This document shows, one piece after another, positions 1 through 64,000 of a stretch of DNA of 64,000 bases. The stretch lies in NCBI GenBank assembly GCA_027483645.1, contig JAIXUD010000021.1:248001-312000 (forward strand), read 5' to 3'. A program made the translations under genes and the position numbers. Under the pieces are notes generated by a model, which made no database searches, was not told the origin of the DNA, and saw only the letters and a program-made list of their open reading frames with translations. The stretch comes from Sphingobacteriales bacterium. GTDB lineage: Bacteria; Bacteroidota; Bacteroidia; Chitinophagales; CAIOSU01. Position 1 is the stretch's first letter. The number at the start of each line of letters is the position of its first letter.

Positions 1-401
1 CTTTTGAAGGTACCAATTTAGTATCTACCGCCCCTAACATTATTGCTTTGCTGCTGCTTTTTGCTATGGGGCTGCAAAACTCACTGGTAACTAGAATAAG
101 CAATGCCGTGGTAAGAACCACCCACCTTACAGGGCTCTTTACTGATTTGGGTATTGAGGTTTCGCAGTTGTTTTTTTACAAGGAAGTTGCACAAAGGGCC
201 AAGCTATTATCCAACATCCAGTTGAGGTTTTCCATTATTACCTTCTTTTTTATCGGGGGCATCTGCGGTGGGTTGCTTTACAAGCAAGTAGGGTATTATG
301 TTTTGTTTCTACCTTCTGGGCTTTTGGTGCTTGGTTTAATCTACGACCAGTTAAAGTTGAATGTACTGAAGCTGAGAAGGAAGTTGGGTACCCATGGGTA
401 G
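1..401 (+). CDS. DUF1275 (YoaK-like) family membrane protein, 5'-truncated by window edge
   Basis: An open frame enters from the left edge (first full codon at base 3) and stops at 399-401, leaving about 132 C-terminal residues. The segment contains a hydrophobic stretch, the family-like string GLQNSLVTRISNAVVRTTHL followed by TGLFTDLGIE, and two more hydrophobic segments. This pattern is typical of the DUF1275/YoaK inner-membrane family, whose function is poorly known. The TTG at 48 is not a true start because the same frame is open upstream and encodes matching sequence. The gene converges on ndk, and a shared hairpin lies 15 bases past its stop. The family assignment is by recognition of the conserved loop. 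Confidence 0.8.
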   Translation, partial: FEGTNLVSTAPNIIALLLLFAMGLQNSLVTRISNAVVRTTHLTGLFTDLGIEVSQLFFYKEVAQRAKLLSNIQLRFSIITFFFIGGICGGLLYKQVGYYVLFLPSGLLVLGLIYDQLKLNVLKLRRKLGTHG

Positions 402-415
402 TATCGCAAATAAAA

Positions 416-446
416 AAGGCACAAAGCCTGTACAGCCTTGTGCCTT
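416..446. terminator. Hairpin between convergent DUF1275 and ndk genes
   Basis: The arms GGCACAA (418-424) and TTGTGCC (438-444) are perfect complements and enclose the self-complementary CTGTACAG. An A-run precedes the hairpin, so transcripts of the minus strand (ndk) would end in a U-run. It is probably bidirectional because it separates two converging genes. Confidence 0.6.
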
Positions 447-476
447 CAAAAGTATCTCAATTAAAATGTGCCTAGA

Positions 477-896
477 TTAAGGGCGCTCCAATTTGCTAAA
501 GAAGAAATCGCCTTCGATAGTAGCGTTCTCGTCAGAATCAGAACCATGCATAGCGTTGGCTTCGATGCTCTTGGCAAACAAGTTGCGCAAGGTACCTGGC
601 TCAGCTTTGGTAGGGTCGGTAGCGCCAATCAATTTGCGGAAATCTTCCACAGCATTATCTTTCTCCAAGATGGCGGCAACGATAGGGCCAGAAGACATAA
701 AGCCAACCAACTCGCCATAAAAGCCACGCTCTTTGTGTACTTCGTAAAACTTGCCAGCAGTTTCTGCGGTCAGTTTGGTGTATTTAAGGGCAACGATGCG
801 GAAACCAGCTTCGTTGATTTTTGCCAAAATTGGGCCGATGTAGTTGTTTGCAACAGCATCAGGCTTAATCATTGTAAAGGTATATTTACCAGCCAT
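477..896 (-). CDS. ndk: Nucleoside diphosphate kinase
   Basis: A cytoplasmic enzyme that moves the gamma-phosphate of ATP to nucleoside diphosphates through a phosphohistidine, balancing NTP and dNTP pools. The 139-residue protein starts [14 protein letters not shown], the classic Ndk opening, and carries the active-site string NAMHGSDS with catalytic His at about residue 117. The length is normal for the family. An in-frame ATG 15 codons upstream exists, but the family N-terminus and the -7 box at 920-927 favour the start at 896. It is divergent from nrnA and convergent with the DUF1275 gene. Confidence 0.95.
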
Positions 897-919
897 AACA
901 GTTTGTATATTTTGTGGCG

Positions 920-927
920 CAAAAATA
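920..927 (-). promoter_or_regulatory. Bacteroidetes-type -7 box upstream of ndk
   Basis: On the minus strand the bases read TATTTTTG, a perfect TAnnTTTG match, 23 bases before the ndk start codon. No clear TTG is seen at -33. The position also supports the shorter ndk start. Confidence 0.5.
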
Positions 928-1002
928 GCCATTTGTGGCACATATCCATAATAGGGCTGGCAAAAGTTTTGAGGGTTAACGAAAAATTAGCACATTCGCT
1001 TT

Positions 1003-2019
1003 ATGGCAGTAATGACGAACTTAGAAGAACTGAAGGGATTTTTAGCGGAACCGAGGCGGATAGTTATTACCTCCCACATAAACCCCGATGGCGATGCCAT
1101 GGGCTCTTCGCTGGGCTTATACAATTATCTGCAGCCACTTGGGCACAAGGTAAGCGTGATAGTACCTAGCAATTACCCCGACTTCCTAAAATGGATGCCA
1201 AGCGATAGCAAGGTTTATATCTTCCCGTACCAGCTATCCGAATCGCAGCGTTTGATAGCCGAGGCGGAACTGATATTCTGTTTGGATTATAATGCACTCA
1301 ACCGTATTGGCGATGTGGGCACTGCGGTAGCGGCCAACCCTTGCCCAAAGGTCCTGATTGACCACCACTTGTTCCCAGAGGATTTTGCACGCTATGTGTT
1401 GCATCGGGTAGAGGCGAGCAGCACCGCTGAACTGGTGTATGAGTTCTTTGAGCAACTGGGAGTGACTGATAAAGTAGATGCGGATATTGCTGCGTGTCTT
1501 TATACTGGTATACTTACCGATACCGGTGGCTTCCAATATCCCAACACCAGCAGCAAAGTACACCGCATAGTAGCCAACTTATTGGATACCGGCATTGACC
1601 ACAACAAAATCTACCGCGACGTATTCAATAGCTTTACCGAAATGCGCCTGCGCCTGTTTGGCTATAGCATTACCGAAAAGCTGCGGATATACCCCGAATA
1701 CAAAGCGGCATTAATCAGCTTAAACAAAGAGGAATTGCAGCGCTTTCAAGTACGCTCTGGTGATACAGAAGGCATCGTAAATTATCCGCTCAAGATTCAA
1801 GGCATCAACTTTGCGGCATTTGTGGCAGATAGAAACGAGGTGATAAAGCTTTCTTTCCGCTCGGTGGGTAGTTTTGATGTAAATCAATTCAGCCGCTCGC
1901 ACTTCAATGGTGGAGGACACGTTAACGCTGCCGGTGGGCAAAGCAAAGAGTCGCTGGATAAGGTGATTGCCAGATTTGAAGAGGTGCTGCCACAGTATAA
2001 GGAGCAGTTAATGTATTGA
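1003..2019 (+). CDS. nrnA: Bifunctional oligoribonuclease / PAP phosphatase (DHH family)
   Basis: Degrades nanoRNA (2-5 nt) and, in characterised NrnA enzymes, dephosphorylates 3'-phosphoadenosine 5'-phosphate. The 338 residues show the DHH-family metal motifs in order: SHINPDGDAMGS (His25, Asp29, Asp31), an Asp near residue 95, VLIDHH (Asp120-His121-His122), TDTGGFQYPNTS, and the C-terminal DHHA1 glycine-rich loop GGGHVNAAGG. The length is typical. Met4 is an alternative start. The gene is divergent from ndk across about 100 bp and is followed by a hairpin-bearing repeat before the convergent merR gene. Confidence 0.93.
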   Translation: MAVMTNLEELKGFLAEPRRIVITSHINPDGDAMGSSLGLYNYLQPLGHKVSVIVPSNYPDFLKWMPSDSKVYIFPYQLSESQRLIAEAELIFCLDYNALNRIGDVGTAVAANPCPKVLIDHHLFPEDFARYVLHRVEASSTAELVYEFFEQLGVTDKVDADIAACLYTGILTDTGGFQYPNTSSKVHRIVANLLDTGIDHNKIYRDVFNSFTEMRLRLFGYSITEKLRIYPEYKAALISLNKEELQRFQVRSGDTEGIVNYPLKIQGINFAAFVADRNEVIKLSFRSVGSFDVNQFSRSHFNGGGHVNAAGGQSKESLDKVIARFEEVLPQYKEQLMY

Positions 2020-2104
2020 TGATAGTTGCGGGTGTCTGAATCAGAATTTTCACAATTTAACAATTGTAGAATTCCGCGTGTCACAATTAATTCGCAATAC
2101 GTTA

Positions 2105-2284
2105 CGCCCCAACGGGGCATAAGAATGTTAGCCTAGGGCTTTTTCGCCCTAGGGACGTATTGTATTTCCGAAAACACTAATAAAATTTGAAGTCTAGGTG
2201 AGGCTAATTCGGCACATTATCGCCGGGAGGCCCCCCATTCCATTCGTCAGGACAGGCTCCCAAAACTCGGGATGACAGATGTTT
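2105..2284. repeat. Dispersed intergenic repeat, copy A (CCTAGGGC-hairpin family)
   Basis: About 180 bp between the convergent 3' ends of nrnA and merR. It begins with a GCCCC/GGGGC mini-palindrome (2106-2118), then the hairpin below, then a conserved run TTTCCG, GGCTAATTC, and ends ACTCGGGATGACA. A clearly related copy in the same orientation lies at 55385-55543. Both copies sit between converging genes. Confidence 0.65.
2132..2153. terminator. CCTAGGGC hairpin inside repeat A
   Basis: Perfect 8-bp arms CCTAGGGC (2132-2139) and GCCCTAGG (2146-2153) enclose TTTTTC. It lies between converging nrnA and merR and could terminate transcripts, although no U-run follows the stem on the plus strand. 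Confidence 0.45.
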
Positions 2285-2297
2285 TGGAGGAAATAAC

Positions 2298-2633
2298 TCA
2301 CAACTGCCCTTTCAACTCTACCAGCAACTCCCTGATATTCAGCAGCGTTTCGCGCACGCGGTGGTTGTCTACCGAGCTTTCAGGATTCTCTTTGAGCTTC
2401 TTTTTAGCGCCATCGAGGGTAAAGCCCCTTTCCTTTACCAAGTTGTAAATCAGCTTCAGATTGTCCAGGTCTTCTGGGGTGAAAAGGCGGTTACCTTTAT
2501 TGTTCTTCTTGGGCTTGAGGATGTCGAATTCCTGTTCCCAATAGCGGATAAGCGATGCGGAAACATCGAACATTTTGGCCACTTCCCCAATGGAATAGTA
2601 CAGCCGCGTGATTTCTTTTTCTTTGTAAGGCAA
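2298..2633 (-). CDS. MerR family transcriptional regulator (short Bacteroidetes form)
   Basis: A 111-residue protein with an N-terminal winged helix: YYSIGEVAKMFDVSASLIRY followed by WEQEFDILKP, then RLFTPEDLDNLKLIYNLVKE and a C-terminal helix. This is the standard MerR_1 DNA-binding domain. It lacks the cysteines of metal-sensing MerR proteins and has almost no effector domain, so the signal is unknown. Such short MerR proteins are very common in Bacteroidota. It starts 11 bases after capA on the same strand, so the two are probably co-transcribed. Confidence 0.85.
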   Translation of the reverse strand: MPYKEKEITRLYYSIGEVAKMFDVSASLIRYWEQEFDILKPKKNNKGNRLFTPEDLDNLKLIYNLVKERGFTLDGAKKKLKENPESSVDNHRVRETLLNIRELLVELKGQL

Positions 2634-2644
2634 GCTGGTTAGCG

Positions 2645-3781
2645 TTATGGTTTCCTTAAAATTAAGTTATCTCCGCTAAACTGCAATTTTGTTTCCGGAA
2701 AATCACTTTCGGTAAGGCGCCTTAATTGTGTATAACTCTGCGATTTATCATCCAATGTAGGCCCGCCTTCACCTAGCTGTACGAAGTTATGCACTTTGGC
2801 ATATAGAAAATTTCCGGTTGAGTCGGTAAATACCTCAACAATAGGCGCCAAATGCTTGGGAGCACTCAGGCTAAAGCGGGCATAGGTGGCAAAGTTGCCC
2901 AGGCTATAGCATATCAAGCGGTCTTTGTAAAGCTCAACGGCACGTAGCAAGTGTGGGCCATGGCCAAAGATAACATCGGCACCTGCATCAATCATTCGGT
3001 GGCTAAACTCGTACACGTTGCCGCGGTCTTCGTTATAGAAAATCTCCGTTTTGCGGGTAATGTGCTGGTGGTCGGTACCCTCGGCCCCGCCATGGAAGGA
3101 TACGATGAGGATATCGCAGATGCTATCCAATTGCCTTACCAAACTATCGGCAAGTGCGAGGTCGGTTATTTGCAGGTTATTATTATTGGGCGAGAAAGCA
3201 ATGAAGCCATACTTAATGCCACCGTGAAGGAAAGTGGTATAAGGCCGCACTACTTGCCCTGCGTGGTGTATGCCCAATGTATCTAGCAAGGCCATGGTTA
3301 TTCTGCGACCCGGTTCGCCGAAGTCGCCGGCATGGTTGTTGGCCAGCGACATCATATCGAAGCCCGCATCTTTCAAATACGGCGCATACCGTTCCGGCAT
3401 ACGGAACACGTAGCATTTAGTACTATCCTTGCAAACCTTACTGGGGTCACCCTCATTGCGGAAACAGCCTTCGAGGTTACCAAAAGCAATACTGGCATTG
3501 GTAAGTATATCCTTAACCGGCTTAAGTAAATCCCGGCCGTCATTGGGCGGCAAGTAGCTGGCAGATGGAAATGCTGTGCCCAGCATGATATCGCCGACGC
3601 CAGCAATGCTAATGGTATCGGGTTTGATGATGGAATCCATCGCTAAGGCTAGGGAATCTTCAATCATAAGATCAATGGTGACTTCTGGCAATGCAATGGT
3701 TCCGGGCGGCTTGATGGTATCTTGCGCTAGGGCAGCTGTTGAGAGTAGGAGGAGTAAAAGAGTGGGGTAAAGGTGGCGCAT
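2645..3781 (-). CDS. CapA/PgsA family metallophosphatase-like secreted protein
   Basis: The 378-residue product begins with a clear signal peptide (MRHLYPTLLLLLLSTAALAQ). From about residue 60 it follows the CapA fold: AGVGDIMLG, FGNLEGCF, MMSLANNHAGDFGEPG, IVSFHGGAE, DVIFGHGPHLLRAVE and YSLGNFAT. These match the calcineurin-like metal-site motifs of the family. Known members (PgsA/CapA) take part in poly-gamma-glutamate capsule formation, but no pgsB or pgsC genes are nearby, so a capsule role is not supported here. It is the first gene of a probable capA-merR pair. Confidence 0.85.
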   Translation of the reverse strand: MRHLYPTLLLLLLSTAALAQDTIKPPGTIALPEVTIDLMIEDSLALAMDSIIKPDTISIAGVGDIMLGTAFPSASYLPPNDGRDLLKPVKDILTNASIAFGNLEGCFRNEGDPSKVCKDSTKCYVFRMPERYAPYLKDAGFDMMSLANNHAGDFGEPGRRITMALLDTLGIHHAGQVVRPYTTFLHGGIKYGFIAFSPNNNNLQITDLALADSLVRQLDSICDILIVSFHGGAEGTDHQHITRKTEIFYNEDRGNVYEFSHRMIDAGADVIFGHGPHLLRAVELYKDRLICYSLGNFATYARFSLSAPKHLAPIVEVFTDSTGNFLYAKVHNFVQLGEGGPTLDDKSQSYTQLRRLTESDFPETKLQFSGDNLILRKP

Positions 3782-3814
3782 ATGGTAGAGGTAGGGTTAG
3801 TATGTTAGACAGCC

Positions 3815-3949
3815 TTACTTTATGCCTAACTTCTCTTTCAATTCTTCAAAAGTAATTACATTATCTGGGTTGGCTTTATATTCTTTCCAAGCCTTATCCA
3901 GATCCTTTTTGTCTTCATCAGTTAGGATGAAATCTTCATTATTAATCCA
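3815..3949 (-). pseudogene. Fragment of an addiction-module antitoxin-like protein
   Basis: The minus frame reads WINNEDFILTDEDKKDLDKA, then WKEYKANPDNVITFEELKEK and LGIK, then stop. An acidic helix followed by W-K-E-Y-K, N-P and F-E-E-L-K resembles the C-terminus of small Bacteroidetes antitoxins paired with RelE/ParE toxins. There is no start codon: a TAG lies immediately before the Trp codon. Shifting one frame upstream adds KDINEKKHSIVD, so a single-base frameshift may have broken the gene. No toxin gene is adjacent. The family resemblance is from memory and tentative. Confidence 0.4.
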
Positions 3950-4141
3950 CTATGCTATGTTTCTTTTCGTTGATATCCTTGGTAATTGATTTTCTTACTC
4001 CAGACAAATTAATGCTTTTCCCACAAAAATCATCCCAATGAGTACAATGCAAAGTAGTAGTGCGTAACTTTAGCAAGCAATGATAACGGAGTTTAACCGT
4101 TTTAGTTGGAGTTAAATCAAAAAACCAAACAAACCCTTTGT

Positions 4142-4495
4142 ATGAAAGCACTATTTACCTTAATGATAGTAGTAGGCTCTTTCTCTTTTTTTGCGCAAGC
4201 ACAAGGAGCTGCTAAGCAGGCGGAAGTATTAATCAAAACGGAAGTTTTCTGCAATCACTGCGACCATTGCGAAAGCTGTAAGCCCCGCATTGAGACGGCG
4301 CTATTTGAAATAACCGGAGTAAAACAGGCAAAGCTGAACATTGAGACCCAAACCATCAAGGTGGTTTACAACCCTAAGAAAACCACCGAAAACGAAATTA
4401 AGGAAGCAGTACTGAAAAGCGGCTACTCAGCCGATGGCGTGCAACCCACCGCCGAAGCCTACGGTAAGCTGGATGGCTGCTGCAAACGTAAATAG
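4142..4495 (+). CDS. Secreted heavy-metal-associated (HMA) domain protein with CxxCxxCxxC motif
   Basis: A 117-residue protein with a signal peptide (MKALFTLMIVVGSFSFFAQA) followed by one HMA ferredoxin-like domain: IKTEVFCNHCDHCESCKPRI, then ITGVKQAKLNIETQTIKVVY and a KSGYSAD C-terminal strand. The usual HMA metal site is one CxxC. Here four cysteines (37, 40, 43, 46) follow at three-residue steps with two histidines between them, and another Cys pair sits near the C-terminus (DGCCKRK). It could act as a periplasmic copper or zinc chaperone or sponge; this is inference. No metal ATPase is adjacent. The ATG at 4142 was chosen over one 36 bases upstream because it begins the signal peptide. 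Confidence 0.82.
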   Translation: MKALFTLMIVVGSFSFFAQAQGAAKQAEVLIKTEVFCNHCDHCESCKPRIETALFEITGVKQAKLNIETQTIKVVYNPKKTTENEIKEAVLKSGYSADGVQPTAEAYGKLDGCCKRK

Positions 4496-4498
4496 TAG

Positions 4499-4566
4499 AT
4501 TGGTTGATAGGTTCATCAGTTAATCGGTTCATCAGGTAATACTTAAACCAATAAACCAAATAACTG
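4499..4566. repeat. Degenerate word repeat (GGTTGATAGGTTCATC / ACCAATAAACC type)
   Basis: Runs of GGTT(G/C)AT, CGGTTCATCAG and their complements AAACCAATAAACC lie directly after the HMA gene. Similar words recur at 10712-10747 and 49160-49209. These are low-complexity intergenic decorations with no visible gene. Confidence 0.5.
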
Positions 4567-4726
4567 TTCCCACCCACCAATTACTTGCTATAGCAAATAC
4601 TTATTGCCAGAAGCATTTTATGCTTCCTTAAACGATAAAACAAAAGGTGTGCAAGCATGTTAGCGAAGTAGTACCTCCCGTTGCTGAACGCTTTTTATTA
4701 GCCCCGCAATTCCCTACTTTCGCCAT

Positions 4727-5446
4727 ATGCTACTCCCCGAACACGACCCCATGGGCCAAGCCATGCTCGATTACCTGCGCGAGCCTGATGATTCGGCCAA
4801 TATTATTGTGCATTGCAACATAGCTGATGATGATGTGATACCGGTGCCGTTGCTTTTTCGCAATTGGGAAGGCATGGGCAATGTAGAACAAACCGCCATT
4901 GAACATTGCTATGGCCGATTACTCGACCTAGGGGCTGGGGCCGGCAGCCATGCATTGGAACTGCAAAAAAGAGGAATGGAGGTTGTGGCCGCCGATATTT
5001 CGCCAGGTGCGATTGAAACGATGAAGGCCAGAGGAGTTAATGACATCCGCCTAACCGACATAGCTGGGCTGGCGGGGGAGCAGTTCGATACTATTTTGTT
5101 GATGATGAACGGCATCGGCCTTACCGGTACATTGGAAGGATTAAAGCAATGGCTGGCCCAAGTGAAACCTATGCTGCTACCAGGCGGGCAGATAATCTTT
5201 GATACCTCCGATATTGAGTATCTGTATATGGATGACGAGGGTAACAGCCACATACCCGAGGACATGAGCTACTATGGTGAGGTAAAGTACCAAATGGAAT
5301 ACAAAGAAAGCCTAAGCGAGGAATTCCCTTGGCTGTTTATCGATAGCATTACCCTTACCGATTTGGCTTATGACGGTGGCTTTGACGTGGAGCTGCTAGA
5401 CACAGGTGAAAACTTTACCTACTTGGTAAGGTTGGTTCGCTTGTGA
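4727..5446 (+). CDS. Class I SAM-dependent methyltransferase
   Basis: 239 residues with a Rossmann methyltransferase core: motif I LLDLGAGAGSHALELQKRGM (about 65-84), the acidic end of strand 2 VVAADISPGAIE, motif IV FDTILLMMNGIGLTGT and LLPGGQIIFDTSD. The substrate cannot be told from sequence. The first 60 residues form a family-specific N-terminal extension. A TACTTTCG box (4715-4722), one mismatch from TAnnTTTG, ends four bases before the ATG, so the message may be nearly leaderless. Stand-alone gene. Confidence 0.85.
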   Translation: MLLPEHDPMGQAMLDYLREPDDSANIIVHCNIADDDVIPVPLLFRNWEGMGNVEQTAIEHCYGRLLDLGAGAGSHALELQKRGMEVVAADISPGAIETMKARGVNDIRLTDIAGLAGEQFDTILLMMNGIGLTGTLEGLKQWLAQVKPMLLPGGQIIFDTSDIEYLYMDDEGNSHIPEDMSYYGEVKYQMEYKESLSEEFPWLFIDSITLTDLAYDGGFDVELLDTGENFTYLVRLVRL

Positions 5447-5630
5447 TTTCTAGCAAACTTGTTTCCCTATTTCCCCATTTGTCACCCTAAAACAACACTC
5501 CTGTATTTAGGGATGAAAGTCTTGCTTTACAAAAACAGCGGTATACGGTAGTTGTAGGCAATTTCACTTGGCATAGTGCCCCATGGCACAGTACTTGCCA
5601 TATTAATACTATAACCAAAAACAACCAGAA

Positions 5631-5732
5631 ATGATACGAGGACTTTTGAAATTGGCAGCCGCTGCAGGGATTGCACGGTATGCTTACCTAAAATACAAAG
5701 AGAAAGCTACCACTAAAACTAGTGAAAGCTAA
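5631..5732 (+). CDS. Small basic protein, 33 residues, unknown function
   Basis: An ATG-initiated frame encodes MIRGLLKLAAAAGIARYAYL then KYKEKATTKTSES. It has a short amphipathic or hydrophobic N-terminal helix and a Lys/Thr-rich tail, as seen in many tiny Bacteroidetes membrane-associated proteins. No family is recognised and the only support is the clean start, stop and composition. It fills part of the gap between the methyltransferase and the hybrid kinase. Confidence 0.4.
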   Translation: MIRGLLKLAAAAGIARYAYLKYKEKATTKTSES

Positions 5733-5827
5733 AAGCGCTAATCCGCTGAATTGAAGGCCATTACAAGCCTTATAGAAAGGAACAACACTTCGGTATTGTT
5801 CCTTTTTTTATTTACCAGAAACCGATG

Positions 5828-5859
5828 TTGGACTAAAACCATAGTATTTACTATATTCG
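5828..5859 (+). promoter_or_regulatory. Possible promoter of the REC-PAS-HK gene
   Basis: TTG (5828-5830), 21 bases, then TATATTCG (5852-5859), close to TTG-N19-TAnnTTTG, 17 bases before the ATG at 5877. One mismatch in the -7 box and a slightly long spacer make this tentative. It supports 5877 rather than an upstream TTG as the start. Confidence 0.35.
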
Positions 5860-5876
5860 GAAGTAAGAATGATGCT

Positions 5877-8615
5877 ATGACAAGTCAGCACCTAATTTTT
5901 TTGATGGCTGAGGATAACGAAGGTGATTCACTATTGCTCACCCGTGCCTTGAAACAATTGTTCGATGGAAGCTTTACGCTTATCGAAAACCAATCGCTTG
6001 GTGGGGTTAGGGATTACCTAGATAATGGCCAGCAAGCTGATATTTTATTACTGGATATCAATCTACCCGACAGCAATGAGGACATAACGTTCGAGTTTAT
6101 AAGGGAGTATAAAAGTAAATTGCCTATCATCGTGTTCTCTGGTCACCAAACCGAAGAGCTCCGTCGGGCTGCCATTAAATCTGGCGCTCAGGATTTCATC
6201 GTAAAAGGCCAGCACGACTATCGCCAGCTTGATAGGGCCATTTATTATGCCATCGAGCGGTTTACCCTACAGCACCAAGTAGAGCGCTATGCCAACGAGA
6301 TAAAAGCATACAAGGATAAACTGATAGAAGCACAAGCTATTGCCCAACTTGGGCATTGGGAGTATGACCCTTTTAATATGATGTTTCTGTGGTCGTTGGA
6401 GGCGTTGGGTATACTGGAGCTACCCATTAACCGCAAGCGGATGACCATCCGTGATGTACTGGAGATGGTGGCAGAAACTGACAGGCGCACCGTAATGGAG
6501 ACCTTCAGGCAGGCCATTGAAGATAATAGCGATTTCAATATCGACATTGCCATGCTCATGCCCGACCTTACCATAAAGCACATCAACCTGCGTGTACGCA
6601 GCAACCATGAGCTTAGCTTGGATAGGAAGATAATAGTAGGAACGCTACAAGACATTACCGGCCGAAAGCGCATCGAAGATGCCCTAAAGAAGAGCGAAGA
6701 GAAATACCACAGCTTATTTGAGCAAAGCCGAGATGCCATCTACATCACCAGCCGCGATGGCCACTTTGTGGACTTCAACAAGGCCACGATGGAGATATTC
6801 GGGTACGACCATGATGAGATGAAGCGACTGAATGTGCGCGAGATTTACCTAAATCCCTTTGAACGGGTGAAGTTTAAGAAGGAGATTGAGGAGAAAGGCT
6901 TCGTCCGCGATTTTGAGTTGAAACTTCGTCGCCGGGATGGTACTAAAATCGATTGTGTAATTACCGCATCATTATGGTATAGCAACGAAGGTAAGCTGAT
7001 GGGCTACCAAGGTACGATTAGGGATATTACCGAGAAACGCCATAGCGAAGAACTGGTGAAAGAGAAGGAGATTGCCCAGCGCTCAGCGAAGATGAAAGAA
7101 CGTTTCTTGGCCAACATGAGCCACGAAATACGAACACCTATCAACGCCATCAACGGCCTTACGCACCTTCTGCAACAAACCATAGTAGATGAGAAGCAGC
7201 GTGAGTACATCAGTGGCATCCGCTCGTCATCAGAGCATCTGATGGAGTTGATTAATGATATTCTCGATTTCACGAAGATTGAAGCGGGTAAGGTAATCTT
7301 TGAGTCGGTTGATTTCCATTTGGGCAGCCTGTTGCAGCAAGTTATAAATACCCTTCGGTTTAAAGCTACCGATAAAAAGATAGAGCTAAAGCTAGAAGCT
7401 GATTTATCGCTACCGGATTCATTGCTGGGCGACCCGCTGAGATTAAAACAGATATTGATAAACCTATTGAGCAATGCTGTAAAGTTTACGGATAATGGCC
7501 ACGTAAAGCTCACCACTAAATTGATAGAGCAAGGCGCTGAAGGATATGCCATATCATTCACCGTAGAAGATACGGGCATCGGCATACCTGCGGATAAGAT
7601 TGATAGCGTTTTCAGCAGTTTTACCCAGCTCAACCAAGAACTAAACCGTAAGGCAGAAGGTACAGGCTTGGGGCTTACCATTACCCGTCAATTAGTAGAG
7701 GCGCAAGGCGGCACCATATCTGTAAAAAGCAAACTGGGCCAAGGCTCGACTTTTAATGTAGTGTTGAAGTATAAAGAAGGTGGCGCTGTGGCAGCCGGCC
7801 AGCCGGGTGAGTCCATCAATGGTTTCCAAGCTATGAACATAGGCTATAAGCGCATATTAATTGTAGAAGATAAAAAGCTTAACCAATTGGTAGCCAAAGA
7901 GATGCTACACCATTGGTGGAAGGAAATCGAAACTGATATTGCGGATAATGGCAGGATAGCTGTTGAGATGCTGCAACAGCGCGATTATGATATTGTGCTG
8001 ATGGATATACAAATGCCAGAGATGGACGGGCTGGAAGCTACGCGCTACATACGCAAGCGCTTTGTGCCACCTGCCAGCGATGTGCCAATATTGGCCATGA
8101 CGGCTTTCGCCACCACGGGCGAAGCCGATAAGTGTATTGAGGCAGGTATGAACGACTATATCTCCAAACCATTTGAGCCACGACACCTGCATGATAAGAT
8201 AGTAGCCTTGCTCTACTACAAGGATGGTGTAAAGCCTGGCCCGGTGCAGGCCCCACGCAACAGGGAAGAAGCCCAGTCAGGCGAAATGCTAAACCTCAAT
8301 TATCTAGACCGCATTACCGGCGGCAATGACAACCTGCGCCGCCAGATACTTGAACTGCTATTGTCGGAAACGCCAGAGGAACTGCAACGGCTGGAAGAGC
8401 ATACCCGGGAGCAAAACTGGCCCCGGGTGCGCGGCGTAGCCCACAAAATGAAGTCATCGGCTACTTATATGGGCTTGAGCCAAACCTTGGCCAACCTTAA
8501 GCAAATTGAGGAGAACGCTAACGCACAGATAAACGTAGAGGTAATACCCAGCCTAGTAAGCGAAGCCAGCAAGAACCTGAATAGGGCGCTGCAGGAGTTG
8601 AAGGCTGGGGTGTAG
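5877..8615 (+). CDS. Hybrid sensor histidine kinase REC-PAS-PAS-HisKA-HATPase-REC-Hpt
   Basis: A 912-residue soluble phosphorelay protein with no membrane segment. In order: an N-terminal receiver (acidic AEDNE, Asp60 in LLLDINLPDS), two PAS/PAC domains (about 150-270 and 285-400), HisKA (His416 in NMSHEIRTP), a HATPase with N (NLLSNAVKF), G1 (EDTGIGIP) and G2 (GTGLGLTI) boxes, a second receiver (Asp710 in LMDIQMPEMDG) and a C-terminal Hpt domain (His856 in VAHKMKSSATYMGL). All four phospho-accepting residues are present, so the whole relay is in one chain. The input receiver suggests control by another kinase. No DNA-binding regulator is adjacent. The ATG at 5877 begins the receiver; the upstream TTG would add an implausible tail. 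Confidence 0.92.
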   Translation: MTSQHLIFLMAEDNEGDSLLLTRALKQLFDGSFTLIENQSLGGVRDYLDNGQQADILLLDINLPDSNEDITFEFIREYKSKLPIIVFSGHQTEELRRAAIKSGAQDFIVKGQHDYRQLDRAIYYAIERFTLQHQVERYANEIKAYKDKLIEAQAIAQLGHWEYDPFNMMFLWSLEALGILELPINRKRMTIRDVLEMVAETDRRTVMETFRQAIEDNSDFNIDIAMLMPDLTIKHINLRVRSNHELSLDRKIIVGTLQDITGRKRIEDALKKSEEKYHSLFEQSRDAIYITSRDGHFVDFNKATMEIFGYDHDEMKRLNVREIYLNPFERVKFKKEIEEKGFVRDFELKLRRRDGTKIDCVITASLWYSNEGKLMGYQGTIRDITEKRHSEELVKEKEIAQRSAKMKERFLANMSHEIRTPINAINGLTHLLQQTIVDEKQREYISGIRSSSEHLMELINDILDFTKIEAGKVIFESVDFHLGSLLQQVINTLRFKATDKKIELKLEADLSLPDSLLGDPLRLKQILINLLSNAVKFTDNGHVKLTTKLIEQGAEGYAISFTVEDTGIGIPADKIDSVFSSFTQLNQELNRKAEGTGLGLTITRQLVEAQGGTISVKSKLGQGSTFNVVLKYKEGGAVAAGQPGESINGFQAMNIGYKRILIVEDKKLNQLVAKEMLHHWWKEIETDIADNGRIAVEMLQQRDYDIVLMDIQMPEMDGLEATRYIRKRFVPPASDVPILAMTAFATTGEADKCIEAGMNDYISKPFEPRHLHDKIVALLYYKDGVKPGPVQAPRNREEAQSGEMLNLNYLDRITGGNDNLRRQILELLLSETPEELQRLEEHTREQNWPRVRGVAHKMKSSATYMGLSQTLANLKQIEENANAQINVEVIPSLVSEASKNLNRALQELKAGV

Positions 8616-8776
8616 GTGGTGATGTGTGATGTACAATGTATGATGTTTTGAAACCCACCTTGTTGTCGTTTGATTGCAATATCCTACACCTCCATTCGTC
8701 TTTTGTAAAAGCACAGCTAAAATTCCGTAGCTTGTGCTTTACTATCAACCCAAAAAACTAAAAACAACACATTAAC

Positions 8777-9367
8777 ATGAGCAATGGCTTAAAAATAGGT
8801 TTGGTAATACTCGTATTGATTTTGGCCTTTGCCGGTTGCGGCGGCTGCGGGTACAACTCCATCGTGAATTCTGAACTGGGTGTGGACGAGGCTTGGGCAA
8901 ACGTAGAAACCCAATACCAGCGCCGTGCTGATTTGATTCCCAACTTGGTAGCCACCATCAAAGGGTCTGGCGAGTTTGAGCAATCAACCCTTAATGGCGT
9001 TATCGAGGCGCGTAGCAAAGCTACCAGTATCAACTTAACTACCAACGACTTAACCCCAGAGAATTTGGCGAAATTTGAAGCGGCACAGGCTGAGCTGAGC
9101 TCGTCTCTTTCACGTCTATTGGTAACTGTAGAGCGCTACCCTGATTTAAAAACCACCAAAGCGTATCAAGATTTGATGGTGACGCTTGAAGGCTCGGAAA
9201 ATAGGATTACCAAAGCCCGTGAGGACTTTAATGGCGCCGTGAAAAACTACAATAGCAACGTGCGTACCTTCCCTAAAAACTTGCTTGCTGGCATATTCGG
9301 CTTCCAACCAAAAGGATCGTTCCAAGCTAAGGAAGGCGCCGAAAACGTACCTGAAGTTACTTTTTAA
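8777..9367 (+). CDS. lemA: LemA family protein
   Basis: 196 residues: an N-terminal membrane segment (MSNGLKIGLVILVLILAFAG) with a GCGGCG stretch, then the LemA signature YNSIVNSELGVDEAWANVE, QYQRRADLIPNLVATIKG and the helical ENRITKAREDFNGAVKNYN, VRTFPKN. LemA proteins are membrane-anchored helical bundles with the bulk outside or facing the periplasm, of unclear function. It heads an operon with two TPM-domain proteins (gaps of 2 bases, then an 8-base overlap), a combination widely conserved in bacteria. Confidence 0.93.
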   Translation: MSNGLKIGLVILVLILAFAGCGGCGYNSIVNSELGVDEAWANVETQYQRRADLIPNLVATIKGSGEFEQSTLNGVIEARSKATSINLTTNDLTPENLAKFEAAQAELSSSLSRLLVTVERYPDLKTTKAYQDLMVTLEGSENRITKAREDFNGAVKNYNSNVRTFPKNLLAGIFGFQPKGSFQAKEGAENVPEVTF

Positions 9368-9369
9368 CC

Positions 9370-9813
9370 ATGCCGAAAGCTAAAGATTTTTTTACCGAAG
9401 CCGAGCGCGAACAGATTGTACAAGCCATTCGCGATGCGGAGAAAGCCACTAGTGGCGAGATACGCGTTCACCTAGAAGAGCATTGCAAAGGCGAAGCGCT
9501 GGAACGTGCCATAGAGCTCTTTGCTGAGCTAAAGATGGATGCTACCGAACAACACAATGGCGTGATATTCTACCTCGCCGTGGCCGACCATAAGTTTGCC
9601 ATATATGGCGGTGCCGGCATCAACGAAAAGGTACCTGCCGACTTTTGGCAGCACACCCGCGACTTGATGCAAACGCATTTTAAAGCTGGCCGGTTTGCCC
9701 AAGGCTTATCCGAAGGCATATTATTGGCAGGGCAACAATTGAAAGCTTTTTTCCCTTATCATGACGAGGATACAAACGAATTGAATGACGATATTTCCTA
9801 CAAGCATGATTAG
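9370..9813 (+). CDS. TPM domain-containing protein (soluble, single domain)
   Basis: 147 residues, nearly all one TPM (TLP18.3/Psb32/MOLO-1) domain: FFTEAEREQIVQAIRDAEKA, TSGEIRVHLEE, NGVIFYLAVADHKFAIYGGA, GINEKVPADFW and a C-terminal helix GRFAQGLSEGILLAGQQLKA. There is no signal peptide or membrane segment, unlike the next gene. It starts two bases after lemA and overlaps the next gene. TPM domains have been tied to phosphatase-like activity and membrane-protein repair, but the role here is unproven. Confidence 0.87.
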   Translation: MPKAKDFFTEAEREQIVQAIRDAEKATSGEIRVHLEEHCKGEALERAIELFAELKMDATEQHNGVIFYLAVADHKFAIYGGAGINEKVPADFWQHTRDLMQTHFKAGRFAQGLSEGILLAGQQLKAFFPYHDEDTNELNDDISYKHD

Positions 9814-10558
9814 GGGTTTGATGATATGGGGCTTGATGCTGATGCTAACCGCATCGGTTATCGCGCAAATACCTGCACGGCCTAGCCCGCCCGTATTGGT
9901 TAATGACTTTGCAAACTTATTTTCCTCTGATCAGAAGGCTGCTCTGGAACGTAAACTGGTAGCGTTCAATGATACCAAATCGGTACAAATAGTAGTAATA
10001 ACCCAAGATGGCGTAAAGCAGGAACTGAACCAATATACTACAGAGATTGGTGAACAATGGGGTATTGGCCAGGACGGAATTGACAACGGGGTGCTGATAT
10101 TTATAGATAGAAAGAGCCGCAAATTCTACATCGCTACCGGTAGCGGTACGGAAGGCTGGCTACCTGATTTATTGGTAAGGCGCATAGAAGAGAACTATTT
10201 TGTGGAAGCATTTAGGGCAGAACAATACTATAAAGGCGTAGATGATGCTACCAATGTTATCATGGGCCTCGCAACAGGCGAATATACTGCGGAAGACGTA
10301 AAATCCCCAAAAAGCGGACAAGGTAGAAACAAATCACCATGGCGGTTTTTGCCATTTGCTTTAATACTGCTGGCATTCTTTTTCTTCCGTCGTAAGGGCG
10401 GTGGTGGCGGTCGGGGTGGCGGTATGGCTGCTGGTGGCTGGATGTTTACCGGTGGTGGCTTCGGTGGTTACTCTGGCGGCGGTGGCGGCGGCGGTGGTAG
10501 TTTCGGCGGCTTCGGCGGTGGCGGCTTTAGCGGCGGCGGTGCCGGCGGAAGCTGGTAG
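9806..10558 (+). CDS. TPM domain protein with signal peptide, TM and Gly-rich tail (YgcG-like)
   Basis: About 250 residues: a signal peptide (MIRGLMIWGLMLMLTASVIA), an extracytoplasmic TPM domain (VNDFANLFSSDQKAALERKL, QIVVITQDGV, DNGVLIFIDRKSRKFYIATG), then a basic linker, a TM helix (FLPFALILLAFFFF) and a long Gly/Ser tail. This is the YgcG architecture. The ATG at 9806 overlaps the stop of the previous gene by 8 bases, suggesting translational coupling; an ATG at 9785 would extend the signal peptide by seven residues. The glycine tail is typical of the family. Confidence 0.87.
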   Translation: MIRGLMIWGLMLMLTASVIAQIPARPSPPVLVNDFANLFSSDQKAALERKLVAFNDTKSVQIVVITQDGVKQELNQYTTEIGEQWGIGQDGIDNGVLIFIDRKSRKFYIATGSGTEGWLPDLLVRRIEENYFVEAFRAEQYYKGVDDATNVIMGLATGEYTAEDVKSPKSGQGRNKSPWRFLPFALILLAFFFFRRKGGGGGRGGGMAAGGWMFTGGGFGGYSGGGGGGGGSFGGFGGGGFSGGGAGGSW

Positions 10559-10744
10559 CCTTGACAAATAAAACAAGTAGTACCTACAAGTCTAGATGGT
10601 TTCACAGCATTTTTAGTGTTCAGACGAGCGCACTGATGGAGATTTTCGACACGAGATTGGAAAGTAATGCTAATCCGAAAGTACTCGTCCGACCACTCGA
10701 TACGTGAAAACACCAATTAACTAATTAACCAATTAACCAATCAA
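10559..10744. repeat. Imperfect inverted repeats and word repeat between convergent operons
   Basis: Holds an imperfect inverted repeat (TGTTCAGACGAGCGCACT at 10618-10635 against AGTACTCGTCCGACCACTC at 10680-10698) nested in GTTTCAC/GTGAAAAC. The right arm resembles the arms of the 55154-55350 element (12 of 15 bases at the CGTC-GACC core). From 10712 there is a run of AATTAACCAATTAACC words. No gene is visible. Confidence 0.4.
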
Positions 10745-12070
10745 CTAAATTACTCCCACCTGAATAGTAGTATCCCCAATGGTGATGATATCCTCTGGGT
10801 GCAGCATGATGCCGCGGTCGTCTACTGGCATGGAGTTTACGAGTACGCCGTTGGTGGAGCGGTACCAGCCAGCCACATTGTCTTTAGTGCGCCACTGTCC
10901 ATCGCGTATGTACCAATAGTTGCTGGCTTTGTCGTATTCCATGGTAGCATGGAAATTGGATACGTAATTGGTGAATTGCTCCACAATGCCGATATCGTTT
11001 GAGAAAGGGCTATCCGGATTAAACCAACCCATGGTAAGCAAAGTCTTCCCTTGCAGGCGCAATAGATTGGAGAGATTGTAGGTACGGCCAATCTCGTCGC
11101 CGTTCATTACTTTCATCACCCACTGGTGGTGCGGCAATACTTGTATTTTAGGTTTTTGAAGGCTGCTATTGCTTAAGTTTAGTTTGCTGATAATGTCCTC
11201 AGAAAACTGATACCGATCGGTGGCTTCAGGCTTTAGGCACTTTTCAACTACTTCTACCCAAACCCTATCGGCGCCGCTCCGCTCAAGCGATTGGCGGTCC
11301 CACTGGCCTTGTTTCTTCCGGTTCTCGTAGCCAGCCATATCGGTCATATAGGCTTCGAAATCACCAAAGGGCATCATGCCCTTGGTAAGCAATTCATACA
11401 TCACCACGCCAAAAGCATAAATGTCATTGGTGTTGCCCATTACTTTAAACGCCTTGGTGGGGTCGCTCTGCTCTGGTGGGGAGTAGGTACCCGTTGCAAA
11501 AACTTGCTTGGCATGGCCACGGAAGTTGGTAATGGTATGGCGCTTTTTGATGGAGGCCGAAATGCCAAAATCCGCCAAGGCAGGATTATCGTTTTCGTTG
11601 AAAAGAATATTCTCCGGCTTTATATCGCGGTGGATGATACCTTTAGTATGTAGTGCTGAAAGACCCTTCAATATACCATAAGCTATACGGTTCACTTCGC
11701 TCAGTGGCAGGTTCTCCCCTACTTTATCGCGCAATGAGCCGCCTGGGCACAGGTCCATCAACATATACGGGTTGCCGCCCACGTGGTGAAAATCGTGGCT
11801 TCGCACGACATATTCCGAATCGAGGTTGCTGCCGTGCTCATACTCCTGCCTAAAGCGCTTGGCATACTCCTGTCTTTCTTGGGGCAGGAAGTTCCACATC
11901 TTGGTTATCTTCAGCGCAAGCTTTTTGCCAGTATTAGTTTCTACCAAGTAAACACTTCCAAAACCACCTTCGCCCAGTTCTTTAATGGTTTTATAGCTGC
12001 CGCGGTCGCTGGTAAATACATAGCCAGGAACGATATCGACTTTTTCAGGTGAGAAGCTGGGAGTGGTCAC
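10745..12070 (-). CDS. Ser/Thr protein kinase with C-terminal FHA domain
   Basis: The 441-residue kinase is soluble. Residues 25-300 are a Hanks-type kinase: Gly loop GEGGFGSV (33-40), Lys54 in LALK, HRDIKPEN (catalytic Asp149), ADFG (167-169), activation segment GTYSPPEQ, then DIYAFGVVMYELLTKGMMPF. The C-terminal 110 residues form an FHA-like domain with SNFHATMEYD, WYIRDGQW, NGVLVNSMPV and a closing ITIGDTTIQVG strand. All key kinase residues are present, so it should be active. It lacks the transmembrane PASTA architecture of PknB. It is the last gene of the seven-gene minus-strand cluster, two bases after the zinc-ribbon FHA gene, so the two are surely co-translated. Likely role: writer of phosphothreonines read by the cluster's FHA domains (inference). 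Confidence 0.92.
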   Translation of the reverse strand: MTTPSFSPEKVDIVPGYVFTSDRGSYKTIKELGEGGFGSVYLVETNTGKKLALKITKMWNFLPQERQEYAKRFRQEYEHGSNLDSEYVVRSHDFHHVGGNPYMLMDLCPGGSLRDKVGENLPLSEVNRIAYGILKGLSALHTKGIIHRDIKPENILFNENDNPALADFGISASIKKRHTITNFRGHAKQVFATGTYSPPEQSDPTKAFKVMGNTNDIYAFGVVMYELLTKGMMPFGDFEAYMTDMAGYENRKKQGQWDRQSLERSGADRVWVEVVEKCLKPEATDRYQFSEDIISKLNLSNSSLQKPKIQVLPHHQWVMKVMNGDEIGRTYNLSNLLRLQGKTLLTMGWFNPDSPFSNDIGIVEQFTNYVSNFHATMEYDKASNYWYIRDGQWRTKDNVAGWYRSTNGVLVNSMPVDDRGIMLHPEDIITIGDTTIQVGVI

Positions 12071-12072
12071 AA

Positions 12073-12930
12073 TTACTTGCTTTGGAAAGTATAAATGCGG
12101 TTGCCAATCAAAATCTTGGTGCCTTCGGTCAGCTCTACCTTACCGGTAACTTGAAGGAAGGTAGCGCCGTTGCTGCTGTGATCGCTCAAGTACCATTTAC
12201 CATCCTCAAACACAAACTTGGCGTGTTCTTGACCGCTGATGCTCATGTTGCCGGCATCCAGGTTATCGCGGTTAACGGATACCTCTTCGCCTGTAAACTC
12301 CTTAGCATTTTGGCTACGCTCGTCAACAAGGGCAAACTCAGGCTTTTTCTCTTCTTCCGGGCTCAAATCTCCCAAACGCATGGTTTTTTGTGCGCCTGAT
12401 GCCTTCTGTATCTGGTGGCTGGCTGCAGGTTGTGCCTGCGCCGCTGGTGTATAGGCTTCTGGCTGTTTTACGTCGGTGGCAGTTGCGTTGCCCTTATCGC
12501 CACAGTTAGGGCAAGGATGGCTTGCTGAAACCTCGTTACGCAATGGGTAGAAGCCACATGCCCCACACTTGGCTACATTGCCGGTTGCCGCTGCTCCACC
12601 GCTGCCGCTTATTACGGTTGGGTTTGATGGTGCACTGGGGCCACCGCCAGCAGGTGCTGAACTGTTCTCATCCCAAGCGGGCATATTGCTACGGTTACCA
12701 ATAACGGTTGGGTGCGAAACTCGTCCGCCAGCTGGGGGGGTAGGGTTGCTGCTGCCGCTATCCCAGGCTGGGGCCGATGCTGCACCGCCAATCATGGTTG
12801 GGTTACCACCGCCAGCATTACCTTTCGGTGCTTCGGCTCCGGCTTCGGAACCTTCCTGCTTTGAACCACATTTCTTACAAACCGCACTGCCCGGCTCGTT
12901 GGTAAATCCACATTCTTGACAACGTATCAT
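12073..12930 (-). CDS. Double zinc-ribbon, PT(M/V)I-repeat and FHA domain protein
   Basis: 285 residues without a membrane segment. Order: a zinc ribbon (Cys4, Cys7, Cys18, Cys21), a Gly/Ala/Pro-rich disordered region with three repeats (NPTMIGG, HPTVIGN, NPTVISG) whose threonines 45, 75 and 105 are exactly 30 residues apart and two of which share PAWD, a second zinc ribbon (CGACG about 122-126, CPNCG about 140-144), a linker with KTMRLGDLSPEEE, and a C-terminal FHA domain (VNRDNLDAGNMSISGQEHAK, DHSSNGATFLQ, ILIGNRIYTFQS). The repeats look like kinase substrate/FHA ligand sites, in the way GarA and Fha proteins carry Thr motifs; that is inference. It would act as a phospho-scaffold between the adjacent kinase and the FHA-proteases. 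Confidence 0.88.
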   Translation of the reverse strand: MIRCQECGFTNEPGSAVCKKCGSKQEGSEAGAEAPKGNAGGGNPTMIGGAASAPAWDSGSSNPTPPAGGRVSHPTVIGNRSNMPAWDENSSAPAGGGPSAPSNPTVISGSGGAAATGNVAKCGACGFYPLRNEVSASHPCPNCGDKGNATATDVKQPEAYTPAAQAQPAASHQIQKASGAQKTMRLGDLSPEEEKKPEFALVDERSQNAKEFTGEEVSVNRDNLDAGNMSISGQEHAKFVFEDGKWYLSDHSSNGATFLQVTGKVELTEGTKILIGNRIYTFQSK

Positions 12931-12959
12931 AGCAATTAGTTTAGTTGGTTGGGTGTATA

Positions 12960-14345
12960 TTAGCCTCGTTTACTAGTGTCTTTCGGTTCGCCACCAGGAG
13001 GGTTGATGGGGGTAAGGCCCCGTGGTTTATCAGTTTTACTGGTATCTTTTGGAGGCAATTGGTTCCTAATAGAACCAGTGGTATCCTTCGGGGGCGTTTG
13101 CGTACCCTGACCTGGGTTTTCACCAGAGGTTCCTGGAGGGGAAATACTACCAGGCCTTGGTGCGGGCCTATTAGGATTGTTAGGTGCAGATGGTGTAGCA
13201 CTGGGCGTAGTTACCGGAGCTGAAACGGGTGCAGTTACCTCTTCAATTGGTACCAATGGTTCCGTCACTGGGGTATCTATTACGGTAGTGAGAGAGGTGT
13301 CAATCGGGTTGCCCAGGCTATCCAATCCAGCCTCTTCGCCTTCTCCTGCACCCGGCTTAAGTACAAAGAACGCCGCAGCTGCTATCAAAGCAATTACTAC
13401 TATTATACCGATAATCAAACCTTTGCCTGGCCCACTTTTGGAGGCCACTGTGTTAATAGGCACAGCCCCTTTACCGATGGTAGTTTTCATCCCACCCGTA
13501 GAGGATGCACTCGATGATTCTGGACGTGTTACCGCAGGCACAGCGTTGCCATCCAATACATCCAGCAACAATACAGTAATGTTATCAGTACCGCCACCGT
13601 CGTTGGCGGCATATATCAATTCCTTGCAAGTTTCAGCAGTGCTCAAGCGGCCACTCAATATGCCGGCCAACTTGTTATCGCTTACCATACCACTCAAGCC
13701 ATCACTGCAAAGCATTACCCTATCGCCAGTATGCAATTGTACCATACGGGCATCAGGCTTCGGCGGGCGGGCCTCGTCACCAAGGCTTTGGGTTATAATG
13801 TTACTATTCTCATGCAGTCGAGCATCCTCAGGGCTTATCTGGCCAGCCTTTACCAATTCCCAAACTAACGAATGGTCATCGGTAATCGGCGAAAACTCCG
13901 CGCCATCTCGGTACAGGTACATCCGGCTGTCACCGCTCCAAGCTACATAAGCTTTATCGTTTACCACCCAGCATAACACAGCCGTGGTACCCATACCAGC
14001 AGTTGTGGGGTCTTCGTGGGTGCGGTGCACTATGTTTTGGTGCGCTTTTACTATTACCTTTTTTACCAAGTCCATCATGGCTTGGTCGCCATTGGGCATG
14101 GCGGTAATCTTTTTAAATTCTTCGTCTACAGTAGCCTGAGCAATCTCAGATGCTACTTCACCTGCATTGGTGCCACCCATGCCGTCGGCAACAAACAATA
14201 CCGCACCCAATGGGCCGAGATCAAACTGCTCGTCGCGCTTATAGGTCCAGTCTTGGCTAGCGAGGTCTTTGCATAACACAAAGTTGTCCTCGTTATGATC
14301 TCGAACTAAGCCGACATCAGTACTGCCGAAAATTTCTACTTTCAT
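12960..14345 (-). CDS. PP2C-family Ser/Thr phosphatase with TM helix and Pro-rich tail
   Basis: 461 residues. Residues 1-265 form a bacterial PP2C domain: VRDHNEDNF, FVADGMGGTNAGEVAS, GTTAVLCWV, AYVAWSGDSRMYLYR, DDHSL, LCSDGLSGMVSD and GGTDNITVLLLDV, so the metal-binding aspartates are all present. A cytoplasmic linker contains KTTIGKGAVP, resembling the PT(M/V)IG repeats of the next protein. One TM helix (about 309-329) follows. The last 130 residues are Pro/Thr/Ser-rich and would lie outside the membrane, with three PKDT(T/S) repeats near the end. It should reverse the cluster kinase. It is 9 bases after the secreted-protein gene and 29 before the zinc-ribbon gene. Confidence 0.92.
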   Translation of the reverse strand: MKVEIFGSTDVGLVRDHNEDNFVLCKDLASQDWTYKRDEQFDLGPLGAVLFVADGMGGTNAGEVASEIAQATVDEEFKKITAMPNGDQAMMDLVKKVIVKAHQNIVHRTHEDPTTAGMGTTAVLCWVVNDKAYVAWSGDSRMYLYRDGAEFSPITDDHSLVWELVKAGQISPEDARLHENSNIITQSLGDEARPPKPDARMVQLHTGDRVMLCSDGLSGMVSDNKLAGILSGRLSTAETCKELIYAANDGGGTDNITVLLLDVLDGNAVPAVTRPESSSASSTGGMKTTIGKGAVPINTVASKSGPGKGLIIGIIVVIALIAAAAFFVLKPGAGEGEEAGLDSLGNPIDTSLTTVIDTPVTEPLVPIEEVTAPVSAPVTTPSATPSAPNNPNRPAPRPGSISPPGTSGENPGQGTQTPPKDTTGSIRNQLPPKDTSKTDKPRGLTPINPPGGEPKDTSKRG

Positions 14346-14354
14346 GGGCAGGGG

Positions 14355-15137
14355 TTATTTCTTTTTTTTCTCAATAGGATTGAGGCCACTAGCAGGCGAC
14401 TGCTTAAAATCAATCGCCCTAAGTACCCATGTACCGTTTATGTTCTCATAAAAAGCTATGGGCTGGTACAATACTTTTCCAAAACTCACCTCCTCATGAA
14501 ACAACACACCGCCCAGCACATTTAACTTACCAATCAATAGGTTTTTCGGGCTAGCTATCCCTTTATCGTCCCATGTTAGGTCCATCACTTGTATTATGTT
14601 TGTCTTGGGCACTTCTCCGTCCAGTTTACCAGCATCATCAGCCATTACAATCACCAGCTTTCCTTCTTTCACATCCTTAAAGTGCTTAATCGGGAAAAAG
14701 TCGTTTTCAGCAGGTTGGTTTATCCTAGGTATTTCTGCTTGCAAATCGGCTATCTTAATCTCACTGTATTTCAAGCTATCAACCAAGCGCATTTTTAAAG
14801 CACTGGTTCGGGTGGTATAGCCCACCTTGTATGGCTCAAAATTGGGATCGCTAGAACCAGGCGTGTTAAATGTGGAAGGCAATACAATACCCTCCTTAAT
14901 CCTTACTCCTACGCTATAAACCGTACCAAAATTATCCTGATTATTAAAGCCATACTCTTTGCCGGCAGAGTCTACCACAGTATACTGCTGCTGTACTAAA
15001 TACAAGCCAGGCCCAACGGCGTTCTTAATAGTCTGGTTTCGGTCCTTAAATAAGTCCAAATCCAAACCCTTACCAGTTTGCCCTATCGCAAAGCCAGCAA
15101 TCATTAATAAAATGGAAAGTAGTAAACTTCTGTGCAT
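14355..15137 (-). CDS. Secreted protein of unknown function in the FHA-protease cluster
   Basis: 260 residues starting with a signal peptide (MHRSLLLSILLMIAGFAIGQ). The mature part is mixed alpha/beta with no family I recognise; features include LYLVQQQYTVVDSAGKEYGF, VGVRIKEGIVLPS, LVDSLKYSEIKIADLQAEIP and a C-terminal ENINGTWVLRAIDFKQ, ending in a lysine run. There are no cysteines in the mature part and no lipobox. An upstream ATG at 15167 overlaps the previous gene and precedes the signal peptide by 10 residues, so 15137 is preferred. Being secreted and embedded between three periplasmic-facing proteases and the phosphatase, it may be a partner or substrate of the proteases (inference). 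Confidence 0.75.
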   Translation of the reverse strand: MHRSLLLSILLMIAGFAIGQTGKGLDLDLFKDRNQTIKNAVGPGLYLVQQQYTVVDSAGKEYGFNNQDNFGTVYSVGVRIKEGIVLPSTFNTPGSSDPNFEPYKVGYTTRTSALKMRLVDSLKYSEIKIADLQAEIPRINQPAENDFFPIKHFKDVKEGKLVIVMADDAGKLDGEVPKTNIIQVMDLTWDDKGIASPKNLLIGKLNVLGGVLFHEEVSFGKVLYQPIAFYENINGTWVLRAIDFKQSPASGLNPIEKKKK

Positions 15138-15150
15138 GGTGGTAGTTGTG

Positions 15151-16674
15151 TTAATCAATTTCGCCAATGGGTACTATGAAGCCAATTTCGGCACCCATGC
15201 CAGCAGAAACTATACCAATTGCTCTATATCCATCGGGGGTACTTATTAATACGGGGCCACCTGAATTTCCTTGTCCGAAATTGCGGTTGGTAAGGCTAAT
15301 AGAGCCCTCTCCATTTACGCCATTTTGCGCCACTGTTGATTCGGAAAGTAAGGGTGCAACGTTGGCGCTGTTCCCGCTGCCACCCAAGCCGTATGAATAG
15401 CCTAGCACTACCACCTTATCGCCTGCTTTCAGGTTTTTAGATAATGCTCGGTCATACTTTAAGTTAGAACTCCTGCTCGTAGGCACATAGGCCCAGTCGT
15501 TGTTATCCAATGCTGCCAGTTTCACCCTTATAGTGCCGCCTTCGCCATCATCGCCTTCTATCTCTTCGTCCTTCTTATCGTTCAGCTTGGTATCCTTATA
15601 GCTAATTTGGAAGCTGTTGGTTGGCGAGGTACAATCAATCACTACATCAAACACTACTCCTTCTTGCTCCAGCGAATTCAAGAAAATCATAGCCTCTGGC
15701 GATTCCGCATTAATAAAACGCCAACCCTGTATGCAGTGGCGCGCCGTAACAAACTTACCATCATCCACCAAGAAACCGGTGCAAGTCCAACCGAAGTCAA
15801 TGGCTTCCTTTTCGCCACCACCGTAGTCCAGCTCAAACTTGCTCACACTCATAAAGTACACATTCTCCTTCACCGCATCATATACTTCTGATAGGGTTTG
15901 TCCTGATGGCGCAGTGGCCACTACGGTCACGTCCTCTTGTATTTGCCTGTTTTGCGAGCCGAGGTTTTGCACCATGGAAGCTAAGCTGGCGTTTTCGCTG
16001 CGCAGCTTTTTTAAGTCTTCCATGCTCTTAGCCTCCAAAGAGGCTATAGTTGCTTGAAATTCCTCCTTGGCACGCTTTTGCTCAGCTGCGGTAGAATCGG
16101 CCTGTGCTTGCAGTTCTTCGTTCTGCTCGGCCAATACCGTAATATCCTGGCTCTGGCGGAATATAAAAAACGCGCCTATGCTGCCCGCCACCACGAATGC
16201 CATAGCCAACCCTGCCACCGCGGCACGGTAAGGGCGCACGGCCTGTTGCATTACCAGGTTCATGCGCTGGGTTACACCCATTTTGGCCGTGCCTGTTGAG
16301 GTTACGTTGTATCGCACCCTCGGGCCTTCCAACGACAGTTGTATCTCGTCTCCGTTGTTAAGGAAGTATTGGTTTTTTACCGGCCTGCCATTTACCAGCG
16401 TAGGGTTGCTAGCACTTAGATTTTTTACTATTATATCGCTTCCGTTGCGCTCAATGGCTGCGTGCCTGCGGCTCACCGTGCCCATATCATCACTATAACT
16501 TATAGCGCAGGTGGCATCGCGGCCAAGCTCAATGTAGGGTATTACTATGGTTTCAAATGTGCCAGCCTTATGTTTGCGGCTATTGGTTAGGTGTTCAAGG
16601 GTATAAGCGGGTACATTACCACCGCCTAGCACTTTCATGCCGGTGGTAAGTGCTTTGGTTACTCTTGCTGCCAT
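15151..16674 (-). CDS. FHA-TM-coiled-coil-trypsin-like serine protease, paralogue 1
   Basis: 507 residues. An N-terminal FHA domain (about 30-130) has IELGRD, VSRRHAAIE and SNPTLVNGR, the usual phosphothreonine-binding residues. A basic QQAVRPYR precedes one TM helix (151-172), so by the positive-inside rule the FHA is cytoplasmic and the rest is outside. Residues 176-250 are a coiled coil. The protease domain (255-507) has His313 (TARHC), Asp393 (NNDWAYV) and Ser471 (GQGNSGGP), a complete trypsin-like triad. Three cysteines lie in the protease domain (TCTG, RHC, DCTS). An acidic insert (KKDEEIEGDDGEGG) precedes the Asp strand. Residue six before the Ser is Asn, against Gly in the other two copies. 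It has its own likely promoter, with a shared upstream box. The start 24 bases inside the longest frame matches the paralogues. Confidence 0.9.
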   Translation of the reverse strand: MAARVTKALTTGMKVLGGGNVPAYTLEHLTNSRKHKAGTFETIVIPYIELGRDATCAISYSDDMGTVSRRHAAIERNGSDIIVKNLSASNPTLVNGRPVKNQYFLNNGDEIQLSLEGPRVRYNVTSTGTAKMGVTQRMNLVMQQAVRPYRAAVAGLAMAFVVAGSIGAFFIFRQSQDITVLAEQNEELQAQADSTAAEQKRAKEEFQATIASLEAKSMEDLKKLRSENASLASMVQNLGSQNRQIQEDVTVVATAPSGQTLSEVYDAVKENVYFMSVSKFELDYGGGEKEAIDFGWTCTGFLVDDGKFVTARHCIQGWRFINAESPEAMIFLNSLEQEGVVFDVVIDCTSPTNSFQISYKDTKLNDKKDEEIEGDDGEGGTIRVKLAALDNNDWAYVPTSRSSNLKYDRALSKNLKAGDKVVVLGYSYGLGGSGNSANVAPLLSESTVAQNGVNGEGSISLTNRNFGQGNSGGPVLISTPDGYRAIGIVSAGMGAEIGFIVPIGEID

Positions 16675-16699
16675 AGGGTTTGTTTGTGTGTAGTACAAT

Positions 16700-16748
16700 C
16701 AAAAATACGGAAAATCCATATAGGACAAGTACGGGCTAATACTGATTT
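16700..16748 (-). promoter_or_regulatory. Promoter and conserved 20-bp upstream box of protease paralogue 1
   Basis: On the minus strand: a box AAATCAGTATTAGCCCGTAC (16748-16729), directly followed by TTG (16728-16726), 18 bases, then TATTTTTG (16707-16700). The same box with one difference precedes paralogue 3 at nearly the same distance from an identical -7 box. Its position just upstream of -33 suits an activator site, though a remnant of the duplication is an alternative. Confidence 0.6.
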
Positions 16749-16779
16749 TCACCCAGCTAAAAACAATCGCCCTATAGAT

Positions 16780-18297
16780 TTAGGGTACCTCTGCAATCGG
16801 TACCAAAAACCCTAAATCGCCTATACCCATGCTGGTGGGGCTCCATGATACAATTCCGACAACCTTATATTCCCCGTTTACTTTGGTAAATAAAGGGCCG
16901 CCAGAGTTACCACTGCCCCAGCCTTTGTTGCTCACGCTAATGTTTCCAGCGGCAGTAAGGCCATTTTGAGCTACGGTTGCCTCCCCAATAAGCGGAGAAA
17001 CCTCGTTGGTATTGCCGCTGCCACCAAAACCATTGGTATAACCCAATGCAAACACTTTTGAGCCAGCCTTCATATTTTTTGATAGCTCCTCATCAAACTT
17101 AAGCCCACCGCTCTCTTTTGTTTTTACATAGGCCCAATCATACTTATCCATGCCGGCAAGCATTACTTGCCCTTCCATACCCTGGTCGGCTAAGTCTTCT
17201 TTAATATCGTGGCTGTCATCAACCAAAAAATCCTTGTAACGAAAAGTAAATTGATTGGTTGGCGAAGTACACCTAAACTCTACATCGAACTGCACACCAG
17301 CCTGCTCCAAGGCATTAATAATTATATTATCGCCCTGTGGCTGAAACCGCCAGCCCTGCACGCAGTGCCTAGCGGTAACAAAATTGCCGTTATCTATTAA
17401 AAAGCCTGTGCACAACCAACCCATCGGTACTTCTTCAACAGAACCATCAGGAAAAATAAGGTTGAACTTTACGATATCCATAAAATACACGTTGCCTTTC
17501 AGCTGCTCATAAACTGCTGTCAGTTCATCGCTGGCATTGGGCGGTGCAGTAGCCAGCATGGTTACATCACTCAATAGTTGCTGGTTTTGGGCACTTAGGC
17601 TGTTCAGTTTACTTTTGAGGCTAGTATTTTTTTCTGATAAGGCAGCGATGGCATTGTCACCATTCTTCTTCATATCGGCTATGGTAGCATCAAATGCAGC
17701 TTTGGTTTGGTAAGTTGCGGTTAGCAAAGAATCCGACCGAGTGTCGAGCTCTTGGTTCTTTTGTGCCACACCCGATAAGCCTTGATATGTAAAAAACCCG
17801 CCAACGGCTGATAAGAGTATTACCACGGCTACCATGCTCACAACGGCGGCACGGTATGGCCGCACGGCTTGCTGCATTACCAAATTCATCCGACGGGTTA
17901 CCCCCATTTGCGCCGTACCTGTTGAAGATAGGTTGAAGCGCATGCGAGGGCCCTCAGCCGAAAGCTGTATCTCATCTCCATTTTGTAGGAAATAAGTACT
18001 TTTTACAATGCGGCCATTAACCAGCGTAGCGTTGCTTGTAGATAGGCTTTTAAGCACTACATCGTTTCCGCTGCGCTCTATGGCTGCGTGCTTACGGCTT
18101 ACTGTAGCCATATCGTCACCAAAGCTCACGGCATTGTTGCCAGCCCTACCCAACTCAATGTAGGGGATGATGATGGTATCAAAAGAGCCTGCTGGGTGCT
18201 TTCGGGTGTTGGTAAGGTGCTCAAGTGTATAGGCTGCCACGTTGCCACCGCCTAGCACTTTCATGCCTGTAGTTAATGCCTGTGATGCTCCTGCCAT
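16780..18297 (-). CDS. FHA-TM-coiled-coil-trypsin-like serine protease, paralogue 2
   Basis: 505 residues with the same layout as its neighbours: an FHA domain with IELGRAG, VSRKHAAIE and SNATLVNGR, a basic QQAVRPYR, a TM helix (150-170), a coiled coil (176-248), and a protease domain with His311 (TARHC), Asp387 (KYDWAYV) and Ser465 (GSGNSGGP). Cysteines match paralogue 1 (LCTG, RHC, RCTS). The FHA loop has GRAG instead of GRD and N-A-T instead of N-P-T, small changes near the phosphothreonine site. No promoter box is found in the 57-base gap to paralogue 3, so the two are probably co-transcribed. The coiled coil may set oligomer state (inference). Confidence 0.9.
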   Translation of the reverse strand: MAGASQALTTGMKVLGGGNVAAYTLEHLTNTRKHPAGSFDTIIIPYIELGRAGNNAVSFGDDMATVSRKHAAIERSGNDVVLKSLSTSNATLVNGRIVKSTYFLQNGDEIQLSAEGPRMRFNLSSTGTAQMGVTRRMNLVMQQAVRPYRAAVVSMVAVVILLSAVGGFFTYQGLSGVAQKNQELDTRSDSLLTATYQTKAAFDATIADMKKNGDNAIAALSEKNTSLKSKLNSLSAQNQQLLSDVTMLATAPPNASDELTAVYEQLKGNVYFMDIVKFNLIFPDGSVEEVPMGWLCTGFLIDNGNFVTARHCVQGWRFQPQGDNIIINALEQAGVQFDVEFRCTSPTNQFTFRYKDFLVDDSHDIKEDLADQGMEGQVMLAGMDKYDWAYVKTKESGGLKFDEELSKNMKAGSKVFALGYTNGFGGSGNTNEVSPLIGEATVAQNGLTAAGNISVSNKGWGSGNSGGPLFTKVNGEYKVVGIVSWSPTSMGIGDLGFLVPIAEVP

Positions 18298-18354
18298 TGG
18301 TAGTAGGTTAGGGTGATTGATGACGATAAAGGTTAAGAAATGCCTGCGTGGTTA

Positions 18355-19869
18355 TTATTTAACTTCGGCAATAGGTACCAAAAAGCCAATGTCGCCTTTA
18401 ATATGAGGGCCCCATGATACAATGCCTACCACCACATAATCGCTACCGCGCTTTGTAAGTACTGGGCCGCCTGAGTTGCCTGCACCCCAGCCTTTGCTGG
18501 TTACGCTTATATTGCCATCAGCAGTTACCCCCGATTGGCCAACCGTAGCCTCACCTAGCATAGGCGAAACCTGGTTAGTATTGCTACTAGAACCATAACC
18601 CTGTGTAAAGCCTAATGCAAATACTTTGGTAGCTGCCTTCATTTTCAAAGAAAGATCTTTATCGAATTTCATACCACCTTTTTGGGTAGTTTGTACATAA
18701 GCCCAATCATATCTATCCATTGGGGCAACCATAGAAACACCAGGTACACCCTCTTCGTAATCTTCAATCAGCTGGTCGTTCTTGTCGTTGTAAATAAAAT
18801 CTTTGTACGATACCGTAAATTGGTTATTGGGCGATGTGCAACGGAAATCGACATTGATTACCAAACCCTGCTGCTCCATCATATTGAGCGTGTTCACCCC
18901 CCCAGAAGGTTCAAAGCGCCACCCCTGCACGCAGTGCCGTGCGGTAATAAACTTACCATCATCGGTAAGAAAGCCTGTGCCGGTCCAGCCAAAGTCCAAT
19001 TCTTCCTTTGCGCCATCAGGCCATATTATTTCGAAACGGGTTACTTCAAAATAGTAAACATCGTTTTTCAACACTTCATAAGCGGCCACTAATTCTGCGT
19101 TAGCATCTTTAGGGGCTGCGGAGAGAACGGTTACATCCTCCATCAACTTCCTGTTCTGGGCGCTTAAGTTATTGAGCCTGCCAGTAAGCGCATCATTGTT
19201 TTTACCCAACTCGGCCAATGCGGAATCGCTTTGGCTCCTCACGGCAGCAAGATTGGCCTCAAATTCTTGTTTTGCTTTTATCTGTGCTAGTTCCAGAGAG
19301 TCTGTCTTACCCACCAGTACTTGATTGTCTGCATTTAAATCGGTTACTTTCCAATATGTTAAAGTACCGCCCAAACCAGCAATAACCACAATCATCGCAG
19401 CCAAACCAGCCACAGCAGCGCGGTAAGGCTTCACTGCCTGCTGCATCACTAGGTTCATCCTTTGTGTAACGCCCATTTTGGCGGTACCGGTTGCCGAACG
19501 GTTGAAACGCAGGCGCGGGCCTTCCATAGAAAGCTGAATCTCGTCGCCATTGTTTAGAAAGTATTCCGCTTTTACGGGCCTACTGTTTACCAATGTAGGG
19601 TTGCTGGTGGATAGGTTTTTGATAATAATGTCCTCTCCACGGCGCTCAATGGCGGCGTGCTTTCGGCTTACCGTGCCCATGTCATCGCCATAACTTATGG
19701 CGTTGGTGCCATCACGCCCCAACTCAATGTAGGGGATAATAATGGTTTCGAATGACCCTGCAGGGTGCTTGCGGGTATTGGATAAGTGCTCTAGCGTGTA
19801 TGCCGGCACATTGCCCCCACCCATTACTTTCATTCCGGTGGTAAGGGCTTGGGTTACTTTAGCTGCCAT
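18355..19869 (-). CDS. FHA-TM-coiled-coil-trypsin-like serine protease, paralogue 3 (first gene of cluster)
   Basis: 504 residues with the same domain order: FHA (IELGRD, VSRKHAAIE, SNPTLVNSR with Ser replacing the usual Gly), QQAVKPYR, a TM helix (151-172), a coiled coil (176-250), and a protease with His312 (TARHC), Asp388 (RYDWAYV) and Ser466 (GAGNSGGP). It lacks the cysteine that both paralogues have before the His (TGTG instead of C-T-G), keeping only RHC and RCTS, which suggests these two form the common disulfide. The triad is intact. Its upstream region carries a perfect -7 box and the 20-bp element shared with paralogue 1. As the 5'-most gene it probably drives the full operon. Confidence 0.9.
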   Translation of the reverse strand: MAAKVTQALTTGMKVMGGGNVPAYTLEHLSNTRKHPAGSFETIIIPYIELGRDGTNAISYGDDMGTVSRKHAAIERRGEDIIIKNLSTSNPTLVNSRPVKAEYFLNNGDEIQLSMEGPRLRFNRSATGTAKMGVTQRMNLVMQQAVKPYRAAVAGLAAMIVVIAGLGGTLTYWKVTDLNADNQVLVGKTDSLELAQIKAKQEFEANLAAVRSQSDSALAELGKNNDALTGRLNNLSAQNRKLMEDVTVLSAAPKDANAELVAAYEVLKNDVYYFEVTRFEIIWPDGAKEELDFGWTGTGFLTDDGKFITARHCVQGWRFEPSGGVNTLNMMEQQGLVINVDFRCTSPNNQFTVSYKDFIYNDKNDQLIEDYEEGVPGVSMVAPMDRYDWAYVQTTQKGGMKFDKDLSLKMKAATKVFALGFTQGYGSSSNTNQVSPMLGEATVGQSGVTADGNISVTSKGWGAGNSGGPVLTKRGSDYVVVGIVSWGPHIKGDIGFLVPIAEVK

Positions 19870-19891
19870 AGTTTATAAGTAGTTGCAGCAT

Positions 19892-19941
19892 CAAAAATAG
19901 ATTAAAATGTGATGTGAAGCTGTACGGGTTAATACTGATTT
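19892..19941 (-). promoter_or_regulatory. Promoter and conserved 20-bp upstream box of protease paralogue 3
   Basis: The minus strand carries AAATCAGTATTAACCCGTAC (19941-19922), 22 bases, then TATTTTTG (19899-19892), 22 bases before the start codon. The box matches paralogue 1 in 19 of 20 positions, while the DNA between box and -7 is not conserved. No TTG lies at -33, which fits a promoter needing an activator. Confidence 0.6.
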
Positions 19942-19950
19942 TTAAATTAG

Positions 19951-19978
19951 ACCATGGACGATGGACGATGGTCTATTG
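19951..19978. repeat. Word repeat ACCATGGACGATGGACGATGG
   Basis: Tandem GGACGATGGACGATGGTC words. Related runs occur at 41527-41634, 51122-51260 and 55011-55042. Its right end supplies the TTG -33 box of the E2 gene promoter. Confidence 0.55.
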
Positions 19979-20006
19979 CACAGCACCCCAAAAACGGCTA
20001 CTTTTG
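19976..20006 (+). promoter_or_regulatory. Canonical Bacteroidetes promoter of the E2 gene
   Basis: TTG (19976-19978), 20 bases, TACTTTTG (19999-20006): a full TTG-N20-TAnnTTTG match, giving a start site near 20013 and a leader of about 42 bases. The -33 triplet lies at the edge of a GACGATGG word repeat. Confidence 0.7.
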
Positions 20007-20054
20007 CGATGCTGCCACCTATGGTAGTGGGTGAAATAATAAAAACTATACGCG

Positions 20055-21392
20055 ATGCCAGTTGTAGAGCTGATAATGCCTAAAATGGGTGAGAGTATTA
20101 CTGAGGCTACCATCCTGAAATGGTTGAAGAAAGAAGGTGATACCGTGGAAGCTGAGGAATCGGTACTGGAAATCGCAACCGATAAAGTAGACTCTGAAGT
20201 ACCTGCATCGCACGGTGGTGTAGTTACTAAATTGTTGTTTAACGAAGGCGATGTAGTGGCTGTAGGTAAAGCTATTGCCTTAATCAACACTGGCGGCGAT
20301 GCCGAGGCACCTAAGCCTACCCAAGCCGTGGCCATGCAAGAATCCAAGACTGAGCCGGCCGCTGCTGCTAAAGTAGCCGAAGCAGCGCCTAGCCAACCCG
20401 AAGAATATACCAGCAACAGTGCAGACCGCTTCTATTCGCCATTGGTGATGAGCATTGCCCGCGAGGAAAAGATAAGCATGACCGAACTGGAGCGCATACC
20501 CGGCAGCGGTAAAGACCAGCGCGTAACCAAGGCCGATATATTGGCTTATGTAGAGAACCGTGGCAACCAGCCACAAAAAACTACCCAGCAACCGGCAGAC
20601 CAGCCAGCGGCGCAACCGCAAGAGCAACCTACTGCTAAAGCAGAAGCGCCTAAATCACAACCTAGTAGCATTTCCGTTAGCGGGAATGTGGAGATAATTG
20701 AGATGGACCGTATGCGCAAACTAATTGCCGACCACATGGTGCGCTCGGTAGCTACTTCGCCGCACGTTACCTCGTTTGTTGAGGCGGACGTAACAAATAT
20801 GGTACTGTGGCGCAATAAGGTAAAAGACAAATTCCTGAAACAAGAGGGAGAGAAAATCACCTTTACGCCATTGTTTATTGAAGCCGTGGCGAAGGCACTG
20901 AAGGAGTTCCCTTATGTAAATGCCTCTATTGATGGCACTAACATCATAGTAAGAAAAGACCGCAACATCGGTATGGCTACAGCCCTACCAACTGGCAACT
21001 TGATAGTACCGGTAATAAAAGGTGCCGACCAATTGAGCCTTGTAGGCATTACCAAACAGGTAAACCGCCTGGCCGACACCGCTCGCAAAGGCAAGCTAAA
21101 GGCTGAGGATATTGAAGGTGGCACGTTTACCATAAGCAACGTAGGTACGTTTGGCAACTTAATGGGCACACCTATCATCAACCAGCCACAAGTAGCCATT
21201 ATGGCCACGGGGGTGATTAAAAAGAAACCGGTAGTATTGGAAACCCCGAGCGGCGATGTTATCGCCATCCGCCATATGATGTTCTTATCTCTCAGCTATG
21301 ACCACCGTATTGTTGATGGTGCCATGGGCGGCAGCTTCCTGCGCCGTGTAGCAGATTTGCTAGAGCAATTTGATGCGGACAGGGAATTCTAA
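20055..21392 (+). CDS. 2-oxoacid dehydrogenase E2 (dihydrolipoamide acyltransferase)
   Basis: The 445-residue acyltransferase core of a pyruvate, 2-oxoglutarate or branched-chain 2-oxoacid dehydrogenase complex. A single lipoyl domain (2-78) has the lipoylated Lys44 in EIATDKVDSEV. An Ala/Pro/Glu-rich linker follows, then an E3/E1-binding domain (about 120-160, YSPLVMSIAREEKISMTELE), a second linker, and a catalytic domain (215-445) with the active-site HRIVDG near the C-terminus. E1 and E3 genes are not adjacent, so substrate class cannot be fixed; the MPKMGESITEA start and SEVP after the lipoyl Lys fit the branched-chain type common in Bacteroidota. Canonical promoter upstream. Confidence 0.92.
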   Translation: MPVVELIMPKMGESITEATILKWLKKEGDTVEAEESVLEIATDKVDSEVPASHGGVVTKLLFNEGDVVAVGKAIALINTGGDAEAPKPTQAVAMQESKTEPAAAAKVAEAAPSQPEEYTSNSADRFYSPLVMSIAREEKISMTELERIPGSGKDQRVTKADILAYVENRGNQPQKTTQQPADQPAAQPQEQPTAKAEAPKSQPSSISVSGNVEIIEMDRMRKLIADHMVRSVATSPHVTSFVEADVTNMVLWRNKVKDKFLKQEGEKITFTPLFIEAVAKALKEFPYVNASIDGTNIIVRKDRNIGMATALPTGNLIVPVIKGADQLSLVGITKQVNRLADTARKGKLKAEDIEGGTFTISNVGTFGNLMGTPIINQPQVAIMATGVIKKKPVVLETPSGDVIAIRHMMFLSLSYDHRIVDGAMGGSFLRRVADLLEQFDADREF

Positions 21393-21426
21393 TTCTTGAT
21401 ATCTGGGATGTCTCAAGGCTCAATTT

Positions 21427-22599
21427 CTAACTCTGCACGGCATCGCTCTTCGCCTTTTTATAATCGGATGGAGTTAGCCCGGTGTATTGCTTGAAGATAC
21501 TGTTGAAAGTTGATTTAGAGTTGAAACCACAATCGTAAGCAATAGCTATAATGGTATAGTGGCCATAATCTGGGTTTTCAAACCTCCTGATAACAGCCTT
21601 CAAGCGGAATTCATTTACAAAGGCAAAGAAGTTCTTGCCCAAGTGGTTGTTTAAGAGATCAGTAAGCTCATTTTTTGATAAGTTGAGCTGCGACGATAAG
21701 TCGTACAAAGTAAGCTCTGGGTTCAGGTATGGCTTTTCCTCCTCCATATGGCGAGTTAGCTTAGCTATCAGCTCTTGCGCTTGCTCGTCAGTAAACCGCG
21801 CCTTTGCCTTCTTTTCTGGCTCGTCGTCGTCTTCTGCTACCTGAGGTTGCACGTCTTCCTCGGGAGCCCTATCTTCCCTCCTTATATATAGCGGGCGGAA
21901 AAGCGACACCTGTTTCAACCCAAAATAACTGATCGCAAAAGCAATTACCGTAAGCCCAATATGTGATAGCTGTGTGAGCTCGAAAACCTTCTTAAACGAA
22001 AACGCATTTATGGCCCCGGTTACAAAATATAGCAGGAACAATAACACAAATAACCCTGGTATAAAATTCAACCAAAGTAGGCGCAATTGGCGGGTCCAGT
22101 AGCTGAAGTTAGAGGATATACCTTTTCGGAAACGCCAAAGTTTTACATAAGTAAATACGGTATAGGCAACTATTGAAGTGAAAAAGATAAAGCCATACAA
22201 AACCTTCACCCACAAGTATGTATCGTTCTGAAAGTAGTTAACATCCGTAAAGTCAACCACCTCTTTAAAGAAGGCAAAATAGGCAACAGTAGTAAGTAAA
22301 AACGGTAGAAAGTGCAGTAAATCCTTGTATTCAAACCGTGCCTTGCGCTCAACCAGGTAAGTTGTGTATAGATATAGGTAAGGGCCGAAAGTAAGTGGCA
22401 TCAACCCCATGGAGAACGATAAATCGAAGTACTCTGCATGCTCTAGGTGCATTAAGTAGAGTATAAACTTAAAGGCAAACGTGAGCAAACAGGCAATAAG
22501 AATCTTATCGGATATCTCTACCCGTTTTTTGGTGGCTAAAACAAATGCCCCAAACAATGATTGCGCAAGCCCTATATATAATACCGACTCAGAAAACAC
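21427..22599 (-). CDS. AraC-family regulator with seven-helix membrane N-terminus
   Basis: 390 residues. The first 230 are strongly hydrophobic with about seven TM helices (for example VLYIGLAQSLFGAFVLATKK, ILIACLLTFAFKFILYLMHL). A charged linker (PEEDVQPQVAEDDDEPEKKA) leads to a C-terminal AraC DNA-binding domain with LYDLSSQLNLSKNELTDLLN and IAYDCGFNSKSTFNSIFKQY, then TGLTPSDYKK. Membrane-bound AraC regulators of this shape are frequent in Bacteroidota; the ligand is unknown. It converges on the E2 gene and lies 7 bases after the DUF2147 gene on the same strand. Confidence 0.9.
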   Translation of the reverse strand: MFSESVLYIGLAQSLFGAFVLATKKRVEISDKILIACLLTFAFKFILYLMHLEHAEYFDLSFSMGLMPLTFGPYLYLYTTYLVERKARFEYKDLLHFLPFLLTTVAYFAFFKEVVDFTDVNYFQNDTYLWVKVLYGFIFFTSIVAYTVFTYVKLWRFRKGISSNFSYWTRQLRLLWLNFIPGLFVLLFLLYFVTGAINAFSFKKVFELTQLSHIGLTVIAFAISYFGLKQVSLFRPLYIRREDRAPEEDVQPQVAEDDDEPEKKAKARFTDEQAQELIAKLTRHMEEEKPYLNPELTLYDLSSQLNLSKNELTDLLNNHLGKNFFAFVNEFRLKAVIRRFENPDYGHYTIIAIAYDCGFNSKSTFNSIFKQYTGLTPSDYKKAKSDAVQS

Positions 22600-22606
22600 C
22601 CCTATG

Positions 22607-23062
22607 CTACTTTAATCCGTACAATGATTTGTTCTTTACTTTAGTCCACTCTTTGGTATTACCTAGAAACCATAATATACCATAGTACCCCGTCAACTCC
22701 AGCACACCATCGTCTATCGTCATTTTGGCATTGTATACATTGCCAGTTTTGAAATTGTAAATAGTGCCCGAGCGCCAATAGCCATCATTATAGCTAAAGT
22801 TTAACAACACATCCATCCCTAACACAAATTTCGTGCGACGATGTGGCGCATCATTCAATACATCTCGAAGGGGCTCACCGTATATATCCAGCGAATCTTT
22901 TAACCACGCCACTTTACCGAAATATTTACCCTCTTTTTCGTAAATATTCACCACGTAATCCCCTTCCTCGTTAAGCCAATAGCCCTCTATGGCATCGGCA
23001 TCATTTTGCGCTGAGAGGGCCCATGCCGACAACAGTAACATACCTAAGCTAAGCAATTTCAT
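22607..23062 (-). CDS. DUF2147 domain secreted protein
   Basis: 151 residues with a signal peptide (MKLLSLGMLLLSAWALSAQ) and a DUF2147 beta-rich domain: IEGYWLNEEGDYVVNIYEKE, KYFGKVAWLKD, LGMDVLLNFSY, WRSGTIYNFKTGNVYNAKMT and LTGYYGILWFLGNTKEWTKV. The family is common in Bacteroidota and Proteobacteria; the function is unknown and a lipid-binding lipocalin-like fold is often assumed. It probably forms an operon with the downstream AraC gene. Confidence 0.87.
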   Translation of the reverse strand: MKLLSLGMLLLSAWALSAQNDADAIEGYWLNEEGDYVVNIYEKEGKYFGKVAWLKDSLDIYGEPLRDVLNDAPHRRTKFVLGMDVLLNFSYNDGYWRSGTIYNFKTGNVYNAKMTIDDGVLELTGYYGILWFLGNTKEWTKVKNKSLYGLK

Positions 23063-23179
23063 TTGCGTATTATTTTATTATGACTACTAATAACTAGCTG
23101 CGAATGGATGGACCACAAGGTGTACATTTAGTTTATCCCTGCTGGTTGTAGATATTGGCGCACGCTTATTATCGCCTTG

Positions 23180-23187
23180 CAAAGATA
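23180..23187 (-). promoter_or_regulatory. Possible -7 box upstream of the DUF2147-araC operon
   Basis: TATCTTTG on the minus strand, a perfect TAnnTTTG match, 117 bases before the DUF2147 start. No TTG is seen at -33, so this is tentative. Confidence 0.35.
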
Positions 23188-23257
23188 AAAATCGTAAGCT
23201 TTAATTGATTTGAAAGTGAGAATCCATCATTTTCGATTCAAAGAAAACTGGCCATAA

Positions 23258-23893
23258 TTACGCCACATACGTCAATAAAATGCCACCCAATCGCTCAAAT
23301 TGCACCGAGTGGTCTATGGTACCCTTTGGAGTAACAACATGCGCAGAGAACTCTCCCCTCGCGGTAAGCGGCGGCGAACCCAAAGCAATATCTCGGCTAA
23401 AGCTCATACCCCGCTGCCCGTAGTATTTGTACACTGCCTCTTTAGCCGACCACATCAATACGGCTTGATCAACTTCATGGGCTGGAAGCAAATAGCCCAA
23501 TTCCTTTTCGCTTAAAAACTTATTTATTACACGCATCACCCGGGTGTGTATGGGCTCAATATCTATTCCCACGGCACCTTTACGGCTTATCATGGCACCA
23601 GCAAAGCCCGCACAATGAGTTAAAGAGATGTGCAGTGGGTGGCCCTTAACCGATGGTTTACCGTGATCATCCTTTACTAAGGTAAACTCCTCCTCAATGC
23701 CAGCTAATAGACGCAGGCAATACCTGCTGGCCAAAAACTCTGTAAGCCTACTATCAGAAGTAATGGTGCGGATAACGCTGTAATCGGTTTCGTTTAACTT
23801 TAGCTGAGCAATAAAGTAATCCTGCGGCTCTTCAATTTGCCAAACGGCAAGGCGGGTATCTTCATCGATGGTAAGGGAGTGGAATAGAGGCAT
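23258..23893 (-). CDS. 4'-phosphopantetheinyl transferase (Sfp superfamily)
   Basis: Transfers 4'-phosphopantetheine from CoA to the serine of carrier proteins. The 211-residue protein has the superfamily motifs KPSVKGHPLHISLTHC (P1), VGIDIEPI (Mg-binding GxDxE) and WSAKEAVYKYYG (WxxKEAxxK). The length fits an Sfp/Gsp-type enzyme rather than the short AcpS. The frame is open for 33 more codons upstream, but that part is encoded by a AATTTGAAAATGTGC word repeat and is not protein-like, so the start is placed at MPLFHSLTIDED. Carrier-protein targets are not in the window. Confidence 0.88.
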   Translation of the reverse strand: MPLFHSLTIDEDTRLAVWQIEEPQDYFIAQLKLNETDYSVIRTITSDSRLTEFLASRYCLRLLAGIEEEFTLVKDDHGKPSVKGHPLHISLTHCAGFAGAMISRKGAVGIDIEPIHTRVMRVINKFLSEKELGYLLPAHEVDQAVLMWSAKEAVYKYYGQRGMSFSRDIALGSPPLTARGEFSAHVVTPKGTIDHSVQFERLGGILLTYVA

Positions 23894-24048
23894 TGAGGTA
23901 ATTTGAAAATGTGCTAATTTGAAAATTTTAAAATGACCTCGCTCAACGAACGGGCTGCAAATTAAATGAAATTGCTTGAAAACATTGGGCAAACCGATCT
24001 AAATCGGAACTCACCATTTTCAAATTAGCACATTTTCAAATTTTCAAA
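23894..24048. repeat. AATTTGAAAATGTGC word repeats flanking the PPTase 5' end
   Basis: Two runs, 23898-23936 and 24014-24048, carry AATTTGAAAATGTGCTAATTTGAAAAT and its complement TTTCAAATTAGCACATTTTC. Facing each other they form a long imperfect inverted repeat around the gap between the PPTase and AarF genes, and could fold into a hairpin at the AarF 3' end. Confidence 0.6.
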
Positions 24049-25737
24049 TTACTTGTACTTCCTGCGCCTGATAATAGTGTAGCAAAGCACCAAAAACAGC
24101 GCGCCAGCTATGCTGATGCCCGATAGTGTTACTAGTGGCATCCCGTATTGCGACATCCACTCAGGCGCAACAGGCACGGTCATGGTAATAGCCGAACCGA
24201 TTAGCAACGCACAGATGATAAGCGTGATGGACATGCGGTTGGTAATGCTGTCCATCTTCTTAAGCAAGTAGCCGTAGCCTTGCAGCTCTACCTCAAAGTG
24301 TAGCTTACCCCGCTCTGCTTTTTGCAAAAGGCTCTTTATCTCAACCGGTAGGTTACCAAAGAAGGCACTAAATTGGTGGTAGCGGTGGTTTAGCTCCTCC
24401 AGTATATTCTCAGGCTTCAAGCGCTCTTTTAGGATTCGGGCACCATAAGGCTTTATAAACTCATAGGTTTTAAAGTCGGGGTACATGGTTTTACCTATGC
24501 CCTCCAAAATGGCCAATGCACGAAAGATAAGGAAGATGCTACCGGGCACCTTCATTTCATAGTCGAACATGATTTTCTGTAGCGCGGCTGTCATATCGGC
24601 CATGCTGCTTTCGCTCACATCCAACATCGAGTAGTCTTCAATCAACTCCGAAAGGTCGTTGGTGAAGGCACGCATATCACTAATGTTATCCTCAATGGCC
24701 AATTTGCGCATGCTTGCTGCCATACCTTTTGCGTCTTGCCTGGCCATGCTGATGAAGATGCCCGCAAAGGCATGCTTCTCGTGGGTCTCCAAGCGGCCAA
24801 CCATACCAAAGTCCAGTAGGTTGATTACGCCGTTTTTGTTTACCAATACGTTGCCTGGGTGCGGGTCGGCATGGAAGTGGCCGTATTCGAAAATCATAGT
24901 TAGGTATATGTTCATACCGTTCTCTACAACTTTCTTTGGGCTCAGCCCCCAAGCTTTTATTTGGGCTACATCACTTATTTTGCAACCCGACACATATTCT
25001 ATTACGAGCATCCGCTCGGTGGTATAATCTTTATAGACTTTAGGAATGTAGAAGTTGGTATAATCCTTATACATGTTCCGGAAACGCTCAATATTCCGCG
25101 CCTCGTTGCGGTAATCCAACTCTTTGTTCATGCTACGCTCAAAGGCGCGCACCACATCCTCAGCATTTAGCAGGCCTTGGCGTTTCAGGTATCTATCGGC
25201 TCGGCTCACGCCCTCCTTCAATATTCCTAAGTCGCGCTCCACAATATCTTTCACATTGGGGCGCTGTATTTTTACTACTACATCGGTACCATCCTTTAGC
25301 GTAGCGCGGTGTACTTGGCCAATGGAGGCCGATGCCAAAGGCTTTTCGCTAAAGTAGTCGAACATTTCATCTAAGCGCTTGCCGCTTTCAGATTCAATAA
25401 TCTGCTTTGCCTTGGCGTATGAAAACGGCGGTACTTTATCCTGAAGTTTTTCGAACTCTTTAATTAGCGGCTCAGGCAATAAATCGGGTCGGTTGCTGAG
25501 GATTTGTGCCAGTTTTACGAAGGTGGGGCCTAGCTCTTCGGCAACCATGCGTATACGCTCCCAACGAGTGTACTCAAATACCGGCTTTTCTTGCCTTACC
25601 CATGTTACCCGGCCACTTTCGGTTACAAAGTTGCGCAATGTGGAGTTGGTGACGATGTCCTCAAAACCATATTTAATAAGCACCTGGATTATTTCCCGGG
25701 TGCGGCCTAGATTTCTAAAGGTTTGATTGAACAACAT
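24049..25737 (-). CDS. ABC1/AarF/UbiB-family protein kinase-like protein
   Basis: 562 residues. The ABC1 signature is clear: the KxGQ-like region EELGPTFVKLAQILSNRPDL, the Ala-rich loop EKPLASASIGQVHRATLKDG, catalytic HADPHPGNVLVN and LLDFGMVGRL. Two C-terminal TM helices follow (about 505-555). The full length with both TM helices matches UbiB/AarF. Family members support ubiquinone/menaquinone metabolism or lipid homeostasis as atypical kinases/ATPases. No quinone genes are adjacent. Confidence 0.92.
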   Translation of the reverse strand: MLFNQTFRNLGRTREIIQVLIKYGFEDIVTNSTLRNFVTESGRVTWVRQEKPVFEYTRWERIRMVAEELGPTFVKLAQILSNRPDLLPEPLIKEFEKLQDKVPPFSYAKAKQIIESESGKRLDEMFDYFSEKPLASASIGQVHRATLKDGTDVVVKIQRPNVKDIVERDLGILKEGVSRADRYLKRQGLLNAEDVVRAFERSMNKELDYRNEARNIERFRNMYKDYTNFYIPKVYKDYTTERMLVIEYVSGCKISDVAQIKAWGLSPKKVVENGMNIYLTMIFEYGHFHADPHPGNVLVNKNGVINLLDFGMVGRLETHEKHAFAGIFISMARQDAKGMAASMRKLAIEDNISDMRAFTNDLSELIEDYSMLDVSESSMADMTAALQKIMFDYEMKVPGSIFLIFRALAILEGIGKTMYPDFKTYEFIKPYGARILKERLKPENILEELNHRYHQFSAFFGNLPVEIKSLLQKAERGKLHFEVELQGYGYLLKKMDSITNRMSITLIICALLIGSAITMTVPVAPEWMSQYGMPLVTLSGISIAGALFLVLCYTIIRRRKYK

Positions 25738-25827
25738 CCCGTGCTACTGCTAGTTAGTTTTCCCTACGAATTTACTAAATTATCCCCGCTAATGATATAA
25801 ATCGGCAGTATAAACCCAAAGCGAAAT

Positions 25828-28800
25828 TTAATCCTCCTTTGGTTCTTCCCCATTGGGGAACCACTTCTTAATCATTGCCCTGATGTCGTTGATTTTTACG
25901 GGCTTTGCAATATAGTCGTTCATACCGACATCCAGACATATATCGCGTGCCTCGCTCATCGCATTGGCAGTCATGGCAACTATTATCGGCTGTTTGGCAA
26001 TAGGCAATTTCCGTACCACTCTAGTTGCCTGTAGGCCGTCCATCTCGGGCATTTGCATGTCCATAAATACCAAATCGAACTCTTGTTGCTCCATTAATTG
26101 AATAGCTTCAAACCCGTTGGTTACCACTTCTACCTGAAAACCAATGTTATTTAATATACTGCGGGCTACTTTTTGGTTTACCAAATTGTCTTCCGCCACC
26201 AATATTTTTATATCTTTCCTGAACGAGGCCTGCAACAACTCCGTGTTGTTGTTGTTCATTACCTCCTTCTGCCGCGCATATGCACTGAGCAACCTGCTCA
26301 CGGTATAATATAACTGAGATTGGCGTGCGGGCTTAGTTATAAATGCCGAGTATAGCTCTCGCTGGTTGGCACCTGGCATATTTCCTAGCGAAGTAAGCAT
26401 AATTACAGGCAACTCAATTTTAGAGAAATGCTCCCGCAACTTTTGGGTAAAAACATACCCATCCATTTCAGGCATTTGCATATCTACCACTACAAGGTGG
26501 GGTTTTCGCACGGCGGTAAGTATAAAGTTTAGCGCATCCTCAGGGTTCTCATAAGCGGCCGTTTCTACGCCCCATTTCCTAAACTGCAACTGTTGTATTT
26601 TTAAGTTCGTACGGTTATCGTCAATCAATACCACCAGCTTGCCTATTAAGTCTTGCGCCAGTTCTATCTTTTGGTATACTTCTTCATCTTGATTAGTGTC
26701 AATTTGTATAGTAAAGATAAAACTTGACCCCACCCCTTCTTTGCTCTCTACCCGTATATCGCCGCCCATTATCTCAACCAGTTTTTTGCTTATGGCCAAG
26801 CCAAGACCAGTGCCGCCATATTTGCGGGTGGTAGATGAATCAACCTGAGAAAAAGACCTGAAGAGTTTACCGATTTTTTCCTGTGGTATACCGATGCCCG
26901 TATCGCGTACCGAAAACTCTAAGGTATGCATATTGCTTACCTGGGTAATGTTGCGAATGGAAACCAACACTTCTCCCTTCTCAGTAAACTTAATGGCATT
27001 ACTTATCAAGTTTACCAATACCTGCCGCAGCCGAGTTGAGTCTCCCAAAATATCAACGCTCACTTCTGGCTCAAAGTAGTATACCAGCTCAAGCCCTTTA
27101 GCAAATGCTTTGTGCGCAAGTAACTCAAACACATCCTCAATGGTATCCACCAAGTTGAAAGGATGGTGTTCCAACTCCATAAATCCAGAATCAATTTTGG
27201 AATAATCCAGTATATCATTGATGATTTCCAAGAGGTTGTCTCCGCTATTGCGTATGGTCTCCACATAGTCGCGCTGTACCGTACTCAGGTCCGATTCTAG
27301 CAGCAAGCCCGTCATACCTATCACAGCGTTCATCGGCGTGCGTATCTCATGGCTCATGGTAGCCAAAAACTCTGCCTTTGCTTTTGCACCTGCTTCGGCT
27401 TCTTCTTTAGCTAGCTTAAGCTCTACTTCAGCATGTTTCCTGCTGCTAATGTCACTCTCAATGGCAATATACTTCTGCACATCTCCCTGCTCACTCAATA
27501 TAGGGGTTACATTTAATTGCAACCAGTAAGAGTGGCCGTCTTTATGATAGTTGAGCAACTCCTCAGTAAACGATTCCTTTAGTTTCAGCTTCTCCCGTAT
27601 CCGCGTTACCGTTTGTTTATCAGTTTCGGGGCCTTGCAGCAATCGCCCTGGTTTCATGCCGGCTACCTCCCCAAGGGTGTAGCCTGTTGTGCGCGTAAAC
27701 CCTTCGTTTACCCATTCAATGCGAGCTAAGGCATCGGTTATTATTACACCATTATCTGTTTTGCTAGCTACTAGTGATAGCTTGCGCAGCTCAGCATCAG
27801 CTTCTTTCTGCTTAGTAATGTCGCTATAAGTAACCGCGCAACCATCTACATCAAATTTCACACAAACCACAAGCAGACATATCTTGCTGCCGTCAACTTC
27901 ATACGATACCTCATCGCTAAATGGCTCACCAGTTACAATTACATTCACCATTTTATCAAAAAAACCGGTCCATTTAGCACCAGGGGCTTTTTCCAAAAGC
28001 ATATCGCCTTTTACTACCCGGCTTTTTTGCGGAGCATTTTCAGCAACTTTGTTTGATAGAATGCAAAGCAAATCATTAACCTGCCCCCCGCTATACACAG
28101 CCTTATAAGCCAATATGGAGTTGGGCGAGCTATCCATTACCTGCTGTAGCAAATCATTGGTTTTTTTCCATTCGGTTATATCAGTACTAGAGCCTAACAT
28201 GCGCACTGCCTTGCCTTGCCCATCGAATATAGCTTTGCCACGTTCAAGCATCCAAATGTAGTTACCGCGCTTATGCTTTATCCTAAATTCAGCTACATAC
28301 TGGTTAGTTCTACCTTCCAAATAATCGGTAATGGCCTTTTTAGCAGCTACATAATCATCAGGGTGTAGTTTCTCTTCCCACGCTTTTAGGGTATGCTCAA
28401 ACTCATGGTCTTCGTAGCCTAGCATGTTTTTGTACCTGGTAGAATAAAATAGTTCTCCACTTATTAAATCCCAATCCCAAATACCATCATTACTGCCTTC
28501 TAGTGCCAGCCTATAGCGCTCACGGCTTTCCTTTAGTTGGCGTTCTGTTTCCTTTTGGTGGTTTACATCCTTTACTCTTATTAGCAGATATCTGTGTTCA
28601 TTTTGCCTAATTTCGCTTATACATACATCTCCCCAAAATTGATTGCCCCTAGTGGTGAGGCACAGCATTTCTTCCTGCCATTGGTTTCCACCGCGCACAT
28701 ATTTTACTATTTGCTTTCTTTTATCTTTTGGGGCAGGGAAAAACAGAAAATCATTTACCGTTTTCCCCACAATAGTGGTACCACCTTCTTTTTCAAATAG

Positions 28801-29436
28801 TTTCGAGGTGTTTTCGTTGCTGTCGATTATGGTGCCATCCATTCGCGAAAGGAAAATTGCATCCTGCGTTTGGTTGAGCATGGCCTTTAAAAACAGGCCT
28901 GTAGATACTATACCTTTTTGAGCCGTTAAACGGATGTAGTTGATAATTAAAAGAGCCGCACAAATAAATAGGTTGTTTACAATATTGGAAAACTTAATTT
29001 CAGAAGGTATTTCGCTAAACGAGATACCGACGCTATAAAAAACTACAAAAGTGCCTAAAAATGCTAATAACCGCCACTTATTACGAAACACCATGGTGAC
29101 TGATACAATCATTACTACTAAAGAGATGTAATGATGAATAGAATAATTGCTTGCATGAGTTAAGAAAATACTATGAAGCATGAACAGGTAAAAGATAACC
29201 TCTGCTATTGCGCGTTTGGTTTTAGGACCAATGGATGTTACCAACGTTAAACCAAGGCCCGTAAAGCAAATGCCCGAAACCAAGTACCTGCTTATAAGGT
29301 ACCAAATGTCTTCTTGCCCTTCGTAATCGATGAGCAAACCGAATAAAGTTTTACCTATGCCCCCGATTAAAAGGAGTATTTGGTAAATCTTTAAATCAGT
29401 TTCTTCTTGGTTGTTATGGAATACAGACCGTATCAT
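25828..29436 (-). CDS. Membrane hybrid histidine kinase with multiple PAS and two receivers
   Basis: 1202 residues. Six or seven N-terminal TM helices (1-170) are followed by about four PAS/PAC units (170-680), HisKA (His696 in [16 protein letters not shown]), a HATPase ([24 protein letters not shown]) and two receivers (Asp985 in [12 protein letters not shown], Asp1126 in [13 protein letters not shown]). The first receiver begins [10 protein letters not shown] and the second [10 protein letters not shown]; both keep the acidic pair and phospho-Asp. There is no Hpt domain, so the relay partner must be elsewhere. It is much longer than a typical hybrid kinase because of the PAS array. No obvious target gene is adjacent. 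Confidence 0.92.
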
Positions 29437-29503
29437 AGCTTAGTATGCAAGTTAAACAAACTAATACGATTGTTTAAACACCTCAAAATTATAAAACCGT
29501 ACT

Positions 29504-30541
29504 TCAATAGGATTCCAGTACTACTTTACACTGCTCAGCAAAGTACCGATGCCCTTTGTTGTTAAAGTGCCCATCGGGTAGCGGGTGGAAGAAATCTTTT
29601 GGTATCGGGAAAATGTGCAGGTTATCCTCAAGTCCAGCAAATACTTGGTAGTACTGTCTCCTGAAATAATCGCGCACACCCGGTTTATCGAAATCAGTAC
29701 CCAAGTATGGAATAGGAACAATGACTAAGTGAGCACCCGACTGTATGCAGGCAGCGCTTATAGCCTTGAGGTGTTGGTTGGTGACGTTTGATTGTAATAG
29801 CTGTTCCCGCTCACGGCGTTCCTCAAGACGAATCGGCAGCGAATATAGCGCTGTACCTACGGCAGTATAGCAAGCCAATTGGGCAAAGCCGCCTTTTGGC
29901 GCATACTGCCGAATATAAAATTGGTATGACTCCTCCAGTGAGCTAAAATACTTACCTTGATAAAAACCGGGAAACCAGCCTAAATTGGTAGGGTAATATA
30001 ATGCTTGATTGGGCTGATGTTCACGTTTATAAGCCACCACATCGTTGCCTGTGTAAACACAAACCATTACCACTTTTGGCTTCAACTCTTCTATGTATCG
30101 TTCCGCAACCAACTGGTATTGTGCAGGGTCGGCGCCGGGGATGCCGGCATTAAATACTTGATAACCCGATTCCCTGGCAAGCCTCGCAGCAAAACTTTGT
30201 GATAAAGAATCTGCCCCAGCACCCCAAACGAATGAATCGCCGATAAGCAGTAGGCCCAGCTTACCCGTGGTATCCCACTCCTCACCTAGAAAACCTTGGC
30301 TATTGATGGCCACACCGCGTGCCTCCCAGAACTGTTTATCCGCGCGAAACATACCCGTGCTATCAGTATAGTAGGACTGCTCCAAAATTGGCACCTGCCC
30401 CTCCTCCACCTGCGGAAACCAGTTGGGAGCAAAGCTGCCAACGGTATATCCTTGTATATGAAATACTATGCGCAGCGCAACCTCTGCTATTACAAGTAAG
30501 ATGACCAATGTAAGAAGTGTAAACTTGATTTTTTGGGGCAT
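29504..30541 (-). CDS. SGNH/GDSL hydrolase-like membrane-anchored protein
   Basis: 345 residues with an N-terminal signal or anchor helix (KFTLLTLVILLVIAEVALRI). SGNH motifs: block I GDSFVWGAGADSLSQSFAAR (nucleophile Ser), block II NAGIPGADPAQYQ (Gly), block III VYTGNDV (Asn), and a C-terminal DGHFNNKGHRYFAE holding the Asp-x-x-His pair. Such proteins are esterases or acyltransferase-like enzymes acting on envelope glycans or lipids; the substrate is unknown. It stands alone, divergent from the enoyl-CoA hydratase gene. Confidence 0.8.
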   Translation of the reverse strand: MPQKIKFTLLTLVILLVIAEVALRIVFHIQGYTVGSFAPNWFPQVEEGQVPILEQSYYTDSTGMFRADKQFWEARGVAINSQGFLGEEWDTTGKLGLLLIGDSFVWGAGADSLSQSFAARLARESGYQVFNAGIPGADPAQYQLVAERYIEELKPKVVMVCVYTGNDVVAYKREHQPNQALYYPTNLGWFPGFYQGKYFSSLEESYQFYIRQYAPKGGFAQLACYTAVGTALYSLPIRLEERREREQLLQSNVTNQHLKAISAACIQSGAHLVIVPIPYLGTDFDKPGVRDYFRRQYYQVFAGLEDNLHIFPIPKDFFHPLPDGHFNNKGHRYFAEQCKVVLESY

Positions 30542-30683
30542 TGCTTGTGTTTGATCAGTTATTCTGTTAATCGTAATCTGGATAGCAAATTAATGCATTT
30601 TGAGGTTAATGAATATTTTGCGGCCGAAGGGGTTAAAAATCATAACAGTATTCCCTTATTTTTACGCGAAACCCGACAACCCC

Positions 30684-31463
30684 ATGCCATACGAAAACAT
30701 CCTTGTTGAGCCGCAACATGCACCGCACATAGCCTTGATACGCCTTAACCGCCCTAAGGAGCTGAACGCCCTAAACCTGCAACTAATGCAGGAATTGCGC
30801 AATGCATTGAAAAGCTTAGATGCGGATGAGGATGTGCGTGTAATAGTGCTTACCGGCAACGAGCGTGCTTTTGCCGCTGGTGCCGATATTAAAGAAATGG
30901 CTGGCCGCACGGCAATTGATATGCTGAAAATAGACCAGTTTAGCACTTGGGACCAAATTAAAAAAACAAAGAAGCCCTTAATTGCTGCTGTATCGGGCTT
31001 CGCCCTAGGTGGCGGCTGCGAGCTGGCCATGACTTGCGATATGATTATAGCATCAGAAACTGCGCAGTTTGGACAGCCCGAGATTAAGATTGGCGTAATG
31101 CCCGGTGCCGGTGGCACCCAGCGCCTAACCCGTGCCGTGGGCAAGGCCCTAGCAATGGAAATAGTACTTACTGGGCGATTTATCAACGCCGAAGAAGCCC
31201 TAAAAGCTGGCCTAATAAATCGCATCGTACCCGCAGAGATATACCTTGCCGAAGCAATCAAGTTTGCCAACCAAATAGCCCAAATGTCGCCATTAGCAAC
31301 ACAATTGGCAAAGGAATCGGTATTGCGAAGCTACGACGGCAGCCTAGAGGAAGGCTTGCTATACGAGCGCAAAAACTTCTACATGCTTTTTGCCAGCGAA
31401 GATCAAAAAGAAGGAATGAATGCCTTTGTAGAAAAACGCAACCCTGAGTTTAAGGGGAAGTAA
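30684..31463 (+). CDS. Enoyl-CoA hydratase/isomerase family protein (crotonase)
   Basis: 259 residues, the standard crotonase length. Motifs: RLNRPKELNALNLQLMQEL, the oxyanion loop AFAAGADIKEMAG, ALGGGCELAMTCDM, then FGQPEIKIGVMPGAGGTQRL with the two catalytic glutamates expected in true hydratases (CELAMTCD and QPEIKIG), and a C-terminal helix EGLLYERKNFYMLFASEDQK. It adds water to 2-enoyl-CoA in fatty-acid beta-oxidation. A TTG 28 codons upstream opens a longer frame, but the ATG at 30684 begins the conserved N-terminus. A hairpin terminator follows. Confidence 0.92.
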   Translation: MPYENILVEPQHAPHIALIRLNRPKELNALNLQLMQELRNALKSLDADEDVRVIVLTGNERAFAAGADIKEMAGRTAIDMLKIDQFSTWDQIKKTKKPLIAAVSGFALGGGCELAMTCDMIIASETAQFGQPEIKIGVMPGAGGTQRLTRAVGKALAMEIVLTGRFINAEEALKAGLINRIVPAEIYLAEAIKFANQIAQMSPLATQLAKESVLRSYDGSLEEGLLYERKNFYMLFASEDQKEGMNAFVEKRNPEFKGK

Positions 31464-31570
31464 ATTTCAATTTAGCAATTTACATCCCAACAGGCACTTG
31501 AATTCTTGCGGCGGGCACCGTCCAGGGCACAATACTTTTCAGGCAATACCCTTTAGCCATGCCAAAAGAA

Positions 31571-31602
31571 AAGCCCTGTCTCTTTTGTAAGAGACAGGGC
31601 TT
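31571..31602. terminator. Bidirectional terminator between enoyl-CoA hydratase and clpC
   Basis: Perfect 12-base arms AAGCCCTGTCTC and GAGACAGGGCTT enclose TTTTGTAA. It lies between converging genes and is flanked by A- and T-containing stretches, a classic shared rho-independent terminator. Confidence 0.8.
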
Positions 31603-31631
31603 AAATATTGCTAAACAATCAGATTACCTGA

Positions 31632-34223
31632 CTATTCTGATTTACCGTCTTCCGACTTGTCGTCACCAGTTTCCTCACTCTTGGCAAGTTTCTTGCCCGC
31701 CTTGGCTTTCTTAACCACGATGGTCAATTTGTCCTCACCGGCCAAACGGTCCACTTGGAAAATATCTCCTTCTTTCAATTGTGAGCGAAGAATTTCTTCT
31801 GCCAACGGGTCTTCCAAATATTTCTGAATGGCACGGTGCAACGGGCGTGCGCCAAATTGCGGGTCGTAACCTTTTTCTGATAGAAAGTCTTTGCCAGCTT
31901 CGGTAAGTTCGATGATGTATCCCAACTCTGACAAGCGCTTGTAAACGCCCTTCAGTACAATGTCGATGATTTGGTAGATATCCTCCTTCTTCAATGAGTT
32001 GAAAATCACGATATCATCGATACGGTTCAAGAACTCAGGCGAAAAAGTCTTTTTCAAGGCTTTTTCAATTACGCCTTTCTCATAGTCGTCTCCAGTGCTT
32101 TCTCGGGTCGCAGTCGCAAAACCGATACCTTTACCGAAGTCTTTCAACTGGCGGGCACCGATGTTGGAGGTCATAATAATCAAGGTATTCTTAAAATCAA
32201 TTTTACGGCCAAGTCCATCAGTAAGGATACCATCATCCAGCACTTGCAACAATAAGTTGTACACATCAGGGTGAGCTTTCTCTATCTCATCCAAGAGGAT
32301 AACCGAATATGGTTTACGGCGTACTTTCTCAGTAAGCTGTCCACCTTCTTCATAGCCAACATATCCTGGAGGCGCACCAATTAAGCGCGTAATGGCGAAT
32401 TTCTCCATGTACTCACTCATATCAATACGTATCAACGAATCTTCGGTATCGAACAAGTAGCGAGAAAGAGCACGGGCCAATTCCGTTTTACCCACACCTG
32501 TAGGGCCTAGGAAAATGAATGTACCGATAGGCTTTTTAGGATCTTTCAACCCTACCCTGTTACGCTGTATGGCCTTGGTAATTTTTACAATCGCATCATC
32601 TTGGCCAATAACAGCCTTCTGCAAATCGCTAAACATGCTTAATAGCTTGTTGCTTTCGCTTTGGGCAATACGGTTAACTGGTATACCGGTCATCATGGCC
32701 ACTACTTCAGCAATGTCCTCCTCGTTTACCGGGTATTTCTTGTTCTTGGTTTCCTCTTCCCAATCTACTTTCGCTTTCTCCAAGTCATCCAAAAGCTTCT
32801 TCTCACTGTCGCGCAAGCGCGCAGCTTCTTCATACTTCTGGCTCTTTACTACTTGGTTCTTCTGTACCTTAATCTCTTCAATTTTCTTTTCGAGATCGAT
32901 GATGGTTTCCGGTACGTGTATATTCTTCAAGTGCACGCGGGCACCTACTTCATCCATTACGTCAATCGCCTTATCCGGGAAGAAACGGTCGGTAATATAT
33001 CTAGCGCTCAACTTTACGGTAGCATCAATCGCATCTTTAGAGTATTCCACGTTGTGGAAGTCCTCATACTTAGGCTTAATGTTGTTAAGGATATGTACGG
33101 TCTCCTCAGGAGATGGTGGATCGATAATCACTTTCTGGAACCTGCGGTCCAAAGCACCATCTTTCTCGATGTATTGGCGGTACTCATCCAAAGTTGAAGC
33201 ACCAATACATTGTAGCTCGCCACGAGCAAGGGCTGGCTTAAATATGTTACTGGCATCCAAAGATCCTGTGGCACCACCCGCACCTACAATAGTATGTATC
33301 TCATCAATAAACAAGATAACATCTCGGTTTTTCTCCAACTCGTTCATGATGGCTTTCATGCGCTCCTCAAACTGGCCACGGTACTTGGTACCGGCCACTA
33401 GGGCTGCAAGATCAAGCATCACTATACGCTTATCAAACAACACACGCGATACTTGGCGTTTCACAATGCGTAAGGCTAGGCCCTCCACAATTGCAGTTTT
33501 ACCTACACCAGGCTCTCCTATTAATATAGGGTTATTCTTTTTACGGCGGCTCAATATTTGGCTTACGCGTTCAATCTCAGTAGCACGACCTACGATCGGG
33601 TCAAGAGTGCCTTCTTCTGCCAATTTTGTCACATCCCTGCCAAAATTGTCAAGAACGGGAGTTTTACTTTTGGCGGCACCTTGCTTTTTAGCACCGGCAC
33701 CTCCGCCAGCGCCGTAATTGCGGCGCTCGTCGTCTTCATAGTTTTCCTCGTCCCCTTGGTCGCCGGAAAGCTCGTCTCTAATTTCGTGTTTCACGTAGTC
33801 TAGTTCTGCTTTAAAAACATCATAGTCTATATCAAACTGCTTCAGCAGTTGCGTAGCTATGTTGTCAGGGTTTTTTAAGATGGATAGTAGCAAATGCTCG
33901 GTGCCTATTACATCGCTCTTCACCACTTTAGCCTCAAGTACAGTAATCTTCAGTACTTTTTCAGCTTGTTTGGTGAGGGGCAGGCTGCCAGCGTTGTAGG
34001 CATTTTTGGCCACTTTGTCGCGTATAGCTTCCTCTACGTTCTTGCGTAGGCGGGGCACATCCACGTCCAGCGATTTCATCACCCTTATAGCCATGCCCTC
34101 ACCCTCACGAATGAGGCCCAGCAACAGGTGTTCTATCCCTATGTAATCGTGTCCCAATCTCAATGCCTCTTCCCTACTAAAGGAAATGACCTCTTTAACC
34201 CTCGGTGAAAATTTAGAATCCAT
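31632..34223 (-). CDS. clpC: ATP-dependent Clp protease ATP-binding subunit ClpC
   Basis: The 863-residue AAA+ unfoldase partner of ClpP. N-domain repeats (1-150: FSREEALRLGHDYIGIEHLL, LLSILKNPDN) are followed by D1 with Walker A GEPGVGKTA, Walker B VILFIDEIHT, a UVR-containing middle domain (EEAARLRDSEKKLLDDLEKA), D2 with Walker A GPTGVGKTE and Walker B VILLDEIEKAHP, and the C-terminal D2-small domain. The UVR/coiled middle insert separates ClpC from ClpA; the acidic C-terminal tail (EETGDDKSEDGKSE) is common in Bacteroidota. Single gene with a -7 box upstream. Confidence 0.97.
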   Translation of the reverse strand: MDSKFSPRVKEVISFSREEALRLGHDYIGIEHLLLGLIREGEGMAIRVMKSLDVDVPRLRKNVEEAIRDKVAKNAYNAGSLPLTKQAEKVLKITVLEAKVVKSDVIGTEHLLLSILKNPDNIATQLLKQFDIDYDVFKAELDYVKHEIRDELSGDQGDEENYEDDERRNYGAGGGAGAKKQGAAKSKTPVLDNFGRDVTKLAEEGTLDPIVGRATEIERVSQILSRRKKNNPILIGEPGVGKTAIVEGLALRIVKRQVSRVLFDKRIVMLDLAALVAGTKYRGQFEERMKAIMNELEKNRDVILFIDEIHTIVGAGGATGSLDASNIFKPALARGELQCIGASTLDEYRQYIEKDGALDRRFQKVIIDPPSPEETVHILNNIKPKYEDFHNVEYSKDAIDATVKLSARYITDRFFPDKAIDVMDEVGARVHLKNIHVPETIIDLEKKIEEIKVQKNQVVKSQKYEEAARLRDSEKKLLDDLEKAKVDWEEETKNKKYPVNEEDIAEVVAMMTGIPVNRIAQSESNKLLSMFSDLQKAVIGQDDAIVKITKAIQRNRVGLKDPKKPIGTFIFLGPTGVGKTELARALSRYLFDTEDSLIRIDMSEYMEKFAITRLIGAPPGYVGYEEGGQLTEKVRRKPYSVILLDEIEKAHPDVYNLLLQVLDDGILTDGLGRKIDFKNTLIIMTSNIGARQLKDFGKGIGFATATRESTGDDYEKGVIEKALKKTFSPEFLNRIDDIVIFNSLKKEDIYQIIDIVLKGVYKRLSELGYIIELTEAGKDFLSEKGYDPQFGARPLHRAIQKYLEDPLAEEILRSQLKEGDIFQVDRLAGEDKLTIVVKKAKAGKKLAKSEETGDDKSEDGKSE

Positions 34224-34665
34224 ATGTGCTGTCTGTGTCTAAAAACTGTGCCATTCCCTCTTGTAACGACATAATGTCAATCCAAGTTACAAAAGTAATG
34301 CGGTATTGTAAAGAAATCCTGTTTAATGTACCAATGTGCCAATGTGCAAGTGTATAGTATAATGTACCGATGCTTTAATGCGCTGATGTGCAAATGTGTT
34401 GATTTAACAATTGAACGATACTGAGGCGCTTACAAAAAAACAAGAGACCAGGTAGTTAGTTCTGTCTTTATCCATGTTTGATAAATTGCGCCGAATTTGG
34501 TAGCCCTTTACAACACCTAGCTTTACATGAATCATTAGGACATTAACACATCGGTACGTGAGCACATTGACTACATTAATTCCATAAAATTATCCTATTA
34601 TTAGCCTGTGTAGTCAAAATATAGTAATTTTACCCACCAACACACTGATAACACAGGAACCGCCA
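34224..34665. other. 442-bp clpC-STAS divergent intergenic region: promoter side plus word repeats
   Basis: Contains the clpC -7 box (34290-34297). Degenerate repeats of ATGTGCAAATGTGC, ACCAATGTGCCAATGTGC and TTGAACGATAC type occupy 34321-34410, and CATTAACACATCGGTACGTGAGCACATTGAC words occupy 34538-34575. I see no open frame of protein character. Confidence 0.5.
34290..34297 (-). promoter_or_regulatory. -7 box upstream of clpC
   Basis: TACTTTTG on the minus strand, a perfect TAnnTTTG match, about 66 bases before the clpC start. No TTG is found at -33. No heat-shock CIRCE element is visible. Confidence 0.5.
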
Positions 34666-35037
34666 ATGAAGTTTAGCATCGACAAAAAAGACAAATATTG
34701 CCTGTTCAAGCTTGAGGACGAGAAACTTAACACCTTGAACGCGCCGAAATTGAAATCGGAACTGGTAATACTTAATGCAGGAGGCGTAAGGAATATTATC
34801 CTTGACCTATCTGACGTGAATTTTGTTGATTCTTCTGGCCTGAGCGCTATTTTGATTGGTAACCGCCTGTGCAAGAATGTGAATGGCTCGTTCGTGGTGA
34901 CCCGAATGAACGATTATGTATCTAAGTTGATCAAGATTTCCCAACTAGATTCTATCCTCAACATTATGCCTACCATCGAAGAGGCTGTTGATTTTGTGTT
35001 GATGGAAGAGCTAGAGCGGGATTTGAAAGGAAACTAA
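34666..35037 (+). CDS. STAS-domain anti-sigma factor antagonist-like protein
   Basis: 123 residues forming one STAS domain: a first strand YCLFKLEDEKLNTLNAPKLK, then NIILDLSDVNFVDSSGLSAI, where the SS after VD marks the usual phosphorylatable serine, and a C-terminal helix. The resemblance is to SpoIIAA/RsbV, but no anti-sigma kinase is adjacent, so the partner is unknown. The N-terminal strand departs from classic RsbV, as in many Bacteroidetes STAS proteins found next to rnz. It is four bases upstream of rnz and clearly co-transcribed. Confidence 0.88.
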   Translation: MKFSIDKKDKYCLFKLEDEKLNTLNAPKLKSELVILNAGGVRNIILDLSDVNFVDSSGLSAILIGNRLCKNVNGSFVVTRMNDYVSKLIKISQLDSILNIMPTIEEAVDFVLMEELERDLKGN

Positions 35038-35041
35038 TTGG

Positions 35042-35965
35042 ATGACCTTTGAGGTAACCATTTTAGGCAGCAACTCCGCAATACCTGCCAACGGCAGGCA
35101 CCCTACTAGCCAAGTACTGAATTTTAACGAACGTTTGTTTTTAATTGATTGTGGCGAAGGGACGCAAATGCAGTTCAATCGCTACAAGATACGTTCTGGA
35201 AAAATCGACCACATATTTATCAGCCATTTGCACGGCGACCATTTTTTCGGCCTCATCGGGCTCATCACTTCTTACAACCTTAACCACCGCACCGCACCGT
35301 TGCACGTTTACGGCCCAGCGGGTATCGATCAAATCATCAACTTACAGTTGCAATTTTGCAGCCGCGGGTTGGATTACGAATTGGTATTCCACATCTTCGA
35401 GCCACAAAACGGCCTCGTAATATTTGAGGATAAGAATATGGTGGTTACCTCATTGGAGATGAAGCACCGCATTGTTTGCTCGGGCTTTATATTTACTGAG
35501 AAGTTTACGGAATTCAACATCCGCAAGGAGAAGATACAGGAGTATAATATCCCGTTCGAGATGATCGGTTCCATCAAAAAAGGCGCTGACCTTACCTTGG
35601 CTGACGGCCGTATAATACCCAATGCCGAACTTACACTGCCCTTGCCAAAAGCACGCAGCTATGCTTTCTGCACCGATACCTTATACAATGAAGATCTCCT
35701 ACCCTACCTAAGCGGGGTAAACCTACTCTACCACGAGGCTACCTTTGACAAAGCCCGCGTTGACCGTGCGTTGGAAACCTTCCACAGTACCAGTGCCCAA
35801 GCTGCACAAATAGCCCAAAAGGCCCAAGTAAAAAAACTTATCATCGGGCACTTCTCCTCGCGATACTTTGAACAGGATTTGGATAGCCTGCTTTTGGAGG
35901 CGCAAGAGCATTTTGTGGATACCGCACTGGCGCTGGAGGGATATACTTTTGCGGTGGAGCGGTGA
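35042..35965 (+). CDS. rnz: Ribonuclease Z
   Basis: 307 residues of a metallo-beta-lactamase-fold endonuclease that trims tRNA 3' ends. Motif II HLHGDHFFGLIGL (zinc ligands), the start TILGSNSAIPANGRHPTSQV, LIDCGEGTQMQ, AFCTDTLYNE (phosphodiesterase Asp), YHEATF and the C-terminal HFSSRY are all present. The length is that of the short tRNase Z form. STAS-rnz pairing is a conserved Bacteroidetes neighbourhood. Confidence 0.95.
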   Translation: MTFEVTILGSNSAIPANGRHPTSQVLNFNERLFLIDCGEGTQMQFNRYKIRSGKIDHIFISHLHGDHFFGLIGLITSYNLNHRTAPLHVYGPAGIDQIINLQLQFCSRGLDYELVFHIFEPQNGLVIFEDKNMVVTSLEMKHRIVCSGFIFTEKFTEFNIRKEKIQEYNIPFEMIGSIKKGADLTLADGRIIPNAELTLPLPKARSYAFCTDTLYNEDLLPYLSGVNLLYHEATFDKARVDRALETFHSTSAQAAQIAQKAQVKKLIIGHFSSRYFEQDLDSLLLEAQEHFVDTALALEGYTFAVER

Positions 35966-36521
35966 TTTCTATGTGGAAATTAACCAAGGAGAACACGGAA
36001 TAAGGCAGGGAAAATAACGGAAGCAATTACAAAACAAAAAAAGCGCGTCATTGCGAAGGCATACTTAGTGTTGAATACAGCACCACTCTCTGAATGCCTG
36101 AAGCAATCCCCCTACTTTCGGTGTTGTGTGATTAGGGCAGCGGTAATATGTAAACCATTCTCCGTAGCAGGGGATTGCCACAGGCCATTGTAAGACATCA
36201 CAAACTGCGAAATCATGTAGGCCTTACCTATGACATAAAACTGAAAGTGCTTTGTGATAACGGTTCTAGCTCGCAGTAAGAAATCTCTAAATTGCAAAAG
36301 CATTCCCCGTCCAAGGCTCGCCTTCGTGAAAAACTTCGGCTCGCTAGGCAATTGCTGGCGCCCTTCGACAAAAGCTCAGGGTGACAGCTCGTTTCCACAA
36401 ATGTCATCTTGCCTTCGGACGCGCCTGCGCGGTTGTTACTCGCAATGACGCGCATTTTATAAGTGCAGTTTGTGTTTACATCGTACTTTGTACATTGTAC
36501 ATCGTACAGAAAAACACCAAA
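35966..36521. other. 556-bp intergenic region dominated by a long palindromic repeat
   Basis: No gene is visible. The region between rnz and ftsE is mostly the repeat described at 36043-36453, followed by GTACATTGTACATCGTAC palindromic words around 36487-36508. Confidence 0.5.
36043..36453. repeat. Long palindromic repeat bounded by GCGCGTCATTGCGA, copy 1
   Basis: The left end GCGCGTCATTGCGA (36043-36056) and right end TCGCAATGACGCGC (36440-36453) are perfect 14-base inverted repeats. Inside lie GAAGCAATCCCCCTAC and GGGGATTGCC, a second inverted pair, and CCCTTCGACAAAAGCTCAGG. A shorter relative is at 49224-49435. This type of CGTCATTGCGAGG...GAAGCAATCCC element is, from general experience, dispersed in many bacterial genomes; no encoded transposase is seen. 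Confidence 0.65.
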
Positions 36522-37211
36522 CTACATACTTATATGCTCTTCATCCTTAATGGTGCCGTTGCTGCAGCGGATGATGCGGGCGGGGAATTTTTCGATGATG
36601 TAATAGTTGTGAGTGGCCATTAGCACTGCCGTATTCAGTTCGCGGTTAAGGCGAATGAGCAGTTGCATAATATCGTCACTAGTGTCGGGGTCGAGATTAC
36701 CGGTGGGCTCGTCGGCCAGTATCAGTTCGGGGTCGTTCAACAAGGCACGTGCAATGGAAACCCTTTGCTGCTCTCCGCCCGAAAGCTCATGAGGCATACG
36801 GAAGCCTTTGGTCTGCAAGCCTACTTTGCTCAGCACATCGTCGGCTTTTTGGTGCATGGCGCGCTCATCTTTCCAGCCAGTTGCCTTCATTACAAACAGC
36901 AGGTTATCGGTTACGCTCCTATCTGTAAGCAACTGAAAATCTTGAAACACAATGCCAAGCTTACGACGCAAGTAGGGTATATCTTTGGTTTTGAGGGCAT
37001 TAAGGTCGTAACCCGCTACTCGGCCAGTGCCTTGGTCAAGCCTTAAGTCGCCGTACAGGGCTTTCATCAGGCTGCTTTTGCCGCTACCGGTTTTGCCAAT
37101 AAGGTAAACAAACTCGCCCTGGGCTACTTGCAGGCTCACGCCGTTCAGCACCAAGTTGTTGCCTTGGTATACAAAAGCATTATGTAACTCCAGAATGGTT
37201 TCTGCGCTCAT
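36522..37211 (-). CDS. ftsE: Cell-division ABC transporter ATP-binding protein FtsE
   Basis: 229 residues of the ATPase partner of FtsX, which controls peptidoglycan hydrolases at the septum. Walker A GKTGSGKSSL, Q-loop VFQDFQLL, signature LSGGEQQR, Walker B LILADEPTGNLDP and switch MATHNY are complete. FtsE-type markers such as GYDLNALKTKDIPYLRRKLG are present. The in-frame ATG 11 codons upstream is less likely than MSAETILELH. ftsX is not adjacent in the window, an arrangement common in Bacteroidota. Confidence 0.92.
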   Translation of the reverse strand: MSAETILELHNAFVYQGNNLVLNGVSLQVAQGEFVYLIGKTGSGKSSLMKALYGDLRLDQGTGRVAGYDLNALKTKDIPYLRRKLGIVFQDFQLLTDRSVTDNLLFVMKATGWKDERAMHQKADDVLSKVGLQTKGFRMPHELSGGEQQRVSIARALLNDPELILADEPTGNLDPDTSDDIMQLLIRLNRELNTAVLMATHNYYIIEKFPARIIRCSNGTIKDEEHISM

Positions 37212-37265
37212 AGTATGTAGGTGTACTCCGGGCAAAGATAGCAAATCCTCTATTGCACCGGCGTA

Positions 37266-37787
37266 TTAGCCCTGGGCGTTAATAACCAGGTAAACCACCA
37301 ACGAAATAAGCATAATGATAAACACAGCCAAAACGGCATAGCCGGTTTTAGTGCTCTCCTTAAACTTGGTGGCCAGCTCTTCCTTGTTGATCTCGTGTAT
37401 TACATTGCGCACTACCAGTTGGGCACGGGCGTATGCTGTTTCGTTTTTAATAATGTAGTCCTTCGCGCCATAGTCGTAGCAGGTTACCGCTACTTCTATC
37501 TTGTCTTGGTGAGACATCATTACCACTGGTATCTCAGGGCGCTTGTTTTTTATTTTCTTCAATACATCTACTCCATCAGCAGCCTCGGGGCCTACACCAT
37601 CAAAGTAATAGTCAAGTATGATCAAATCCGGATTGGCCGGAAGATCCACAAGGGCATCTTCGCCATTAGTATAGGTCCTGATATCTAAGCTATAAGGTAA
37701 GTGTTTGCTAAGATGTTCTTTCAATAACAGCAAGTGTTTTGCGTCGTCGTCAACTAAAAATATAAGATACTTGCGATCCTGTGCCAT
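37266..37787 (-). CDS. Response-regulator receiver with C-terminal membrane helix
   Basis: 173 residues. Residues 5-130 form a CheY-like receiver: FLVDDDAKHLL (acidic pocket), LIILDYYFDG (phospho-Asp), VVMMSHQDK (switch Ser) and DYIIKNE (Lys). Residues 130-145 are a charged helix (EINKEELATKFKESTK) and the last 25 (GYAVLAVFIIMLISLVVYLV) form one TM helix with only a few residues after it. This would be a tail-anchored receiver facing the cytoplasm, with no DNA-binding or enzymatic output. It is 54 bases upstream of ftsE on the same strand and may be co-transcribed. Confidence 0.88.
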   Translation of the reverse strand: MAQDRKYLIFLVDDDAKHLLLLKEHLSKHLPYSLDIRTYTNGEDALVDLPANPDLIILDYYFDGVGPEAADGVDVLKKIKNKRPEIPVVMMSHQDKIEVAVTCYDYGAKDYIIKNETAYARAQLVVRNVIHEINKEELATKFKESTKTGYAVLAVFIIMLISLVVYLVINAQG

Positions 37788-38071
37788 AGTGGTGGGTTTT
37801 ATAACTCGCTAAAGATTGTAAAAATATGAATCAATTCCAACGACATGTAGTAGGTTATGCAACAAATTTATCAGAGGTAGCAAGCTTTTCCACAAGTTTT
37901 CCACCTAACAATTGTTTGCCTTGTATTAATTCGCTATTAAAAAATATAACGCAGCATAGAATTTCTGTGGAATATTGCGTTATATTGTAAGTAGCAAATG
38001 GTTGCATGCGCGCTTGCAGAATAACACATTTTTATTTTTACCAAACGAATGCTTATTGATACAAACTTTAC
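37788..38071. other. Intergenic region with DnaA-box-like sites and an 11-bp inverted repeat
   Basis: Contains TTTTCCACA (37887-37895), TTTTCCACC (37898-37906) and, on the minus strand, TATTCCACA (37966-37974), plus AATATAACGCA (37943-37953) paired with TGCGTTATATT (37976-37986). The stretch is AT-rich. It separates the divergent receiver and T9SS genes; the inverted repeat could be an operator or hairpin. Confidence 0.35.
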
Positions 38072-38425
38072 ATGAAACTACTTTATAGTATCCTAGTAAT
38101 GGCTTTTTGCTGCGCTATCCCTTTGCTGGTTAGTGGGCAATCGCCACAGCAAACAAACATTTCTGAAGTACGGCATTTCCCTAATCCTGCTGGTAGCGCT
38201 GGTGCGGTTATCAGTATTTCATTTACGCTGACCAATACCGCTTTTGTAAATATAAAAGTTTTCAACCCTTTGGGCATCCAGCTTAAAGAACTTACCAATG
38301 GCAACTTTGCTGCTGGAGAGCATAGCATACCATTGGACATATCTGCATATAACGATGGCGTATATTTCTACACGGTCCGCGTGGGCGACCACTCCGAAAC
38401 CAAGAAGCTTACCATTAAGAAATAG
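38072..38425 (+). CDS. Short secreted protein consisting of a T9SS type A sorting domain
   Basis: 117 residues: a signal peptide (MKLLYSILVMAFCCAIPLLV, cleavage near SGQ) then about 90 residues matching the Por secretion-tail domain, with FPNPAG, VNIKVFNPLGIQLKEL, GEHSIPLDISAYNDGVYFYT and a terminal TKKLTIKK. In T9SS substrates this domain targets a large passenger across the outer membrane; here there is almost no passenger. It ends exactly where the convergent queD stop begins. It may be a small cell-surface protein, or a remnant of a larger T9SS cargo. Confidence 0.85.
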   Translation: MKLLYSILVMAFCCAIPLLVSGQSPQQTNISEVRHFPNPAGSAGAVISISFTLTNTAFVNIKVFNPLGIQLKELTNGNFAAGEHSIPLDISAYNDGVYFYTVRVGDHSETKKLTIKK

Positions 38426-38833
38426 CTAGGCCGGGTACTCCACAATATTCCTTTCCGTTTCGAAAAGTTTAATGTGTAGGTCGTACTTTGCATCAATCTT
38501 TACCCTCAACCGATTGTAAATTACGTAAGCAACGTGCTCCGCCGTGGGTATCAGATTGGCAAAATCTGTCACATCCAAATTCAGGTTTCGGTGGTCGAAG
38601 CGCTCTAATACTTCCTCGTCAATCAGGTCTTTCACAATCTTCAAATCGATTACATAGCCCGTTTCTGGGTCTACCTCGCCAGTAATCTTTACTTCCAAAT
38701 TATAATTGTGCCCATGGAAATTGGGATTGTTGCACAGCCCGAAAACGGCATTGTTTTGTTCCATACTCCAGTCTGCCCTAAACAGCCTGTGAGCGGCATT
38801 AAAGTGAGCTTTGCGGATTACTGATATTCTCAT
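38426..38833 (-). CDS. queD: 6-carboxytetrahydropterin synthase QueD / 6-pyruvoyl-tetrahydropterin synthase family
   Basis: 135 residues of the T-fold: zinc ligands in FNAAHRL and NFHGHNY, the catalytic Cys in FGLCNNPNFHGH, VIDLKIVKDLID, FDHRNLN and a closing KLFETERNIVEY. QueD makes 6-carboxytetrahydropterin in queuosine/7-deazaguanine synthesis; PTPS homologues serve biopterin pathways. No queC/E is adjacent, so the precise pathway is by family. Zero bases separate its stop from that of the convergent T9SS gene. Confidence 0.88.
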   Translation of the reverse strand: MRISVIRKAHFNAAHRLFRADWSMEQNNAVFGLCNNPNFHGHNYNLEVKITGEVDPETGYVIDLKIVKDLIDEEVLERFDHRNLNLDVTDFANLIPTAEHVAYVIYNRLRVKIDAKYDLHIKLFETERNIVEYPA

Positions 38834-39458
38834 TTGGTGCTTTGTTATTAGCTTGCCTCGCCTTTGGCGAGGGTTACTGGTTAATGGTTATTGGTATACT
38901 GATTGACTTAATTTTTTATTATAATGGCTTTCATAAATAACTTACAACCAGTTTACTAAGGCGATTTTAATTAAGTAAAATAGTAAAACTGAACAATGCC
39001 AGTAATCCACTTTATTAATTAGATAAGGGGTTAACAAACAGAACTCACTTTCGGTTGGAAAATTACAACAATAAGAGCACTATAGGCTCACACTTCTTTC
39101 TAAGAATTGTATAGGACAACCAATTATGGCGGTTTTTGCCTCATTATAATTCAAGCTACTTTAAATAGGAACTCTCATAATAACCAGTAACCAGAACAAA
39201 CGTCCTGGCCCCTGGCATCCAAAACTTACCCTGAAATTATTTAGCCAGTTATCTTGCGAATATCCTTTTATAGCTATCAGCCCACCATCGCTTAAGCAAA
39301 CCATACAGTTACTGCATCTCCATAAACCCTAGCTTTTAAGCCTTCCATCCTCGCATAATTGTGATTGTGGTCCGTTTCGTAGGTTGAGCTAAATCGCAAT
39401 ATAAAGGCCAGACCGGGACATTAAAGCGAAATTTAAACTCAATTAAAAGGGGGTAAAT
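38834..39458. other. 625-bp intergenic region without a recognisable gene
   Basis: Holds a short palindrome CCTCGCCTTTGGCGAGG (38856-38872) in the queD leader, and degenerate ACTGGTTAATGGTTATTGG and AACCAGTAACCAG words (about 38875-38895 and 39185-39200). The rest is AT-rich with many stops in all frames. I see no RNA gene by eye. Confidence 0.4.
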
Positions 39459-40829
39459 CTAATATACCGTGGGTAAAGTGAGTGTAAACACACTGCCTTG
39501 ACCCAAGTGAGAGTTTACGCTGATGGTACCCTTGTGCAATTTGGCCACCCTATCCACCAACGATAGGCCTATGCCATGGCCGCTAATACTTATAGCAGCA
39601 CTACTTCGGAAAAATGGCTCAAAAATATGCGGGATGTCATCCTTACTAATGCCTTTGCCGGTATCCTTAAATGATAGGGTAATGTGCTTGGGCATAGTAG
39701 CAATTTTCACTTCTACCCTATTATCATCAGAAAACTTACAAGCGTTTTCCATAAGGTTTAGGATGGTAGTTTTAATCAATTGGTCATTTCCTGTTACTAT
39801 TAGTGCTTTTTCGTCCTCTACTATCTCAGCAAACTCTATTTCAATTTTGTATTCGGGCTTGCGCCGGCGCAGTTCGCCTTCTGCCTGCCAAAGCATATCG
39901 TCCACCCTCACTTCAGTAAAGCTTGCTGCAGCATTCTCGGCACTCGCCTGAGCCAGCAGCAACAAGCGGTTGCTTGTCCGGTTTAGGCTGTTTATATCGT
40001 CCAATATTGATGCCATGGACTTTTTGTATTCATCGGTAGTTCGCTCTTTCATCAACAACACCTCCAACTGTCCGGATATTGCCGTGAGTGGTGTTCGCAG
40101 CTCGTGGCTGGCATTGCTTACAAAATGGCGCTGCATTTTCACCGATGTTTCTAGCCTATCCAACATTTTATTGAAGGTTTGGGTAAGTAGGGCTATCTCG
40201 TCTTTTCCGTTACCCTCGCCTAAGCGCTTGTTCATATTTCCGTAATCTATCGATTCAACCTCTTTAATTACGTTAGTAATTGGCTTGAGTACTCTATTGG
40301 AGAAAAGACTTCCGGCCAATATTACCATGAACATACTTACACCAAAAACTACCAATAAAACGGTACGCAAGTTTTGGAGCTTACTTAGCCCAAATCGGTC
40401 CATGGCAGAGGCAAATACCACAAACCTATCATATTGCGAGGTAAACATAATGCCCACCACCTCTATGCTATCTTCGGTAAACCGCAGCTCCTTTTCTAGC
40501 CTTACTTGATCAATCAACTCCGGCGAAATATGCATGGTATTGGCCGTATCAGTAGTGTAGAGGATATCATTTTTGTAGTTGTAGATGCTAATGTTTTCGT
40601 ACGGTAAAGTACCCGCATCTTTGGCGGCAATAATGCGCAAAAGATCGATACTTACCTCATCTACCTCCAATAGCAAAGTGGCAGTGGTGTTGGCTTTGTT
40701 AATTAAGCGGCTATAGAACTCATCCTCTCGAAAATCTGACGAAAAGAAAAAGATAGCTTGCGCAGCTGCTATCATCAGTACAGCGAAAATGGCGATAAAC
40801 GTAATGGCTAGCCGTGTGCGTATGGGCAT
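39459..40829 (-). CDS. Membrane sensor histidine kinase (HAMP type)
   Basis: 456 residues: TM1 (7-28), a periplasmic sensor of about 130 residues, TM2 (about 160-180, LLVVFGVSMFMVILAGSLFS), HAMP (NRVLKPITNVIKEVESIDYG), HisKA (NASHELRTPLTAI), and a HATPase with NLMENACKF, DTGKGISKDD and GHGIGLSLV. This is a classic OmpR-class sensor like CusS/ArlS. It starts 3 bases after the response-regulator gene, so the two form one operon and a cognate pair. The ligand is unknown. Confidence 0.93.
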   Translation of the reverse strand: MPIRTRLAITFIAIFAVLMIAAAQAIFFFSSDFREDEFYSRLINKANTTATLLLEVDEVSIDLLRIIAAKDAGTLPYENISIYNYKNDILYTTDTANTMHISPELIDQVRLEKELRFTEDSIEVVGIMFTSQYDRFVVFASAMDRFGLSKLQNLRTVLLVVFGVSMFMVILAGSLFSNRVLKPITNVIKEVESIDYGNMNKRLGEGNGKDEIALLTQTFNKMLDRLETSVKMQRHFVSNASHELRTPLTAISGQLEVLLMKERTTDEYKKSMASILDDINSLNRTSNRLLLLAQASAENAAASFTEVRVDDMLWQAEGELRRRKPEYKIEIEFAEIVEDEKALIVTGNDQLIKTTILNLMENACKFSDDNRVEVKIATMPKHITLSFKDTGKGISKDDIPHIFEPFFRSSAAISISGHGIGLSLVDRVAKLHKGTISVNSHLGQGSVFTLTLPTVY

Positions 40830-40832
40830 AAG

Positions 40833-41510
40833 CTAGGTTTCTTTAAAAATGTACCCCATGCCTATTTGGGTATGGATAAGTTTGTTCGGAAAGTCTTTGT
40901 CTATCTTCTTACGTAGGAAGTTTACATACACATCCACTACATTGGTACCCGTATCAAAGTGTATGTCCCACACCTTTTCGGCTATCTCGTTGCGAGCCAA
41001 CACACGGCCCTTATTGCGGATGAAATACTCCAAGAGGGCATATTCCTTTGCCGTGAGCATAATTTCTTGCCCACCGCGGTTCACCGTTTTGCGGTCGAGG
41101 TTCAGTTCTAAGTCCGCTACTTTCAGGGTATTGGCATTTTGGATAAGGCCTGATGCCCGTTTGGTAAGGGCTTTGATGCGCGCCAGCAGCTCTTGAAACT
41201 CGAATGGCTTCACTAGGTAATCATCAGCACCAGCATCAAAGCCCGTTACCTTATCATCGGTAGTGCCTAGCGCAGTAAGCATCAATATGGGTGTTTGCAC
41301 ATCGTGCTCGCGTAGCTCTTTGCATAGTTCCAATCCATTCTGATATGGAATGATTACATCAAGCAAGATAATATCATAATGGTTTTTTAATGCCAGCTTT
41401 TTACCTATGAGCCCATCAAAAGCCACTTCAACTTCGTATTGTTGTTCTTCAAGCCCCTGCTTTATAAAGGCTGAAACTTTCGGCTCGTCTTCTATTACCA
41501 GTATCTTCAT
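40833..41510 (-). CDS. OmpR/PhoB-family response regulator
   Basis: 225 residues: a receiver (VIEDEPKV, LLDVIIPYQNG with phospho-Asp near 51, MLTAL, VKPFEFQELL) and a C-terminal winged helix (VADLELNLDRKTVNRGGQEI, LTAKEYALLEYFIRNKGRVL, VDVYVNFLRKKID). It partners the kinase immediately downstream. Divergent from the VWA gene. Confidence 0.94.
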   Translation of the reverse strand: MKILVIEDEPKVSAFIKQGLEEQQYEVEVAFDGLIGKKLALKNHYDIILLDVIIPYQNGLELCKELREHDVQTPILMLTALGTTDDKVTGFDAGADDYLVKPFEFQELLARIKALTKRASGLIQNANTLKVADLELNLDRKTVNRGGQEIMLTAKEYALLEYFIRNKGRVLARNEIAEKVWDIHFDTGTNVVDVYVNFLRKKIDKDFPNKLIHTQIGMGYIFKET

Positions 41511-41526
41511 TAGCTGTAAATATAAG

Positions 41527-41634
41527 AAAGATAGTCCACGGTCGACAGACGATGGTACCGAGTTTGCTTCAGGTTTAATGGCTATTTAATGGTTTGGACC
41601 ATGGACGATAGACAATGGTCCATGGGTCACTTCA
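41527..41634. repeat. GACAGACGATGG / GACCATGGACGAT word repeats
   Basis: GGTCGACAGACGATGGTACC and, 60 bases on, GGACCATGGACGATAGACAA then TGGTCCATGG. The inner words are self-complementary. Same word family as 19951-19978, 51122-51260 and 55011-55042. A TGCCTACCGGCAGGCAGGC palindrome (41712-41730) follows just before the VWA gene. Confidence 0.5.
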
Positions 41635-41753
41635 GAATGGCATTATTTTATTCGGAAAGGCGTTATCTTTATTATTCCAGAATCGGTATCCAGTACTTGG
41701 TACTTGATACCTGCCTACCGGCAGGCAGGCTCAAATCTTGATACTAGCGACAA

Positions 41754-42953
41754 ATGTTTTTAAACTTCTTCTACCTACTTAAAAAAGATGGCCTGCCGGT
41801 AAGCCTGCATGAGTTTCTGGCATTGATGGAGGCCTTGGAGCAACAAGTAGTTGCTCCAACCCTGGAGGACTTTTACTTCCTCAGCCGCACTATTTTGGTA
41901 AAGCACGAAAACCAGTTGGATCGGTTCGACCAGCTTTTCGGGCAATACTTTCATGGTAAAGAAGCCGAGAGCCGTGTGCAGGAAGTGAGCCTACCCGAAG
42001 AGTGGCTGAAGAAATTCCTCGAGCGCAACCTAACAGATGAAGAGAAGGCCCTGATTGAAGCAATGGGCGGATTGGAAAAATTACAAGAACGCTTTGAGCA
42101 ACTGCTGCGTGAACAAAAAGAACGCCACGAAGGTGGCAGCAAATGGATAGGTACGGGCGGCACTTCGCCGTTTGGTGCGAATGGCTATAACCCTGAAGGA
42201 TTTAGGGTAGGCCAAGACAAAAGCCGCAACCGCAGCGCCGTAAAGGTTTGGGACCAACGTAAATACGCCAACCTTGACGATGACTTGGAACTGAATACCC
42301 GCAACCTAAAACTGGCCATAAAGCGGCTGCGCATACTTACGCGTGAGGGCATTGCCGAAGAACTAGACTTGGATGGCACCATCAAAAAGACATCGGAGAA
42401 TGCTGGGATGCTGGATATACATATGGTGCCCAGCAAAAAGAACCGTGTGAAGGTGCTCATGTTTTTGGATATTGGCGGTAGCATGGACGACCATGTGGAG
42501 ATTTGCGCCCAACTGTTCTCAGCAGCCAAATACGAGTTGAAGCACTTGGAGTTTTTCTATTTCCACAACTGCCTTTACGAGAGCGTTTGGAAGGATAACG
42601 ACCGCCGCGGCGACCGCACTCCTACTTGGGAGGTACTACACAAATTCAACCGCGACTATAAAGTAATATTTGTGGGCGATGCCGCAATGGGCCCCTACGA
42701 AGTATTGTCTGCTGGCGCAAGTGTAGAGCACTACAACCCAGAATCGGGCGCAGTATGGATGCAGCGCATGCTAGAGCACTTCCCATATGCCTGCTGGATA
42801 AACCCCAACCACGAAAGTGATTGGAAATACTATGAGTCTACTACCATCCTACGCGACATTATGGGCCAGCGCATGTTCCCAATGACGCTTAAGGGCATCG
42901 GCCAGGCCATTAGGAGCTTGAAAGATAAGCGGGTGGTGAATAGTGCGATTTGA
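41754..42953 (+). CDS. VWA domain-containing CoxE-like protein
   Basis: 399 residues. The N-terminal half is helical (FYLLKKDGLPVSLHEFLALM, AFS-like YFHGKEAESRVQE). From about 220 a VWA domain begins: VLMFLDIGGSMDDHVEICAQ with a DxGxS MIDAS-like motif, then FFYFHNCLYESVW, KVIFVGDAAMGPYEV, and a final MTLKGIGQAIRSL. CoxE-like VWA proteins act with MoxR AAA+ ATPases in metalloenzyme maturation; no MoxR gene is adjacent. The DxGxS form is usual for this subgroup. Stand-alone gene. Confidence 0.87.
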   Translation: MFLNFFYLLKKDGLPVSLHEFLALMEALEQQVVAPTLEDFYFLSRTILVKHENQLDRFDQLFGQYFHGKEAESRVQEVSLPEEWLKKFLERNLTDEEKALIEAMGGLEKLQERFEQLLREQKERHEGGSKWIGTGGTSPFGANGYNPEGFRVGQDKSRNRSAVKVWDQRKYANLDDDLELNTRNLKLAIKRLRILTREGIAEELDLDGTIKKTSENAGMLDIHMVPSKKNRVKVLMFLDIGGSMDDHVEICAQLFSAAKYELKHLEFFYFHNCLYESVWKDNDRRGDRTPTWEVLHKFNRDYKVIFVGDAAMGPYEVLSAGASVEHYNPESGAVWMQRMLEHFPYACWINPNHESDWKYYESTTILRDIMGQRMFPMTLKGIGQAIRSLKDKRVVNSAI

Positions 42954-43001
42954 ACTTTGCCCAAGCTAGTAAAGTGCGGATAGCTTAGTTGGCTTGCAGC
43001 C

Positions 43002-43799
43002 TTACCCTACCGTAATCTGCCCTTCAAATACCTTTACCGCAGGCCCAGTAAGCCAAACATCGGTAGCGCCGCTTCCATCCCAAGTATACGATACGCCCAA
43101 ATTGCCGCCCAACGTCTCAATTTCAAATGCGTGCTTTCCAGCTTTCAGCCCTAGTATTTTCGATGTTGCAATAGCACATGCGGTAACGCCAGTACCACAG
43201 GCATAGGTTTCGTCTTCTACTCCGCGCTCGTAAGTGCGTACCTTAAGGTGCTTTTTATCGGTCACCTCTAAAAAGTTTACGTTAATGCCCTGGGCTTGGT
43301 AGGTTGCGCTATAACGCACGGCCTTTCCTTTTTCAAACACATCCACTTCGCCCACCTTACTTACCTGCTGCACATAGTGCGGCGAGCCAGTGTTGAGCAC
43401 ATAGGCTTCTTTATCGGTACTTACGGTTTGCACATCGGCCATCTGTATGCTTACCGTGTCATCGGGCAATATGTTGCCTTGATGGGGCCCATCAATGGCT
43501 AAGAACGTGGCAGCGTTTTGTATCAGCCCTAGTTCTTTGGCAAACATTACTACACAACGGCCGCCGTTTCCACACATGGTACTTTCGTTACCATCGGCAT
43601 TGTAGTATTTCATCTCGAAATCATATCCTGCCTTTTCCTGCAATAATATCAAGCCATCAGCCCCGATGCCGTAGCGTCGGTGGCAAAGTTTCTCATACAG
43701 TGTATGTTCGTTTCCCTTCAACAAACCACCACGGTTATCTACCATCACAAAGTCGTTCCCTGCGCCTTGATACTTCAAAAATGTCAGTTCCGTTGCCAA
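43002..43799 (-). CDS. dapF: Diaminopimelate epimerase
   Basis: 265 residues. Converts LL- to meso-diaminopimelate for peptidoglycan and lysine. The two catalytic cysteines are in NADGNESTMCGNGGRC-type context (STMCGNGGRC) and ETYACGTGVTACA. The start FLKYQGAGNDFVMVDNR and the length match DapF. Convergent with the VWA gene, divergent from degP. Confidence 0.95.
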   Translation of the reverse strand: MATELTFLKYQGAGNDFVMVDNRGGLLKGNEHTLYEKLCHRRYGIGADGLILLQEKAGYDFEMKYYNADGNESTMCGNGGRCVVMFAKELGLIQNAATFLAIDGPHQGNILPDDTVSIQMADVQTVSTDKEAYVLNTGSPHYVQQVSKVGEVDVFEKGKAVRYSATYQAQGINVNFLEVTDKKHLKVRTYERGVEDETYACGTGVTACAIATSKILGLKAGKHAFEIETLGGNLGVSYTWDGSGATDVWLTGPAVKVFEGQITVG

Positions 43800-43987
43800 C
43801 TTGTCTGCCGTGTTTCTGCCTGTTTATCAGGCATTTGGTTAATAATTGTTAAGTACTGTAAAGATATGTCAATAAGGCCAAAACTATAAAATAAAAACGC
43901 CGCGCAATCGGTTATACTGTAGTACCGCTTGCATACCTCGGCATCAAATTTGCACCGAAAAGCAAGCAGAACAAAAACGCTAAGGAT

Positions 43988-45457
43988 ATGAACACTAAAA
44001 ACCTACTGATTGTATTTACTGCCTCCATACTTAGTGCCGTAGCAGCTATTGGTGGCTATAAGGTATTTGAAGGCGAAAAAGTTGCACAAACCATTACCTA
44101 CGAGGCGCAGCAGCCTGTACGCTACACCAACTTTTATGACCAAACCGGCACTGCACCCGTGCCCACTGGGCTCGATTTTACAGTAGCTGCCCGAAACAGC
44201 ACTCCTGGGGTGGTGCACGTTACCACTACATCAACCGCACAACCCAATAGTGGTTTCCATTCATTTCCATTTGATTTTTTTGAAGGCGGTGGTAGGCAAT
44301 ACCAGCAACAGCCTCAGATGGCTTCAGGCTCGGGGGTGATCATCTCTCCCGACGGATATGTGGTAACCAACAACCACGTGATAGCTGGTGCCAACCAGGT
44401 AGAGGTAGTGCTGAACGACAAACGCAAATATATAGCCCAAGTGGTGGGTAGCGACCCATCAACGGATATTGCGCTATTGAAAATTGATGCCAAAAACCTT
44501 TCTTATATCCCCTTTGCCAACTCCGACTCAGTATTAGTGGGCCAATGGGTGTTGGCGGTGGGGAACCCGTTTAACCTCGAATCGACCGTAACGGCTGGTA
44601 TAGTGAGTGCCAAGGGCAGGGCTATTAATATATTGGAAGATAATGCTGCCATTGAATCATTCATTCAAACCGATGCAGCCGTTAACCCTGGCAACAGCGG
44701 CGGTGCGCTGGTAGACCTTAACGGGCAATTGATTGGCGTCAATACGGCCATCGCCTCCCCTACCGGCACTTTCGCGGGCTATTCGTTTGCGGTACCCGCG
44801 AACTTGGTACGTAAAGTAGTGGGCGACTTGAAGGAGTATGGCTTGGTGCAGCGTGGCTTCTTAGGTGTAACCATCCGCAACGTGGATATTGAGCAAATGG
44901 AAAAACTAAACTTGCCCGATGCAAGCGGTGTATATATCAACGATATACTGGATGGTAGTGCCGCTGATGATGCCGGATTGGAACCAGGCGACGTAATTAA
45001 GTCTATTAACGGCAATGCCATTATTACCACTGCGCACCTACAAGAAACCGTAGCGCAATATAGCCCTGGCGATAAATTGAAGATGGAGTATATCCGTAAC
45101 GGCAAGTCTGGAACCATTACGGTGGTATTGAAAAACAAAAACCTCGGCCTAGACTTTTTGAGCAAGGAAAACGTAGAGATTGATGACCTGCTGGGTGTGA
45201 AATTCAAAGAGCTTACCGATACCGAAAAACGCCAACTAAATATTAAAGCGGGTGTAATGGTACAGGAAATTGGCAATGGTGCCATTAGGAAGTACACCGA
45301 TATGCGCGATGGCTTTGTGATAACGCATATTGATAGGCAGCCGGTTACCTCCCAAAAACGGTTGGTAGAGATATTGAAAGAGAAGAAAGGTGGCGTAATG
45401 GTTGAAGGCGTATATCCTGATTTTCCCGGTACGTTTTACTATGCCTTTGGAATGTAA
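43988..45457 (+). CDS. degP: Periplasmic HtrA/DegP-type serine protease
   Basis: 489 residues: an N-terminal signal or anchor helix, a trypsin-like domain with His (VVTNNHVIAGA), Asp (PSTDIALLK) and Ser (NPGNSGGALVD), then PDZ1 (GFLGVTIRNVD, GSAADDAGLEPGDVIKSING) and a second, shorter PDZ (VKFKELTDTEKRQL, GFVITHIDRQPV). It degrades or refolds misfolded envelope proteins. Single gene with a clear terminator. It is distinct from the FHA-proteases, which lack PDZ domains. Confidence 0.94.
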   Translation: MNTKNLLIVFTASILSAVAAIGGYKVFEGEKVAQTITYEAQQPVRYTNFYDQTGTAPVPTGLDFTVAARNSTPGVVHVTTTSTAQPNSGFHSFPFDFFEGGGRQYQQQPQMASGSGVIISPDGYVVTNNHVIAGANQVEVVLNDKRKYIAQVVGSDPSTDIALLKIDAKNLSYIPFANSDSVLVGQWVLAVGNPFNLESTVTAGIVSAKGRAINILEDNAAIESFIQTDAAVNPGNSGGALVDLNGQLIGVNTAIASPTGTFAGYSFAVPANLVRKVVGDLKEYGLVQRGFLGVTIRNVDIEQMEKLNLPDASGVYINDILDGSAADDAGLEPGDVIKSINGNAIITTAHLQETVAQYSPGDKLKMEYIRNGKSGTITVVLKNKNLGLDFLSKENVEIDDLLGVKFKELTDTEKRQLNIKAGVMVQEIGNGAIRKYTDMRDGFVITHIDRQPVTSQKRLVEILKEKKGGVMVEGVYPDFPGTFYYAFGM

Positions 45458-45538
45458 AAAAATATTGCGCCCATTGGGACTTAAAACCCTGACAGTGGCG
45501 TTATCTATATAGTTGGTTAGTTAGTTGTGTGTTTGCGT

Positions 45539-45578
45539 AGCGGCCTTGGACCCCCTCCTTGGCCGCTATGTGTTTTTT
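45539..45578 (+). terminator. Terminator of degP
   Basis: Arms AGCGGCC (45539-45545) and GGCCGCT (45561-45567) around a 15-base loop, followed by GTTTTTT on the plus strand. Confidence 0.7.
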
Positions 45579-45588
45579 GGGGGTTAGG

Positions 45589-46047
45589 TCAATTTGTATC
45601 ACTGATATAGTCGTCCTGATACTCACCTCCAAAATCAAACCATATGCGAGCTACAGATTTGTTAGATTTCACACCGCCTAACCCATGCCAATAGAACCGT
45701 CCAATTTCTTGTATGGATGATTTATCACCTGCTAATGCGCCTCGTAAATACCATTTAAAAGCTTTTGCTTCATTCTTCTTTATTACTTCTCCGTCCTCAT
45801 AGCATGTGGCTAACCGATAACAGGCCTCACGATGATTTTCTTTAGCTGCAATTCTCAATAGTTTTACTGCTTTGCGACGATTCATCTTTAAGTACTTTCC
45901 AAACCAGTACCAGGAAGAAATTGCAACAATTGCATCTGCATTCCCCAATTTCATCGCTTTTTCCAGCAAGTCATAAGTACTTTTTAACTCTTCAGGACTT
46001 TTATATGCTAGAGCAAGTGCTTTTTTATAAATCTTTTCGCCTTTCAT
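45589..46047 (-). CDS. SEL1-like (TPR) repeat protein
   Basis: 152 residues without a signal peptide, built of about three SEL1 repeats: AMKLGNADAIVAISSWYWFG, AAKENHREACYRLATCYEDG and ALAGDKSSIQEIGRFYWHGL, with the usual A-x-x-L-G and Y-x-x-G spacing. Such repeats mediate protein contacts; no partner is evident. It lies 38 bases downstream of the DEAD helicase on the same strand and may be co-transcribed with it. Confidence 0.8.
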   Translation of the reverse strand: MKGEKIYKKALALAYKSPEELKSTYDLLEKAMKLGNADAIVAISSWYWFGKYLKMNRRKAVKLLRIAAKENHREACYRLATCYEDGEVIKKNEAKAFKWYLRGALAGDKSSIQEIGRFYWHGLGGVKSNKSVARIWFDFGGEYQDDYISDTN

Positions 46048-46085
46048 AACTGAAAAAATGTACTACCTCGTTAGGCACGTTAATA

Positions 46086-47540
46086 CTAACTGGCCTGACC
46101 GCCACTAGGCGTATCGCCACTCGGTTGAGAAGGTGGCAATGGCCTACCTACACCGCCGCCGCCATCGCGGCGAGGGCCGCCTTCTTTGCGTGGGCCACGG
46201 TCACGATTTCCACCGCCACCGCTAGGCCTGTCACCTCTTGGCGCACCGCCAGACCTGCCGCCACCCGAAGATTGACCACCACTGCCACCTTGGGAGCGTT
46301 GACCGCCACCACCGCCACCAGAACGACCTTTGCCACCGCCGCCGCCACCTGGGCGACTGCCGGGTTTCCCGAATTTCTTCTTAGGGTCGTAAACCGGGCC
46401 TTCGCCTAGCGCTTCAGGTAATGGTTCTTTAGGTATAACGCGCTCAATCAATCGCTCAATATCACCAAAGCGGCTCATATCAAATTCATTGATGAGCGTA
46501 ATAGCCACGCCAGTGGTTGATGCACGAGCAGTACGGCCTACACGGTGAACATAGTCCTCCGCATCGCCAGGCACATCGTAATTGATTACGAGGTTAATGT
46601 CTTTAATATCGATACCGCGCGAGAGCACATCGGTAGCAACCAATATCTGCAGTTTGCGGTTACGGAAGGCCAACAGCACTTCCTCACGCTCATTCTGCTC
46701 CAAATCGGAGCTGATGGCGCGCGACTTCAATCCAGCTTTCTGTAACTCGCGGTTAATTTCCCTTACGGTGTTTTTGCGCGAGCAGAAAACAATAATGCTA
46801 GGCAAATCCTTGTCCTTAAGGATGTGCTTGATTACAGGTAGTTTCTGGGTATCGTAAACCAAGTAAGCGCTCTGTAACACCCCTTCGGCGGGTTTGCTCA
46901 GGGCAAGGTTTACTTGCACGGGTTCGTTCAAAATCTTATTAGCCATTTCCCTAATCTTCGGCGGCATGGTTGCCGAGAACATCAGGTTTTGGCGCTTGGC
47001 GGGCAGCTTGGTAATTATGGACATCAAGTCATCGTAAAAGCCCATATCCAACATACGGTCAGCCTCGTCCAATATCAAAAACTCCACAGTATCCATCTTC
47101 ACATAACCCATGGCCAAGTGCGCTATCAAGCGGCCCGGTGTGGCTATAATCAAATCCGCTCCTTGCTCTAGGGCTTTGCGCTGTTGGTCCCAGCCCATGC
47201 TGTCGCCGCCACCGTAAATGGCCAATGAGCTTAATCCAACGAAATAAGAAAAGCCTTCCATTTGTTGGTCAATCTGCGTAGCCAGCTCGCGGGTAGGCAC
47301 AATTACCATGGCGCGGATGCCCTTTTCTTTGGATGGATTCTTTACCAAATAATCTATTACTGGCAGCAGAAACGCGGCTGTTTTACCGGTACCGGTTTGC
47401 GCGCAGCCTATTAGGTCTTTGCCTGCTATAATTTGTGGTATGGCAAGCTCTTGTATTGGGGTTGCCTTGCTAAAGCCCATTGCGTCCAGGCTCTCCATTA
47501 GGCTCTCGTGAAATCCGAGATCTTTAAACTCTATGGGCAT
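46086..47540 (-). CDS. DEAD-box RNA helicase with RGG-like tail
   Basis: 484 residues. Q motif GFSKATPIQELAIPQ, motif I AQTGTGKTAA, Ia PTRELATQI, II DEAD in LILDEADRMLD, III FSATMP, then VATDVLSRGIDI and HRVGRTAR. The C-terminal 90 residues are Gly/Ser/Arg-rich, typical of RhlE-like helicases that bind RNA during ribosome assembly or cold adaptation. All catalytic motifs are intact. A long intergenic region lies upstream. Confidence 0.94.
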   Translation of the reverse strand: MPIEFKDLGFHESLMESLDAMGFSKATPIQELAIPQIIAGKDLIGCAQTGTGKTAAFLLPVIDYLVKNPSKEKGIRAMVIVPTRELATQIDQQMEGFSYFVGLSSLAIYGGGDSMGWDQQRKALEQGADLIIATPGRLIAHLAMGYVKMDTVEFLILDEADRMLDMGFYDDLMSIITKLPAKRQNLMFSATMPPKIREMANKILNEPVQVNLALSKPAEGVLQSAYLVYDTQKLPVIKHILKDKDLPSIIVFCSRKNTVREINRELQKAGLKSRAISSDLEQNEREEVLLAFRNRKLQILVATDVLSRGIDIKDINLVINYDVPGDAEDYVHRVGRTARASTTGVAITLINEFDMSRFGDIERLIERVIPKEPLPEALGEGPVYDPKKKFGKPGSRPGGGGGGKGRSGGGGGGQRSQGGSGGQSSGGGRSGGAPRGDRPSGGGGNRDRGPRKEGGPRRDGGGGVGRPLPPSQPSGDTPSGGQAS

Positions 47541-47791
47541 GTATTACTTATTGGTAGGTTAACTTCGGTAAATATACAGTTAAGTGCGGGGATAATTTAA
47601 TGGTTGCGCGGATTCGGTTGCGAGTTGTTACTTAATCTGTTGTAGTAACCCCTTAAGTAGTATACCTGATTTTGTATTGATTTATATACAATCGACTAAC
47701 CACCACCAAAATCGTCCATACTATCCTACACACTTATTAACCCAAACGACACACATACTAAAAGGCACTAACCGGTAAAATGGTAAAGCGG
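47541..47791. other. Leader region upstream of the DEAD helicase
   Basis: About 250 bp between the helicase start (minus) and the candidate sRNA promoter (plus). AT-rich with no ORF of note. It probably carries the helicase promoter and a leader; I could not identify a perfect TAnnTTTG box for it. Confidence 0.3.
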
Positions 47792-47799
47792 TAGTTTTG
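47792..47799 (+). promoter_or_regulatory. -7 box of a candidate sRNA
   Basis: TAGTTTTG, a perfect TAnnTTTG match, on the plus strand where no protein gene follows; the next plus-strand signal is the strong terminator at 47887-47929. No TTG at -33. Confidence 0.4.
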
Positions 47800-47805
47800 A
47801 CATTA

Positions 47806-47929
47806 ATAAAGGGCGTAACACCAAATAGTACGATACAAGGGGCAAAAGTTGCGGCTACTTTAAAGCCGCCGTACTGCCGGGCATTACAGGCACTACTCTC
47901 ACGCTGCGAGTAGTGCCTGTTTTTATTTT
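47806..47929 (+). ncRNA. Candidate structured small RNA ending in a strong terminator
   Basis: No ORF is present, but the stretch has a start-like box (47792-47799), an internal hairpin GCGGCT...AGCCGC (47851-47869), and ends in a perfect 12-bp stem CAGGCACTACTC/GAGTAGTGCCTG followed by TTTTTATTTT. The next gene on the plus strand is more than 6 kb away, so the terminator has no protein gene to serve. The approximate transcript is 120-130 nt. No match to 6S, SRP, tmRNA or RNase P RNA is recognised by eye. The 5' end is a guess. Confidence 0.5.
47887..47929 (+). terminator. Strong rho-independent terminator of the candidate sRNA
   Basis: A 12-bp perfect stem (47887-47898 with 47908-47919) with a 9-base loop and a T-rich tail (47920-47929). 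The T-run is only on the plus strand, which fixes the direction. Confidence 0.8.
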
Positions 47930-47988
47930 GGGCTATATGATCTTTTAGATAAAGATGCCAATTACAGACTTGACGTTGTAAGAAGATT

Positions 47989-48088
47989 CAACCACTAAGA
48001 ACGCGAAGAAAAAAGGCACTAAGTACTCAAAGTACATAATATTGGCTTAGTGTTCTTTGTGCTTTCCTTTGGGTACTTCGTGGTTAAA
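47989..48088. repeat. Imperfect palindrome of CCACGAAG / CTTAGTG type
   Basis: AACCACTAAGAACGCGAAGA and later GGGTACTTCGTGGTT form an imperfect inverted repeat; the interior repeats GGCACTAAGTAC, CTTAGTGTTC and CTTTGTGC. Repeats of this word type are common intergenic sequences in Bacteroidetes, from general experience. Confidence 0.5.
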
Positions 48089-48131
48089 AAAGCCTCCCCA
48101 TCAAATAGCAAAGGGTAAAGCCAAAAAGAGT

Positions 48132-49166
48132 TTAGATTTTCCGTTTTAGATCAATCGCTGCGTCAATTTCGCTTTCGCCTAGTAACACCTTCACCAATTG
48201 CTCGGCAAAAAATGGGCTCAACGAATACCCCTTGGTACCTAAACCATTAAACAAAACCAATTGCGGGTACTCAGCATGCTGGCCGATTAATGGCCGCCTA
48301 TCTTTTACGGCGGGGCGCACGGCTGCTTGGTGGTCAACAATTTCATAAGGTAGATTAAGGGCTTTTTGGAGTTTGCGTTCCAGTTCTTCCAGCTTGTGGG
48401 GGGAGGGCTTATCGTCAGTAAACACCCACTCATTGGTGCTGCCAATATAATATAGGTCATCGCCCAAAGGCACTAGAAACACGCCCTTTAAGAATACCTC
48501 ATCGGGCAATAGCCCTTTTATGCGCACTATCAGTGCTTCGCCCTTAGCGGCATTAAAAGGTAAATCTTTAAACCATGGGTTGTTGCGCACGCCCCAACCT
48601 TCGCAAAAAATGATTTTTTCAGCAGTAATGTTTTGGTATTGAATACCTTCGGGCAGAATCTCCAGCTGGCTGTGGTCAAAGGTTTCTTCTATAAATCTGC
48701 CTTCCTTTTTTAAAAAATCACGCCAGCCGTCCATCAGCTTGATGCCGTATATCTTCAGCGCAGGGTAAATGGTGAAGCCTCCCATAGTATCGTTAATGGC
48801 AGGTTCATTTACCTGTAAAGCTTGTATGTATTGCTTAAACCAATCCTGTGTTTCGGCTTGCTCCTCAAACTTTACCTTATCTTCTGGATTGCTGTGATAG
48901 CGGTTTACTCGGGTTTGTAGTACTAGCTCCGCTCCTATTAGCTTTCCTATTTCCTGATAAGTCTTTAGGGCGAACGGGTGCAACTCATCCACCCGCCAAG
49001 TTTTGGCGAGCTTTTTACCCGTAACAGGATTAACGATACCACCCGCTACTCGTGAGGCATTGCTGGGCAAAGCAGGGTCCATTAACATAAAGTCTAATCC
49101 TGCCCTATGCAGGAAATAGCTCATCATGGTGCCGCCAATGCCTTGGCCAATAATTAGGTATTTGGT
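48132..49166 (-). CDS. DAO-type FAD-dependent oxidoreductase lacking a normal start codon
   Basis: Glycine/D-amino-acid oxidase family (DAO). The first ATG, at 49127, begins MMSYFLHRAG, but coding character continues upstream in frame to 49166, giving TKYLIIGQGIGGT directly before it; this is the GxGxxG FAD-binding strand, which the enzyme needs. No ATG, GTG or TTG exists in the open frame up to the TAA at 49194-49196. Before the Thr codon the DNA becomes a TCAACCAATCAACC word repeat. Further motifs: SNASRVAGGIVNPVTGKKLA and a C-terminal LVLFNGLGTKGYSLSPFFAE. The start codon seems overwritten by the repeat; use of an ATT/ATC start, or loss of function, are both possible. Confidence 0.8.
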   Translation of the reverse strand, partial: TKYLIIGQGIGGTMMSYFLHRAGLDFMLMDPALPSNASRVAGGIVNPVTGKKLAKTWRVDELHPFALKTYQEIGKLIGAELVLQTRVNRYHSNPEDKVKFEEQAETQDWFKQYIQALQVNEPAINDTMGGFTIYPALKIYGIKLMDGWRDFLKKEGRFIEETFDHSQLEILPEGIQYQNITAEKIIFCEGWGVRNNPWFKDLPFNAAKGEALIVRIKGLLPDEVFLKGVFLVPLGDDLYYIGSTNEWVFTDDKPSPHKLEELERKLQKALNLPYEIVDHQAAVRPAVKDRRPLIGQHAEYPQLVLFNGLGTKGYSLSPFFAEQLVKVLLGESEIDAAIDLKRKI

Positions 49167-49209
49167 TGATTGGTTGATGGGTTGATTGGTTGATTAGTTA
49201 ATTAATTCA
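49160..49209. repeat. GGTTGATTGGTTGATGGG word repeat abutting the DAO gene 5' end
   Basis: At least four GGTTGAT(T/G) units followed by TAGTTAATTAATTCATGG. It meets the DAO coding sequence where the family start codon would stand. Confidence 0.6.
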
Positions 49210-49223
49210 TGGAAACACACAAA

Positions 49224-49435
49224 TGCGCGTCATTGCGAGGAACGGAACGAAGCTTTTCGCGAAGTGAGTGACGAAGCAATCCCTACCCCCGAAGAATAAT
49301 GGTCACAAAGCGCTGGAGTAAAAGACATATTATGTATGGATGCCTAGGTTAAGGAAATTCATCTCTTTAAGCATGGGATTGCCGCGTCGCTTCATTGCGC
49401 GAAAGGCGCAAAGTCGCTCCTCGCAATGACGCTCG
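49224..49435. repeat. Palindromic repeat bounded by GCGTCATTGCGAGG, copy 2
   Basis: The left end GCGTCATTGCGAGG (49227-49240) and right end CCTCGCAATGACGC (49419-49432) form a perfect inverted repeat. Inside, GACGAAGCAATCCC (near 49272) pairs with GGGATTGCCGCGTC (near 49376). A shorter relative of the element at 36043-36453, it fills the gap between the DAO and purE genes. Confidence 0.65.
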
Positions 49436-49457
49436 TTTTGTTGTGGTAAATTAAACA

Positions 49458-49967
49458 TCACAACCCACTCGGATACTTGCCCTTCACGTCTTCTACCTGC
49501 TTCAGCACCTTGTTCTTCAATTCAATCTTAAACAAACCCAGCTTCGCCGCCACAGCATTATCAAAAGTGCTTACAATACTCGCCGCCAAAATGCCCGCAT
49601 TTCTGCCCCCATTGAGGGCTACCGTTGCCACGGGGATGCCCGCTGGCATTTGTAAAATTGACAGGATGGAATCCCAGCCATCAATGCTGTTGCTCGATTT
49701 TACGGGTACGCCCACCACTGGCAAAGTGGTAAGCGAAGCAACCATACCGGGCAAGTGCGCAGCACCACCGGCACCAGCCACTATTACTTTTATACCACGG
49801 TCGCGGGCACCTTGGGCATACTCAATCATACGCTCGGGGGTGCGGTGTGCGCTGATGATAGTGAGCTCAAACGCTACACCCAGTTCAGTCAATACTTCTG
49901 CAGCTTCCTGCATTATATGCAGGTCGCTCTGGCTACCCATGATGATACCTACTACTGGCTGGCTCAT
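49458..49967 (-). CDS. purE: N5-carboxyaminoimidazole ribonucleotide mutase
   Basis: The 169-residue class I PurE moves the carboxyl group of N5-CAIR to C4 in purine synthesis. [47 protein letters not shown] and [16 protein letters not shown] mark the CAIR-binding site. The ATG overlaps the purK stop in an ATGA arrangement, so the genes are translationally coupled. Confidence 0.95.
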
Positions 49968-51103
49968 TTGCTTATTACTTTTAGGGTTTCCTTTACTTGC
50001 TTGGCGCGTTTGCGGGCGGTCTGCAAATCAGGGTCGGTTATGGTTACATGCCCCATCTTGCGGAAGGGCTTGGTGGTTTGCTTGCCGTATAAGTGTATGC
50101 TTACGCCATCTAGCGCCAGTACCTCTTCCAATCCTTTATATTCTGCTGGACCGCTGTGGCCATCCTCACCTAATAGGTTTACCATTACAGCTGGTTGCTT
50201 TACATAGGTATTGCCCAGTGGCATACCCAGTACAGCGCGCAAGTGCTGCTCAAATTGGCTGGTTACGTTGCCCTCAATGGTGTGGTGGCCGCTGTTATGT
50301 ACGCGTGGTGCCACTTCGTTTACCAGTATGTCGCCCTCTTTGGTAAGGAACATCTCTACCGCCAAGGTGCCTACAATGCCTAGCGCTTCGGCTATTTTTT
50401 TAGCGATATCAGCCGCTTTTTTGGCCACCTCCCAATTGATGCTGGCCGGGCAGAACAAGAATTCTACCAAGTTTTTCTCCGGATGAAAATCCATTTCCAC
50501 CACTGGGAAGGTGCGCATTTCGCCACTGATATTGCGGTGTACTATTACGGCTAGTTCTTTATCGAAAGGAATCAGCTCCTCCACAATCGAAGGCTTATCG
50601 AACGCATTGCCGATGTCTTCCCTACTATTCAGTTTCATAACCCCACGGCCATCATAGCCTTCGCGGCGAAGCTTTAGTATACAGGGGAATTTCGTCCACC
50701 GCTCGCTTATCTCACTCGGGTGCTCCACCAAAGTGAATGGTGCGGTAGGGATGTTGTGCTCGGCATAAAACTGCTTCTGCAACCCTTTATCTTGTATCAG
50801 CTCAATAATATGCGGCTGCGGGTATACAGGTATGCCTTCCAATTCTAACTGCTTAAGAGCATCGCAGTTTACATTCTCAATCTCAATCGTAATTACATCA
50901 CATCCCTTGCCGAAATGGTAGACGGCATCGTAGTTGGTGAGCTTGCCATTGGCAAACTCGTCGGCGATGTTTTTACATGGGGCATGAGCATCAGGGTCGA
51001 GCACGCGGTGGTGCAGGTTGAAGTTGATGCCACTCTGTATAAGCATGCGGCCCAACTGGCCACCGCCCAATATCCCCAGCTTTAAACCATTACGATATAG
51101 CAT
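49964..51103 (-). CDS. purK: N5-carboxyaminoimidazole ribonucleotide synthase
   Basis: 379-residue ATP-grasp enzyme producing N5-CAIR from AIR, ATP and bicarbonate. [17 protein letters not shown] opens the preATP-grasp domain; [32 protein letters not shown] and [19 protein letters not shown] belong to the ATP-grasp core. The ATG at 51103 gives [10 protein letters not shown], the normal N-terminus; the longer frame is not supported. Operon purK-purE. Confidence 0.94.
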
Positions 51104-51121
51104 AGGGCAAAGGTAGTAAAT

Positions 51122-51260
51122 TAGACGATGGACCATGGACGATGGACCATGGTTGCTTCAAAAAAGGTTAATTAGTTGATCGGTTTTTGGACAACGGACT
51201 ACAGACGACGGCAAAAAGGAACGACGAATAAAAATTGTGGTCTGTTGTCTGTCGTCTGTG
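51122..51260. repeat. GGACCATGGACGATGG and ACAGACGACGG word repeats
   Basis: GACGATGGACCATGGACGATG near 51124, then GGTTGATCGG-like words, and an inverted pair GGACTACAGACGACGG (51194) against GTCTGTCGTCTGTGATCT (51244). The whole gap upstream of purK is made of these words, extending into the 3' side of the next gene. Confidence 0.5.
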
Positions 51261-51262
51261 AT

Positions 51263-51610
51263 CTATTTCGCCAACAAGCCCCTCAAATTCCTTCCCCCAG
51301 CAGCAGCAAGCGCGCCCACCAAACCCGCAATGCCGGCAGATACTACCACCAGCAACAAAGGCTCGGGTATAAAGAACATAGGGCCGATTTTATTCGCCAG
51401 AAGCGATTCGTTGCCGATGTTAAGCCACATGGCATAAGCAAACCACACACCGCCTGCACCCAACAGACCCGCGCCGAAAGCAGCCCAACCGGTAAGATTG
51501 CTCAAATAACCGATGATAAACGCTACGAAGGCCAAGCTCCACCACGGTAGGAAAAACTGCACCACGATGCTAACCAACGCTATTGCTAATGTAATGATTA
51601 AGAACCTCAT
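51263..51610 (-). CDS. Small hydrophobic membrane protein, unknown function
   Basis: 115 residues with three or four TM helices (FLIITLAIALVSIVVQFFLP, WSLAFVAFIIGYLSNLTGWA, AAFGAGLLGAGGVWFAYAMW, PEPLLLVVVSAGIAGLVGAL) and a short basic C-terminus (GGRNLRGLLAK). No family name is assigned with confidence; similar small proteins are frequent in Bacteroidota. It lies three bases after the penicillin acylase gene and is probably co-transcribed. Confidence 0.7.
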   Translation of the reverse strand: MRFLIITLAIALVSIVVQFFLPWWSLAFVAFIIGYLSNLTGWAAFGAGLLGAGGVWFAYAMWLNIGNESLLANKIGPMFFIPEPLLLVVVSAGIAGLVGALAAAGGRNLRGLLAK

Positions 51611-51613
51611 AGC

Positions 51614-54040
51614 TTATTTGGTGAAGGTTTGGGTGAAGATAATCTGCTCGGTCTGCTGTGGCTCTTTTAGAAATACCAATTCATAATATTCTCCTTTGGC
51701 CCAAGCATCAATAAACGGTTCGTAAGAGTGGCTGCCGGGGTTGCCGCTCGGGCCGCCGGGGTAAACGCCCCAAGCCTTTACGTTATCCTCTAGCGAAACT
51801 ACCATACGCCACGATGCGCCATGCGTGCCATCGGTAGCATTAAGGATGTGCCGGTTGCCGCCTATTTCCACCATCTGTCGGCTGAAGGCTTTTAGGCTAG
51901 GCACCCAGTGCGCTATAGTAGTATTTTTATACCGCCACCATTCAGGCTCTTTGCCATAATTAGCTTTCCAATCCAGATAGTTTTCTGCGCCCAGTTTGAA
52001 AGCGATGTTTAACAATTGGGCAGCATCTTCTTTACCTTCGGTACTCTTATGGTCTACCCAATCGTGGTTGGGCTGGGCTTTCAAAAATTGTATGGTAACA
52101 TAGGCATTGGGTCGCGCCAACGCTTTCTCATCGTATGGCTGTAGCTCGTCCCAAACCAGTATCATCAGCGTATCGAACATCATTTCGAAGGCTGTTGCAG
52201 GCTTGCTATTGGCGGTATATACATAATCCCAATCCTTTAGCATTGCATATATTTCTTGGTGGCTAGCTTCCAGATTAGTGGTATCTAGGTTTTCCAATAA
52301 GAAAGGTAACAGGTCTTTTGCGGCGTAGGAGTAGTTGTCCGTTTGGAACTGCTTCATGTCATCTACCGTGTATTTCCTATCCACGCCCAACAGCTCATTG
52401 ATGCGGCGGCTGCGGTCATATTCATAATAGCCAGCGTAGTAATAAGGATACGTGCTATCGGTAGGGTGCTGGTTGGTAGAGCTCACAAAGCCACGCGGTG
52501 GGTTGAGCACATAAGGGTTCTGCTCGAAAGGGATGTAGCCCTGCCACTCATATTTACTGCTGCTGCCATCCATAATATAGCGTCCCTGCTCCGGCCATTT
52601 TTTGGGGAATTTCCCTTGCTGGCGAATGGCAATATCTCCTGTATGGCTTGCAAACACAAAGTTTTGCCCTGGACAAAAGTAGTAGTTCAATGCCTCCAGA
52701 TAATCAGCGTGACCCTTCGCACGGTTGAGTGTGTAGAAGGTCATCAACTCGTTGGATGGCTCAAGTGCCGTCCAGCGCAAGGCCAGCGGAGTGGCATTGC
52801 CCTTCTGCGGGAAGCGCTCATCGTACACCACTGGCCCATGGTGGGTAAAGCGTATAGTATCAATATAATCCGCACCACCCTTGATGCGGATGGTATCATA
52901 ACGATAAGTAATGGAGCGCTCCTCGCCTTCGTAGCGGTATTTGTGCTCGCCTACTAGTTCAATTTTATACCAGTCGCGCACATCCATGCCGGCGTTGGTT
53001 ACGCCCCAGGCCACATCCTCATTAAACCCAATAATCACGCACGGCGAACCAGGTAAGGTAGCGCCATAAGTATTAACCCCTGGGGCGGTCAATTGAATTT
53101 CGTACCAAATAGATGGCAAGTTTAACCCTAAGTGCGGATCGCTGGCCAACATGGGGAAGCCGGTATTGGTGCGCGTGCCGCTTACCGCCCAGTTGTTACT
53201 ACCCAGATTTTCGCGCTCAGGGCCGTCAAAGATGGAGCTATGGAAAATGCCTTTCGGTATTTCGTATAGTGGTGTATCAATACCTTCCACCGGAAAGTTG
53301 TAGGCCGTACCCAAAGGTATTATCGGGTCGATGCCTGACGAGCGATCAGGGTATAATAAATCCACCATCTCCTTACCGAATAGGTTTAAGGCATTGGTGT
53401 ATTCAAAATCCTTGTCCATACCCGAAAGGCCATCGCTCATAAACTTGAGCAGCAATGCCGTTTTGAAGGGGGTCCAAAGTTCGGGTTTGTAGTTAATCAG
53501 TTTGTACTCTACCGGCAACGAAGCATCGGTAAGGCTGCCGATATAGGCGTTCACCCCAGCGGCATAAGATTCCATAACCAATTTGCTAGTTGGGCTTTCA
53601 TTGATATACGATACTGCCTTGTCGGCAGCATAAGCCAAGCCTTTGCGGCGCTGGGTGCGGTCGAATTTCAAAGCTACCTCACCCACCAGTTCACTAGCGC
53701 GGCCAGCAGCCACGTGCGTGATGAACTCCATTTGCCATAGGCGGTCTTTAGCAGTAATGTAGCCCTGCATGTAGTATAGGTCGGCCTCGTTTTCGGCGAA
53801 GATGTGCGGCACCCGGCGGCTATCGTATTGCACGGTTACCTTACCGGTAAGACCATCAAGCTTTACGTCTTTATCCCAGTTGATTTGCTTGGGTTCAGCA
53901 TTTTGCCAAAAACCTGTAAATGGGCTGAGCAGACTGCCTAGGGGCGGCACTTTAATTTCGCCCAATTTCAATTCCGTATTCAGCACAAAAACCAGCACAA
54001 CGGCCAGTAGCGTGGGCACTAAAAACTTCACAAACTTCAT
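51614..54040 (-). CDS. Penicillin acylase family protein (Ntn hydrolase)
   Basis: 808 residues. An N-terminal TM or signal segment (FLVPTLLAVVLVFVL) precedes the alpha part (VTVQYDSRRVPHIFAENEAD, DRLWQMEFITHVAAGRASEL), a spacer, then the self-cleavage site ENLG|SNNW, where Ser281 becomes the N-terminal nucleophile of the beta subunit. Further beta motifs: LASDPHLGLNLPSIWYEIQL, YGATLPGSPCVIIGFNEDVA, WGVTNAGMDVRDWY. Members hydrolyse amides such as penicillin G, N-acyl-homoserine lactones or other acylated compounds; the natural substrate is unknown here. Confidence 0.93.
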   Translation of the reverse strand: MKFVKFLVPTLLAVVLVFVLNTELKLGEIKVPPLGSLLSPFTGFWQNAEPKQINWDKDVKLDGLTGKVTVQYDSRRVPHIFAENEADLYYMQGYITAKDRLWQMEFITHVAAGRASELVGEVALKFDRTQRRKGLAYAADKAVSYINESPTSKLVMESYAAGVNAYIGSLTDASLPVEYKLINYKPELWTPFKTALLLKFMSDGLSGMDKDFEYTNALNLFGKEMVDLLYPDRSSGIDPIIPLGTAYNFPVEGIDTPLYEIPKGIFHSSIFDGPERENLGSNNWAVSGTRTNTGFPMLASDPHLGLNLPSIWYEIQLTAPGVNTYGATLPGSPCVIIGFNEDVAWGVTNAGMDVRDWYKIELVGEHKYRYEGEERSITYRYDTIRIKGGADYIDTIRFTHHGPVVYDERFPQKGNATPLALRWTALEPSNELMTFYTLNRAKGHADYLEALNYYFCPGQNFVFASHTGDIAIRQQGKFPKKWPEQGRYIMDGSSSKYEWQGYIPFEQNPYVLNPPRGFVSSTNQHPTDSTYPYYYAGYYEYDRSRRINELLGVDRKYTVDDMKQFQTDNYSYAAKDLLPFLLENLDTTNLEASHQEIYAMLKDWDYVYTANSKPATAFEMMFDTLMILVWDELQPYDEKALARPNAYVTIQFLKAQPNHDWVDHKSTEGKEDAAQLLNIAFKLGAENYLDWKANYGKEPEWWRYKNTTIAHWVPSLKAFSRQMVEIGGNRHILNATDGTHGASWRMVVSLEDNVKAWGVYPGGPSGNPGSHSYEPFIDAWAKGEYYELVFLKEPQQTEQIIFTQTFTK

Positions 54041-54335
54041 GGTAGTGGTTATGCGTTGGTGCTGATGCTAAAGTTAGGATGTTTTGGGGAAAAACACATT
54101 GCTGGTGTTTGGTGACATGCGTTTCGCTGAAATCACTAGTTTGTAAACAATTGTTATTGCAATCAGTTAGCAATTTAGAGCAGCTCAACACGATAATTAT
54201 AAAAATAATACACATACCAATAAGCACAACCAAAATATCGAGATCGTTTTCATCAATTTCGGTTTTGGCGTAATTGTTGGTTATCGCTAATTAACAGCAA
54301 AAAACCTATTTTGCAAATACCTAATACTACTTATT
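54041..54335. other. Divergent intergenic region, 295 bp
   Basis: Lies between the penicillin acylase (minus) and lipoprotein (plus) genes. AT-rich, with several stop codons in every frame. I find no clear promoter pair or RNA gene. Confidence 0.3.
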
Positions 54336-55010
54336 ATGCCTAAACTTTATACACTGCTTTTATTGGCTTTAATGGCAAGTTGCGCCCCTGATAATAACAA
54401 CCAAGATGCCACCCTACAAGAGCTCAAGGCAATTAGGCAAGAGGTAGCCTCGCTTTCTGATTCGATAGCTACGCTCAAAGATTCTCTACAAGCGGCCAAA
54501 ACTATACCAACGCTAGACAGCACCATCGTTGAAACGCCCAAAGAAAAGCCTATTGTTCCTCCACCCCCTCCCCCATTGGAAAAACCTAGTAAGCCAGCTA
54601 CGCCAAAGCCTGTAGTAAATAAGGAAGACAGGGACACCACCTACCATAAATACGTAAATGGCAGGGTGTCGGTAAAGATTACGCCTTGGGTAAATAGTGA
54701 GCGTAAGGTATTGTTTTACGACCTACTAGGGAACGAAACGTATAGCATAGATGAGGTAAGGCACAGCTACTCTATAAGGGTAGAACTAAAGTTTGCCCCC
54801 AACGGTTCGGTGGGGCTGGCAGTGGTACATATAAACCCTGGCGCCAGCATGTATTGGTACGAAACGGAGATAAAATTCGACACCGACAATACGCCCATCA
54901 GCAAGATTGATCATAAATTCCCTCAAGGATTGGATGACATCATGGGTGAGAAATGGGTGTATTGGGATAAAAAGAGCAAGATGTGGAAGGAGCAGGAAGT
55001 GATGGATTAG
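54336..55010 (+). CDS. Lipoprotein with coiled coil, Pro-rich linker and C-terminal domain of unknown function
   Basis: 224 residues: a lipoprotein signal (MPKLYTLLLLALMASC, lipobox LMAS|C), a coiled coil (about 25-60, LQELKAIRQEVASLSDSIAT), a polyproline linker (PPPPPPLEKPSKPATPKPVV) and a beta-rich C-terminal domain with NGRVSVKITPWVNSERKVLF, LKFAPNGSVGLAVVHINPGA and WYETEIKFDT. The C-terminal domain is not recognised. Probably an outer-membrane lipoprotein. Stand-alone gene. Confidence 0.78.
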   Translation: MPKLYTLLLLALMASCAPDNNNQDATLQELKAIRQEVASLSDSIATLKDSLQAAKTIPTLDSTIVETPKEKPIVPPPPPPLEKPSKPATPKPVVNKEDRDTTYHKYVNGRVSVKITPWVNSERKVLFYDLLGNETYSIDEVRHSYSIRVELKFAPNGSVGLAVVHINPGASMYWYETEIKFDTDNTPISKIDHKFPQGLDDIMGEKWVYWDKKSKMWKEQEVMD

Positions 55011-55042
55011 TTGGTCGACAGACGACAGACGATGGTCCACGG
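55011..55042. repeat. GGTCGACAGACGACAGACGATGG word repeat
   Basis: Overlapping GACAGAC(G)AC units ending GATGGTCCACGG directly after the lipoprotein stop. Same family as 41527-41634 and 51122-51260. Confidence 0.5.
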
Positions 55043-55153
55043 TTTGCTTAATGACGATGTAAACTCGACTGTTTCTGGTTGATGAAAGATGGTGTTTTCA
55101 ACGCCTCAAAGGGCTATGTCGTTAAGATAAGCACGAAATGTTTTTCCGGTAAT

Positions 55154-55350
55154 GAGTGGTCTGACGGCTTTGCTGAGTAGGGCGATGAATTTGTAATTAC
55201 AGGCTTGGATTTCGCCACAATCGCCGTCCGAACACTTCTTTTCTGCACATTGGGAGTGAAGCACCAAAGCGTTCGGACGACTCTTTGGGGCATAACAATT
55301 AGGATAAATTGAAGTTTCTTACCCATCGCACCGAAGTCGTCAGACCGCTC
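55154..55350. repeat. 197-bp element with nested inverted repeats (MITE-like)
   Basis: Outer arms GAGTGGTCTGACGGCTT (55154-55170) and AAGTCGTCAGACCGCTC (55334-55350) are inverted repeats matching at 15 of 17 positions. Inside, CGTCCGAACACTT (55225-55237) pairs with AAGCGTTCGGACG (55267-55279), 12 of 13. No ORF of coding quality is inside. The inner arm is also like the outer arm (GTCGTC-GA core), suggesting repeated self-duplication. Confidence 0.6.
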
Positions 55351-55384
55351 TCAACCTCCCCACACCCTTAACTTAACGGCATTG

Positions 55385-55543
55385 TCCAAAAGGGCACCCG
55401 AATATTTGCCTAGGGCCATTTCGCCCTCGGGACGTAATGGGTTTCCGGAAATGTGATTTGTTAAAATAAGCTTATAGGTAGGGCTAATTCAGTTCATAGT
55501 GGCCCGAAGGTCCCTCGTGAAAAACTCGGGATGACAAACGTTT
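55385..55543. repeat. Dispersed intergenic repeat, copy B (CCTAGGGC family)
   Basis: Shares with 2105-2284, in the same order, GCCTAGGGC, TTCGCCCT-GGGACGTA, TTTCCG, AGGGCTAATTC and AAACTCGGGATGACA. The hairpin is weaker here (CCTAGGGC against GCCCTCGG). It lies between the convergent lipoprotein and cspA-like genes. Confidence 0.65.
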
Positions 55544-55556
55544 ATCTTAAAACGAA

Positions 55557-55582
55557 AAAGCCCCGCTTTGCAGCAGGGCTTT
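55557..55582 (-). terminator. Terminator of the cold-shock gene
   Basis: Arms AAAGCCC (55557-55563) and GGGCTTT (55576-55582); on the minus strand the hairpin is followed by TTTTTCGTTTT. Confidence 0.75.
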
Positions 55583-55615
55583 CCAATGATTAATATGCTT
55601 TTTGTATGTGGTGGT

Positions 55616-55807
55616 TTAGGCCAACTTCACGTCAACAGCATTCAATCCTTTGCGACCTTCTTGAAGTTCGAAGGTCACTTCGTCACCTTCACGAACCTCA
55701 TCCTTAAGGCCGCTAACGTGTACGAAATACTCTTTGCTGCCATCGGCAGCCTTAATGAAACCAAAACCTTTGGTTTCATTGAAAAATTTGATTGTTCCTT
55801 GGTGCAT
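55616..55807 (-). CDS. Cold-shock domain protein (CspA family)
   Basis: 63 residues, one OB-fold cold-shock domain: GTIKFFNETKGFGFIKAADG with RNP1 (KGFGFI), EYFVHVSGL with RNP2, and EGDEVTFELQEGRKGLNAVD. It binds single-stranded RNA/DNA and acts as an RNA chaperone. The DNA-contacting aromatics are present. Monocistronic: a -7 box lies upstream and a rho-independent terminator downstream. Confidence 0.95.
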   Translation of the reverse strand: MHQGTIKFFNETKGFGFIKAADGSKEYFVHVSGLKDEVREGDEVTFELQEGRKGLNAVDVKLA

Positions 55808-55839
55808 TGCAATTAATTAAAAAAGATGTTATAATACCC

Positions 55840-55847
55840 CAAAGATA
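55840..55847 (-). promoter_or_regulatory. -7 box upstream of the cold-shock gene
   Basis: TATCTTTG on the minus strand, a perfect TAnnTTTG match, 32 bases before the start codon. A TTG occurs 22 bases upstream of it (55872-55870), slightly beyond the usual spacing. Confidence 0.5.
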
Positions 55848-55954
55848 CACTTTTCTTAGCAAAATGGTTCAATTGGAAAAAAAATAATTAATTGACTAGA
55901 AAATGCTCCTCAACCATCACAAGATATTTATTAGTCGACAAGCAAGCCATACCA

Positions 55955-56563
55955 CTAAAGCTCGGTAATACCCATGGGGTACTCCTGCCCTATCAGTTGT
56001 AATAGCCATTGCAGGTCTTCCGGGTTACCATGGAAATCACGGCTTTGGGCATCAATCAATACAATCCGCTGGTTGGTCAGCAGGCGAAGGTGCTTTAAGT
56101 AGTTATCTTGAATCTGCTCCAAGTACCCATCCTCAATATCTTGCTCATACGCCCTGCCTCGTTGCTTAATGTGTTGCGATAATTGCGCAGTGCTGCGGTA
56201 TAGGTATAATATAAGGTCGGGTTGCTTTACCAAATGGGTGAGCCCTTTATAGATACGGCTGAAGATATCCAGCTCAGCGCCCTTTAGTGTTACCTCGGCA
56301 AAGTAATAGGATTTGGCCAGCGAATAATCCGCAACTGTGGGCACATCCGGCATTTTTCGCCACTGCTCATACCGCTCAGCCAGAAAAAACAACTCGGTAT
56401 GGAACGCGTATTGCTCCGGATGGGTATAGAAGTCTTGTAAAAAGGGATTTTGTTCGAACTGCTCCAATATCAACGCCCTGCCTGTAGCTTTGGCTATCAA
56501 TTGGGCAAGCGTGGTTTTGCCTGCTCCAATATTGCCTTCAATGGCAATTACCTTATGCAGCAT
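55955..56563 (-). CDS. Deoxynucleoside kinase (dNK/dGK family)
   Basis: 202 residues. P-loop IAIEGNIGAGKTTLAQLIAK, LEQFEQNPFL (the E-x-x-x-x-N-P-F substrate region), FHTELFFLAERYEQW, and a DRS-like step replaced by DYSLAKSYYFAEV, then LYLYRSTAQLSQHIKQRGRA with the LID arginines. It phosphorylates deoxynucleosides for salvage; base specificity cannot be read. The start at 56563 overlaps the folK stop by 11 bases, so the two are coupled, a common Bacteroidetes pairing. Confidence 0.9.
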   Translation of the reverse strand: MLHKVIAIEGNIGAGKTTLAQLIAKATGRALILEQFEQNPFLQDFYTHPEQYAFHTELFFLAERYEQWRKMPDVPTVADYSLAKSYYFAEVTLKGAELDIFSRIYKGLTHLVKQPDLILYLYRSTAQLSQHIKQRGRAYEQDIEDGYLEQIQDNYLKHLRLLTNQRIVLIDAQSRDFHGNPEDLQWLLQLIGQEYPMGITEL

Positions 56564-57050
56564 TGCTGGTTTTAAGGCGCACTGAGCCGGTATCTTCACA
56601 ATTATCCAATAGTTCCTGCATAGTGAAACCGTTGACTGGGTGTACCAACTCTGGGGCTATTTCTGCCAATGGCACCAATGCAAAACGGCGCTCTGGCAGA
56701 CTTACGTGAGGCACCTGAAGATGATCAGTAAAATATACCAACGTATCAATCAAAAGTATGTCAATGTCGATAATCCTTGGCCCCCAACGGAAGCTTTCCG
56801 TACGGCCCAGTATAGCTTCTATCTTTTTCAACTCTACCAAAAGCGCCTCTGCCTGTAGGCTGCTATTTACCATTAGGGCTTGGTTCAGGAAATCGTCTTG
56901 CTGCTCTTCTCCCCAAGCATCGCTTTCGTAAATAGCTGATACCTTCTGCACGTCGCCTATGCGGTCGTGTATCAACGATATCGCCTTAGCCAAGTGATCT
57001 TGGCGGTTGCCCATGTTACTCCCACACAATAAATAGACGTACCTCATCAT
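56553..57050 (-). CDS. folK: 2-amino-4-hydroxy-6-hydroxymethyldihydropteridine pyrophosphokinase
   Basis: 165 residues. HPPK transfers pyrophosphate from ATP to 6-hydroxymethyl-dihydropterin in folate synthesis. LLCGSNMGNRQDHLAKAI, YESDAWGEEQQDDFLNQALM, RWGPRIIDIDILL (metal-binding Asp pair) and VPHVSLPERRFALVPLAEIA are the family signatures. Adjacent ATGs at 57050 and 57047 are both possible. A -7 box lies about 30 bases upstream. Confidence 0.93.
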   Translation of the reverse strand: MMRYVYLLCGSNMGNRQDHLAKAISLIHDRIGDVQKVSAIYESDAWGEEQQDDFLNQALMVNSSLQAEALLVELKKIEAILGRTESFRWGPRIIDIDILLIDTLVYFTDHLQVPHVSLPERRFALVPLAEIAPELVHPVNGFTMQELLDNCEDTGSVRLKTSNAA

Positions 57051-57081
57051 AGCATAGACCAATTAAAATCAAACTTGCTTC

Positions 57082-57098
57082 CAAATGTATTATTTTTG
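57082..57098. promoter_or_regulatory. Divergent back-to-back -7 boxes of folK and sppA
   Basis: On the minus strand TACATTTG (57089-57082) faces folK; on the plus strand TATTTTTG (57091-57098) faces sppA. Both are perfect TAnnTTTG boxes, one base apart. Neither has a clean TTG at -33. The two promoters should exclude each other sterically. Confidence 0.5.
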
Positions 57099-57144
57099 CA
57101 ATCGACAATCCGAATTAGTCACTTCTTAATTATCAACAAACAAC

Positions 57145-58920
57145 ATGGGTAATTTCTTCCGTTTAGTGTTCGCTTCCCTTGTCGGGTCGCTGCTATCCTT
57201 TGTATTTGCTATACTATTGTTCTTTATCATCATCATCGGCATGGTGTCTGGTTTACAAGACCCTAAGGTGGCGAAGGTGAAAGCTAACTCCGTTTTGCAC
57301 CTCGACTTATCTTATGAGATAACTGAGCGCACGCAAAAAGGTTTATTCTCCAACTTCGATTTCGGCTCAATGGAGTCATCAGAAAACCTAGGCCTAAACG
57401 ACCTTATCAAGAACATCAAAAAAGCTGCCGAAGATGACGATATCAAAGGCATCTACCTAGAGTTGGGCATGATGCCCAACGGCCTGGCCACTATTGAGGC
57501 AATTCGTAATGAGCTGATTAAGTTCAAAGCATCAGGTAAATTTATAGTAGCCTATGGCGAAGTGGTTACGCAAAAAGCATACTACCTAGCTTCCGTGGCC
57601 GATGAACTGTATGTAAACCCAGTTGGGTATGTAGAGTTGAAAGGTTTTGCTGCACAGCTTACTTTCTTCAAAAACATGCTTGATAAGCTGGATATACAAG
57701 CACAAGTGTTCTATGCTGGCCAGTTTAAGAGTGCTACCGAGCCTTTCCGCTATGATAAAATGAGTGAGCCAAACCGCGTACAGGTTACTGAATACCTTAC
57801 CGATGTATACGGCCACTTTATCTCCCAAATTGCCGAAGCCCGCAAAGTTGACGCTAAAGTGCTGGATAGCCTAGTGTACAACTTAGCAGTGCGTGAAGCA
57901 GGCGATGCAGTGAAAAATAAGCTGATTACCGATACTATCTACTTCGATATGCTGCAAACAAAGTTGGCTGAGAAAACTGGTACCGAAAAGGTAAAAGACC
58001 TAGAGTTTATATCCATCAGCGATTATAACAACGTTGCTGGCAAGGAAAAAGACTTTGAAGACGATAAAATTGCCGTACTATATGCCGAAGGCAACATTGT
58101 AGATGGCGACGGCGATGAAACCAACATCGGCTCTGCCCGTTTCCGCAAAGCCCTGCAAGAGATACGTGAAGACGACGATATCAAAGCCTTGGTTATCCGC
58201 ATCAACTCTGGTGGTGGTAGCGCCTTAGCTTCAGAAATTATCCTTCGCGAAGTGAATTTGGTAAAAGCCAAAGGCATCCCGGTTATCGTATCGATGGGCG
58301 ATGTGGCTGCATCAGGCGGCTACTACATTGCTGCTTATGCCGATACCATTATTGCCGAGCCAAATACAGTTACTGGTTCAATCGGGGTATTTGGTTTGTT
58401 GCCTGATATGGGCGGTTTCTTTAATGATAAGTTGGGTATCACTTTCGATACGGTAAAAATCGGTAAGCACTCCGATTTTGGTACCGTTACCCGCGCCCTT
58501 ACCGCCGAAGAAATGAGTATATTGCAAGTAGGTGTTGATACCATATACATGAAGTTTAAGCGCCGTGTCGCGGAAGGCCGTGGTATGACGGTGGAGTATG
58601 TGGATAGCGTAGGCCAAGGCCGCATCTGGACCGGTATACAAGCCCAAAAAAATGGTCTAGTAGATTTGCTTGGCGGTATGGACCTAGCCTTGGATATTGC
58701 CAAAAACAGCGCGGGTATTGAAAAATACCGCGTGGTAGAATACCCTAAACAAAAAGACCCATTGCAAGCTTTGCTTGGCGGCGGTACCGAAGAGGTAGAA
58801 GCCCGCTTTATGAAACACCAGTTGGGTGAGTTCTACCCGATGTGGGTGAAAATGGGCGAACTGAAAAATGTACCGAGTGGTGTGCAAATGCGCATTCCGT
58901 TTATTATGGAGGTGTACTAA
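57145..58920 (+). CDS. sppA: Signal peptide peptidase SppA, long (67K) type
   Basis: 591 residues, membrane-anchored by an N-terminal helix (FAILLFFIIIIGMVSGL), facing the periplasm. Two tandem S49 repeats as in E. coli SppA. The N-repeat supplies the general-base Lys in FYAGQFKSATEPFRYDKMSE; the C-repeat supplies the nucleophile Ser in VSMGDVAASGGYYIAAYADT, with GSIGVFG after it. It cleaves remnant signal peptides after secretion. Terminator follows. Confidence 0.93.
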   Translation: MGNFFRLVFASLVGSLLSFVFAILLFFIIIIGMVSGLQDPKVAKVKANSVLHLDLSYEITERTQKGLFSNFDFGSMESSENLGLNDLIKNIKKAAEDDDIKGIYLELGMMPNGLATIEAIRNELIKFKASGKFIVAYGEVVTQKAYYLASVADELYVNPVGYVELKGFAAQLTFFKNMLDKLDIQAQVFYAGQFKSATEPFRYDKMSEPNRVQVTEYLTDVYGHFISQIAEARKVDAKVLDSLVYNLAVREAGDAVKNKLITDTIYFDMLQTKLAEKTGTEKVKDLEFISISDYNNVAGKEKDFEDDKIAVLYAEGNIVDGDGDETNIGSARFRKALQEIREDDDIKALVIRINSGGGSALASEIILREVNLVKAKGIPVIVSMGDVAASGGYYIAAYADTIIAEPNTVTGSIGVFGLLPDMGGFFNDKLGITFDTVKIGKHSDFGTVTRALTAEEMSILQVGVDTIYMKFKRRVAEGRGMTVEYVDSVGQGRIWTGIQAQKNGLVDLLGGMDLALDIAKNSAGIEKYRVVEYPKQKDPLQALLGGGTEEVEARFMKHQLGEFYPMWVKMGELKNVPSGVQMRIPFIMEVY

Positions 58921-58941
58921 GCAACCATAAAAATACTTTCT

Positions 58942-58985
58942 AGAAACGACCCGTGCAGCTTGCTGTACGGGTCGTTTCTGTTTTA
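58942..58985 (+). terminator. Terminator of sppA
   Basis: Arms AGAAACGACCCGT (58942-58954) and ACGGGTCGTTTCT (58967-58979), perfectly complementary, with GTTTT after the stem. Confidence 0.85.
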
Positions 58986-59100
58986 ACTGGCGGGCTAAAC
59001 TTTTCCTTAAAGAAAAACGCCGACAACTGCTGCTGTAATCCCAACTTTTTGCTAATGTATACGTAAAACTGCTTACTTACACCAAACAAATCCTGTTACC

Positions 59101-61572
59101 GTGGATATCAAATTCAATAAACGCTTATCCGACAAAAAGGAGCAAAGTATACAGCGCATCTTTGTAATCGGTTGCATGTTGTACGTTAGCGTAGGCTTTG
59201 CGTATCAGCTTATCGAGATAAAGGTGAACGATCCATTTTGGTTGCGCTTCCTTGTTGGTACCCTCGGTCTTATGGCACTAATAATGACCCGCCTTTCTAG
59301 CTATGTGCAGAAGTACTTCTCCACTGTACTATTAATGACGATGTGCATTTACAACGTCCACTTTTACTACCTACTGTACATCAACGATTTCGAGGCCAAC
59401 TACCGCATTTCGCTGCTGGTAGTTGTCATCACCACCATTATGTTCATCAACTCAAAGAAAGTACACTTTGGGTTTAACCTGTTTACGGTATTAGCCTATG
59501 GAGGGCTGATGATAGTAACCGACCGAATAGATAACGACAGCATGCTACTCGGCTTGCTTATACTTATTGTACTGCTGTTTGGATATATGAAAAACAGCGA
59601 CAGGTTGGAAGCATTTAGACTGGTAAAAGAGAACCAAACGCTGCTAAACACCGTAAACAATAACATCTACAACGGCATTTTCCGTATCAACACCAATTTC
59701 CGATTGTTGTATGCCAACGAATATTTGGCACGTATGCTAGGCTACTCCATTACAGAAGATAGGTTGATAGTGGAAGAAATAAAGCGTGTTTTCCAAAACC
59801 ATCCGCAGCTATCCAAAAGACTTGAAAAGCTAGAACCAATATTGGATGTGGAGGTAGCCTTTACCCGCAAAAATGGCACTGAGTTTTGGGGGTTGGTAAA
59901 CATGAACCCCATATCAATGGAAGATGAAGATGTGCCATTTTATGACGGAACCATTCTAGACATTACTGACAAGAAGCTTGCTGAAAATGAGCTGATGCTC
60001 TTCAGTGCCGCCATTGACCACACCCCTACTGGCGTAGTAATTACCGACCGATGGGGCAAAATAACCTATGCAAACCCTTACTTTACCAAGCTTACCGGTT
60101 TTATGATTGATGAAGTGTTGGGTACCCGCATTGAGCATTACGGCGTAGTAAACGATGCCGAAAGTGCCCTCACCTGGGGCCGCTTAATTAGCGGTGCAGT
60201 ATGGAAGGGAGAGCTGAACTTCCATAACAAGAAGGGAGAGATACTTACTGAGCTTACCAGTGTAGCACCTATACGCAACGATAAGGGCGAGATACAGAAC
60301 ATAGTAATGCTTACCGAAGACATTACCGAGCGCAAGCATGCCGAAGTAGCTACGCTTGAAGCTAAAGAGAAGGCTGAAGAAGCCACCCGTGCCAAGGAGC
60401 AGTTCCTATCCACTATGAGCCATGAGTTGCGCACCCCAATGAATTCGGTAATTGGCATTAGCAACCTATTGCTGGATGATAACCCAAGGCCCGACCAGGA
60501 AGAAAACCTGAATATTCTGAAATTTTCAGCCGTAAATTTATTAGCCATTATCAACGATATTCTGGATCTTTCCAAAATAGAAGCTGGAAAGATGGAGTTT
60601 TTGAAAGAAGATTTTGACCTACATTACACCCTCATCAATATTAAGCGGGCACATGCACTGCGGGCAGAGGAAAAAGGCATCAAAATTAGCCTGCAAGTAG
60701 ATGAAAAGCTACCTAACATACTGAATGGCGATGCACACAGACTAAACCAAGTGTTAAATAACCTCGTGTCGAATGCAGTTAAGTTTACAGAGCATGGTAC
60801 TGTAGGCATACACGTGGGCATACAAGAAGAAACGGAAAACCAGGTGAAACTGAAAATAACCGTGGCCGATACAGGTATCGGTATAGCCAATGATAAGCTA
60901 GGGGTCATTTTCCAAAGCTTTGGGCAAGCTTCACCCGAAACAGCCCAAAAATACGGCGGTACTGGCCTTGGCCTCGCCATCACCCAAAAGCTGGTAGAGC
61001 TTCAAGGAGGCGAGATTGATGTTACCAGCCACATTGGCAAAGGCACCACTTTTACTGTGAGCCTTAAGTATGAGCGGGGCAATGTACTATATAGGAACGA
61101 GAAGCCCATGCTGCCTGCTGAGAGTAGTAAACTGGATAACGTGCGCATATTGTTGGTAGATGATAACCTTATCAACCAGAAGGTGGCTATCAAATTCTTA
61201 AGCCGCTGGAAAGCGCAGGTAACCACTGCCGATAATGGGCAAGAAGCAATTGACAAGCATTTGGCCAACGATTTCGACCTAATATTGATGGACTTGCAGA
61301 TGCCGGTAATGGATGGCCTAGAGGCTACCAACCTCATCCGCCGAATGGCAGAGCCAGTAAAGGCCACTATCCCCATCATTGCCCTTACCGCGGCAGCTAT
61401 GAACCAAGAGCGAGAGCTGGCCCTGAAACTGGGTGTAAACGACTACGTGTGCAAACCTTTTGTACCCGAGGAACTGTACGATAAGTTGGTGAAATTCTCC
61501 CTAAAATCGAAAGAACAGCGGCTATTGCTGGCCAACCAACCTAAAGGCGAGAAAATTCGTAAAGAGGCTTAG
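59101..61572 (+). CDS. Membrane hybrid histidine kinase with two PAS domains and one receiver
   Basis: 823 residues. Six N-terminal TM helices (19-160), two PAS domains (about 175-290 and 300-420), HisKA (His441 in STMSHELRTPMNSVIGI), HATPase ([26 protein letters not shown]) and a C-terminal receiver (Asp731 in LMDLQMPVMDGLEA). The start is GTG, supported because no ATG precedes it in frame and the first TM helix follows directly. Same architecture as the 25828-29436 kinase but with fewer PAS units and one receiver; the two membrane domains differ in sequence. The gap to the carotenoid operon is 80 bp. Confidence 0.9.
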   Translation: MDIKFNKRLSDKKEQSIQRIFVIGCMLYVSVGFAYQLIEIKVNDPFWLRFLVGTLGLMALIMTRLSSYVQKYFSTVLLMTMCIYNVHFYYLLYINDFEANYRISLLVVVITTIMFINSKKVHFGFNLFTVLAYGGLMIVTDRIDNDSMLLGLLILIVLLFGYMKNSDRLEAFRLVKENQTLLNTVNNNIYNGIFRINTNFRLLYANEYLARMLGYSITEDRLIVEEIKRVFQNHPQLSKRLEKLEPILDVEVAFTRKNGTEFWGLVNMNPISMEDEDVPFYDGTILDITDKKLAENELMLFSAAIDHTPTGVVITDRWGKITYANPYFTKLTGFMIDEVLGTRIEHYGVVNDAESALTWGRLISGAVWKGELNFHNKKGEILTELTSVAPIRNDKGEIQNIVMLTEDITERKHAEVATLEAKEKAEEATRAKEQFLSTMSHELRTPMNSVIGISNLLLDDNPRPDQEENLNILKFSAVNLLAIINDILDLSKIEAGKMEFLKEDFDLHYTLINIKRAHALRAEEKGIKISLQVDEKLPNILNGDAHRLNQVLNNLVSNAVKFTEHGTVGIHVGIQEETENQVKLKITVADTGIGIANDKLGVIFQSFGQASPETAQKYGGTGLGLAITQKLVELQGGEIDVTSHIGKGTTFTVSLKYERGNVLYRNEKPMLPAESSKLDNVRILLVDDNLINQKVAIKFLSRWKAQVTTADNGQEAIDKHLANDFDLILMDLQMPVMDGLEATNLIRRMAEPVKATIPIIALTAAAMNQERELALKLGVNDYVCKPFVPEELYDKLVKFSLKSKEQRLLLANQPKGEKIRKEA

Positions 61573-61584
61573 CATATAGTTGCT

Positions 61585-61592
61585 TATTTTTG
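61585..61592 (+). promoter_or_regulatory. -7 box upstream of the carotenoid operon
   Basis: TATTTTTG (61585-61592), a perfect TAnnTTTG match, about 60 bases before the desaturase start. No TTG at -33. Confidence 0.4.
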
Positions 61593-61652
61593 CCATGCTT
61601 CCATAAACAAAACCAGTACAGTCTTGTTACTTGGTTTTAACGGAAGAGTGGT

Positions 61653-63155
61653 ATGGCAGGCAAATCACCGCAAAACAAAGCTATAGTAATAGGTTCTGGA
61701 GTGGCAGGCTTGGCAGTTGCCATTCGCCTAAAGGTGAAAGGCTATGCGGTGGAAGTTTTCGAGGCTAACAGTTATCCTGGTGGCAAGCTTACGGAGATAT
61801 CGGTAAACGGCTTTAGGTTTGATGCGGGTCCATCGCTCTTCACCATGCCTTGGCTAGTGGATGAATTATTCACCCTTTCGGGCGAAAATCCACGGCAGCA
61901 CTTCAACTACGAGCGACTGCCTGAAATAACCAATTACTTTTATGAGGATGGCACCTGCATTACCTCTGCCGCGGAACCGAAACAATTTGCCCAAGAAATT
62001 GAGGATAAAACCGGTGAACCTGCCAAGCATGTACTGCGATACCTTAAGAAAAATGCCGAGCTCTTTGAGCTTACTTCCCACGTGTTTCTAGAATCATCGC
62101 TACACCAAGCAGAGTCTTTCCTTACTGGCAAAACGCTAAAAAGCGCGCTGCAACTCTATAAGCTCGATGCCTTTCGTACCATGCATAAGGCCAATAGTAG
62201 CACGTTTAAAAATGAAAAAGTAGTACAACTTTTCGATAGGTACGCCACGTATAATGGCTCCGACCCATACTTGGCGCCTGCCACTTTGAACATGATAAGC
62301 CACTTGGAGTTTAATACTGGCGCCTATTTCCCGAATGGCGGTATGCACCACATTACCAAGAGCTTGTTTGAGCTGGGTAAACGATTGGGCGTAACTTATA
62401 GGTTCAACTCTTTAGTGAAGGGTATCATCGTGCAAGGCGGCAAAGCAACTGGCATCGAAACCGAAGATGGCATTATCCCCGCCGATGTGGTGGTGAGCAA
62501 TATGGATGCCATCAATACTTATCGAAAACTATTGCCCAACGTAAAAGCGCCCGAACGCTCCTTATCGGAGCCGCGATCCACTTCGGGCATTGTGTTTTAT
62601 TGGGGCATTAATAAATCGTTTGCCGAGTTGGGTTTGCACAACGTTTTCTTTTCTGCTGATTATAAGGAGGAGTTCAGGCACCTATCAGAACTTAAAGGTA
62701 TTTACCACGACCCTACCATTTACCTCAACATATCTTCTAAAATGGCCCCAGCCGATGCACCCGAGGGGATGGAGAATTGGTTTGCCATGATAAACGTGCC
62801 GCCCAATACCGGGCAAGATTGGGAAGCCTTGAAAGCCCAGGCTAGACGAGATGTAATAAAAAAGCTAAGCAAAATACTGAAAACCGATATAGAACCACTT
62901 ATAATTGCTGAGGAGATATTAGACCCTGTTGTACTAGAGCGCCGCACCTCGTCTTTCCAAGGGGCCATATATGGCGGCAACAGCAATGGGCGCTTTGCCG
63001 CTTTCTTGAAACCGGCCAACTTCCATGCTAGCGTGCGCGGGTTGTACTTTTGTGGTGGTAGTGCCCACCCAGGTGGTGGTATACCGCTGTGCCTGTTATC
63101 TGCGCGCATTACTGCCGATTTAATCGCTAAAAGGGAGCCACGCCATGAAGCATAA
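61653..63155 (+). CDS. Carotenoid desaturase, CrtD-like (1-hydroxycarotenoid 3,4-desaturase type)
   Basis: 500 residues of the CrtI superfamily: FAD-binding GSGVAGLAVAIRLKVKGYAV, VFEANSYPGGKL, FDAGPSLFTMPWLVDELF, LFDRYATYNGSDPYLAPATL and a C-terminal CGGSAHPGGGIPLCLLSARI. The GPSLFTMPWL and YNGSDPYLAPATLN strings look closer to CrtD than to CrtI of Bacteroidota; from memory, so moderate confidence. CrtD adds a 3,4-double bond next to a 1-hydroxyl made by CruF, encoded by the next gene. The stop overlaps the next start by 11 bases. Confidence 0.8.
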   Translation: MAGKSPQNKAIVIGSGVAGLAVAIRLKVKGYAVEVFEANSYPGGKLTEISVNGFRFDAGPSLFTMPWLVDELFTLSGENPRQHFNYERLPEITNYFYEDGTCITSAAEPKQFAQEIEDKTGEPAKHVLRYLKKNAELFELTSHVFLESSLHQAESFLTGKTLKSALQLYKLDAFRTMHKANSSTFKNEKVVQLFDRYATYNGSDPYLAPATLNMISHLEFNTGAYFPNGGMHHITKSLFELGKRLGVTYRFNSLVKGIIVQGGKATGIETEDGIIPADVVVSNMDAINTYRKLLPNVKAPERSLSEPRSTSGIVFYWGINKSFAELGLHNVFFSADYKEEFRHLSELKGIYHDPTIYLNISSKMAPADAPEGMENWFAMINVPPNTGQDWEALKAQARRDVIKKLSKILKTDIEPLIIAEEILDPVVLERRTSSFQGAIYGGNSNGRFAAFLKPANFHASVRGLYFCGGSAHPGGGIPLCLLSARITADLIAKREPRHEA

Positions 63156-63777
63156 ATGGTTTACCCAGCGCAATGCCATCACTTTATTGGCCATAGTCTA
63201 TCTCGTAGGTATTTTGGGCTTTATATTGGCACCAGAAATATTTGAACACCTTACGCCTGTAAACCTTATCACCGCTGCATTGGTGGTATTTATGTTTCAT
63301 AAAAACTGGAGCGGTAAGTTCATTGCTTTTGCTATTACCGCAGCGCTTTGCGGCTTTTGGGTAGAATGGGCAGGGGTAAACACTGGTGTCATTTTCGGTG
63401 AATACGCATACGGTGGTGGCTTGGGTTGGAAACTATTCGAGATACCCCCGCTTATAGGGCTCAATTGGTTGCTATTGCTATATTGCTGCGGCACCATTGC
63501 CGATTTTGTTAAAGTGCCGTGGTGGGCGCAAGCGGCCATCGGTGCTGGCTTGATGATACTGCTAGATTATTTCATTGAGCCGTTCGCCATCCAATACGAT
63601 TTATGGGATTGGGCTGGGGGCACCATACCCTTACAAAACTTTGTATCGTGGTATATTGTTTCGCTGTTGCTACTCTTACCATTCCATTATTTTAGATTGG
63701 CGGAGCGCAACCGGGTAGCGGTGGCACTGTATATCCTCCAGCTTATTTTTTTCGCATCCCTGCTCCTATTCCTTTAA
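63145..63777 (+). CDS. Carotenoid biosynthesis protein, CruF-like (1',2'-hydratase, DUF422)
   Basis: 210 residues with about seven TM helices (for example ITLLAIVYLVGILGFILAPE, FIAFAITAALCGFWVEWAGV). GVNTGVIFGEYAYGGGLGWK, LIGLNWLLLLYC and LDYFIEPFAIQYDLWDW are typical DUF422/CruF loops with conserved Glu and Asp. CruF hydrates the psi end of carotenoids such as gamma-carotene. Gene order desaturase-CruF-desaturase fits a pathway to a 1'-hydroxylated monocyclic carotenoid such as saproxanthin or flexixanthin (inference). Translationally coupled to the upstream gene. Confidence 0.85.
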   Translation: MKHKWFTQRNAITLLAIVYLVGILGFILAPEIFEHLTPVNLITAALVVFMFHKNWSGKFIAFAITAALCGFWVEWAGVNTGVIFGEYAYGGGLGWKLFEIPPLIGLNWLLLLYCCGTIADFVKVPWWAQAAIGAGLMILLDYFIEPFAIQYDLWDWAGGTIPLQNFVSWYIVSLLLLLPFHYFRLAERNRVAVALYILQLIFFASLLLFL

Positions 63778-63786
63778 AACATTGAA

Positions 63787-64000
63787 ATGAAAACGCCAAA
63801 AAAAGTAATAGTGATCGGTAGTGGTTTTGCTGGCATCAGCGCGGCGTGTAGCTTGGCACAAAAGGGCTACAAAGTAACCGTGCTAGAGAAGAATGAGTCG
63901 CCAGGCGGGCGTGCTTCCAGCTATCAAGAGGCAGGCTTTACTTTTGATATGGGCCCTAGCTGGTATTGGATGCCGGGTGTTTTCGAGACCTTTTTCCACC
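63787..64000 (+). CDS. crtI: Phytoene desaturase CrtI-like, 3'-truncated by window edge
   Basis: The first 71 residues: the Rossmann FAD motif VIVIGSGFAGISAACSLAQK, VLEKNESPGGRASSY and FDMGPSWYWMPGVFE. The GPSWYWMP string separates it from the first desaturase and suits the lycopene-forming CrtI of Bacteroidota. It starts nine bases after the CruF stop. The rest of the gene, and probably crtB, lie beyond the right edge. Confidence 0.8.
   Translation, partial: MKTPKKVIVIGSGFAGISAACSLAQKGYKVTVLEKNESPGGRASSYQEAGFTFDMGPSWYWMPGVFETFFH

Follow-up and report, generated by a model that had tools for sequence, protein, structure and literature searches.

A conserved Bacteroidota operon encoding a Ser/Thr kinase, a PP2C phosphatase and FHA-linked HtrA-like proteases predicted to span the membrane

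Modules made up of a kinase, a phosphatase and an FHA reader are known for secretion machines and intracellular enzymes; we found none described in which the reader is built into a periplasmic protease. The threonine phosphorylation pathway of type VI secretion (T6SS), PpkA/PppA/Fha, is a post-translational switch (PMC3953482, PMC5995506). The KKP module, found mostly on prophages, consists of an adjacent PP2C phosphatase and two kinases, one with an FHA domain, and its PfkA carries a cold-shock domain (PMC11341870). Trypsin-like peptidases, PP2C, kinases and occasional FHA domains also share operons in the vWA-PP2C-kinase and trypsin-containing conflict systems, which have NTPase/vWA/MoxR or GTPase cores (PMC7159879). 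The text of a survey of ion motors mentions neither FHA domains nor proteases (PMC12505986). FHA and trypsin domains have been recorded in one polypeptide: the entry for Bacteroides thetaiotaomicron NP_811686.1 in a 2008 survey lists, once, an FHA-FHA-trypsin architecture (PMC2605481).

The operon described here is composed of known parts, and its gene set is conserved yet apparently undescribed. In the open-licence literature we found no publication on the operon, on FHA combined with HtrA, or on the presumed B. thetaiotaomicron locus tags; it is possible that a description exists which we have not seen.

Seven genes on one strand

The window, i.e. the whole stretch of 64,000 nucleotides that was analysed, belongs to a Sphingobacteriales assembly of 4.27 Mb and 98% completeness. 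Between positions 10745 and 19869 it contains seven genes on the minus strand, in the order TRY1, TRY2, TRY3, SEC, PP2C, ZF, PK:

18355-19869, minus strand: TRY1, with FHA (aa 49-113), predicted TM helix (about 145-163), coiled coil and HtrA-like protease (about 255-504; triad H312, D388, S466). Evidence: Pfam FHA 6.1e-12, Trypsin 2e-09; structural model (pLDDT 87.7); conservation; topology.
16780-18297, minus strand: TRY2, paralogue of TRY1 with identical architecture. Evidence: Pfam; 60% identity to TRY1; BLAST to loci L020-L022.
15151-16674, minus strand: TRY3, third paralogue. Evidence: Pfam; comparison with TRY1; BLAST to the second copy of the same genus (78%).
14355-15137, minus strand: SEC, secreted protein of 260 aa with a predicted HtrA/trypsin fold lacking the catalytic triad. 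Evidence: model pLDDT 89.0; Foldseek 8.8e-05 to HtrA1; Z 13.0 to DegP; triad unconserved.
12960-14345, minus strand: PP2C phosphatase with one predicted TM helix (aa 310-328) and a Pro/Thr-rich periplasmic tail. Evidence: PP2C_2 1.8e-14; Stp1-like 8.9e-66, which is under the cut-off; TM prediction.
12073-12930, minus strand: ZF, soluble protein with zinc ribbon, Thr-motif linker and C-terminal FHA. Evidence: FHA 1.8e-04, above cut-off; DZR 2.7e-04, below cut-off; Thr motifs at aa 43, 73, 103 and 181; conserved family.
10745-12070, minus strand: PK, soluble Hanks-type Ser/Thr kinase with C-terminal FHA and a GTG start. Evidence: Pkinase 4.7e-43, FHA 3.9e-06; HRD/DFG motifs.

From TRY1 to PK the successive gaps are 57, 105, 13, 9, 29 and 2 bp. 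Pfam and the coordinates agree with the sequence-only reading, which had described seven same-strand genes with these domains, separated by 2 to 105 bp; SEC has no Pfam match. The start of the first gene, placed there at 19941, had to be corrected to 19869. SEC and TRY3 start with the ATG codons at 15137 and 16674, respectively; the longer ORFs begin with TTG.

The sequence TATTTTTG (19892-19899, minus strand), located 23 bp before TRY1, is a single, short and weak match to TAnnTTTG, the -7 promoter consensus of Bacteroides. A LemA gene and two TPM-domain genes (8777-10558, plus strand) converge on the 3' end of the operon; we saw no such genes adjoining the operon in relatives. No tRNA was found in the window.

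Predicted membrane proteases and a secreted pseudo-protease

All three TRY paralogues contain FHA (1.3e-13 to 6.1e-12) and Trypsin/Trypsin_2 domains in the Pfam scan. TRY2 and TRY3 are 60% and 57% identical to TRY1, and TARH, DWA and GNSGGP are kept by all of them. TARHC, DWAY and GNSGGP are intact throughout, as had been claimed of the His/Asp/Ser triads. The first copy of the same-genus genomes is matched by TRY1 as well as TRY2, the second by TRY3 at 78%. All 61 TRY homologues share the FHA pocket residues G51, R52, S68, H71, N90 and N95 without exception, and the triad is nearly invariant (H 60/61, D 61/61, S 60/61), hence reading and cutting both appear to be under selection within one protein.

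The model of TRY1 (pLDDT 87.7, pTM 0.53, with uncertain domain arrangement) has one continuous helix from residue 134 to 245. Structure comparison of the model suggests that the FHA fold resembles GarA and that the protease fold is nearest to DegQ/DegS (DegQ 4ynn_A, Z 21.0, 2.2 Å over 176 residues). The Pfam scan detected no PDZ domain, and the protein ends with the protease domain. A single TM helix is predicted, whose FHA-side flank is the more positive one in 82 of 83 proteins; from this charge bias the FHA domain is predicted to be cytoplasmic and the protease periplasmic, in line with the earlier proposal that the proteases lie across the membrane from FHA. A conserved disulphide was considered as a sign of periplasmic location and dropped, because no more than 13 of 61 homologues have the Cys pair and in TRY1 itself one of the partners is missing. 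A passive spacer role for the coiled coil is conceivable.

SEC has no Pfam family, and its sequence does not meaningfully match any solved structure. Its model (pLDDT 89.0) matches HtrA proteases, with a Foldseek E-value of 8.8e-05 to HtrA1 and a Z-score of 13.0 to DegP (3.8 Å over 176 residues), and residues 35-100 give a weak profile match (E 0.0022, probability 13%) to the catalytic-His region of the proteases. No conserved catalytic His or Ser was found at the matching columns in 56 SEC homologues; at the place of GNSGG there is a GG preceded by Leu, Ile or Val, an equivalence which is our own reading. Gln 20, downstream of the signal-like N-terminus, is invariant. With moderate confidence we take SEC for a secreted pseudo-protease with an HtrA fold lacking the triad, and prefer this to the description in the sequence-only reading, a secreted protein of unknown function.

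Conservation, genomic setting and variable parts

All five FHA domains detected in this genome, and its only detected PP2C_2 domain, are inside the operon. Since these domains are all located here and the set recurs across Bacteroidota, the clustering of the seven genes is far beyond chance. All four of the other genomes of the genus carry FHA-TM-protease genes, as do two genomes from a different family of the order and two further ones among phylum samples of 296 and 395. When named genomes were scanned, 80 loci were obtained, nearly all from Bacteroidota; a Gaiellaceae bin and a Clostridia bin among them are probably mis-binned. In the clustered loci, the window included, the protease was found in at least 79, kinases in 78, PP2C in 76, ZF in 71 and SEC in 59, all of these counts being lower bounds: in genome G277, for example, ORF calling hid the kinase, whose FHA lies at C16:18806. 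The typical order is ZF-PK-(MotB-ExbB)-TRY-SEC-PP2C-kinase in Bacteroidales and (ExbB-MotB)-TRY-SEC-PP2C-ZF-PK in Chitinophagales. TRY, PP2C, ZF and PK occur together in at least 33 of the 37 well-flanked loci, which agrees with the expectation that the genes stay together in related genomes. The co-occurrence of SEC with TRY, which had been proposed as a check, is complete: of 61 relatives, the 7 with SEC are precisely the 7 with TRY. Among the FHA matches of six TRY-bearing relatives only one falls outside the operon; it belongs to a kinase-sized frame on a different contig, in a fragmented assembly. FHA is lacking in seven of nine relatives without TRY. The pairwise divergences of five families correlate (r 0.71-0.86), to which shared species history contributes. 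The gene set is a real conserved unit.

The system is patchily distributed among relatives. In the same-genus genomes the cluster is at another chromosomal place, thus the flanks are not conserved: in two of them OdhB is found about 75 kb from the operon, which has other neighbours, and in the window genome coaD lies at the contig edge.

Three Hanks kinases score above cut-off in the genome: PK and two TM kinases encoded elsewhere, one on contig 12 with the architecture kinase-TM-TPR-ankyrin and one on contig 1 with kinase-TM-repeat (repeat names read from the sequence). The latter two look like the receptor-like second kinases of related operons. PK has the catalytic motifs HRD/DFG and PP2C the metal-binding motifs. 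In the FHA domain of PK the columns G348, S371 and N407 are invariant and R349 is kept in 53 of 69 homologues. The TM-kinase (PK2) family (e.g. L058:8010-9803) is unusual in that HQD replaces HRD in the catalytic loop of 53 of 70 second kinases. L085:6648-10292 and L094:14949-18731 encode kinase-TM proteins of ~1200 aa with many RHS/MORN-like repeats outside the membrane.

The motif R/K-x-T-[QEVMRI] was more frequent with Thr than with Ser in the linkers of ZF (67/623 vs. 19/879), of TM kinases (33/242 vs. 13/283) and of FHA-TM proteins (15/68 vs. 4/111); PP2C did not show this excess. In the window genome, ZF has four such motifs, PP2C has MKTTIGKG, and the TM kinases have RGRSTERFD and MGRKTEVIA. 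The receptor-like TM kinases and the recurring Thr motifs suggest what the FHA domains may read. It must be noted that the motif was refined after inspection and many of the counted sites are homologous, hence it is only a lead.

An ExbB/MotB-like motor is an optional part of the system. About a fifth of the loci, 16 each, have an ExbB-family protein and a MotB-like protein adjoining the protease; the MotB-like protein starts with INxFxxSFLDLLSGAL, carries an invariant Asp in its TM helix as well as a coiled coil, and varies at the C-terminus. The B subunit of L039:5712-7618, L053:8334-9967 and some 14 further loci has vWA or another domain at its end, not OmpA. The operon-type pair is absent from the window and its genome. 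One of the genome's own ExbB genes matches the operon ExbB profile weakly (E 2.6e-4); the neighbours of these genes resemble ordinary ExbD-type partners, and we rejected them as the missing motor.

A tyrosine recombinase precedes the operon in L055, L097 and L103. The upstream gap of these loci contains perfect inverted repeats, 15-20 bp long and separated by 147-181 bp; they share the core CTCTTNNNAAGAG, and their spacer is inverted. Two copies of the extended core are found in L097, against a mean of 0.08 in shuffles, and L095 has a similar pair with a variant core. The sites just upstream of the operon are:

L055:3717-3903, inverted-repeat site.
L097:7623-7837, inverted-repeat site.
L103:1779-1964, inverted-repeat site.
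L095:508-697, inverted-repeat site.

Invertible promoters in Bacteroidales are documented in published papers, and the recombinase with its repeats is likely to constitute a phase switch of this kind in some Bacteroidales loci. No inverted repeats were found upstream of the window operon.

Candidate mechanism, alternatives and relation to known systems

We propose, with a probability of about 0.5, that the operon is a transmembrane phospho-switch for periplasmic proteolysis. The soluble PK and the two unlinked receptor-like TM kinases, with their periplasmic repeat domains, would phosphorylate threonines in flexible linkers of ZF and the TM kinases, and perhaps also in PP2C. The resulting phosphothreonines would be docking sites for the FHA domains of the TRY proteases, and docking might cluster or re-orient the continuous TM/coiled-coil helix and so activate or position the periplasmic HtrA-like protease. 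The triad-less SEC may act in the periplasm as partner, inhibitor or decoy, the membrane-bound PP2C would remove the phosphothreonine mark, and in some lineages the ExbB/MotB-like proton-motor pair may join in. The likely job would be conditional quality control of envelope proteins or surface remodelling upon a periplasmic cue. The presence of writer, eraser and readers in one operon counts for this reading; the replacement of the FHA pocket Arg of PK by Trp in the clade of the window, and the Gln that most ZF members have at the position of the pocket His, count against it. The gene set and the predicted topology fit the inside-out circuit of the sequence-only reading, which was incomplete: the two unlinked kinases are missing from it, and so are the optional motor and the candidate phase-variable promoters, both features of other loci.

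It is also conceivable that the FHA domain does no more than guide a constitutively active protease towards phosphorylated receptor kinases or PP2C, whose periplasmic parts would be cut, ending or resetting the signal, and that the main output is cytoplasmic, via ZF and the kinases. The TM kinases and PP2C do carry large, variable periplasmic regions and have Thr motifs in their juxtamembrane linkers, but cleavage of these proteins is hypothetical and ZF has no output domain, DNA-binding or enzymatic, recognisable by Pfam scan; we regard such receptor shedding as somewhat unlikely. Anti-phage defence, in which a KKP-like kinase/phosphatase or a Zorya-like membrane-motor trigger would unleash envelope proteolysis and kill or protect the infected cell, seems to us unlikely. 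The patchy distribution, the optional ExbB/MotB pair, the likely phase-variable promoters of some loci and the differing chromosomal place within one genus would suit it, but the neighbours of the window operon are housekeeping genes, PADLOC recognises in the core only generic kinases or proteases, and the 133 flanking proteins include only few, scattered single defence families, so we rejected the defence-island reading; a mobile element was likewise rejected, as no copies were found among phages, plasmids and viral contigs.

The kinase/PP2C/FHA logic is shared with the T6SS pathway, and the operon might control a secretion or surface machine in a similar manner, its protease maturing surface proteins. 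We consider this improbable, since the main sheath gene VipB/TssC (PF05943) is absent from the whole genome, which extends the earlier remark that no T6SS gene is here, and no secretion genes recur in the loci. That the seven genes are accidental neighbours that do no joint work could be argued from the different location of the cluster and its unconserved flanks in the same genus, but conservation across several orders, correlated divergence and all-or-none presence leave this idea practically no credibility.

Should the phospho-switch be confirmed, proteolysis would here be switched from the inside out, in the opposite sense to the outside-in signalling of the DegS type, and threonine phosphorylation would gain a clear job in Bacteroidota. 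More tentatively, the operon may represent a new class of transmembrane signalling, in which an FHA domain reads cytoplasmic phosphothreonine and, being joined by a single helix to the HtrA-type protease in the periplasm, gates proteolysis directly across the membrane. A secreted pseudo-protease would serve as regulator, a proton-driven motor would be optional, and an invertible promoter would make the switch phase-variable in some Bacteroidales; we find this doubtful in its entirety. The set is small (one PP2C, few kinases and a single operon for every FHA domain detected), which makes it testable by simple deletions and co-expression.

TRY shares its protease fold and triad with DegS/DegP/HtrA. 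DegS consists of one N-terminal TM helix and a periplasmic protease, an arrangement also predicted for TRY; TRY differs in having no PDZ domain and in possessing a putatively cytoplasmic FHA domain and a long coiled coil instead. Like the T6SS pathway, the operon encodes a Ser/Thr kinase, a PP2C and an FHA reader together, as a putative switch on a membrane machine, but its reader is fused to a protease predicted to be periplasmic and the genome lacks the T6SS sheath gene. It resembles KKP in having PK-FHA, PP2C and, in relatives, often a second kinase, whereas KKP has no protease and zinc-ribbon genes, and the window operon has one kinase, no CSD (Pfam) and no copies on phages. With the ExbB/TolQ/MotA and MotB motors, including Zorya (PMC12505986), the 16 related loci share an ExbB-family protein and a MotB-like protein with the invariant TM Asp; the pair is absent from the window genome, and the B subunit of the related loci ends in vWA or another domain. 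The operon combines trypsin-like peptidases, PP2C, kinase and FHA as the conflict systems do, but their NTPase/vWA/MoxR/GTPase cores are absent from it in the Pfam scan (PMC7159879). It differs from the TerY-P/vWA-PP2C-kinase triads in that none of the seven proteins has a vWA domain, a vWA-like end being found on the MotB-like protein of some relatives. NP_811686.1 has, like TRY, FHA N-terminal to trypsin, but its entry in the 2008 survey gives the architecture alone, with no operon, topology, pseudo-protease or circuit (PMC2605481).
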